Positions 1 to 35,644 of a stretch of DNA of 35,644 nucleotides are shown one piece after another (the stretch's first letter is position 1; every line of letters begins with the position of its first letter). The stretch is from positions 1 through 35,644 of the forward strand of contig JAJPXU010000134.1 in NCBI GenBank assembly GCA_021205305.1, read 5' to 3'. The notes beneath the pieces were generated by a model. That model saw only the letters and a program-made list of their open reading frames with translations, was not told where the DNA came from and searched no databases. Both the position numbers and the translations under genes were made by a program. This DNA is from Lachnospiraceae bacterium. GTDB lineage: Bacteria > Bacillota > Clostridia > Lachnospirales > Lachnospiraceae.

Positions 1-372
1 ATTGTATACATAATGGTCCAATTATTCGTGGTGAAGAAGAATATCGATATATGGATATATCTTTGAGGCGCAAACTACAGTGATTTTTTGTCATATGACT
101 TAATTAAGGTTTATTATGATAATGGGCAGGTTGAGGTAAGTAAAATTCTCTCGTCGGTGTTTAATGCACTTTTCCCAGCTGTTGAGTTTCGGAAAGTATT
201 GCCTTCTGAGTACAGGCTGTTTCAGGCGGCGGATTTACTTTGCTCATTTCAACTATTTTTACTTAAAAAGGAAAACGGAAATCAATCAAGAGCTGAGCAA
301 ACGTTCTTTGGCACTGACAGGAGAGATTTAAAAAAGAATTATTTGAAACCAATTCAAAAGAAAATGCTTTAA
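1..372 (+). pseudogene. DUF3800 protein remnant, 5'-truncated by the window edge and frameshifted
   Basis: Two reading frames together spell the second half of a DUF3800 protein, a family of unknown function often found near mobile or defence genes. The first frame (codons from base 3 to 80) gives HNGPIIRGEEEYRYMD...RRKLQ and then meets TGA at 81-83. The second frame (67-372) continues with NYSDFLSYDLIKVYYDNGQ and the family's typical end, YRLFQAADLLCS...LKKNYLKPI. Moving from one to the other needs a +1 shift near base 80, so the gene looks broken. A TTG at 88 could start a 94-residue fragment, but no ribosome site precedes it. The family assignment rests on the FQAADL segment and the overall pattern. 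A sequencing error at the junction cannot be excluded. Confidence 0.6.
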
Positions 373-473
373 AAAGAAAAAAAGCAAGACATTTTGCTTA
401 ATAAGTGGTAAATATAAAGAAAGAAATGAAACAGATCCTTAGATGACAGGAACGGAAAACTTGGCAGGACACA

Positions 474-2963
474 ATGATACGACAAGAGATGAAAGACAAC
501 TGGAAACTGAGGGAAGTGGGTGCGGCAGATTTTATTCCTGCTGTGGTACCGGGGACGGTGTACACGGATCTGCTCCGGGAAGGGCGGATGGAGGATCCGT
601 TCTGGAAGGACAATGAGGATCAGGCGCTTCGCCTGATGGATAAGGATTATGAGTATGTGACGGAGTTCGACTGTCCTTGGGAGCTGTTTGCCTGTGAACG
701 CGTACTTCTTCGCTTTGATGGAGTAGATACGATTGCGGATATTTATCTGAATGGACAGCTGCTGGGTTCACCCTGCAATATGCACCGCATCTGGGAGTAT
801 GAAGTAAAAGAGTATCTGAAGGCGGAAGAAAATGAGCTGCGTATCGTTCTTCATTCACCGACAAAATACATCGCCGAGGCATACAAAGAGCGCCCGACCC
901 GCGGCACGGAGGACGCGATGGACGGCTTTGTGCATATCCGCAAGGCGCACTGTATGTTCGGCTGGGACTGGGGCGCGCATCTGCCGGATGCCGGCCTGTA
1001 TCGCCCGGTGTCTCTGCTGGGAATCGGTGCTGCCAGAATTGAGAGTGTATATGTGACACAGGAGCATCGGGATGGAAAGGTGACGCTTCATGCGGACGCC
1101 AAAGCGGATTACAGTCAGTCGGTGATGGCAGATGCCGCGAAGAAGGAAGGCGCGGCTTTTGCTTATCGCATGACGGTAACGGACCCGAAAGGGAAGTCAT
1201 ACATAACCGAATGCGGTGCTTCGGGGAAGCTGGAGCTTGTGATCAGCCGACCGCAGCTCTGGTGGCCGAACGGCTACGGTGAGCAGAATCTGTATACTGT
1301 TTCGGTGGAAATGATGGAGCGGACGGACTCGGGTGTGGAAACGGTCCTGGATACATGGACGCGACGCATCGGCCTGCGCACGATGACGATGCACCGTGAG
1401 AAAGACGAGTGGGGCGAGTCGTTTGCCTGTCAGGTGAACGGCGTGGATATTTTCGCGATGGGCGCAGATTATATTCCGGAGGATCATCTGCTGGGACGGG
1501 TAACGCCGCAGACGACACGGACACTTCTGGAAAAAACAAAATGGGCGAATTTTAACTCCATCCGCGTATGGGGCGGCGGTTATTATCCGGAGGACTGGTT
1601 CTATGATACCTGCGATGAGCTGGGTCTGGTGGTATGGCAGGATTTCATGTTTGCCTGCGCCGTGTATGACCTGACGCCGGAGTTTGAAGAAAATATCCGC
1701 GCGGAATTTGCGGACAACATTAAACGCCTGCGTCATCACGCGAGCCTGGGTCTCTGGTGCGGCAACAATGAGATGGAATCCTTTGTTGCGGAGCGGAATT
1801 CCTGGGTGACAAAGCCGCAGGAAGTGCGCGATTATTTGTTTATGTATGAGCGTGTGATTCCGGAGGAGCTGGCCAAATATGACCCGCAGACCTTTTACTG
1901 GCCGTCCAGCCCGTCGTCAGGCGGCTGCTTTGACGATCCGCAGGATCCGAACCGCGGCGACGTCCATTACTGGCAGGTATGGCATGGGGACAAGCCGTTT
2001 ACCGAGTATCGGAACTATTACTTCCGCTATCTCTCGGAGTTTGGCTTCCAGTCCTTCCCGGCAATGAAAACTATTGAGCGGATCAGCGATGACCCGGCGG
2101 ATTATAACATTTTCTCCTATATTATGGAGCGCCATCAGCGCAACGGCAGTGCAAACGGCAAGATTATGAACTATATGCAGCAGACTTACCGCTATCCATC
2201 GGATTTCCAGACGGTGCTGTACGCATCGCAGCTTCTGCAGGCGGACGGCATCCGCTACGGCGTCGAGCATTTCCGCCGCAACCGCGGGCGCTGCATGGGA
2301 GCCGTGTACTGGCAGCTCAACGACTGCTGGCCGGTGGCATCCTGGTCGTCAATCGACTACTGCGGCCGTTTAAAAGCCCTGCATTATTACGCAAAGCGTT
2401 TCTTTGCTCCGCTGATGCTGTCCTGTGAGGAGCAGGGATTGATGACGTCCGGCAAAGATCTGGTGCGTGAACATTTTGAGTTTGAAAAGTCCATCCGCCT
2501 GAATGTTGCGAATGAGACGATGCAGGACGCAGACGTAACTGTCCGCTGGGCGCTGCGCGATCCGTCCGCAAAGATATTGCAGAGCGGGGAAAATCAGATT
2601 ACCGTACCGGCGCTGACGAGTGTCTGGCTGGATAAGGTAGAATTTCCGGACGCGGACATTTACCGCGAGTACATCAGCTATGAGCTGGAGAAGGATGGAA
2701 CAGTGATTTCCTCCGGAACGGTGAATTTCTCCTATCCGAAATACTTCCGCTATGAAGATCCGCAGCTGACTTGCCGGGTGATTGGTGATGAGATCGAAGT
2801 GACAGCCTCCGCTTACGCAAAGAGCGTCGAGATTCAGAATGAGAACGAAGATCTGATTCTTTCCGATAACTACTTTGATATGAACGCAGGCACAAAACGC
2901 GTGAAGATCGAAAGCGGCGATGTCTCGAAGCTGCGGCTGCGGAGCGTGTATGATATCCGGTGA
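474..2963 (+). CDS. Beta-mannosidase, glycoside hydrolase family 2
   Basis: Hydrolyses terminal non-reducing beta-D-mannose residues from mannosides and mannan or N-glycan oligosaccharides, probably in the cytoplasm because no signal peptide is visible. At 829 residues it has the usual family length. The N-terminal jelly-roll domain contains VPGTVYTDLL, WDWGAHLPDAG and YRPVSL. The TIM barrel holds the acid/base Glu in GLWCGNNE (E433) and the nucleophile in YLSEFGFQSFP (E522). VWGGGYYPEDWFYDTCDELGL is typical of this subgroup rather than of beta-galactosidase. ATG at 474 was kept. A second ATG at 489 (MKDNWKLREVG) aligns equally well with family N-termini, and neither has a strong ribosome site. 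It stands alone and is closed by the hairpin at 3096-3133. The family call is sure; the natural substrate is inferred. Confidence 0.9.
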   Translation: MIRQEMKDNWKLREVGAADFIPAVVPGTVYTDLLREGRMEDPFWKDNEDQALRLMDKDYEYVTEFDCPWELFACERVLLRFDGVDTIADIYLNGQLLGSPCNMHRIWEYEVKEYLKAEENELRIVLHSPTKYIAEAYKERPTRGTEDAMDGFVHIRKAHCMFGWDWGAHLPDAGLYRPVSLLGIGAARIESVYVTQEHRDGKVTLHADAKADYSQSVMADAAKKEGAAFAYRMTVTDPKGKSYITECGASGKLELVISRPQLWWPNGYGEQNLYTVSVEMMERTDSGVETVLDTWTRRIGLRTMTMHREKDEWGESFACQVNGVDIFAMGADYIPEDHLLGRVTPQTTRTLLEKTKWANFNSIRVWGGGYYPEDWFYDTCDELGLVVWQDFMFACAVYDLTPEFEENIRAEFADNIKRLRHHASLGLWCGNNEMESFVAERNSWVTKPQEVRDYLFMYERVIPEELAKYDPQTFYWPSSPSSGGCFDDPQDPNRGDVHYWQVWHGDKPFTEYRNYYFRYLSEFGFQSFPAMKTIERISDDPADYNIFSYIMERHQRNGSANGKIMNYMQQTYRYPSDFQTVLYASQLLQADGIRYGVEHFRRNRGRCMGAVYWQLNDCWPVASWSSIDYCGRLKALHYYAKRFFAPLMLSCEEQGLMTSGKDLVREHFEFEKSIRLNVANETMQDADVTVRWALRDPSAKILQSGENQITVPALTSVWLDKVEFPDADIYREYISYELEKDGTVISSGTVNFSYPKYFRYEDPQLTCRVIGDEIEVTASAYAKSVEIQNENEDLILSDNYFDMNAGTKRVKIESGDVSKLRLRSVYDIR

Positions 2964-3091
2964 TGGAAGACAGAATGTGTTACAGGTCACACTCGGCGAG
3001 AGGCGAAAACGCAGAGGCTGCGGTAGAATAGCAGTAGCGATTCAGAACAGTGTATCCTGCCTGCTGTGAGATGTACAAAAACAGAATAATA

Positions 3092-3137
3092 GAAAAATCG
3101 CGCAGACCTGTGTTTTCATGTGTCTGCGCGATTCTAT
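3092..3137. terminator. Bidirectional terminator between beta-mannosidase and the small membrane protein
   Basis: AATCGCGCAGAC (3096-3107) pairs perfectly with GTCTGCGCGATT (3122-3133) around a 14-base loop. An A-rich run lies on the left and a T-rich run on the right, so it can stop transcription from both convergent genes. Confidence 0.85.
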
Positions 3138-3138
3138 T

Positions 3139-3408
3139 TTAATAATTGATTTTCTTTTTCTCATCAGAGGATGATTTCTTTTTCTCCTCGTTTCCGGCCG
3201 GCGGTTCATCTTCTGAATGCCCAAGAACACGGGCGATCAGCATCATGGCATAGAGCAGTACCGGAATCAAAACGGTACATACGATAGAAGCCATCAGCAT
3301 ATTCTGCGTCGCCGGACTGGCGGTCAGGCCAAGAATCAGGGTGACAACATACATACCTATCAGAAAAATCACGCCGATCATTGCGGCGATGCGTTTCAAT
3401 TTTTGCAT
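3139..3408 (-). CDS. Small two-helix membrane protein, function unknown
   Basis: Encodes about 89 residues beginning MQKLKRIAAMIGVIFL. Two hydrophobic stretches (roughly residues 8-27 and 37-60) look like transmembrane helices joined by a short loop (TASPATQN). A highly charged C-terminal tail follows, rich in Glu, Lys and Ser (EEKKKSSSDEKKK). The start at 3406-3408 was chosen because GGAAAGGA lies a few bases upstream. The frame stays open further upstream, but those codons overlap the repeat end and the 3' end of the regulator gene and lack membrane character. I do not recognise a family. It lies downstream of the LacI-type gene on the same strand and could be cotranscribed with it. Confidence 0.6.
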   Translation of the reverse strand: MQKLKRIAAMIGVIFLIGMYVVTLILGLTASPATQNMLMASIVCTVLIPVLLYAMMLIARVLGHSEDEPPAGNEEKKKSSSDEKKKINY

Positions 3409-3499
3409 TTCAAAAGATCCTTTCCATTTTGATGCTGTTCTGAATTGTTTTTTGTTTAGTATAGCAGATATAACGCAAAATGGAAAGGACGAAAAGTCT

Positions 3500-4489
3500 T
3501 TATTCCCGCGTCGTCCCTCCATTGACATAATGCACCGGCAGGCATACGAGTGGGGGCGCTTTCGACAAGTCAGAGTTCAAAAGCAGATTGACGCTAGTCT
3601 GGGCGATCTGCTCGATTGGCTGTACGATGGTGGAACAGTAATACTGGCCGGTAGCGTAATCCTTTATCCCGTCGAACCCGATGACCTGCACGTCCTGCGG
3701 GACGCGGATGCCAAGCTCATACAGCTTCACGATCATAAGGCGGGCCAGCGTGTCTGTGCCGCAGAAGATGCCGTCGAAATCAAATTTCCCATCTGTGATG
3801 TGTTCAGTAAGATAATCATAAAAAACAGAATAGGGAGTGCCGTCGGTCAGGCAGAGCATCTGGTAGTCGAGTCCCATGGAGACACAGGCGCTGACAAAGC
3901 CGTCCCGCCGTTTGGTGGCCTCGTTGGGCAGGGCGGAGCTGATGCTCATATGCAGCAGGCGCTTACAGCCGAACTCAGCGAGCTTCTTCACGGCGAGCTG
4001 TCCGCCCGTGAGGTTGTCGCTGGCCACACAGGGGGATACGACGCCGGAGTGCCGGTCGATGGTTACTAGCCGGGTGCTTTCCCGAATCTGTAACCCTTCA
4101 TTATAGGAAATGCAGATGATGCCGTCTACCCGGTTCTGCTCTGCCATGTCGAGGAGCGCCTGTTCCATCTCCGGGCTGGCCTGTGTCGCGCACAGCAGCA
4201 TCCGATATCCGTTTTTCGCCAGCTCACGGTTCACGTAGAAGGTCAGTTCCCCGAAAAATGGGTTGATCGTGTCCGGGACCAAAAAGGCGACGGTCTGTGT
4301 CTTATTCGACTTCAGCCCCTGCGCGTAGCTGTTGACCCGGTAATCCAGCTTGTGGATGGCGGCGTCCACCTTTTTCTGATAATCCTTTCCCACCGGAATC
4401 CCGTTTACGACCTTGGACACGGTGCCAAGCGACACGCCCGCCTCTTTCGCGACGTCTTTCATGGTGGGTGAAACATTTTTCTCTGCCAT
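3500..4489 (-). CDS. LacI/GalR-family transcriptional regulator of the fructan locus
   Basis: A 329-residue DNA-binding repressor. The N-terminal helix-turn-helix is clear (PTMKDVAKEAGVSLGTVSKVVNG, residues 8-30). It is followed by the hinge helix region (KLDYRVNSYAQGLKS) and a periplasmic-binding-like sugar-sensing domain (TVAFLVPDTINPFFGEL, DGIICISYNEG, VIGFDGIKDY). ATG at 4489 is preceded by AAAGGAG at good spacing. It is transcribed away from the permease operon beginning at 4988, and the region between holds a promoter for each direction plus operator-like repeats. By position it most likely represses the fructan genes and is released by fructose or a fructo-oligosaccharide. The effector is inferred, not visible. 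Confidence 0.9.
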   Translation of the reverse strand: MAEKNVSPTMKDVAKEAGVSLGTVSKVVNGIPVGKDYQKKVDAAIHKLDYRVNSYAQGLKSNKTQTVAFLVPDTINPFFGELTFYVNRELAKNGYRMLLCATQASPEMEQALLDMAEQNRVDGIICISYNEGLQIRESTRLVTIDRHSGVVSPCVASDNLTGGQLAVKKLAEFGCKRLLHMSISSALPNEATKRRDGFVSACVSMGLDYQMLCLTDGTPYSVFYDYLTEHITDGKFDFDGIFCGTDTLARLMIVKLYELGIRVPQDVQVIGFDGIKDYATGQYYCSTIVQPIEQIAQTSVNLLLNSDLSKAPPLVCLPVHYVNGGTTRE

Positions 4490-4603
4490 GGTGTTACTCC
4501 TTTATATCGTTTCATGAAATTTCATATATCCGTTCACACTGACAGCTTCTGAAAGGTGGGGGCTTCGGAGAACCACGCAGCTGTCTGATGTATTGACAGT
4601 TAT

Positions 4604-4632
4604 ATTATATCTCGCAAATCCGTATTTGTAAA
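4604..4632 (-). promoter_or_regulatory. SigA-type promoter for the LacI regulator
   Basis: Read on the minus strand: TTTACA (4627-4632), a 17-base spacer, then TATAAT (4604-4609). It is about 115 bases upstream of the regulator start. Confidence 0.7.
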
Positions 4633-4761
4633 GTGGTTTCATGAAATTTGCGTGAAACGTTATGAAAAGAAAGTGACGGAAGTAAATTGTGCAAAACAGA
4701 CAAAACACACAAAACAATTTTGTGAAAAACAGAGATCGTGTACCAAAACAACAAATTGCGG

Positions 4762-4791
4762 TTGACAATTGCCTTGGGAATGGTGTATGAT
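4762..4791 (+). promoter_or_regulatory. SigA-type promoter of the transporter operon
   Basis: TTGACA (4762-4767) and TATGAT (4786-4791) are separated by 18 bases. Transcription should begin near 4798, giving a leader of about 190 bases that contains both operator sites. Confidence 0.75.
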
Positions 4792-4807
4792 GCGGTCATC
4801 AGATAAA

Positions 4808-4880
4808 TATAACGTTTCACAAAAGAATTCCCTGGACGGAACACAGGGAATATTATTTGAAGAAAGCGTGAAACGTTATA
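4808..4880. promoter_or_regulatory. Paired inverted operator-like sites
   Basis: TATAACGTTTCAC (4808-4820) and GTGAAACGTTATA (4868-4880) are exact reverse complements, 60 bases apart centre to centre. Each has the CG-centred AAACGTT core typical of LacI-family operators. They lie just downstream of the predicted start of transcription, where a bound repressor, possibly looped, would block the operon. Confidence 0.65.
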
Positions 4881-4987
4881 CGAAAACAGGATAAGCCTAA
4901 GGGCAGGGAAGGTTCGAAAATGATTCGATGAAATCAAAAGAACGGTTCCGCAGCCATCCGGGCGAATCAAAGTAAGGAGGGATTCTT

Positions 4988-5950
4988 GTGAGTGTTCGGG
5001 CAACCGCGGCAAAAAAAGCCGGCAACATGGAAGGGAAACCGGGACAGAAGAAAAAAGGGGCTTCACTGGCCCGACGGCTGAGGCAGAGCTGGCAGTTATA
5101 TGTCATGCTGCTGATACCGATTATCATTACCATTATTTATAAGTACATTCCGATGTATGGTATCCAGATCGCGTTCCGGGATTATAAGGCGAGCAAGGGA
5201 TACCTGGGAAGTGAATGGGTGGGGCTGAAATGGTTCCAGAGATTTTTCTCTTCACCAAACTGCATCCGCATGATTCGGAATACGGTGCTGCTCAGTCTGT
5301 ACAGCCTGCTGTGGAGCTTTCCGATTCCGGTTATCTTATCGCTGGCGATCAACCAGCTGCGGTTCCACCGCTATAAGAGAGTGGTGCAGACCGTTCTCTA
5401 CGCGCCGCACTTTATCTCAACCATGATCATCTGTGGTATGCTTCGTATTTTCCTGAGCCCTTCCGGCGGCCTCATCAACCTGCTGTTGGGGACGCAGATT
5501 GACTTCCTGACGCAGAGTACCGCGTTCCGCACCATCTACATCGCGTCAGGCATCTGGCAGGACGCAGGCTGGGGCATGATCATTTACCTGGCGACGCTGG
5601 CAAGCGTGGATACGACCCTTTACGAGGTGGCGAAGGTGGACGGCGCTTCCATGTTCCAGCGGATTAAGAATATCGATTTTCCGGCTCTGGTTCCGATGAT
5701 GGTTTTGAACCTGATCATGAGCGCGGGCGGTCTGATGAATGTCGGTTTCGAGAAAGTATGGCTTTTACAGACAGACCTGAACAAGGCGACCAGTGATGTG
5801 ATTTCGGTATATGTTTACCAGCAGGGTATTGAAAACGCGAAGTACAGTTATTCTACGGCAATCGGCCTGTTCAATACGGTGATTAATATTATTCTGCTGA
5901 TTATCGTGAACAAGATCGCTTCCAAGGCATCCGATGTCACGTTTGTATAG
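4988..5950 (+). CDS. ABC sugar transporter permease, LplB/MalF type
   Basis: A 320-residue inner-membrane permease, one of two forming the channel for an imported sugar oligomer. After a basic N-terminus (KPGQKKKGASLARRLRQSW) there are about six hydrophobic segments, starting with LYVMLLIPIIITIIYKYIP. The loop that docks to the ATPase is visible as EVAKVDGASMFQRIKNIDFP, the EAA-type motif. The GTG start is set by AAGGAGGG just upstream; no ATG lies close to this site. The segment YGIQIAFRDYKASKG is characteristic of the LplB subgroup, which often transports complex glycans. It is followed after 18 bases by the second permease. No ATPase gene is in the window, so a shared MsmX-like ATPase is inferred. 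Confidence 0.9.
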   Translation: MSVRATAAKKAGNMEGKPGQKKKGASLARRLRQSWQLYVMLLIPIIITIIYKYIPMYGIQIAFRDYKASKGYLGSEWVGLKWFQRFFSSPNCIRMIRNTVLLSLYSLLWSFPIPVILSLAINQLRFHRYKRVVQTVLYAPHFISTMIICGMLRIFLSPSGGLINLLLGTQIDFLTQSTAFRTIYIASGIWQDAGWGMIIYLATLASVDTTLYEVAKVDGASMFQRIKNIDFPALVPMMVLNLIMSAGGLMNVGFEKVWLLQTDLNKATSDVISVYVYQQGIENAKYSYSTAIGLFNTVINIILLIIVNKIASKASDVTFV

Positions 5951-5968
5951 AAGGGAGGAGGAAGAACA

Positions 5969-6862
5969 ATGAAGACGCAGAAATTGCATGGACTTTCGGA
6001 CAAGACCAGCGATATCATTCTGGTGATCCTGTGCACCGCCATAATGCTGATCGTTCTTTATCCACTTTTTTACATACTGATTGCTTCTGTATCTGATCCT
6101 TACGATGTATACGCCGGGAAGACCTTCTTTTTCCCGAGTGGGTTTACCCTGGACGGTTACAAGGCAGTGTTCGCGGATGACAGCATTTTGATGGGCTTAC
6201 TGAACAGCTTTAAATATACCGTAGTCGGTACGCTCTTTTCCGTGATTATGATTTACCTGACGGCATATCCGCTCAGTCAGCACAATATGCCGGGGCGCAA
6301 ACTGATCAGTATCTTCTTTATCATTACCATGTACTTTGGCGGCGGACTGATCCCGACCTACCTGGTTGTAAGAGATACCGGACTGATTGGCAATATGTGG
6401 GCTCTGTTCCTGCCGGGCGGCGTGGCAGTCGGCAATATGATTATTGTCCGGAACTATATTGAGCACAGTCTTCCGGGAGAGGTTCTGGAGGCGGCGCGCA
6501 TCGACGGAGCAGGTCATTTCCAGATTTTCTTCCAGATGATCATCCCGCTCTCCCGCGCAATCATGGCAGTTATGGTCGTGTTCAGCATGGTGGCTTACTG
6601 GAACGACTGGTTTACTTCTCTGATTTACCTGACCTCCGAGCAGGCGCCTCTGGCTCTGGTATTGCGCAGCATCCTGATTCAGTCGAGTACGACCGCGGCG
6701 CAGGCCAGCACGATTTCTGGCGGGTACGCCGAGCTGAATAAGCTGACCGAGATGCTGAAGTTCTGCTCGATTGTAGTGGCGGCGGTTCCGATGCTTGTGG
6801 TTTATCCGTTTGTTCAGAAGTATTTTGAAAAAGGCTTTATGGCCGGAGCAGTCAAGGGCTGA
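5969..6862 (+). CDS. ABC sugar transporter permease, YtcP/AraQ type
   Basis: A 297-residue partner permease for the preceding one. It begins with a short cytoplasmic stretch, then the first helix (IILVILCTAIMLIVLYPLFY), the subgroup signature SVSDPYDVYAGKTFFFPSGF, and four or five more helices. The EAA-type loop is EVLEAARIDGAGHFQIFFQM. The C-terminus FEKGFMAGAVKG is the usual end of YtcP-like permeases. The start is supported by GGGAGGAGGAAG upstream. The pairing LplB plus YtcP plus a large binding protein is a common unit in gut clostridia for host or plant glycans. The adjoining GH32 genes point to fructans as the cargo. Confidence 0.9.
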   Translation: MKTQKLHGLSDKTSDIILVILCTAIMLIVLYPLFYILIASVSDPYDVYAGKTFFFPSGFTLDGYKAVFADDSILMGLLNSFKYTVVGTLFSVIMIYLTAYPLSQHNMPGRKLISIFFIITMYFGGGLIPTYLVVRDTGLIGNMWALFLPGGVAVGNMIIVRNYIEHSLPGEVLEAARIDGAGHFQIFFQMIIPLSRAIMAVMVVFSMVAYWNDWFTSLIYLTSEQAPLALVLRSILIQSSTTAAQASTISGGYAELNKLTEMLKFCSIVVAAVPMLVVYPFVQKYFEKGFMAGAVKG

Positions 6863-6882
6863 TTTGAAAAATTATGGTTTCT

Positions 6883-6914
6883 CTTCTGCGCGAGCCGATT
6901 GTGCCGCGCAGAGG
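6883..6914 (+). promoter_or_regulatory. Stem-loop between permease and binding-protein genes
   Basis: CTTCTGCGCG (6883-6892) pairs with CGCGCAGAGG (6905-6914) with one mismatch. There is no T-run, so it is more likely an mRNA-processing or partial-termination hairpin that lets binding-protein levels differ from permease levels. Confidence 0.5.
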
Positions 6915-7018
6915 ATAGATAGAAAAGTAAGACGGAGTGAAATAACACGAAAAACAGCAACGAATGAACTTATCAATGAACAATTAAAAATCAAACATAT
7001 CATAAGGAGGAAACAATC

Positions 7019-8671
7019 ATGACAGCAACAATTACCAGAAGAGACTTTTTGAAGGGTTCCGCAGCGGGAGCAGCCAGCTTTGCACTGGCAGGAATGGTCG
7101 GCGGTGCAGCTGAGCTTACGGCAAAGGCGGCAGAGGGACAGACCGAATTCTCCATCGTAGGCGCGCAGTCCGCACTGAGCGCAGGCTATGACGACAATAC
7201 CGTATTAAACGAGATGGCAGACAATGTCGGCATTACCATCAACTGGGATACGATGAGTGACAGTGTTTCCGAGCAGGTCAGCATCCGCATCGCGGGCAAT
7301 ACGCTGCCGGACGCTTTTATCGGCGTAGGCTTCAGCAACTATGACCTGGCGCAGTATGGCGACGACGGTACATTCATTGACCTGACTCCGTATATCACAG
7401 AGGAATATATGCCGAACCTGACCGCGATCCTGGAAGAGCATCCGGAGATTCGTTCTGCGATCACCATGGACGACGGCGGCATCTATGGACTGCCGGCAGC
7501 AGAGCAGATGGGAACCGCTGGTATCGGCGACGAGGAAGACTACTCAATCTACACAATTCCGCAGTTCAGCATGATCAATAAGGCATGGCTGGATGATCTT
7601 GGCCTGGAAGTTCCGACGACTCTGGATGAGCTGCATGACGCGCTGGTTGCGTTCCAGGAGAATGATATGAGCGCGAAGTATTATGGCAATGACGCCGGTT
7701 CCACGATTCCGATGAGCTTTGGCTTTGACCAGTGGTGCTGGGGACAGAACATTTTCTACGCTGGCTTTGGTTTCACAAACTGGCCGAATGATGTCATCAG
7801 TGACATTCAGGTGATCGACGGCGAAGTTGGCTTTGCCTGCGTAACGGATGGATACCGCGAGGCAGTTACCTATTTCCATGACTGGTATGCGGACGGCCTG
7901 ATCGATGTCGAGGTATTCAGCCAGTCTGATACACAGTATATGGCAAAGTGCCAGCAGGGTTATGTGGGTGTAGGTACCTGGTGGTATATCGAAGAGCTGA
8001 TGGGCGACTATGCGGATGACTATGTATTCCTTCCGGTACTGGCGGGTCCGGACGGCACCTACAATGTGACGGTGCGTACCGGCGGCGGTACAAACAGCGG
8101 CAACCTGAGCATCACAAGCGCATGCGAGACTCCGGAAAATCTGCTGGCGTTCTTTGACCAGTGGTATGACGGCGAAGCAGTGATGCAGCTGCAGTATGGC
8201 CCGATCGGCGTGTATTTCACTGAGCAGGATGAGGACGGCATGTGGCTGAGCATCACGGACGAAGAGAGCCAGGAGTTGTACGGAAAATCAGCGGGCGAGC
8301 TCAAGAGTGAGTATGAGGTCTATGGACCGAAGCTGATCCTGAGCGAGTATTACAATGAATATTTCTACATGGAGGATCGCGCGATTGAGCGTCTGACCGA
8401 CCTGAGCGAATACTGGATGGCCTATGTCAGCGATCCGACCTGCTTCCCGGTAGACTGTGTATACACGGCTGACGAGCTGGATACGATCGACTGGTACAAG
8501 GCAGACTTTGAGAGCGCAGTTTCTGAGCAGGAAGCACTCTGGATCCAGAACGGCGGTCCGACCGATGATGAGTGGGAAGCTTATAAGAATAAGCTGGTCA
8601 ATACCTGCGGAATGGAAGAGCTGCTTGAGGTTTATACGGATGCGTATACCCGTTATCAGGAAGCGGAATAA
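7019..8671 (+). CDS. Extracellular sugar-binding protein of the fructan ABC transporter, Tat-type signal
   Basis: A 550-residue solute-binding protein that would capture oligosaccharides outside the cell and hand them to the two permeases. The N-terminus carries a twin-arginine signal: TRRDFLKG (residues 6-13), a hydrophobic core SAAGAASFALAGMVGG, and an Ala-rich cleavage region (TAKAAEG). There is no lipobox cysteine, which is unusual for a Firmicute binding protein because nothing visible anchors it. The mature part is strongly acidic and of the large type (about 510 residues) that goes with LplB/YtcP permeases. ATG at 7019 has AAGGAGG just upstream. The operon position gives the substrate; the sequence itself does not. 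Confidence 0.85.
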   Translation: MTATITRRDFLKGSAAGAASFALAGMVGGAAELTAKAAEGQTEFSIVGAQSALSAGYDDNTVLNEMADNVGITINWDTMSDSVSEQVSIRIAGNTLPDAFIGVGFSNYDLAQYGDDGTFIDLTPYITEEYMPNLTAILEEHPEIRSAITMDDGGIYGLPAAEQMGTAGIGDEEDYSIYTIPQFSMINKAWLDDLGLEVPTTLDELHDALVAFQENDMSAKYYGNDAGSTIPMSFGFDQWCWGQNIFYAGFGFTNWPNDVISDIQVIDGEVGFACVTDGYREAVTYFHDWYADGLIDVEVFSQSDTQYMAKCQQGYVGVGTWWYIEELMGDYADDYVFLPVLAGPDGTYNVTVRTGGGTNSGNLSITSACETPENLLAFFDQWYDGEAVMQLQYGPIGVYFTEQDEDGMWLSITDEESQELYGKSAGELKSEYEVYGPKLILSEYYNEYFYMEDRAIERLTDLSEYWMAYVSDPTCFPVDCVYTADELDTIDWYKADFESAVSEQEALWIQNGGPTDDEWEAYKNKLVNTCGMEELLEVYTDAYTRYQEAE

Positions 8672-8720
8672 AATGATGCCACTTTGGTGCCCGGGTCATA
8701 AACAATAGGATTATGGAAAG

Positions 8721-8753
8721 AAGACGGGCGGATATTGTAATCTGCCCGTCTTT
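8721..8753 (+). terminator. Hairpin after the binding-protein gene
   Basis: AAGACGGGCGGAT (8721-8733) pairs with ATCTGCCCGTCTT (8740-8752), with one G-T pair, followed by only three T. It is probably a weak or partial terminator, leaving some read-through into the GH32 gene. It lies upstream of the start chosen for that gene. Confidence 0.6.
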
Positions 8754-8787
8754 GGCTACATTTGCATTGAGAGAGGAAAAAGGATAT

Positions 8788-10272
8788 ATGATGACTGAAA
8801 AATTGAAAAAAGCGCGTGAGTATGAGGAAAAATATGCCCGCTTCATTTCGGATGAAGAGCGTCCGGCTTATCATCTGACCCCGCGCATTGGCTGGATGAA
8901 CGATCCGAATGGCTTCTCTTTTTATAATGGGGCGTATCACCTTTTTTACCAGTATCACCCCTACAGCCTGGAGTGGGGGCCCATGCACTGGGGACACGTT
9001 GTCAGCCGGGATTTGCTTCACTGGGAATATCTGCCGTGCGCACTGGCACCGGATCAGGCGTATGATGGCTTTGGCTGTTTCTCCGGAAGCGCATCGGAGC
9101 TTCCGGATGGCCGGCAGCTGCTGATGTATACCGGTGTGCGGGAAGAAATGTGTGAGGATGGGCGAAAGAAAACGATTCAGACGCAGTGCATGGCAGTCGG
9201 CGATGGCCTGAATTATGAAAAGTATGAGGCCAATCCGGTTCTCGATGAGACGAGCCTGCCCGCGGGGGGGGGCAGCCGTCTGGATTTCCGCGATCCGAAG
9301 CTGTGGCGGGAAGAGGATGGCTCCTTCGCCTGCATTGTGGGAAACCGCACAGAGGACGGCAGCGGCTCTTTGCTGCTGTACCGCTCGGAGGATGGATTTC
9401 ACTGGAATTTTGAGACGATTGTAGACCGCTCCTATAACGAGTTCGGGAAAATGTGGGAATGCCCGGATCTATTTGGACTGGATGGGAAAACAGTGATCCT
9501 GACCAGTCCGCAGGAGATGAGCCAGAGCGGTCTGGAGTTTCACAATGGAAATGGCACGATGTACCTGATCGGCCAGTATGACCGGGAGAAAAAGCACTTC
9601 GAGCGGGAAAGTCTGGGGGCGATTGATTACGGTATTGATTTTTATGCGCCGCAGACCGTGCAGGCGCCGGACGGACGCCGGATTATGATCGGCTGGATGC
9701 AGAACTGGGACGCCTGCGTGGCTCCATCCGGGCGCTCTCGCTGGATTGGGCAGATGACGATACCCAGAGAGCTGCGCATCGTTGATGGAAAGCTGCAGCA
9801 GATGCCGATCCGGGAAATTGAGTCGCTGCGTGGGCATCGGGTTTACCACCGGATGTCGCTGTGCAACGAAAATACCTTGCAGGGAGTTTTTGGCCGCAGG
9901 ATTGATCTGACGGTCACTCTGACTCCGAGCGAAGAAGAAAGCTACGAACGCTTTCGGATTCGGCTGGCCAGGGGAAGCCGGCATTATACGATGATTTCAT
10001 ATAATCCAAAAACCTCTGTACTGAAGATCGACCGGAACAATTCTGGCTGCTGCCGCGATGTGGTTCATGAACGCCGCTGTTTTGTACGGCAGCAGAGAGG
10101 CAGGCTGAAGCTGCGGATTCTGCTGGATCAGTATAGCGTGGAAGTGTTTGTGAATGACGGGGAGCAGGCGCTCACGACGGCGATCTACACACCATTGAGC
10201 GCGGACGGGATCAGCTTTGAGGTGGACGGACGCGTGGATCTGGAAGTGGAGAAATATGAGCTGCGCTCGTGA
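8788..10272 (+). CDS. Intracellular GH32 beta-fructosidase (sucrose/fructan hydrolase)
   Basis: Releases fructose from sucrose, fructo-oligosaccharides or, if it has this preference, their phosphates. All three GH32 catalytic motifs are intact: nucleophile Asp in GWMNDPNG (D39), the transition-state stabiliser in FRDP (D169) and the acid/base Glu in MWECPDL (E224). A beta-sandwich domain follows (residues about 340-494), ending LDQYSVEVFVNDGEQALTT. No signal peptide is seen, so it acts on imported sugar. ATG at 8788 is chosen over an open upstream stretch because GAGAGGAAAAAGGA precedes it and the upstream part is the hairpin at 8721-8753. Nine consecutive G bases (9264-9272) lie in the coding region before the FRDP motif, a possible slippage point. 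Confidence 0.88.
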   Translation: MMTEKLKKAREYEEKYARFISDEERPAYHLTPRIGWMNDPNGFSFYNGAYHLFYQYHPYSLEWGPMHWGHVVSRDLLHWEYLPCALAPDQAYDGFGCFSGSASELPDGRQLLMYTGVREEMCEDGRKKTIQTQCMAVGDGLNYEKYEANPVLDETSLPAGGGSRLDFRDPKLWREEDGSFACIVGNRTEDGSGSLLLYRSEDGFHWNFETIVDRSYNEFGKMWECPDLFGLDGKTVILTSPQEMSQSGLEFHNGNGTMYLIGQYDREKKHFERESLGAIDYGIDFYAPQTVQAPDGRRIMIGWMQNWDACVAPSGRSRWIGQMTIPRELRIVDGKLQQMPIREIESLRGHRVYHRMSLCNENTLQGVFGRRIDLTVTLTPSEEESYERFRIRLARGSRHYTMISYNPKTSVLKIDRNNSGCCRDVVHERRCFVRQQRGRLKLRILLDQYSVEVFVNDGEQALTTAIYTPLSADGISFEVDGRVDLEVEKYELRS

Positions 10273-10374
10273 TAACAAAGACTGTGCAGCTGAGGAAATA
10301 TCGGAAAATCTTCGTTTCTCATGAATGGTATGAAATGAGATTGCGGAACGAGCAATTGGTCACAAATGAATTGG

Positions 10375-10422
10375 CAGCCTGTATCGTAAATCTGTATATG
10401 GATGGAATTGCGGTACAGGCTG
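10375..10422 (+). promoter_or_regulatory. Inverted repeat in the leader of the exported GH32 gene
   Basis: CAGCCTGTA (10375-10383) and TACAGGCTG (10414-10422) are exact inverted copies around a 30-base loop, ending about 27 bases before the start codon. It could be a transcript hairpin or a protein-binding site. No promoter was identified here with confidence. Confidence 0.35.
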
Positions 10423-10449
10423 TTACAAATCAGGGGGTAGACAGAAGCC

Positions 10450-12852
10450 ATGAAAAATATATCAAGAAGAGATTTCTTAAAAGGAACATTTGCGGGTGCA
10501 GCGACTTTTGCTTTTTCCGCAGTTTGCGGCATTTCTGTTCCGCAGCCTGCCCAGGCAGCGGAAGAGGATGGTCTGCTGCTGCACCTTTCTTTTGATGAGG
10601 GCAGCGGAATTGAGATTACAGATCTGAGCGGCATTACTGGAGATGCACAGCTGAGCTATACCTATACAAGCGCCCTTTACATGGACAGCCAGGATCCGCA
10701 GTGGCGTGATACGGGCATTTCCGGCGGTTCCCTGCTGTTTGACGGCAATTCGACCTGTGTTACCTACAGCAAAAGCGCGATTAAGGTGGAAGGGGATGTC
10801 CTTTCCGTCAGCGTCTGGTTTGCGCCGCGGACCTTTGAATGGGACGACCCGTTTGCGGAGGAGAACGGCACACAGGCTCTGACCGGGATTATTTCTCAGT
10901 GCTCCAAGAGCGGCATGGCGGGCTTCCAGCTGGGCTATCAGCGCTTTGGAAAGCTGTGTTTTGAAGTCGGTACCGGAAGTGAGTGGCTGACCCTGTGGGC
11001 GGACGAGGAGCTGGAAAAATACAAATGGAATCATATCGCGGCAGTCTTTGACGGACCGAATGGGGAAATGAGCCTTTACCGGAATGGCGTACTGGTCGGC
11101 AGCATGGAAATTGAAAAAGGCAGCGTCATCACGGGAACCAATAAACAGCTCCTGGTGGGGCGCAGCTGCGAGGCAGATCGGCTCGGCGCGGGCTATATCA
11201 ATATGTGCAGCGGCCTGATGGACGAGCTGAAGCTGTACCAGAGAGCTCTGACCGCAGAGGAGGTTGCGGAGGCATACAACAGCGTGGAGGTGCCGGAGAT
11301 AGCTTTTTCTGACATCTGGCTGCAGAATATTCTGACCGAAGACCGCTATAAGCCGCAGTATCACAGCGGCCCACTTCAATACTGGATGAATGAGCCGCAT
11401 GCGCCCTGCTATTACAACGGCCGCTATCATCTGTTTTTCCAGGAGAACATGAGCGGTACCTACTGGCGGAACATTTGCTGGGGGCATCTGGTGAGCGACG
11501 ACCTGGTGAACTGGGAGCAGATAAAGGAAGCAATTGTGCCGACGAAGGACAGCGTCGTGCCGGACGGCGTCTGGTCCGGGAATGCCGCTTACGACGCAAA
11601 CGGAGTGCCGATGCTGTTTTTTACCGCCGGGAATGACGGCTATTCAATGGTAGATGGCCTGATCTCAAACCAGAATATCGGAATCGCTTATCCGGCAGAT
11701 TTAAGCGACCCGGATCTGACGGAATGGGTTATCTATGACGAACTGGCGGTGATTCAGCAGGAAGGCCAGGGACGCGCGGGAGAATTCCGCGATCCGTACA
11801 TCTGGGAGCATGACGGCATGTGGTATATGCTCATCTGCTCCGGAAGCGCGTCAAGCAACGGCGGAACGGCTCTGTTGTACAAGACAGAGACGCTGGAGCT
11901 TTTGTCCGATGGCCGGATTGACATGGACTGGCAGTATGTCGGCCCCATTTATGAGATGCCGGATCAGAGCATGACCTATGGTACCAGCTGGGAGCTGCCT
12001 GTGCTGCTCAATCTTTCTAACGAAGAGGGTACGGTCTCCAAAGATGTGTTTATCATTTCCCCGGCGCCGGCGTCTTCAGCGGATAACAAGGTGTATTATT
12101 TTATCGGCACATTCGACTACGAGAGCGGCACCTTTACGCCGGACGCGGATTTTGAAGCCGGACCGACCATCATGGATTACGGGGACAATGTGTTTACCGG
12201 ACCGAGCGCTTTTGTTGACCCGAATACCGGGGATGCTACCATGTTCAGCATCATGCAGGATCAGCGCTCTGTGGCGGAGCAGGCGGCCGCAGGCTGGGCG
12301 CATAACGCCGGGATTGCCCGCATCATCTGGCTGAATGAGGATGGGAGCGATCTGATGATTAAGCCGTCGGAGACACTTCATACGCTGGAGGAAGAGGTCC
12401 TTGTGGACGCGGCGGATCTTACTGTCGGGGAAGCAAATGAACTGCTCAGTGGGATTCATGAAGACATGCTTTATGTGCGTGTCAGCTTTGCAGATGCCGC
12501 CGCGACAAAATATGGCCTGAAGGTGCTCGAAAGCACGACTGAGGAGCGCGCGGTCAGCTATTACTTTGATGGTTCCGATCAGACCATCCACGGAGAGACC
12601 ACCGACCGGGGAGCAGGTTCCACGACGGGGTATGTCTCAGGCGCTTTTGCGCTGGACGCGGCGGATTCGCTGACCATCGAGGTTTATCTGGACCGTTCCG
12701 TCATAGAAGCCTTCTTCAACGACCGGAAAGCGATTTCCATGCGGGCTTACCCGGAGGTGGAAGACGCAGACGGCGCGTCGGTTTTCGCAGAGGAGGGTGA
12801 TGTGACAGTCAGTGAGCTTTACGTAGCGCGGATGGGCGGCCTGCTGTCATAA
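10450..12852 (+). CDS. Tat-exported LamG-GH32 fructanase, endo-inulinase-like active site
   Basis: An 800-residue exported enzyme. Residues 1-38 form a twin-arginine signal (SRRDFLKGTFAGAATFAFSA, cleavage near PAQA-AEED). Residues about 42-275 are a LamG/concanavalin-like domain (LLLHLSFDEGSG, WNHIAAVFDGPNGEMSLYRNG, MDELKLYQRALTAEEV), probably carbohydrate-binding. The GH32 domain follows. Its nucleophile motif reads WMNEPHAP, with Glu (E315) in place of the usual Asp; FRDP (D448) and the acid/base Glu in SWELPVL (E515) are present. Glu at this place is known in endo-inulinases, so internal cleavage of inulin is a reasonable inference. A C-terminal beta-sandwich ends IEVYLDRSVIEAFFNDRKA. AGGGGGT precedes the ATG. 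With the transporter and cytosolic GH32 it completes a fructan pathway. Confidence 0.85.
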   Translation: MKNISRRDFLKGTFAGAATFAFSAVCGISVPQPAQAAEEDGLLLHLSFDEGSGIEITDLSGITGDAQLSYTYTSALYMDSQDPQWRDTGISGGSLLFDGNSTCVTYSKSAIKVEGDVLSVSVWFAPRTFEWDDPFAEENGTQALTGIISQCSKSGMAGFQLGYQRFGKLCFEVGTGSEWLTLWADEELEKYKWNHIAAVFDGPNGEMSLYRNGVLVGSMEIEKGSVITGTNKQLLVGRSCEADRLGAGYINMCSGLMDELKLYQRALTAEEVAEAYNSVEVPEIAFSDIWLQNILTEDRYKPQYHSGPLQYWMNEPHAPCYYNGRYHLFFQENMSGTYWRNICWGHLVSDDLVNWEQIKEAIVPTKDSVVPDGVWSGNAAYDANGVPMLFFTAGNDGYSMVDGLISNQNIGIAYPADLSDPDLTEWVIYDELAVIQQEGQGRAGEFRDPYIWEHDGMWYMLICSGSASSNGGTALLYKTETLELLSDGRIDMDWQYVGPIYEMPDQSMTYGTSWELPVLLNLSNEEGTVSKDVFIISPAPASSADNKVYYFIGTFDYESGTFTPDADFEAGPTIMDYGDNVFTGPSAFVDPNTGDATMFSIMQDQRSVAEQAAAGWAHNAGIARIIWLNEDGSDLMIKPSETLHTLEEEVLVDAADLTVGEANELLSGIHEDMLYVRVSFADAAATKYGLKVLESTTEERAVSYYFDGSDQTIHGETTDRGAGSTTGYVSGAFALDAADSLTIEVYLDRSVIEAFFNDRKAISMRAYPEVEDADGASVFAEEGDVTVSELYVARMGGLLS

Positions 12853-12948
12853 AAGAGTGGTAACCGTGGTTTTGGGGGTTGCTTTATGAGCCGCCTTCGG
12901 ATATACTGGGAGAGCCAGCCATTTCCAGGAAAACCAACCATTTTGCAG

Positions 12949-12977
12949 AACGCTTCCCGGATGTGCCTCATACAATA
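12949..12977 (+). promoter_or_regulatory. SigK/SigE-like mother-cell promoter before the amidase gene
   Basis: CATACAATA (12969-12977) fits the -10 pattern CATA-nnn-TA of mother-cell sporulation sigma factors, with AAC at 12949-12951 at about the expected -35 distance for SigK. B. subtilis cwlC, the likely counterpart of the next gene, is SigK-controlled. The match is to short consensus sequences only. Confidence 0.45.
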
Positions 12978-13011
12978 AATCAGATTCTGTTTATTCGTAT
13001 GGGAGGCAAAA

Positions 13012-13800
13012 ATGGCAAAGGTAATTCTGGATGCCGGACACGGGGGAAATGAACCGGGTGCGGTGTATGAGGGAAGACAGGAGAAAGATGATAATCTGCG
13101 CCTGACACTGGCTGTCGGCGAGATTCTGGAAAACCAGGGCGTAGAGGTGGCGTATACCCGGACGGAGGATGTCTACGATACACCGCTGCAGAAAGCACAG
13201 ATCGCAAATGCGGAGGGCGGAGACTTTTTTATTTCGTTTCACCGGAATTCCAGTCCGGAGGCGAATCAGTATTCCGGCGTGGAGACGCTGGTATATGATG
13301 CGTCAGGAGAAAAGGCGGCTCTGGCAGAGGCGATCAATGCGGAGCTTGCAGAGGTCGGATTCCGCGACCTGGGTGTGAATGAACGCACAGATCTGGTTGT
13401 ATTGAAGCGGACACAGATGCCCGCGGTGCTGGTAGAAGCCGGTTTTCTGAATACGGACGCGGATAATCAGCTGTTTGATACGCAGTTTGCGGCCGTCGCT
13501 GAGGCGATTGCGGGCGGAATCTTAAGCACGTTAGAAGAGATGGGGCTGTATTCGTTTGGTGCAAATGGAGCAGCGTCGGGCAGAACTCTCTACCGTGTAC
13601 AGACGGGTGCTTTTTCGAATCGCGCTTACGCGGAAGATCTTCTGTTCCGGCTGCAGCAGCAGAATTATCCGGCGTTTTTGCTCTATTCGAATGGTCTGTA
13701 CAAAGTGCAGGTAGGAGTGTTTGCACAGCTGGATAATGCAATCCGGATGGAGGCGGCCCTGCGCAGAGCGGGGTATTCAACGTTTATTACTGCGGAATGA
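13012..13800 (+). CDS. N-acetylmuramoyl-L-alanine amidase with SPOR domain, CwlC-like
   Basis: Cleaves the amide bond between muramic acid and the stem peptide of peptidoglycan. The Amidase_3 domain spans residues 1-180 with the zinc and catalytic residues in DAGHGG, the Glu of YEGRQEKD, FISFHRNSS and VLVEAGFLN. A C-terminal SPOR-type repeat domain (residues about 193-262: YRVQTGAFSNRAYAEDLL and YKVQVGVFAQLDNAIRM) binds glycan strands. No signal peptide is present, and the length of 262 is close to B. subtilis CwlC, which lyses the mother cell late in sporulation. A SigK-like promoter lies upstream and GGGAGGC precedes the start. A phage-type lysin is possible, but no phage genes are nearby. 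Confidence 0.85.
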   Translation: MAKVILDAGHGGNEPGAVYEGRQEKDDNLRLTLAVGEILENQGVEVAYTRTEDVYDTPLQKAQIANAEGGDFFISFHRNSSPEANQYSGVETLVYDASGEKAALAEAINAELAEVGFRDLGVNERTDLVVLKRTQMPAVLVEAGFLNTDADNQLFDTQFAAVAEAIAGGILSTLEEMGLYSFGANGAASGRTLYRVQTGAFSNRAYAEDLLFRLQQQNYPAFLLYSNGLYKVQVGVFAQLDNAIRMEAALRRAGYSTFITAE

Positions 13801-13813
13801 CATGGAGAAAAAA

Positions 13814-14974
13814 ATGATCGACAGAGATCTTTTAAAACAGATACAGGAGCCGCTGATTGGCTGGTTTTGTGAGAATGCGCGGGTGCTTCCATGGCGGGAG
13901 CATCCTTTTCCTGTTTTGGGACATACTGCGGTGACGGAGCCTTCGGAATGTGCATTGACGCCTGCGAAGCCCGACCGCGCGTATGCGGTCTGGGTATCGG
14001 AGATTATGCTGCAGCAGACACGGGTGGAGGCGGTTAAGCCATATTATAGGCGCTTTATGGATACGCTTCCGGATATCAATGCGCTCGCAGGGTGTTCGGA
14101 GGATGTTCTTTTGAAACTCTGGGAGGGATTGGGGTATTACAGCCGTGTCCGGAATATGCAGAAAGCGGCGATTGTGGTGATGGATAAATACGATGGCAGA
14201 CTTCCGGCACAATATGAAGAGCTGCTTACCCTTCCTGGGATCGGCAGCTATACGGCGGGCGCCATTGCTTCGATTGCCTATGGACAGGCCGTGCCGGCGG
14301 TGGACGGCAATGTGCTGCGCGTACTTGGTCGCATTACGGAGAATGCAGAGGATATATCGAAGCAGTCGGTGAAAAAAAGTGTGGAGGACGTGCTGCGGAC
14401 GGTGATGCCGCAGGCCTGTCCCGGCACCTTTAACCAGGCGCTGATGGAATTAGGGGCGCTCATCTGTGTGCCGAACGGTGCTCCGCTGTGCGAGACCTGT
14501 CCGGTGCGTCATCTGTGCCGGGCGAATCTGGACGGCTGCCAGACGGATTACCCGGTGAAAGCGGCGAAAAAGGCGCGCCGTATAGAAGAACGCACAGTAT
14601 TGGTGATCCGAGACAGTACGCATGCCGCTATTGGCCGCAGACCGGCGCACGGGCTGCTGGCCGGACTATATGAGCTGCCGAACTATCTGGGGCATTTGAC
14701 ACAGGAGGAAGTGGCAGAGCGCGTAGCCGGGAATGGATTTTCTTCGCTCCAGATCCGGCCCCTTCCGGAGGCGAAGCACATTTTCAGTCATGTGGAGTGG
14801 CATATGTGCGGGTATTTTGTGCTGGTAGAAGACACGGAGAAATCATTGGATAAACAGGGAGAAGACCATTTGATTTTTGTAGAGCCGGAGATCATCCGTG
14901 AGGATTATTCTATTCCGAGCGCATTTGCGGCTTACCAAAAGTATTTTTCGGACGCATTCACTTGGAAAATATAA
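13814..14974 (+). CDS. mutY: A/G-specific adenine glycosylase MutY
   Basis: Removes adenine mispaired with 8-oxoguanine. Visible elements are SEIMLQQTRVE with the catalytic Glu, the helix-hairpin-helix LLTLPGIGSYTAGAI, the catalytic Asp in AVDGNVLRV, and the iron-sulfur cluster cysteines in CVPNGAPLCETCPVRHLC. A C-terminal NUDIX-like domain recognises the oxidised base. The start at 13814 has GGAG six bases upstream; ATG at 13802, two bases after the amidase stop, is the alternative. About 20 extra residues (VLGHTAVTEPSECALTPAKP) interrupt the usual link between PWRE and YAVW. Close spacing suggests cotranscription with the amidase. Confidence 0.92.
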   Translation: MIDRDLLKQIQEPLIGWFCENARVLPWREHPFPVLGHTAVTEPSECALTPAKPDRAYAVWVSEIMLQQTRVEAVKPYYRRFMDTLPDINALAGCSEDVLLKLWEGLGYYSRVRNMQKAAIVVMDKYDGRLPAQYEELLTLPGIGSYTAGAIASIAYGQAVPAVDGNVLRVLGRITENAEDISKQSVKKSVEDVLRTVMPQACPGTFNQALMELGALICVPNGAPLCETCPVRHLCRANLDGCQTDYPVKAAKKARRIEERTVLVIRDSTHAAIGRRPAHGLLAGLYELPNYLGHLTQEEVAERVAGNGFSSLQIRPLPEAKHIFSHVEWHMCGYFVLVEDTEKSLDKQGEDHLIFVEPEIIREDYSIPSAFAAYQKYFSDAFTWKI

Positions 14975-15105
14975 AAATAGCTTGTCAGGAGAGAGGTTTT
15001 GAGATAAACTGATCAAAGTAGGAATATAGTTACGCATACGATAGTCTGGAAACCATTGTTTGAACGGAAGCGTATTAGAAAATTTTTACTATAGAGGAGA
15101 CCGTT

Positions 15106-16128
15106 ATGAAAATATTAACCATTGCCATTCCATGCTACAATTCTGCGGCGTATATGGAGAAATGCATTCGTTCAATTCTCCCGGCGGGGGATGATATAGA
15201 GATTTTAATTATCGACGATGGGTCAACGAAGGATGAGACGCCGGAGATCGCAGATCGCTATGCGGCAAAATATCCGCAGATTGTTCGCGCAATCCATCAG
15301 GAGAACGGAGGCCACGGGGAAGGCGTTAATAATGGCATTCGCCATGCCGCCGGTGTCTATTACAAAGTGGTGGACAGCGACGACTGGGTGAATACAAAGG
15401 GCTTGATCCGCATTGTGGAGAAGATGCGTCAGCTTGAAGAAGAGGGTGGTGTGGATATGCTGCTCGCAAACTTTGTCTATGACAAGGTCGGCGCCAGCCA
15501 CAAGAGGCTGATGCGTTTTCCGAAAGTATTTCCGCAGGATGTAAGCTTTGGCTGGGATGAGATGCACAAAATGCCGCAGACGCAGTATATCCTGATGCAC
15601 AATATCTTCTACCGCACACAGATGCTGCGGGACTGCGGGATGGAGCTGCCGAAGCATACCTTTTATGTGGACAATATTTTCGCATTTCAGCCGCTGCCTT
15701 ATGTGAAACGCCTTTGCTATATGGATGTGAACCTGTACCACTATTTTATTGGACGGGAAGATCAGTCGGTCAATGAAAAGGTAATGATCGGACGCATTGA
15801 CCAGCAGATCCTGGTTAATAAGATTATGATTGATGTCATGGCGGCGGTGGATTTTTCGGATAAGAGTCCGAAGCTGAAAAAGTATATGCTGAATTACCTG
15901 TCAAAGATTATGACTGTGACTTCGATTATGCTGATTCTTTCCGGTACAGAAGAAGCGCTTGCGAAAAAAGAGGACATCTGGACTTATCTGAAGGAGAAGG
16001 ATGCGGAGGATTATCGTTCCCTTCGGTACAATATGCTGGGTATCGGGATGAATCTGCCGGGAAAAACCGGCCGGAAAATTTCCGTCGAAGGTTATAAACT
16101 GGCGCAGAAGCTGGTCGGATTTAACTGA
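15106..16128 (+). CDS. Family 2 (GT-A) glycosyltransferase
   Basis: A 340-residue enzyme that transfers a sugar from a nucleotide donor, probably in cell-surface glycan synthesis. The GT-A Rossmann-like fold begins at residue 1 (ILTIAIPCYNSAAYMEKCIRSIL). It continues with IEILIIDDGSTKDET, the acceptor loop NGGHGEGVNNGI and the metal-binding KVVDSDDW (the DxD motif). No transmembrane helix is seen, so it is soluble or membrane-associated. GAGGAGA precedes the ATG. It is a single gene closed by the strong hairpin at 16129-16173, with no partner polysaccharide genes next to it. Donor and acceptor cannot be told from the sequence. Confidence 0.85.
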   Translation: MKILTIAIPCYNSAAYMEKCIRSILPAGDDIEILIIDDGSTKDETPEIADRYAAKYPQIVRAIHQENGGHGEGVNNGIRHAAGVYYKVVDSDDWVNTKGLIRIVEKMRQLEEEGGVDMLLANFVYDKVGASHKRLMRFPKVFPQDVSFGWDEMHKMPQTQYILMHNIFYRTQMLRDCGMELPKHTFYVDNIFAFQPLPYVKRLCYMDVNLYHYFIGREDQSVNEKVMIGRIDQQILVNKIMIDVMAAVDFSDKSPKLKKYMLNYLSKIMTVTSIMLILSGTEEALAKKEDIWTYLKEKDAEDYRSLRYNMLGIGMNLPGKTGRKISVEGYKLAQKLVGFN

Positions 16129-16173
16129 AAAAAACGCTCCGTCGGCAGACTTACACCGGCAGGAGCGCTTTTC
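16129..16173. terminator. Bidirectional terminator between the glycosyltransferase and pyrI
   Basis: An A-run and CGCTCCGTCGGC on the left pair with GCCGG-AGGAGCG and TTTT on the right. It sits between convergent genes and can stop both. Confidence 0.8.
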
Positions 16174-16187
16174 GTTTACAGCAGTAG

Positions 16188-16637
16188 TTACTCGGATTTC
16201 TTTTTCTTTCGTGATGTCCGGTATTTTTCCTCACAGTACAGACAGCGATAGATCTCTTCCTCGGGGTCGGCAAGGAAGAAGATGTGATCCAATTCCTGCT
16301 CGATGGAAGTGATGCAGCGCGGGTTCCGGCACTTGATGATGTTGACCAGGCGTTCTGGAAGTTCTACGCGTCTTTTCTCAACAATCTGTCCGTTCTTAAT
16401 GATGTTGACGGTGATCCGGTGGTCGATGTAGCCGAGAACGTTCAGGTCGAGCCGCTCAATCGGACATTCGACTTTGATGATATCTTTTTTGCCCATCTTA
16501 TTGCTGTGCGCGTTTTTGATGATCGCGACACAGCAGTCCATACGGTCGAGCTTCAGATAACGATAGAGATCCATGCTTTTGCCGGCCTCGATGTGATCGA
16601 GTACGACGCCCTCGTTCAGCGCTCCTACGTTTAACAT
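16188..16637 (-). CDS. pyrI: Aspartate carbamoyltransferase regulatory subunit PyrI
   Basis: A 149-residue allosteric subunit of aspartate transcarbamoylase that binds nucleotide effectors and assembles with PyrB. The zinc site that holds the two subunits together is complete: Cys103 and Cys108 in CRNPRC, Cys132 and Cys135 in CLYC. The N-terminal effector domain ([19 protein letters not shown]) is typical. The start overlaps the pyrB stop within ATGTTAA, indicating coupled translation, and GGAGGTGG precedes it. The C-terminus ends in a basic run (RKKKKSE). A regulatory subunit implies nucleotide feedback control of the enzyme. Confidence 0.95.
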
Positions 16638-17551
16638 ACTTCCACCTCCAATAATGTGAGAATCAATGCCATGCGGACATAGACGCCGTACTGTGCCTGC
16701 TTAAAATAGACGGCCCGCGGGTCGTCGTCGACCTCGGTGGAGATTTCGTTGACACGGGGCAGCGGATGCAGCACCAGCATGTCCTCTTTTGCGAGTTTCA
16801 TCTTTTCCCGGTCTAAAATGTAGAAATCTTTCATGCGGATGTAATCTTCCTCATTGAAGAAGCGCTCCCGCTGCACGCGGGTCATGTAGAGCAGGTCGAG
16901 CTCCGGGATGGCGTCCTCCAGACGCACTTCCTCGCGGAAATCCTGGTTGTTTTTGCGGAGTACACCGTCGCGAATGTTGTCCGGGAGACGGAGCTCCTCA
17001 GGGGAAATCAGGATAAAACGGACATTTGGGTAGCGGATCAGCGCCTGAATCAGAGAGTGGACGGTGCGGCCGAATTTCAGGTCGCCGCAGAGACCGATCG
17101 TAAAATTGTCCAGGCGTCCTTTCAGAGAACGGATGGTCAGAAGGTCGGTCAGAGTCTGGGTCGGATGCTGATGGCCGCCGTCGCCGGCGTTGATGACCGG
17201 GATGGATGATTTCATGGACGCGACCAGCGGCGCGCCTTCCTTCGGGTGGCGCATCGCACAGATATCCGCGTAGCAGGAAATGATGCGAATGGTGTCGGAG
17301 ACGCTCTCTCCTTTGGCGGCGGAGCTGGAATCAGCCGAAGAAAAACCAAGTACGCTGCCGCCTAAATTCAACATCGCTGCTTCAAAACTGAGACGGGTGC
17401 GGGTACTTGGTTCATAAAATAAGGTAGCTAATTTTTTGCCCTCACAGGAATGGGCGTATCGGGAAGGGTTCGCCTCAATGTCGTTGGCGAGATCAAGAAG
17501 CCGATCCAGCTCTTCAACTGACAAATCCAGCGGGCTCATCAAATGTCTCAT
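16631..17551 (-). CDS. pyrB: Aspartate carbamoyltransferase catalytic subunit PyrB
   Basis: Catalyses carbamoyl phosphate plus aspartate to carbamoyl aspartate, the first committed step of pyrimidine synthesis. The carbamoyl-phosphate loop [13 protein letters not shown] (residues 45-57), the HPTQTL motif and the C-terminal HPLPRVNEI are all present, and 306 residues is the normal length. The start at 17551 was chosen because AAGGAGG lies directly upstream; the longer open frame to 17665 is leader sequence. The gene is translationally coupled to pyrI by a seven-base overlap. It has its own promoter (17661-17689) and a structured leader of about 100 bases, and diverges from the RelA/SpoT-domain gene. 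Confidence 0.96.
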
Positions 17552-17627
17552 GGGATCCTCCTTTTTCAAAAACTCAGGGAACGGCGAAAGCCGTTGTAGC
17601 GAATATGGTTTCAAATATCTGGAACCG

Positions 17628-17654
17628 GGCTGTTCGGGAAGGTTTCCCGCAGCC
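17628..17654 (-). promoter_or_regulatory. Stem-loop at the start of the pyrB leader
   Basis: GGCTG/CAGCC and GGGAA/TTCCC nest into one interrupted stem directly after the predicted transcription start. A second hairpin, AACGGC-GAAA-GCCGTT, lies at 17580-17595. A PyrR-binding consensus was not recognised, so control by PyrR or by UTP-sensitive initiation is open. Confidence 0.4.
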
Positions 17655-17660
17655 TGCCCT

Positions 17661-17689
17661 ATCATACTCTATATCGGGCGGAAATTCAA
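17661..17689 (-). promoter_or_regulatory. pyrB promoter
   Basis: On the minus strand: TTGAAT (17684-17689), a 17-base spacer and TATGAT (17661-17666). The -35 boxes of this promoter and the divergent one at 17714 are only 24 bases apart. Confidence 0.7.
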
Positions 17690-17713
17690 GAGGAAAAATA
17701 AGTGTGTTTCGGA

Positions 17714-17742
17714 TTGACTTCCGAGGGGATTTTCGATATGAT
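17714..17742 (+). promoter_or_regulatory. Promoter of the RelA/SpoT-domain gene
   Basis: TTGACT (17714-17719), a 17-base spacer and TATGAT (17737-17742). Transcription would start near 17749, about 38 bases before the chosen ATG. Confidence 0.7.
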
Positions 17743-17786
17743 GGTACACGGGACAAATATTGCTGTTTTGGTGGTGTTACTATATT

Positions 17787-19811
17787 ATGGAAGAAAGCGA
17801 ACGATTTATATTTACAAAGGAAGAACTCACGGAACGGGTACAGGTGTCGCCTGTTGTGGAGTCGGACTTAAAACAGATTATCAGCGATCGGATGGAACAG
17901 TGCGGTCTGTATTTTCGCGTGTTTTCACGAATCAAGACGGCGACTTCGATGGCGCGTAAGTTTGAGCAAAAGGAGTACGGCGGGGAGCGCCGGATTCAGG
18001 ATTTGGTCGGGGTGCGGATTAATCTGTACTTTGATGATGATGTGGAGATCTGCCGCCATATCATGGAGCAGACGTTTGAGGTGGTGGACTGGTCGACGTC
18101 GGAGCGCAATGAGGATGAGTTTAAGCCGATTAAGCTAAACGGTGTATTCCGCCTGCCGGAGTATTTAAAAGAAGAGATTTCCGCGGATACCTGGGAGATG
18201 GGCATCGATGATACCTTTGAGGTTCAGATCAAGACGATGTTTTTTGAAGGCTGGCATGAGATTGAGCATGACATGCGCTATAAGGGCGAGGAGCTGTGGG
18301 TCAATTACTCCGGTTTTTCCCGCTATCTGAACAGTATCCTGGCGACGCTGGAGCTTTGCGATAAGTCAATGGTGACTCTTTTTGAGGATCTGGGACATAC
18401 CTTGTATAAAGATGGACGTTGGAGTGATATGATCAAAAGTCATTTCCGGGTAAAGATGAGTGATACGTCGCTCTACCCGGAAGTGCAGGAACTGCTGGAT
18501 TCTGACTCAGAGAATGGGAGCAAGCTGGCGAAGAAACTGTATAAGACAAAGCGTATTGTACTGATAGACCAGCTGCTGAAGCGCAGCCGACGGGTGCCGA
18601 TCAATGTCAACACAATTATCGCGCTGCTCAATGAGGAAGTGCTCCATGACGGCCGGCTGACGGCGATTTTTCGTAAGCGCGACGTGTACAACGATGGGCG
18701 CGAGGAGAGCCTGGCGGAGTCCCGCCATTATGAACTGCGTCCGCTGACCCGGCAGACGGTTTTCCAGATGTGTACGGAAGTGGACGGCAGCCGGATATCC
18801 GACGCGGCTGCGGATGTCGGTGTTATCTTTGATGCCTGTGTGGAGCAGATCTACGGCTGGATTGTGAAAAAATATGGCCCGCTGTTTAAGGATATGCCGG
18901 CAAGACCGACGACCTATCATGCGGATATTCTCGCTTACCATGTGGCGGTGAATCTGGACAGGCAGAAAAAACGGATGAATATGCATGTGCGGCATATGGA
19001 TCCGGATGTGGGCGGCCGGATCTGGTATTCGGAGGCGAGCCTTTTGATTGCGGAAGAGAAATTCCCGCCCAAGGTTTATCTGAATGTTTCGAACGGCTAT
19101 GCGGAGGCAAAGCGGGACGACCGGCCGGAGCGCGAGGGAGCGGGTACCTTTTTCAGTTATCCGGGCTATTACAAGCTGATTGCGGACGGAATTGGCATCT
19201 TTAACAGCATCCCCTGCTCAAACCGCAGGCGAATTATCCGGGAAGAAGGTTTACCTGTGCTGGAAGCGGCGATGCAGGACCCGAACCGGAATTTCCCCAT
19301 CGTTGTTATTGTTTCCAAAGCGGACGGCGATGGGATGATGGATGAAGACTGGCTGGGAGCGTTTCGTGTTTCCGACTTTACGAGAACGGTATGGCGCTAT
19401 GCGCATGTGCTGACCTGTTATGAGGATGTCGGGAGAAAGCTTTTGGAACATTTGCGGCAGACATCCGCCTTTTTGCCGGATGCCAAGACACATATCCCGT
19501 CCGAAGGGCGAGGATATTTCCCGGCGAGGGATATCCCGTCCGAAGGACGAGGATGCCGCCCGGCGAGGGATATCCCGCGGCTGTACATTTTCTGGCCGGG
19601 CGGAGCCGTGGATGATTTTGGTCCGGAAGATGTCGAGAACAGTAGTTTTGGCCGTCATCTGGAGGCGCGCGGAGATGCCCGCACTTACGATATTGTCCGC
19701 GGCGGGCAGGCATTTTATCACAAGATTGTGACTGATTTGCGCGACTGGAATGTATCGGCGGATATGTGGGATGGATTTCAGCTGGAGATTATGACAGAGA
19801 TTCCGGGATGA
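17787..19811 (+). CDS. Large RelA/SpoT-domain protein with atypical active site and unknown C-terminal half
   Basis: 674 residues. Residues about 25-170 resemble a (p)ppGpp synthetase domain like small alarmone synthetases. The elements are a basic loop SRIKTATSMARKF (48-59), the metal-binding Asp in IQDLVGVRI (D72) and the Glu in FEVQIKTM (E145), followed by WHEIEHDMRYK. The guanine-stacking GYRSxH motif is replaced by NGVFRLP (118-124), so ordinary ppGpp synthesis is doubtful. Residues 230-330 are probably helical. Residues about 340-674 (IPCSNRRRIIREEGLPVL, FPIVVIVSKADGDG, WRYAHVLTCYED, RLYIFWPGG) match no family I recognise. Residues about 569-595 come from a 39-bp tandem repeat. ATG at 17787 lacks a strong ribosome site; a TTG at 17760 is possible. 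It diverges from pyrB. Confidence 0.7.
   Translation: MEESERFIFTKEELTERVQVSPVVESDLKQIISDRMEQCGLYFRVFSRIKTATSMARKFEQKEYGGERRIQDLVGVRINLYFDDDVEICRHIMEQTFEVVDWSTSERNEDEFKPIKLNGVFRLPEYLKEEISADTWEMGIDDTFEVQIKTMFFEGWHEIEHDMRYKGEELWVNYSGFSRYLNSILATLELCDKSMVTLFEDLGHTLYKDGRWSDMIKSHFRVKMSDTSLYPEVQELLDSDSENGSKLAKKLYKTKRIVLIDQLLKRSRRVPINVNTIIALLNEEVLHDGRLTAIFRKRDVYNDGREESLAESRHYELRPLTRQTVFQMCTEVDGSRISDAAADVGVIFDACVEQIYGWIVKKYGPLFKDMPARPTTYHADILAYHVAVNLDRQKKRMNMHVRHMDPDVGGRIWYSEASLLIAEEKFPPKVYLNVSNGYAEAKRDDRPEREGAGTFFSYPGYYKLIADGIGIFNSIPCSNRRRIIREEGLPVLEAAMQDPNRNFPIVVIVSKADGDGMMDEDWLGAFRVSDFTRTVWRYAHVLTCYEDVGRKLLEHLRQTSAFLPDAKTHIPSEGRGYFPARDIPSEGRGCRPARDIPRLYIFWPGGAVDDFGPEDVENSSFGRHLEARGDARTYDIVRGGQAFYHKIVTDLRDWNVSADMWDGFQLEIMTEIPG
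19492..19577 (+). repeat. 39-bp in-frame tandem repeat inside the RelA/SpoT-domain gene
   Basis: Two full units (19492-19530 and 19531-19569) match at 34 of 39 bases and are followed by an 8-base partial third unit. Each encodes IPSEGRG-x-x-PARD. The 13-residue units keep the frame and interrupt otherwise ordinary sequence. Confidence 0.9.
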
Positions 19812-19831
19812 TGAAGAGAGTTTCAGTTACT

Positions 19832-19881
19832 GGTCACACCTGTAGTTGGTTATGATAACGTAAATTAGTCAAGGTGTGACC
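19832..19881. promoter_or_regulatory. 10-bp inverted repeat upstream of prfC
   Basis: GGTCACACCT (19832-19841) and AGGTGTGACC (19872-19881) are perfect inverted copies around a 30-base loop that itself holds GTTA-TGA-TAAC. No T-run follows. It may end the upstream transcript or form a leader structure or operator for prfC. Confidence 0.5.
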
Positions 19882-19927
19882 TGCAGCGTGTTTCATGAGA
19901 AAATGAGAATAATTTGGAGGGCTCGTT

Positions 19928-21514
19928 TTGAGTGATATTATAGAAGAGATAAGCAAACGGCGCACGTTCGCCATTATTTCCCACCCGGATGCGGGTAAGA
20001 CGACGCTGACGGAGAAGTTTCTTCTCTATGGAGGCGCGATCAACCTCGCCGGCTCTGTAAAAGGAAAGGCTACGGCGCGCCACGCGGTTTCAGACTGGAT
20101 GGAGATTGAAAAGGAGAGAGGTATCTCGGTGACCTCGTCGGTGCTGCAGTTCAACTACGGCGGATACTGTATCAATATTCTGGATACGCCGGGTCACCAG
20201 GATTTTTCGGAAGATACCTATCGTACGCTGATGGCGGCGGATTCGGCAGTGATGGTGATCGATGCGTCAAAGGGTGTCGAGGCGCAGACACGGAAGCTGT
20301 TTAAAGTCTGTGTGATGCGGCATATTCCGATTTTTACCTTTATTAATAAGCTCGACCGCGACGCGAACGATACGTTTGAACTGCTTGACGAGATTGAAAA
20401 GGAACTGGGCATCGCAACCTGCCCGATCAACTGGCCGATCGGTTCCGGCAAGAATTTTAAAGGCGTCTACGAGCGCGCAAGCCGCAGTGTGTTGACGTTT
20501 ACCGACACGCAAAAAGGCACGAAGATGGGCGTGGAAAACCGGATTGCCATCGACTCTCCGGAGCTGGAAGCATTCATTGGCGCGGAAAATAAAGAAAAAC
20601 TGCTGGATGAGATTGAACTTCTCGATGGGGCATCCGCTGCGTTTGACCAGGAACTGGTCAGCGGGGGTGAGCTCTCGCCGGTCTTTTTCGGGTCGGCACT
20701 GACGAACTTTGGCGTGGAGACATTCCTGGAGCACTTCCTGAAAATGACGACCTCGCCGCTGCCGCGCAAGGCAGACTGCGGAATCATCGACCCGATGAAA
20801 GAGGATTTTTCTGCTTTTGTGTTTAAGATACAGGCGAACATGAATAAAATGCACCGTGACCGTGTCGCATTTATGCGCATCTGTTCCGGTAAGTTCGACG
20901 CAGGCATGGAGGTTTACCATGTGCAGGGCGACCGTACGCAGCGTCTTTCCCAGCCGCAGCAGATGATGGCGCAGGAGCGCCACGTCGTGCAGGAGGCTTA
21001 TGCGGGAGACATCATCGGCGTCTTTGACCCGGGCATTTTCTCCATCGGTGATACGATCTGTATGCCGGGCAAAAAGTTTGCCTATGAGGGGATCCCGACC
21101 TTCGCGCCGGAGCATTTTGCCCGTGTGCGCCAGCTTGATACGATGAAGCGCAAGCAGTTCGTCAAAGGCATCACACAGATCGCCCAGGAGGGCGCGATTC
21201 AGATTTTCCAGGAATCGAGCATCGGTATGGAAGAGATCATCGTCGGTGTGGTCGGTGTCCTGCAGTTTGACGTACTCAAGTACCGCCTGGAAAATGAATA
21301 CAATGTAGATATTCGTCTTGAGATGCTGCCTTACGAATACATTCGCTGGATTGAAAACGAGGACGTGGATCTGGATCACCTGGTCGGCACTTCAGATATG
21401 AAGAAAATCCGCGACCTGAAAGGCCGTCCGCTGCTGCTGTTTGTCAACAGCTGGTCTGTGGGCATGGTTCTTGAGCGAAACAAAGGGCTGGTGCTGGCTG
21501 AGTTTGGAAAATAG
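19928..21514 (+). CDS. prfC: Peptide chain release factor 3
   Basis: A translational GTPase that recycles RF1/RF2 from the ribosome after termination. The GTP-binding motifs are in order: SHPDAGKTTLTEKFL (P-loop), WMEIEKERGISVTSS (switch I), LDTPGHQDFSEDTYR (G3) and FINKLDRD (G4). The length of 528 is normal for RF3, and the C-terminal domain III is complete. Translation starts at TTG (19928), giving MSDIIEEISKRRTFAI, with TTGGAGG about ten bases before it. No ATG fits. It is transcribed alone between the RelA/SpoT-domain gene and asp23; the inverted repeat at 19832 may control it. Confidence 0.95.
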   Translation: MSDIIEEISKRRTFAIISHPDAGKTTLTEKFLLYGGAINLAGSVKGKATARHAVSDWMEIEKERGISVTSSVLQFNYGGYCINILDTPGHQDFSEDTYRTLMAADSAVMVIDASKGVEAQTRKLFKVCVMRHIPIFTFINKLDRDANDTFELLDEIEKELGIATCPINWPIGSGKNFKGVYERASRSVLTFTDTQKGTKMGVENRIAIDSPELEAFIGAENKEKLLDEIELLDGASAAFDQELVSGGELSPVFFGSALTNFGVETFLEHFLKMTTSPLPRKADCGIIDPMKEDFSAFVFKIQANMNKMHRDRVAFMRICSGKFDAGMEVYHVQGDRTQRLSQPQQMMAQERHVVQEAYAGDIIGVFDPGIFSIGDTICMPGKKFAYEGIPTFAPEHFARVRQLDTMKRKQFVKGITQIAQEGAIQIFQESSIGMEEIIVGVVGVLQFDVLKYRLENEYNVDIRLEMLPYEYIRWIENEDVDLDHLVGTSDMKKIRDLKGRPLLLFVNSWSVGMVLERNKGLVLAEFGK

Positions 21515-21541
21515 TTCTGAGCTGCGCTGTTATTTTTTACC

Positions 21542-21569
21542 TTGCAAATAAAAACGGTTCTGATATAAT
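21542..21569 (+). promoter_or_regulatory. Promoter of the asp23-nusB operon
   Basis: TTGCAA (21542-21547), a 16-base spacer and TATAAT (21564-21569). It heads a leader of about 170 bases that contains an 18-bp palindrome and a half copy of the dispersed repeat. Confidence 0.65.
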
Positions 21570-21576
21570 GAGAATA

Positions 21577-21594
21577 AAACGACTTAAGTCGTTT
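21577..21594. promoter_or_regulatory. Perfect 18-bp palindrome at the asp23 transcription start
   Basis: AAACGACTTAAGTCGTTT is a perfect palindrome beginning 8 bases after the -10 box, so it covers the expected start of transcription. This is a classic repressor position. The regulator is unknown. Confidence 0.6.
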
Positions 21595-21612
21595 ACTATA
21601 AATAACGCAATG

Positions 21613-21729
21613 ATTCAGAACAGCAGGCCGCAGGTCTACGCTTCGCTTCGGTCGGCGCTAGGCGAACGTCCACTGGACGTTCAGCGCCGCCTGCGAGGCA
21701 CAACGCGTCATATGTCTGTGGCGGATGGG
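21613..21729 (+). repeat. Left half copy of the dispersed multi-hairpin repeat
   Basis: Shares ATTCAGAACAGCAGGCCGCA and, after different inner hairpins, ACGCGTCATATGTCTGTGGC plus GATGGG with the complete copy at 29329-29520. It has its own inner hairpin GAACGTCC-ACT-GGACGTTC flanked by GGCGCT/AGCGCC. It ends directly at the asp23 ribosome site, so it forms most of the asp23 leader. Confidence 0.8.
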
Positions 21730-21745
21730 AACGGAGGGGTATCCT

Positions 21746-22129
21746 ATGGAGAATGCAGAAGTTCATACCTATAAATTAGAAAATGATGAGCAGTTTGGCG
21801 AGGTGCGTATCGCAGATGAGGTCGTGGCGATCATCGCCGGACTCGCGGCTTCGGAAGTGGAGGGCGTCGCTTCCATGGCGGGCAACGTGACGCGTGACCT
21901 GATTAATAAGCTCAGCATGAAGAGCCTGTCGAAGGGCGTCCGGATCACGGTCACAGACAAGACGGTGACGGTGGCGCTGGCGATTAATATCCGCTATGGC
22001 TATAATGTGCCGACGACCTGTGCGCAGATTCAGGAGAAAGTGAAGACCGCGATTGAGACAATGACAGGACTGACAGTGGCTGAGGTCAATGTGAAGATTG
22101 TCAATGTACAGATGGAAGAGAACGTATAA
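21746..22129 (+). CDS. Asp23/Gls24 family protein
   Basis: A 127-residue member of the Asp23/Gls24 family, cytoplasmic proteins linked to cell-envelope stress in Firmicutes; the molecular action is not settled. The conserved core is visible: GEVRIADEVVAIIAGLAASEVEGVASM at residues about 16-42, then VTDKTVTVALAINIRYGYNVPTTCAQIQEKV. The start at 21746 is set by ACGGAGGGG six to eight bases upstream. In clostridia a gene of this family regularly precedes nusB, as here. The leader contains a repeat half copy and the palindrome at 21577, suggesting separate control of the whole operon. Confidence 0.88.
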   Translation: MENAEVHTYKLENDEQFGEVRIADEVVAIIAGLAASEVEGVASMAGNVTRDLINKLSMKSLSKGVRITVTDKTVTVALAINIRYGYNVPTTCAQIQEKVKTAIETMTGLTVAEVNVKIVNVQMEENV

Positions 22130-22131
22130 GT

Positions 22132-22557
22132 ATGATGAAAAGAAGTGAGATCAGAGAAAATGTATTCCGGCTTGTTTTTTGCGGGGATTTCCACGGGATG
22201 GATGAGCTGCCGGTGCAGGTAGACCGCTATTTTGAGGAAGTGTCCATGCCGGATGAGGAGACCGGTTTCTGTCAGTTCAGCGAAGAAGAGCAGGCAGTGA
22301 TTACAGAGAGATTTAATCAGATCAAAGAGCGGGTGCCGGAACTGGACGCGAAGATTGATGAGGTCGCTATGGGCTGGAAGACGAACCGCATGGGGAAAGC
22401 CGAACTGGCGATTTTGCGGCTGGCCGTGTACGAGATGCTGTACGACGATGAGGTTCCCGTGAAGGTAGCGATCAACGAGGCGGTGGAGCTTGCCAAAAAA
22501 TATGGCGGAGAGGATGCTTCGTCCTTTGTAAATGGGATTTTGGCGAAGCTCGCTTAA
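22132..22557 (+). CDS. nusB: Transcription antitermination factor NusB
   Basis: A 141-residue RNA-binding protein that joins NusE/S10 at boxA to prevent premature termination in rRNA operons. The C-terminal half gives the clearest match: GWKTNRMGKAELAILRLAVYEMLY, then VPVKVAINEAVELAKKYGGEDASSFVNGILAKL, which is the family signature. The start lies two bases after the asp23 stop; the next codon is also ATG (22135), and either could be used. It is followed after 107 bases by xseA. Those bases hold small hairpins (such as CGGAT-GACC-ATCCG) but no clear terminator. Confidence 0.95.
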   Translation: MMKRSEIRENVFRLVFCGDFHGMDELPVQVDRYFEEVSMPDEETGFCQFSEEEQAVITERFNQIKERVPELDAKIDEVAMGWKTNRMGKAELAILRLAVYEMLYDDEVPVKVAINEAVELAKKYGGEDASSFVNGILAKLA

Positions 22558-22664
22558 GCGGAAAACGGATGACCATCCGGAACGGGCAGGGACTGGTCCG
22601 GACGGTCACAGGAGAATGCGGATTATAAAGCAGGAAACGATGGAAAGTCGTATGGAGATGTGTC

Positions 22665-23867
22665 ATGCAGCAAAAGGTCTATTCCGTCGGTCAGATTAAC
22701 AGTTACATCAAAATGATGTTCACACAGGATTTTGTGCTGAACCGGGTCAGTATTTCGGGGGAAGTTTCCAACTGCAAATATCACACATCGGGGCACATTT
22801 ATTTTTCCCTGAAGGATGAGACGGGGACAATTGCCTGCGTGATGTTTGCCAGTGCCAGAAAGGGACTGGCTTTTCGACTTTCTGACGGGATGCAGGTGAT
22901 CGCGGACGGGAGCGTCAGCGTCTATGAACGCGATGGCAAATATCAGCTCTACGTGTCGCGGATGCGAAAAGACGGCGCGGGTCTTTTATATGAGAAGTTT
23001 CTGGCTCTGAAACAGGAGCTGGAAGATATGGGGATGTTTTCACCCGAGTATAAGCAGCCGATTCCGGCGTTTGTGAGGAAGCTTGGTGTGGTGACTGCGC
23101 CGACCGGGGCGGCTGTTCAGGATATTATCAATATTTCCAGGAGACGCAGCCCGGGCATCCAGATCATCCTTTATCCGGCGAAGGTGCAGGGAGACGGGGC
23201 GGCAGAGAGCGTCGCGGACGGAATCCGGGCGCTGGATCCGCTTGGCCTGGATGTGATAATTGTGGGTCGGGGCGGCGGTTCGATTGAGGATTTGTGGGCA
23301 TTTAATGAAGAACCCGTCGCGCGGGCGATTTTCGAGTGCCGGACGCCGGTGATTTCAGCAGTCGGCCATGAGACAGATACCACGATTGCAGATTTTGTCG
23401 CGGATTTGCGCGCACCGACGCCTTCGGCGGCTGCAGAACTGGCGGTGCCGGACACTGTGGCGATAACAGAACGGCTTCTTGCACAGAAAACGGCGCTGGA
23501 TCGATTGATGCGCAGCCGGACGGCGGAATACCGGATGCGGCTGGAACAGAGTCAGGCGCGCCTGAAATACGCTTCCCCCAGGCAGCGGGTGCGCGAACAG
23601 CAGCAGCGCCTGGCTGATCTGGAGGAGAGCTATGACCGGGCGATGAAACAGCTTCTGGAGTCGAAAAAGCACGCCCTCGCGCTGTACGCGCAGAAGCTGA
23701 AAAACGTTTCTCCGCTGGAGAAGCTGGCGCAGGGTTATGCCTGTGTCACAGACCGCGCGGACGGGAGAATTTTTTCCATTGGACAGGTGGAGAACGGGGA
23801 TTTGATCCGGGTATATGTGTCCGATGGCTATATGGATGCAGAAGTTCAGACGACAGAGGGACTCTGA
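22665..23867 (+). CDS. xseA: Exodeoxyribonuclease VII large subunit
   Basis: The catalytic subunit of a single-strand-specific exonuclease that degrades DNA from both ends. The N-terminal OB-fold begins YSVGQINSYIKMMFTQDFVLNRVSISGEVSNCK. The central catalytic domain has GVVTAPTGAAVQDIINISRRR, the conserved VGRGGGSIEDLWAFNEE and SAVGHETDTTIADFVADLRAPTPSAAAE. A long helical region follows, and the end YACVTDRADGRIFS is typical. GGAG precedes the ATG. At 400 residues it is complete. xseB follows after 15 bases. Confidence 0.96.
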   Translation: MQQKVYSVGQINSYIKMMFTQDFVLNRVSISGEVSNCKYHTSGHIYFSLKDETGTIACVMFASARKGLAFRLSDGMQVIADGSVSVYERDGKYQLYVSRMRKDGAGLLYEKFLALKQELEDMGMFSPEYKQPIPAFVRKLGVVTAPTGAAVQDIINISRRRSPGIQIILYPAKVQGDGAAESVADGIRALDPLGLDVIIVGRGGGSIEDLWAFNEEPVARAIFECRTPVISAVGHETDTTIADFVADLRAPTPSAAAELAVPDTVAITERLLAQKTALDRLMRSRTAEYRMRLEQSQARLKYASPRQRVREQQQRLADLEESYDRAMKQLLESKKHALALYAQKLKNVSPLEKLAQGYACVTDRADGRIFSIGQVENGDLIRVYVSDGYMDAEVQTTEGL

Positions 23868-23882
23868 GATGGGAGGCGGATG

Positions 23883-24161
23883 ATGGCCGGAACAGATACA
23901 AAAAAAAGAGCAGATGACCGTTCCGATACGAAAACGGAGACAGGGGCAGGTTCCACTATGGGAGAGCTTACCCTTGAGGAGTCTTTTGAAAAGCTGGATT
24001 CCCTGCTGGAGCGCATGGAAGACCGTGAGCTTCCTTTGGAGGAGGCTTTTTCCCTGTACCAACAGGGGCTGGAGCTTATGAAAAACTGCAATGAGAAAAT
24101 CGATACCGTGGAAAAGAAGATTCTTGTTTTGAATGGAGATGGTAGTTTTGACGAATTTTGA
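23883..24161 (+). CDS. xseB: Exodeoxyribonuclease VII small subunit
   Basis: A small helical subunit that binds the XseA coiled coil in multiple copies. The family core is at residues about 27-80: LTLEESFEKLDSLLERMEDRELPLEEAFSLYQQGLELMKNCNEKI. An extra hydrophilic stretch of about 25 residues (KKRADDRSDTKTETGAG) precedes it. Two consecutive ATG codons (23880 and 23883) are possible; the second has better spacing from GGGAGG. A start at a later ATG before GELTLEE would remove the extension. Its end overlaps the start of ispA, so the two are translationally coupled. Confidence 0.92.
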   Translation: MAGTDTKKRADDRSDTKTETGAGSTMGELTLEESFEKLDSLLERMEDRELPLEEAFSLYQQGLELMKNCNEKIDTVEKKILVLNGDGSFDEF

Positions 24162-25038
24162 CGATCTGATGAAACGGCGCGTGACCGAGATTAAGAGCAT
24201 TATTAAGAATTATCTCCCGGAGGAAGAAGGCTATCAGCGGACGCTTCTGGAGGCTGTTGATTACAGTATGCTGGTCGGCGGCAAAAAACTGCGCCCGCTT
24301 CTGATGCAGCAGACTTACGTGATGTTTGGCGGGACATCGAAAGCGATCGGACCGTTTCTGGCGGCGATCGAGATGATTCACACGCACTCTCTGATTCACG
24401 ACGACCTTCCGGCGCTCGACAACGATGAATACCGCCGCGGAAAAAAGACGACGCATGCGGTTTATGGTGAAGCGATGGCCATTCTTGCCGGCGATGCGCT
24501 TTTAAATCTGGCTTATGAGACGGCGGCGAAAGCATTTGCGGAAGACCCGGGAAACCCGGATGTGGCCCGGGCGTTTACGATTCTTGCGCATAAAACCGGG
24601 ATATACGGCATGCTCGGCGGTCAGTCCGTGGACGTGGAAAATGCGGGAAAGCCTCTGACCAAGGAGCAGCTTCTTTTTATATACAGTCTGAAGACGGGCG
24701 CACTGATTGAGGCCTCCATGATGATTGGCGCGGTGCTCGCGGGCGCTTCGGATGAGGAAGCAGAGCAGCTGGAACAGGCCGCGCGGTGCGTCGGTATGGC
24801 CTTCCAGATTCAGGATGATATCCTGGATGTGACCGGCCGGGAAGAAGATCTGGGCAAGCCCATCAACAGTGATGAGCGCAACCAGAAGACGACCTATGTG
24901 ACCGTCCGCGGCCTTGAGGCGGCGCGTGAGGATGTGAAAAAATATTCCGAAGAGGCAGTCCGTCTGCTCGGAGAAATGCCATATGAAAATGAATTCCTGA
25001 CCGAACTGATTTTACATTTGATTGACCGAACGATCTGA
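24133..25038 (+). CDS. ispA: Polyprenyl (farnesyl/geranyl) diphosphate synthase
   Basis: Condenses isopentenyl diphosphate with allylic diphosphates to make farnesyl diphosphate for undecaprenol and quinone-type lipids. Both Asp-rich motifs are present: the first in LIHDDLPALDNDEYRRGK, the second in FQIQDDILDVTG. The substrate loop VGGKKLRPLL is also clear. The start is uncertain. ATG 24133 and 24139 lie within the xseB end, while TTG 24148 (MTNFDDLMKRR) has GGAG nine bases upstream and aligns best with family N-termini. It lies between xseB and dxs, so precursor and product enzymes of isoprenoid synthesis are adjacent. Confidence 0.93.
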   Translation: MEMVVLTNFDDLMKRRVTEIKSIIKNYLPEEEGYQRTLLEAVDYSMLVGGKKLRPLLMQQTYVMFGGTSKAIGPFLAAIEMIHTHSLIHDDLPALDNDEYRRGKKTTHAVYGEAMAILAGDALLNLAYETAAKAFAEDPGNPDVARAFTILAHKTGIYGMLGGQSVDVENAGKPLTKEQLLFIYSLKTGALIEASMMIGAVLAGASDEEAEQLEQAARCVGMAFQIQDDILDVTGREEDLGKPINSDERNQKTTYVTVRGLEAAREDVKKYSEEAVRLLGEMPYENEFLTELILHLIDRTI

Positions 25039-25152
25039 TGATACGAGACGGAGCGCAAAGCAATCCAGGGGCATCCTCCGGATTTTTCCGGGTATCGTGA
25101 TGATCGTGCGCGGAAGTGAACGTAGGAGAAAGCCTGAAAGGAGGCGGTTCTT

Positions 25153-27015
25153 ATTTTTCTGGAGCAGATTCAGGAAGTAAACGATATTAAGAAAATCGAC
25201 CGCAGAGACTTGCCGGCCCTGGCGCAGGAAATCCGTGAGTTCCTGATTGAGAAAATCAGCAAGACCGGCGGTCATCTGGCTTCAAACCTGGGTGTGGTAG
25301 AGCTGACGATGGCACTTCATCTGTCGCTGAACCTGCCGCAGGACAAGCTCATCTGGGACGTGGGGCACCAGTCCTACACGCATAAGATTCTGACGGGACG
25401 TAAGGATGGTTTTGACGGGCTGCGCAAATATGGCGGTATGAGTGGTTTCCCAAAGCGCAAAGAGAGCGACTGTGATGCGTTTGACACCGGGCACAGTTCC
25501 ACCTCAATTTCTGCGGGGTTGGGATATGTCTGTGCCAGGGACATTCAGGGAGAAGATTACCATGTGGTTTCGGTCATCGGAGACGGCGCGCTCACAGGCG
25601 GCATGGCCTACGAGGCGTTAAATAACGCGGCGCAGCTGAAAACAAATTTTATCATTGTCCTGAATGACAACAATATGTCTATCTCAGAAAATGTCGGCGG
25701 AATCTCTGCTTATCTCGGCAATATCCGCACCGCCGAATCTTATACCCGCTTCAAATCCGACCTGGAACAGAAGCTGAACCGAATCCCGGTTTACGGCGAT
25801 CCGCTGGTACGCGGCATCCGCCGGACCAAACAGGGCCTCAAGCAGCTTCTTGTGCCGGGGATGTTTTTTGAAGAGATGGGCATCACCTACCTGGGACCGA
25901 TTGACGGGCACAACATCGCACAGATGCGGCGCGTGCTGAATGACGCGAAACGTATGAAAGGAGCGGTGCTTGTCCATGTCGTTACGAAAAAAGGCAAGGG
26001 GTACGAACCGGCGGAACGGATGCCGGCACGCTTTCACGGAACGGAGCCGTTTGATCCGGAAACCGGACTTCCGCTTGCGCGGAGAAAAAAAGCTGCCTAC
26101 ACGGACATTTTTTCCACTGTCATGTGCAAAATGGGCGCCAGAGAGCCGAAGCTGGTTGCGGTGACCGCAGCCATGCCGGATGGCACCGGCCTTAAGCGCT
26201 TCCGCAATATGTACAAAGACCGTTTCTTTGACGTCGGTATTGCCGAGGCACATGCGGTAACATTTGCGGCCGGTCTGGCGGCCGGCGGCCTGAAGCCTGT
26301 GGTTGCGGTGTATTCCTCCTTTTTACAGCGCGCCTATGACCAGATCATCCATGATGTCTGTATCCAGAATCTTCCCGTTGTATTCGCGGTCGACCGCGCC
26401 GGACTCGTCGGCAGCGACGGCGAGACGCACCAGGGGATTTTTGATCTTTCTTATTTATCAGAGATGCCCAATATGTGTGTGATGGCGCCCAAAAACAAAT
26501 GGGAGCTTGCGGATATGCTGAAATATGCGATTGCCTACGAAGGCCCAATCGCCCTGCGCTATCCGAGAGGCGAAGCCTTTGACGGCCTCGAAGACTTCCG
26601 CGCGCCAATCGTATACGGAAAAAGCGAGATCATCTATGACGAAAGCTCCCTCGCCCTTGTGGCGGTGGGAAGCATGGTGAAGACGGCTCTGGAAGTCCGG
26701 AAGCTTCTCAAGGCACTTGGCTATGGCTGCACAATCGTCAACGCCCGCTTCGTTAAGCCAATCGATGAAGAAATGCTTGCTTACCTCGCAAACGACCACC
26801 GCATGATCGTGACCATGGAAGAAAATGTGCGCAGCGGCGGCTTTGGCGAGAAAGTTCTGGAATACTACAGCGACACCTGTTCCAACGTGCGCGTCATGCA
26901 GATCGCCCTTCCGGACGATTATATCGAGCATGGCAACGTAGAGCTGTTGAAAAGCGAGACCTGCATCGACGCCGAGTCCATCTTTAAGAAAATCGTGGCA
27001 GAATATCTGCCTTAA
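25153..27015 (+). CDS. dxs: 1-deoxy-D-xylulose-5-phosphate synthase, apparent ATT start
   Basis: Joins pyruvate and glyceraldehyde 3-phosphate using thiamine diphosphate, the first step of the MEP isoprenoid pathway. The cofactor site is in GDGALTGGMAYEALNNAA, with GHQSYTHKILTGR before it. The transketolase-type middle domain has FFDVGIAEAHAVTFAAGLA, and a C-terminal domain ends the protein. From an in-frame TGA at 25135 to TTG at 25210 there is no ATG, GTG or TTG. AAAGGAGG (25137-25144) sits eight bases before ATT (25153). From there the frame reads xFLEQIQEVNDIKKIDRRDL, the normal DXS N-terminus, giving 620 residues. CTG at 25159 is less well spaced. TTG 25210 would remove 19 conserved residues and has no ribosome site. 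Confidence 0.9.
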   Translation: MFLEQIQEVNDIKKIDRRDLPALAQEIREFLIEKISKTGGHLASNLGVVELTMALHLSLNLPQDKLIWDVGHQSYTHKILTGRKDGFDGLRKYGGMSGFPKRKESDCDAFDTGHSSTSISAGLGYVCARDIQGEDYHVVSVIGDGALTGGMAYEALNNAAQLKTNFIIVLNDNNMSISENVGGISAYLGNIRTAESYTRFKSDLEQKLNRIPVYGDPLVRGIRRTKQGLKQLLVPGMFFEEMGITYLGPIDGHNIAQMRRVLNDAKRMKGAVLVHVVTKKGKGYEPAERMPARFHGTEPFDPETGLPLARRKKAAYTDIFSTVMCKMGAREPKLVAVTAAMPDGTGLKRFRNMYKDRFFDVGIAEAHAVTFAAGLAAGGLKPVVAVYSSFLQRAYDQIIHDVCIQNLPVVFAVDRAGLVGSDGETHQGIFDLSYLSEMPNMCVMAPKNKWELADMLKYAIAYEGPIALRYPRGEAFDGLEDFRAPIVYGKSEIIYDESSLALVAVGSMVKTALEVRKLLKALGYGCTIVNARFVKPIDEEMLAYLANDHRMIVTMEENVRSGGFGEKVLEYYSDTCSNVRVMQIALPDDYIEHGNVELLKSETCIDAESIFKKIVAEYLP

Positions 27016-27030
27016 GAGGAGAAACACCCC

Positions 27031-27900
27031 ATGAAAGAACGCTTGGATATTTTGCTTGTACAGCAGGGGCTCGCGCCCTCGCGCGAAAAAGCGAAAGCCC
27101 TGATTATGGCCGGAGAAGTCCTGGTCGGCGGACAGCGCGAAGACAAAGCAGGCACCATGATCGACACGACTGCCGAAATCACCGTAAAAGGCGGAAAACT
27201 GCGCTACGTGAGCCGCGGCGGTCTCAAACTCGAAAAAGCGATGCAGACCTTTCCCGGCATCACACCGGAAGGAAAGATTTGTATGGACGTCGGCGCTTCC
27301 ACAGGCGGTTTCACCGACTGTATGCTCCAGAACGGCGCCACAAAAGTATACGCCGTCGACGTCGGACACGGCCAGCTTGACTGGGGACTGCGCAACGACC
27401 CGCGTGTCATCTGCATGGAGCGGACTAACATCCGCTACGTCGTTCCGGAAGACATCCAGGAGCCGCCCTCCTTTGTCTCCATCGACGTTTCCTTCATATC
27501 ACTGACCAAAGTCCTTGCCCCTGTGAAAGCCCTGATGGCCGAAACCGGCGACATCGTCTGCCTGATCAAGCCTCAGTTCGAAGCCGGCCGCGAGAAAGTC
27601 GGTAAAAAAGGCGTCGTCCGCGACCCGGCTGTCCACGAAGAAGTCATTCAAAAAGTCATCGACTACGCCGCTACTCTTGCCCTTCCCGCCCTCGCCCTCA
27701 CCTTCTCCCCCGTCAAAGGCCCCGAGGGAAACATCGAATACCTGGTGTGGCTGGCGAAAAACCACGAATTGCCGGGCAAGGATGATATGGAAACCGATAC
27801 AGCAAAGTCAATCCCACTGTCATCTGGTTCGGACTTATTAATATGTGACAAAGAAATAACGAGAGTAGTTAAAGCAGCTCATACATTGTTAGATATTTAG
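27031..27900 (+). CDS. tlyA: TlyA-family rRNA 2'-O-methyltransferase
   Basis: A 289-residue S4-domain protein fused to an FtsJ-like methyltransferase; the family methylates ribosomal RNA cytidines using S-adenosylmethionine. The S4 RNA-binding domain spans residues 1-60 (RLDILLVQQGLAPSREKAKALIMAGEVLVGG). The methyltransferase has MDVGASTGGFTDCMLQNGATKVYAVDVGHGQLDW and KPQFEAGREKVGKKGVVRDP. AAGAGGAG precedes the ATG, 15 bases after dxs. Codons in the middle of the gene end in C far more often than in neighbours, while the last 40 codons are AT-rich; the protein itself looks complete. The dxs-tlyA-nadK-argR-recN order is standard in clostridia. Confidence 0.92.
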   Translation: MKERLDILLVQQGLAPSREKAKALIMAGEVLVGGQREDKAGTMIDTTAEITVKGGKLRYVSRGGLKLEKAMQTFPGITPEGKICMDVGASTGGFTDCMLQNGATKVYAVDVGHGQLDWGLRNDPRVICMERTNIRYVVPEDIQEPPSFVSIDVSFISLTKVLAPVKALMAETGDIVCLIKPQFEAGREKVGKKGVVRDPAVHEEVIQKVIDYAATLALPALALTFSPVKGPEGNIEYLVWLAKNHELPGKDDMETDTAKSIPLSSGSDLLICDKEITRVVKAAHTLLDI

Positions 27901-27928
27901 TGACGCTCACGCCCCGAAAGGAGCCCCC

Positions 27929-28789
27929 TTGAACATTTTTTATGTGATTTCGAATGAACAGAAGGACCCCGGTGCCGAGACCGCGGAGTTTATCTGCACG
28001 TATCTCTCGGACCAGGGCAAGACCTGTTACCTGCGGGAATGCTGCGGCATGGTGGTTCCGGAACAGTGCCGCTACACCGATGCAAAGCAGATCCCGGAGG
28101 AAGTCGAGTGTGTACTGGTGCTCGGCGGAGACGGTACGCTGCTGCATGCGGCGCGTGACCTCGTGGAGCGGCATCTGCCCCTTCTGGGTGTAAATATGGG
28201 AACTCTGGGTTATCTGGCGGAAGTCGAGCGGAAAAATCTGCCGGAAGTGCTGGACAAGCTGATTGCAAATGACTTCATGACTGAAGAGCGGATGATGTTA
28301 AACGGCGCGGCCTGGCACCAGAACCGTATTTTAATGAGCGATATTGCTCTCAACGATATCGTGATTTCCCGCAGCGGCCGGATGCGGGTCGTGGATTTTA
28401 ACATTTACATCGATGGCGTTTTTCTCTATTCCTATGCCGCGGATGGGATTATTGTATCGACGCCGACCGGTTCGACCGGCTACAGCCTTTCCGCCGGGGG
28501 ACCGATCGTGGAGCCGGCTTCTTCCATGCTGCTGCTGACTCCGATTGCGCCGCATACCATGAATGTCCGGCCGATTGTTTTGCCGGCCGATGTCGAGGTA
28601 GTAGTTGAGATCGGTTCCAAACACGCAAGAGACATGGACGGCGCAGAGGTGACCTTTGACGGCGACACCTCGGTTAAGCTGCACTCCGGTGACCGCGTCG
28701 TCATTTCAAAAGCGGAGCAGGCTACCCGGCTGATTAAGATCAAAAATACGAGTTTTCTGGAGATACTGCGGGAAAAAATGAACAAATGA
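27929..28789 (+). CDS. nadK: NAD kinase
   Basis: Phosphorylates NAD to NADP with ATP or polyphosphate. The diagnostic motifs are LVLGGDGTLLHAARDL (GGDG), LGVNMGTLGYLAE, ALNDIVISRSG (Asp in the usual NE position) and DGIIVSTPTGSTGYSLSAGGPIV. At 286 residues it is full length. Translation starts at TTG (27929) with GAAAGGAG six bases upstream; no ATG is available before the conserved N-terminal strand MNIFYVISNEQ. It is followed after 24 bases by argR. Confidence 0.95.
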   Translation: MNIFYVISNEQKDPGAETAEFICTYLSDQGKTCYLRECCGMVVPEQCRYTDAKQIPEEVECVLVLGGDGTLLHAARDLVERHLPLLGVNMGTLGYLAEVERKNLPEVLDKLIANDFMTEERMMLNGAAWHQNRILMSDIALNDIVISRSGRMRVVDFNIYIDGVFLYSYAADGIIVSTPTGSTGYSLSAGGPIVEPASSMLLLTPIAPHTMNVRPIVLPADVEVVVEIGSKHARDMDGAEVTFDGDTSVKLHSGDRVVISKAEQATRLIKIKNTSFLEILREKMNK

Positions 28790-28813
28790 CAGATTTTGGG
28801 AGAGGTGCGTATC

Positions 28814-29266
28814 ATGAAAATCGGACGTCATGCAAAGATCATTGATTTGATCGGAAAATATGAGATTGAGACGCAGGAGGAGCTGGCGGATTATCTGAAA
28901 GCGGAAGGATTTCAGGTGACGCAGGCGACGGTGTCACGGGATATCCGTGAACTAAAGCTGACCAAGATCGCTCTGGCAGATGGCCGACAGAAATACGCCC
29001 TGATGCAGCCGCAGAATGCAGAGGCTGCCGAGCGGTATCTGCGTGTCCTCAAAGATGGCTATGTATCTATGGAGATGGCGCAGAACATTCTGGTTGTAAA
29101 GACCGTCTCCGGCATGGCAATGGCGGTCGCCGCGGCGATTGACGCAATGCACTGGGCGGAAGTGGCCGGATGCATCGCCGGGGACGATACCATTATGTGC
29201 GCGAACCGCAGCATAGACGACACCCTGATAGTGATGGAAAAAATTCACCGGATTGTCGGAAAATGA
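28814..29266 (+). CDS. argR: Arginine repressor ArgR/AhrC
   Basis: A hexameric DNA-binding protein that represses arginine synthesis and activates its breakdown when arginine is bound. The N-terminal winged helix (residues 1-70) contains IETQEELADYLKAEGFQVTQATVSRDIRELKL, the family hallmark. The C-terminal oligomer and arginine-binding domain has the SGMA-AAAID region and the conserved GCIAGDDTI. The start at 28814 is preceded by GGGAGAGG; a TTG 18 bases earlier would add six residues but overlaps this site. In clostridia argR lies in this position before recN, not with arginine genes. It is separated from recN by a complete dispersed repeat. Confidence 0.94.
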   Translation: MKIGRHAKIIDLIGKYEIETQEELADYLKAEGFQVTQATVSRDIRELKLTKIALADGRQKYALMQPQNAEAAERYLRVLKDGYVSMEMAQNILVVKTVSGMAMAVAAAIDAMHWAEVAGCIAGDDTIMCANRSIDDTLIVMEKIHRIVGK

Positions 29267-29328
29267 AGGACAGGCGGATCAATGGCGTACAAAATCTGAC
29301 CGCCGGAAAGTGCGAAAATTTTTGCAGA

Positions 29329-29520
29329 AAAATTTCGTAACTATTCAGAACAGCAGGCCGCAGACCGCCTGCAACGCAGGCTATATGCCGCTAACGCGTC
29401 ATATGTCTGTGGCTTGATGGGCGTTCCGCCCATCCCGAAATGAAAATACAGCCTTTAGCAGGTAAACCTGCACAGTCTGTCTTTTCATTTCGATGCTGTT
29501 CTGAACTGTTACAAAATTTC
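29329..29520. repeat. Complete multi-hairpin repeat element with 26-bp terminal inverted repeats
   Basis: This element fills most of the 354-base gap between argR and recN. The ends (29329-29354 and 29495-29520) are inverted repeats matching at 22 of 26 positions, with the core GTAAC--TTCAGAACAGC. Inside, nested stems follow in order: GCCGCAGAC/GTCTGTGGC (29357-29365, 29405-29413) enclosing GCCTGC-AAC-GCAGGC; GATGGGCG-TTC-CGCCCATC (29416-29434); and a 16-bp stem (29436-29451 with 29477-29492) enclosing GCAGG-TAAA-CCTGC. There is no open reading frame. Half copies occur at 21613, 31305 and 3435. It looks like a MITE-like or REP-like structured repeat. Confidence 0.85.
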
Positions 29521-29620
29521 AAAAAAGAGAAACAAAATGGTTTAAAAAAGCGTTTCTTATGTATGAATGACAGAGGATAATTGTTTTTGGCAGATAGAAA
29601 TCAGAAAACGAGGGAATACT

Positions 29621-31318
29621 ATGCTGGCAAGCTTATATGTGAAAAATATGGCCCTGATCCGGGAAGCGGAGGTAGAATTTGGCCCCGGCCTGAATATCAT
29701 GACCGGCGAGACTGGAGCAGGCAAATCGATCGTCATCGGCTCGGTCAACATTGCGCTCGGCACGGGCAATTTTAAGGATTACGTGCCGGAGGATGCGGAC
29801 TACGCGCTAGTAGAATTGACGTTTACCACCGAAAATCCGCATGTCCTGGAGATGCTCAAAGAGCAGGATCTGCCCTGCGAGGACGGCGCAATTGTCCTGA
29901 CACGAAAATACAAAAGCGGCAGGAGCACCAGCAAAATCAACGGTGAGACCGTACCACTTTCCTTTGTGCGGCAGCTTTCAGCCGAATTGATTGATATCCA
30001 TGGCCAGCATGAGCATCAGTCCTTGCTGTACGCGAAAAATCATCTGACGATTCTGGACTCCTTTGCGAAAAACGAGACCGCGCCGCTGCTTTCAACCTGC
30101 GCGAAGCAGTACCATTGTTATCAGAAGGCAAAGCGCGAATGGGAGCAGGCCTCTGCTTCCGGCAAAGATCGGACGAAAGAACTGGATTTTCTGCAGTATG
30201 AGATTCAGGAAATACAGTCTGCCGCCTTACGCCCGGGAGAAGATGAGGAACTGGAAAGCAGCTATCGCCTGATGGCCAACGGGCAGAAGATCATGGAGGC
30301 ACTTTCTGAGGCCGGGAATCTGACCGGTGCGGGCAGCTACGGAAGCGGCGCGGAGGATGAGATCGCACGGGCCGCGCGGTCACTGGCGGCTGTGCGCGGG
30401 TATGACACTTCTCTCGAAGAACTGGGAAGTACCCTGGAAGATATCGAATCCCTGATCGGTGAATTCAACCGCAGCCTGTCTGAGTACATGGACAATCTCG
30501 TTTTTGACCCGCAGGCTTTGCACGAGACGGAAGAGCGCCTGGATCTGATCAACCGCCTGAAAACCAAATATGGCAATACGGTGGAAGAGATCCTTGCCGC
30601 CTGCCGGGAAAAAGAAGAGCGGGTAGAAGTCCTGATGGACTACGAGGGCTATCTGGAAAAACTACGCCACACACTTGAGATAAGCCACAGGCAGCTGCTT
30701 TCCACCGCACGGGAACTTTCCGCCGTCCGCAAACGCTATGCAAAGACTCTTGCGGAACAGATTCGCAACGCACTGGTCGACCTGAATTTTCTCGATGTGC
30801 GCTTTGAGATTGTCTTTGAAGAATTACCCGAACCGGGAGAAGATGGCTTAGATGCCATTTGCTTCCAGATCTCCATGAACCCCGGTTTGCCCATGCGGCC
30901 GCTCCAGGCGGTGGCTTCCGGCGGTGAACTCTCCCGTATCATGCTGGCGATCAAGGCGGTCATGGCGGACAAAGACAACATCGAAACCCTGATTTTTGAC
31001 GAGATCGACACCGGCATCAGCGGCCGAACCGCCCAGAAAGTCTCCGAAAAAATGGCAGTGATCGCGGCTAGTCATCAGGTGCTGTGCATCACGCATCTCG
31101 CCCAGATCGCAGCCATGGCCGACCGTCATTACATCATAGAAAAAAAGCCTGCTGACAGCAAGACCGTGACCAACATCGGACTGCTAAACGAAGAAGAAAG
31201 CGTCGAAGAACTGGCGCGAATCCTCGGCGGAGCAAAAATCACCGACGCGGTGATTGAAAACGCGCGCGAGATGAAGGAACTGGCGGCGAAAGTGAAGAAA
31301 CCATCCTTTCGCAGATAA
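29621..31318 (+). CDS. recN: DNA repair protein RecN
   Basis: An SMC-like ATPase that acts early at double-strand breaks. Walker A is at residues about 29-40 (IMTGETGAGKSIVIGS). The family's ELIDIHGQHEHQSLL follows, then two coiled-coil arms (residues about 150-390), the ABC signature ASGGELSRIMLAIK and Walker B LIFDEIDTGISG with its HQVLCITHLAQIA partner. The start at 29621 is preceded by GAGGGAA and aligns with the family N-terminus MLASLYVKNMALI. The last codons (PSFRR and stop) lie inside a right half copy of the dispersed repeat beginning at 31305, so the natural C-terminus has been replaced or extended slightly. Confidence 0.95.
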   Translation: MLASLYVKNMALIREAEVEFGPGLNIMTGETGAGKSIVIGSVNIALGTGNFKDYVPEDADYALVELTFTTENPHVLEMLKEQDLPCEDGAIVLTRKYKSGRSTSKINGETVPLSFVRQLSAELIDIHGQHEHQSLLYAKNHLTILDSFAKNETAPLLSTCAKQYHCYQKAKREWEQASASGKDRTKELDFLQYEIQEIQSAALRPGEDEELESSYRLMANGQKIMEALSEAGNLTGAGSYGSGAEDEIARAARSLAAVRGYDTSLEELGSTLEDIESLIGEFNRSLSEYMDNLVFDPQALHETEERLDLINRLKTKYGNTVEEILAACREKEERVEVLMDYEGYLEKLRHTLEISHRQLLSTARELSAVRKRYAKTLAEQIRNALVDLNFLDVRFEIVFEELPEPGEDGLDAICFQISMNPGLPMRPLQAVASGGELSRIMLAIKAVMADKDNIETLIFDEIDTGISGRTAQKVSEKMAVIAASHQVLCITHLAQIAAMADRHYIIEKKPADSKTVTNIGLLNEEESVEELARILGGAKITDAVIENAREMKELAAKVKKPSFRR

Positions 31319-31370
31319 ATCTGCACAGGCTGTGTTTTTATTTTGATGCTGTGCTGAATTGTTGTTACAA
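31305..31370 (+). repeat. Right half copy of the dispersed repeat, overlapping the recN end
   Basis: CCTTTCGCAGATAAATCTGC and the following GATGCTGTGCTGAATTGTTG-TTACAAA match the right part of the complete element (29453-29516) with few differences. The recN stop codon (31316-31318) falls in its GCAGA-TAAA-TCTGC hairpin. Confidence 0.8.
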
Positions 31371-31398
31371 ACTACCAGTGTGGTTTTGGGGAAAAATT

Positions 31399-31495
31399 CG
31401 CATACTGACAACAGGGACCGAAATTGGTCTCAGCTGGACCATTGCGCGGCGGTATGGCAATGGTCCGGCAAAAGGTTGTCGTGTGCGTTTTTTTT
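31399..31495 (+). terminator. Branched (three-way) hairpin followed by eight T, between recN and spoIVB
   Basis: The outer stem CGCATAC-t-GACAAC (31399-31412) pairs with GTTGTC-GTGTGCG (31475-31487) and is followed directly by TTTTTTTT (31488-31495). Inside are a small stem GACC-GAAATT-GGTC (31416-31429) and a perfect 10-bp stem GGACCATTGC/GCAATGGTCC (31436-31445, 31457-31466). It should end the recN transcript. The branched loop could also make it a conditional attenuator. Confidence 0.65.
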
Positions 31496-31552
31496 CATTG
31501 TTCAATCGGAAATTGCGCCCGACGCATCGGATAAGATTGTGAGGTGCAAAAG

Positions 31553-32635
31553 ATGAATGTCAGGAAAAAGTACAGAAGGTTTGTCTGCTCGCTTTTACTT
31601 TTTGGTATATTCGCTCTGGCGCTTTGCGGAATGGCGGTGTTCCGGAATATGACACTTGCGGATCAACAGGTGGAGAGCAGCGCATCCGTGGCGGAGAGAA
31701 AAAAGGTCTATGTGGGCGGCACGCCGATCGGTATCTATCTGGAGACGGACGGCGTGTTTGTTGTAGATACCGGAACCATCACGGCGGCGGACGGCAGCGC
31801 CTGCTGTCCGGCGGAAAACATCGTGCAGTCCGGCGACTACATTCAGGCAGTCAATGGAGCGTCTGTCAATACCAAAGAAGAGCTGATCGCCTGCATCCAG
31901 GAATCAGACGGCGAAACACTGGTCATGGATGTTGACCGTCAGGGCGAGCAGATCAGTCTGAAAGTAGTTCCGGTCAAAGATACAGACGGCGAGTACAGAG
32001 CCGGAATCTGGGTGCGAAACGATACACAAGGCATCGGGACACTCACTTATGTCGACGAAGACGGTTACTTTGGCGCGCTTGGACACGGGATCAGCGATGT
32101 CGATACAGCCGAGCTTCTGAGCATCCAGAACGGCACACTTTATGACGCAGAAGTCGTCTCCGTAGTCAAAGGCGCGTCCGGATCGCCTGGGGAATTGTCA
32201 GGAATCATACACTACAGCGCCAGCTATCAGATCGGCACCATAGAAGAAAACAGTGAAAACGGCATCTTTGGGCGTGTCACCGGTTTCTCGCTGGCCATAG
32301 AAGATCAGACTCTCTATGAGACTGCCCTCAAACAGGAAGTCGAACTGGGAGCGGCCACTATCCGCTGTACCGTAGATGGAACCTGTCAGGAATATGAGGT
32401 CGAGATCAAAGAAATCCGCTTAAATGGCAGCGATGTCAACAAAGGCATGGTGATCGAAGTGACCGACCCTGCGCTCCTTGCGAAGACCGGCGGCATTGTG
32501 CAGGGAATGTCCGGCTCACCAATCCTGCAAAACGGCCGCCTTATCGGAGCTGTGACCCACGTGTCTGTGTATATCTCGTACCGACAAATTCGTGATTTTT
32601 TTCAGTGTTTTCTCAGAAAAATGGTTCAAAATTGA
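31553..32635 (+). CDS. spoIVB: SpoIVB-like sporulation serine peptidase (S55) with replaced C-terminus
   Basis: In sporulation, SpoIVB made in the forespore cuts SpoIVFA and so triggers SigK activation in the mother cell. Here 360 residues include an N-terminal membrane anchor (LLLFGIFALALCGMAVF), a PDZ domain (residues about 80-145, IVQSGDYIQAVNGASVNT) and the S55 domain. The catalytic His is in FGALGHGISD, the catalytic Asp is probably in the VTDPAL region, and the Ser is in GMSGSPIL. The family normally continues AVTHV-FVNDPTRGYGIF. Here AVTHV is followed by VSVYISYRQIRDFF and a short basic tail, so conservation stops at about base 32563. ATG at 31553 has GAGGTG upstream. I infer that a mobile element supplied the new tail; activity is uncertain. 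Confidence 0.88.
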   Translation: MNVRKKYRRFVCSLLLFGIFALALCGMAVFRNMTLADQQVESSASVAERKKVYVGGTPIGIYLETDGVFVVDTGTITAADGSACCPAENIVQSGDYIQAVNGASVNTKEELIACIQESDGETLVMDVDRQGEQISLKVVPVKDTDGEYRAGIWVRNDTQGIGTLTYVDEDGYFGALGHGISDVDTAELLSIQNGTLYDAEVVSVVKGASGSPGELSGIIHYSASYQIGTIEENSENGIFGRVTGFSLAIEDQTLYETALKQEVELGAATIRCTVDGTCQEYEVEIKEIRLNGSDVNKGMVIEVTDPALLAKTGGIVQGMSGSPILQNGRLIGAVTHVSVYISYRQIRDFFQCFLRKMVQN

Positions 32636-32725
32636 TTTAGGAAGGCAGGGAACGTGTTGGAGATGATTCAATGCGTTCTTTTTTATTAAATACGAAAGTT
32701 CTCCGAACTTCTATTTTATGAGGGG

Positions 32726-32754
32726 CGCTCAGCGAAAATGCTGGGCGTTTTTTT
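32726..32754 (+). terminator. Rho-independent terminator at the element's left end
   Basis: CGCTCAGC (32726-32733) pairs with GCTGGGCG (32740-32747), with one G-T pair, followed by seven T. It isolates parA from spoIVB transcription. The 283-base gap from spoIVB to parA otherwise holds only short inverted repeats: AAGTTC-TCC-GAACTT at 32696-32710 and CTCTGC-TCTG-GCAGAG at 32858-32873. The latter lies about 45 bases before parA and may be a regulatory site. Confidence 0.8.
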
Positions 32755-32918
32755 GCGCATGGTCGCTTAAGAAATCTGGCAGCAGCGAAATGCTTTTTTG
32801 AATGATTAAACAAATCCCGGAAAACAATATCTTATATGACTTTAGTTCTTTCGGAAACTCTGCTCTGGCAGAGAATAATTTTTAAAATGATTATAAACAT
32901 TATGAGGAGGATATAAAA

Positions 32919-33737
32919 GTGAATACTCAAATCATAGCCCTGGTTAATCAAAAAGGGGGTGTGTCCAAATCAACGTCCTGTGTGAATCTTGGAATTGGAT
33001 TGGCACAAGAAGGGAAGAAAGTGCTTTTAGTTGATCTTGACCCGCAGGCCAGTATGACAATCAGTCTGGGATATCCGCAGCCTGATCAGCTTCCTGTAAC
33101 AATATCAACTGTAATGGGGAAAATACTAACTGACCAGCAAATTAGTCCTGGAGAGGGAATCTTACATCATGCAGAAGATGTTGATCTAATGCCATCTGAC
33201 ATTCAGCTATCTGGTATGGAGGTTACTCTTGTGAATATGATCAGTCGGGAGACGGTTCTGCGACAGTATCTGGATACGGTAAAGACGCAGTATACGCATA
33301 TCCTGATTGATTGTCAGCCTTCCCTCGGAATGCTTACCGTTAATGCACTGGCAGCAGCGACGCGCATTATTACACCTGTGCAGGCTGAATATCTCCCGGC
33401 AAAAGGCCTGGAACAGCTTTTACAGACAGTAGGTCGGGTAAAGAGACAGATTAATCCGGATTTGCAGATTGATGGCATTCTCCTGGCTATGGTGGATAAA
33501 AGGACAAACTTTGCAAGAGAGACCGCTACACTGATTCGCGATACGTATGGACAGAAAATCAGGGTATTTCAAACAGAAATTCCGTTTTCTGTCCGGGCGA
33601 AGGAAGCAAGTGCAGAAGGAAAAAGTATCTATGCCCACGACCCAAAAGGGAAAGTCGCAGAGGCGTACAGAGAACTGACGAAAGAGGTGATAAATCTTGA
33701 AAAGCAGCGCGAAAAACATAAAACTTACGTCCGTTGA
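32919..33737 (+). CDS. parA: ParA-type partition ATPase of the mobile element
   Basis: A 272-residue P-loop ATPase that moves or positions the element's DNA with ParB. The deviant Walker A box is NQKGGVSKST (residues 10-19), Walker A' is LLVDLDPQAS and Walker B is THILIDCQPSLGMLT. No N-terminal helix-turn-helix is seen, so it is the short chromosomal/Soj-like form. GTG at 32919 has GAGGAGG about nine bases upstream. It overlaps parB by 41 bases. Base composition is lower in GC than the chromosomal genes to the left, fitting a foreign origin. Confidence 0.93.
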   Translation: MNTQIIALVNQKGGVSKSTSCVNLGIGLAQEGKKVLLVDLDPQASMTISLGYPQPDQLPVTISTVMGKILTDQQISPGEGILHHAEDVDLMPSDIQLSGMEVTLVNMISRETVLRQYLDTVKTQYTHILIDCQPSLGMLTVNALAAATRIITPVQAEYLPAKGLEQLLQTVGRVKRQINPDLQIDGILLAMVDKRTNFARETATLIRDTYGQKIRVFQTEIPFSVRAKEASAEGKSIYAHDPKGKVAEAYRELTKEVINLEKQREKHKTYVR

Positions 33738-34653
33738 CGATCTCTTTAAGACAGATGAGAGCCGGGCGGATGATGAGAGGGAATGTGTGCAGGAGATCGC
33801 GATATCTGAACTGCATCCTTTTAAAGATCATCCATTTAAAGTCCTGGATGATGAAAAAATGATGGAAACCGTTGAGAGCGTACAGCAGTACGGGGTTCTG
33901 GTTCCGATTATCGCAAGGCCTTTAACCGAAGGAGGATATGAGATCGTTTCCGGGCATCGGCGGCATAGAGCCTGTGAATTGGCGGGGAAAGAGACAGTAC
34001 CAGTGATAGTGCGTGATTTAGACGATGATGAAGCAGTTTTGCTAATGGTAGACAGTAATCTGCAAAGGGAAACAATACTGCCGAGTGAGAGGGCGTATGC
34101 GTTTAAGATGAAATTAGAAGCAATGAAACATCAAGGGGCGCGCAATGATTTAACTTCCGCCCAAGTTGGGCGGAAGTTGGATGGTAAAGAATCCAGAGAG
34201 ATTCTTGCAGAACAAGTAGGACAAAGTCGTAATCAGGTATCACGTTATATTCATCTGACAGAGCTGATTCCCTCACTCTTAAATATGGTGGATGAAAAGA
34301 AAATCGCGTTTAACCCTGCGTATGAACTGTCATTCCTGAAACCAGAGGAACAGGAGATGTTGATTGAAACGATGGATTATGAGCAGGCAACGCCGTCGCT
34401 TTCCCAGGCGCAGCGTCTGAAGCAGTTCAGTCAGGAAGGCCATTTGACCGAAGATTCCATGCTCGCGATTATGTCAGAGGAGAAGAAACCGGTTCAGGAC
34501 AAGATTATGTTCACATCGGATGTTTTGAGAAAGTATTTCCCGAAAGACTACACGCCGAGGAAGATGGAGGAGACGATTATTCAGCTGCTGGAGCAGTGGA
34601 AACAGAGACGATTGCAGCAACAGGATCAGCAGAGACGCCATAATTCCCGATGA
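33697..34653 (+). CDS. parB: ParB-type partition protein of the mobile element
   Basis: A 318-residue centromere-binding protein. The N-terminal ParB/Srx-like domain has QYGVLVPIIARPLTEGGYEIVSGHRRHRAC (the GHRRxxAC CTP-binding motif) and DSNLQRETILPSERAYAF. A helix-turn-helix follows (ILAEQVGQSRNQVSRYIHLTELIP), and a basic Gln/Arg-rich tail ends it. Translation starts at TTG (33697), with AAAGAGGTG upstream, inside the parA end, so the pair is coupled. The same domain layout occurs in Tn1549-like elements. Its coding sequence contains the perfect palindrome at 34152-34178, which could be the centromere site itself. Confidence 0.92.
   Translation: MKSSAKNIKLTSVDDLFKTDESRADDERECVQEIAISELHPFKDHPFKVLDDEKMMETVESVQQYGVLVPIIARPLTEGGYEIVSGHRRHRACELAGKETVPVIVRDLDDDEAVLLMVDSNLQRETILPSERAYAFKMKLEAMKHQGARNDLTSAQVGRKLDGKESREILAEQVGQSRNQVSRYIHLTELIPSLLNMVDEKKIAFNPAYELSFLKPEEQEMLIETMDYEQATPSLSQAQRLKQFSQEGHLTEDSMLAIMSEEKKPVQDKIMFTSDVLRKYFPKDYTPRKMEETIIQLLEQWKQRRLQQQDQQRRHNSR
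34152..34178. promoter_or_regulatory. Perfect 13-bp-arm palindrome inside parB (parS candidate)
   Basis: AACTTCCGCCCAA and TTGGGCGGAAGTT are exact reverse complements with one base (G, 34165) between them. The stretch codes for LTSAQVGRKL in the ParB linker. Arms of this length are not needed by the protein and suggest a protein-binding site. Confidence 0.6.
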
Positions 34654-34706
34654 TGAGAGTATGCAAGATACTTTTGGGAAGCGGTAAAAATTCGCTATCC
34701 GGAATA

Positions 34707-34792
34707 CTGCGCATGAAAAGTGAAGCTCCACTATTCGGAACACTGGAGTGATGTGCGCAGTTTTCAACCAGCGTTAAAGGATAATGCTGGTT
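34707..34792 (+). promoter_or_regulatory. Two hairpins between parB and repA
   Basis: The first is CTGCGCA (34707-34713) with TGCGCAG (34754-34760), enclosing CTCCA/TGGAG and followed by TTTT. The second is AACCAGC (34766-34772) with GCTGGTT (34786-34792), flanked by TTTT-C and C-AAAA. They fill the 179-base gap and may terminate parAB or control repA, for example as a target of countertranscript RNA. Confidence 0.5.
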
Positions 34793-34832
34793 CAAAAAAG
34801 CAGAGAACCATTTACAGAAATGGAGAAGTGAG

Positions 34833-35644
34833 ATGGGAAATAAAATTGAATTTGGATATTTCCATGAGCATGAATCGGAGCAGTTTTCTTTTTACCGTAT
34901 CCCGAAACTGCTGTTTACGGATGAGCATTTCCGTGAACTGTCCTGTGAGGCAAAAGTGTTGTATGGGCTTATGCTGGACCGTATGTGCCTTTCGCTGAAA
35001 AATCATTGGATTGACCGGGAAAAACGAGTCTACATAGTTTTCACGCTTGAACAGGTTACGGAATATCTGAACTGTGGCCGCGATAAAGGAATGAAGATCC
35101 TTGCGGAGCTGGACAGCAAAAAGGGGATTGGGCTGATTGAGCGTGTAAAACAGGGATTTGGGAAACCGGATGCGATCTATGTAAAGAATTTTACCGTGAA
35201 GCAGAACGAACAGCCGGAACAGGAGACGACGGTAACACCAGAAGATAGGAACCAATCAGCCAAACCGGAGAGGGTGAACCTGTTGAGGTCGAAAAGCCCG
35301 ACTTATCGAAGTCGGAAAAATCGACCTGTCGAGGTCGGAAAAACCGACTTGGAGAGGTCGGAAAAATCGACCTGCCGGGGTCGGGAAAGTCCACCTGTAC
35401 AAGTCGAAAAAACCGACCCTAATAATACTGATATTAATAAGACTGATAGGAATGATACTGATCTTATCAATCCATCTGTGCGCGTACGCGCAAATCCGCC
35501 GGATGAGGCAGATCGGATAACTGAATACGCGGATATCATCAGGTCGAATATCGAATATGAGTATCTGGTGATGGATTCCAGCCCGGAGGACAGGTGTCGT
35601 TCGGCGAATTATTCGGAGCCGTTTTCAGCAAATTATTTTCGGCC
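34833..35644 (+). CDS. repA: RepA_N-type replication initiator, 3' end beyond the window
   Basis: Initiates replication of the element's circular form. The N-terminal domain has the RepA_N pattern: FGYFHEHESEQFSFYRIPKLLF, ELSCEAKVLYGLMLDRMCLS, TLEQVTEYLNCGRDKGMKILAELD and KQGFGKPDAIYVKNF (residues about 6-130). A polar linker coded by six 23-bp repeats follows, then NNTDINKTDRNDTD, and a segment (RITEYADIIRSNIEYEYL) that normally opens the C-terminal part. ATG at 34833 has TGGAGAAG upstream. The frame is open to the last base, so the protein is cut by the window edge. The last 25 residues look unlike the family and may mark another change. Confidence 0.85.
   Translation, partial: MGNKIEFGYFHEHESEQFSFYRIPKLLFTDEHFRELSCEAKVLYGLMLDRMCLSLKNHWIDREKRVYIVFTLEQVTEYLNCGRDKGMKILAELDSKKGIGLIERVKQGFGKPDAIYVKNFTVKQNEQPEQETTVTPEDRNQSAKPERVNLLRSKSPTYRSRKNRPVEVGKTDLERSEKSTCRGRESPPVQVEKTDPNNTDINKTDRNDTDLINPSVRVRANPPDEADRITEYADIIRSNIEYEYLVMDSSPEDRCRSANYSEPFSANYFR
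35286..35421 (+). repeat. Six 23-bp iterons inside repA (candidate replication origin)
   Basis: GTCG anchors recur at 35288, 35311, 35334, 35357, 35380 and 35403, exactly 23 bases apart. Each unit resembles AGGTCGG-AAAAA-CGACCTG and can form a small GTCGG/CCGAC hairpin. Because 23 is not a multiple of three, the encoded residues do not repeat with the DNA. Repeats inside the rep gene are where RepA_N plasmids place their origin. Confidence 0.85.

Follow-up and report, generated by a model that had tools for sequence, protein, structure and literature searches.

Close to the right-hand end of the window, by which we mean the whole 35,644-nucleotide stretch analysed (contig JAJPXU010000134.1 of a Lachnospiraceae bacterium, assembly GCA_021205305.1), is the gene for the sporulation protease SpoIVB, followed by a partition and replication module on the same strand. 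The features are as follows.

31544-32635, forward strand: spoIVB reading frame, 363 amino acids (reading-frame list and translation)
31544-32563, forward strand: host part of spoIVB, residues 1-340 up to Thr-His-Val, with PDZ and S55 peptidase domains (Pfam, alignment, dN/dS)
32508-32510, forward strand: TGT, homologous to the crossover of a second element in genomes G005 and G011, unoccupied here (alignment)
32559-32564, forward strand: core ACGTGT, common to the putative left site (attL) of the window and of genome G455 and to the putative right site (attR) of G455 (alignment)
32559-32586, forward strand: putative attL, composed of the core and a right half-site ending in CGTACCGACA (32577-32586), an inverted repeat of the G455 attR arm (alignment)
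32564-32635, forward strand: substitute SpoIVB tail attributed to the element, 23 codons and a stop (reading frame; two residue changes from the tail at locus L127)
32564-32903, forward strand: left end in common with the G455 element, 271 aligned bases, less about 69 bases present in the window alone (32685-32753) (alignment)
32919-33737, forward strand: parA (Pfam)
33697-34653, forward strand: parB (Pfam)
34833-35644, forward strand: repA (RepA_N), cut by the contig end (Pfam)

The window SpoIVB is ordinary up to its GMSGSPIL and GAVTHV motifs. Directly after Thr338-His339-Val340 (32555-32563) the sequence switches, at position 32564, to 23 codons encoding SVYISYRQIRDFFQCFLRKMVQN. The Peptidase_S55 match halts at profile position 195 of 210, in agreement with the original prediction that the family likeness holds through these two motifs and is then abruptly lost, and the protein, scored alone, reaches 297.5 bits against the TIGR02860 (spore_IV_B) cut-off of 305.25. 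Rfam matches at the junction were all sub-threshold, and an RNA there was rejected.

Elsewhere in the genus the canonical ending prevails. GYGIF is kept at 28 of the 29 loci compared (L005-L033, representing 29 of the 35 genus genomes, with the window's own locus excluded), the remaining one (L015) running off its contig, and is likewise present at L125; L126, L128 and L129 are contigs identical to L005, L006 and L007 and were counted once. The SpoIVB search returned no locus from six genus genomes; of these, G005, G025 and G034 were partly read, and the stretch past the break in G019, G020 and G022 is outside the comparison. Inheritance of the tail as a variant in species without an element was considered and rejected, given this near-uniform canonical ending and the presence of an element in the relative that has the same tail.

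Across the break the GC content drops from 0.522 to 0.446; the latter value, for 32564-35644, is below the minimum of 0.487 among 148 equal-length sliding windows upstream. The contig stops at 35644 inside repA, so that no far boundary is visible in the window. Modules of the ParA-ParB-RepA_N type seen here also occur on plasmids. The 3.1 kb of the element within the window shows no conjugation genes, and the segment 32540-32918 has no match in phage or plasmid records. A short sequence at 32677-32711, with an AAGTTC-GAACTT inverted repeat, spans the stretch missing from G455 and, in a search of 397 genomes, has matches in 12 others as well as on contig C51 of the window genome.

Comparison with 15 ParA-ParB loci (L092-L098, L100-L106 and L113, taken from 29 fetched besides the window's own) places the start of homology to the window at the start of parA. 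Upstream of parA in ten of these 15 is the 3' end of rpsI (one confirmed as Ribosomal_S9 by Pfam, nine read by eye), which indicates that the module commonly lies at the left end of integrated elements with another target. The integrative conjugative and mobilizable elements (ICEs and IMEs) described at rpsI in streptococci (PMC4701971, PMC5090054, PMC5357655) are in the same position as these relatives, past the rpsI 3' end, but their target gene differs from spoIVB, and the likeness is one of target description, not of sequence. Recombinase-like reading frames were noticed by eye at L093, L095 and L102. An impression by eye of tRNA sites at L096 and L097 was not confirmed on checking and was rejected.

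Among five loci returned by a SpoIVB scan of named genome contigs is L127 (JAJPWX010000113.1, Lachnospiraceae bacterium isolate AH.1_3, genome G455), whose hybrid reading frame is equal in length to that of the window and whose tail differs at two of 23 residues. The missing spoIVB 3' end of G455 is on a different contig (C37:9872-9943). Preceding it is a gene for a 520-residue serine recombinase (L140:8295-9854) with Resolvase, Recombinase and Zn_ribbon_recom domains; 29 bases after the recombinase stop the spoIVB 3' end begins with TTTGTCAACGATCC, and it encodes FVNDPTKGYGIFIENML, the ending lost from the window protein. A small reading frame ahead of the recombinase gene (L140:8044-8226, 60 residues) is a candidate for a directionality factor. 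Beyond the spoIVB 3' end are a pfkB-family kinase gene (Pfam) and then genes that inspection by eye assigns to a DNA glycosylase, larC, trxA and guaA. Joining the two G455 flanks in silico gives GAVTHVFVNDPTKGYGIFIENMLENE, an in-frame, ordinary SpoIVB C-terminus as in the species with an unoccupied site (G456, G015, G010 and G035). The arrangement in G015, with the spoIVB tail at the end of contig C237 and the intergenic piece and pfkB on C327, agrees with the G455 right flank. The left and right sites of G455 are on two contigs and the element is not spanned end to end; we infer that these contigs hold the two ends of one element. McrBC-like restriction genes (L127:16242-19659) are present less than 9 kb from its left end.

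Common to both G455 sites and to the window is the core ACGTGT, corresponding to codons His339-Val340. The two G455 half-sites, spaced 13 and 12 nucleotides from the core, carry a 10-base inverted repeat, which was equalled by 12 of 100000 letter shuffles. Window positions 32559-32586 differ from the G455 left site by one base; the symmetric arms are seen in G455, the window showing the left half. A core with symmetric inverted repeats makes these look like serine-integrase attachment sites.

Relatives of the G455 recombinase in phage and plasmid records are all below 60% identity, and those in viral contigs reach 63%. Of 116 viral-contig recombinase loci 80 were examined, and none of these has a convincing SpoIVB tail; searches of viral contigs with three attachment-arm patterns found no stretch. 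One viral contig (L162:4400-4588), with a recombinase 63% identical, ends 34 bases past the recombinase stop; its final letters, GTCACACACACATG, are similar to the spoIVB site.

These observations make it likely that site-specific recombination at ACGTGT brought an integrative element into spoIVB and replaced the end of SpoIVB, with a large serine recombinase as the likely agent; to judge from its ParA-ParB-RepA_N left module, the element is probably an ICE. Recombination at codons His339-Val340 would exchange the last conserved S55 strand, FVNDPTKGYGIFIENML, for 23 residues encoded by the element's own end; the same enzyme presumably acted for the window element, which we take to be conjugative. 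As long as the element stays in place, the host would have no SpoIVB or a changed one, and its sporulation would suffer unless the element leaves. A mobile element in the spoIVB 3' end that supplies a substitute tail, and AT-richer DNA with parA, parB and repA beyond it, had both been proposed from the window alone; the former is supported by the left site of the window together with the sites, recombinase and 3' fragment of G455, and the latter by composition and Pfam. A tail of the VSVYISYRQ type in element-free relatives would have spoken for the opposite view, and the sole relative with such a tail, G455, carries an element of different content. Of the far boundary that had been predicted, the recombinase gene, the short common core and the 3' fragment are all present in G455; pfkB, and not spo0A, follows.

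The draft nature of the window assembly (173 contigs, 90.9% complete), with the junction 3 kb before a contig end, would be in keeping with a chimeric contig. G455 shows this junction as well, 85% identical on the host side and joined to the same element end, which argues against an assembly error and leaves a chimera scarcely credible.

The far side of the insertion was sought in the genome that the window comes from. Searches of this 90.9%-complete assembly by protein, DNA and pattern found no spoIVB 3' fragment, and neither a recombinase of the G455 type nor a right boundary was found in it. With a DNA query that ran from the G455 recombinase across the right site into pfkB, the matches were a 167-bp pfkB 3' remnant on contig C92 and two in a short repeat (query about 3856-3910), the latter not taken as boundary evidence; the identical query recovered the spoIVB tail in G015, G456, G035 and G010 (86-89% identity), so the method is able to detect it. 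On C92 (L059:13000-15400) the pfkB remnant adjoins a gene read by eye as spoIIID. The chromosomal right flank thus looks rearranged and joined to other genes, the right boundary of the window element is lost, moved or unassembled, and nothing is available for rejoining in the genome as assembled. This flank, and the variation within the genus of the genes that follow spoIVB, could also be explained by a chromosomal rearrangement that fused spoIVB to unrelated DNA with no element involved. The precise boundaries and recombinase in G455, and the left boundary that the window has in common with it, make such a fusion very unlikely.

In the window genome spo0A is on a separate contig, C83, and its absence from the usual place had been read as a hint of insertion. 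No spo0A was found by tblastn at 48 loci of relatives, 37 of them informative in that they include the end of spoIVB with 1 kb or more of the DNA after it (some of these overlap). Since spo0A is absent beside spoIVB across the relatives, its position is a trait of the genus and no sign of insertion, and this line of evidence was rejected.

The elements of the window and G455 are alignable over just 271 bases and are 84-95% identical there. Identical positions number 71 of 75 in the tail and stop, 41 of 46 in the next block and 126 of 150 in the last, which ends at 32903. Beyond this left end the window continues with parA, parB and repA, and G455 with genes for an AlkZ-related protein, a hydrolase and McrBC. 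At synonymous sites the spoIVB genes of the two hosts have diverged far more (dS 0.81) than the element ends. Had the non-coding end been in place since the hosts separated, less than its 84-89% identity would be expected, barring constraint on it, and the alignments probably reflect two arrivals of related elements at a single site. A single old insertion with later exchange of cargo is also possible; the two hosts are sisters in a weakly supported tree (bootstrap 63, SH-aLRT 96).

Whether the hybrid protein could still work was considered from its structure and its rate of change. The paper on the B. subtilis SpoIVB structure presents His236, Ser378 and Thr393 as the likely catalytic triad and Thr393-His394-Val395 as a PDZ-binding motif. 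With a canonical relative aligned to this structure (9lnf; 24 of 31 candidate proteins were taken into the structure alignments), the break falls just past the equivalent Thr-His-Val, so that the three catalytic residues are kept and the final strand is lost. AlphaFold predictions of the hybrid and of a canonical control were both poor (pLDDT 43.9 and 40.1) and were left unused. A substitute tail that keeps SpoIVB functional, such that the element is tolerated without excision, would fit the retention of the catalytic His, Ser and Thr and of the THV motif before the break, the equal length of the two hybrid frames and the near-identity of their tails. It would also fit the dN/dS of spoIVB between the window and G455 (0.055, residues 1-339), as low as the 0.024-0.062 among 15 pairs of element-free species. 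The strand given up is nearly invariant among relatives, however, the insertions look recent, so that a low dN/dS says little on function, and the first seven or eight tail codons overlap the attachment half-site, where constraint on the DNA alone could preserve them. A working hybrid is therefore conceivable, if somewhat doubtful.

The original prediction also proposed excision during sporulation that rebuilds spoIVB, in the manner of skin. Elements in sigK, spsM, spoVFB, spoVR, gerE and yabG have been reported or proposed to rebuild their genes, and G455 holds both parts of spoIVB, both sites and a recombinase, with flanks that join in frame. For the window spoIVB the proposal finds no support: neither the 3' part nor the recombinase was found in its assembly, and the right flank is joined elsewhere. 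The timing of expression also speaks against it. In B. subtilis and C. difficile spoIVB is described as a forespore gene, and the forespore chromosome is the one passed on; excision of SP-beta and skin, by contrast, is described as confined to the mother cell, the spore thereby keeping the SP-beta prophage (PMC4191935). Because SpoIVB is made in the forespore, a rebuild like that of skin would have to take place in the inherited chromosome, and on this ground an element that, while integrated, abolishes or alters SpoIVB is rated above developmental excision. Ahead of the G455 recombinase, a promoter scan that did not extend to sporulation promoters gave a single candidate, of the vegetative type and at chance level. 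Excision of the skin kind is accordingly improbable. Far more speculatively, the ParA-ParB-RepA module might let the element live as a replicating, partitioned circle, which would exit from the forespore chromosome and thereby restore spoIVB where its product is needed, ride into the spore as an episome and reintegrate after germination; we give this little credence. If true, developmental excision would here take place in the inherited cell line and not in a doomed mother cell.

The published targets set the spoIVB elements apart. The genes sigK, spsM, spoVFB, spoVR, gerE and yabG are described as mother-cell genes or as controlled by mother-cell sigma factors, so that loss of an element there is harmless to its inheritance. 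SP-beta in spsM and skin in sigK of B. subtilis (PMC4191935) combine, as here, a site-specific recombinase with a split sporulation gene, and the SP-beta sites are built from a core and inverted repeats like those in spoIVB; they differ in having mother-cell targets, prophage or prophage-like content and mother-cell excision, spoIVB being expressed in the forespore of the model species. In the examined parts of the spoIVB elements no phage genes were recognised, save for one match to a phage-type integrase. Also within a sporulation protease gene is yin, in yabG of C. botulinum (PMC10747680), but this element is described as prophage-like, in a SigK-controlled gene and with culture data, whereas the spoIVB elements are known from sequence. 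None of the best-ranked literature matches, mostly open-access, reports spoIVB as an insertion target, which is weak evidence of absence. Further sources for these comparisons are PMC3789822, PMC11392383, PMC6581720 and PMC12502668.

A second kind of element is found in the same gene. In G005, a genome with 8% contamination, spoIVB halts at GGIVQGM with a TGA immediately after (C13:26885). Its continuation, from SGSP onwards, is on contig C3, where it starts about 64 bases past the last of three large serine recombinase genes, so that the catalytic serine is parted from the rest of SpoIVB. The arms carry an 11-base inverted repeat equalled by 11 of 100000 letter shuffles. This element (L037:6841-20000 and L038:4616-9760), which splits spoIVB at the catalytic serine motif, has actin-like and transglycosylase genes on one side and the three recombinases on the other. 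The G455 recombinase is a distant relative of each of the three (20-25% identity), and the third has no relative in viral contigs. In G011 (L036:6891-8776) an intact spoIVB is accompanied by a Fic-domain gene, the same right arm (29 of 30 bases) and a 121-bp copy of the spoIVB 3' end (93.4%); this may be a scar, or equally an element that carries its own spoIVB end. In window coordinates the two insertion sites are 51 bp apart (32508 and 32559), the G005 type upstream.

Like the G005 element, the gin element in gerE of Bacillus cereus ATCC10987 (PMC5595907) is described as a non-phage element in a sporulation gene with three serine recombinases, a likeness that also counts towards excision of the skin kind. 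It differs in that gerE acts in the mother cell and its excision during sporulation has been shown, while the case in spoIVB is drawn from genome comparison.

As read from these genomes, spoIVB is a recurrent target of elements in the genus, reached by two different serine-recombinase systems at neighbouring sites in a gene that the model species express in the forespore. This raises the question of whether such elements block sporulation, provide a working tail or exit in the inherited cell line. Further traces of the G005 type are suggested, and no more than suggested, by two contig ends, that of G025 stopping at the G005-type site and that of G021 slightly before it.
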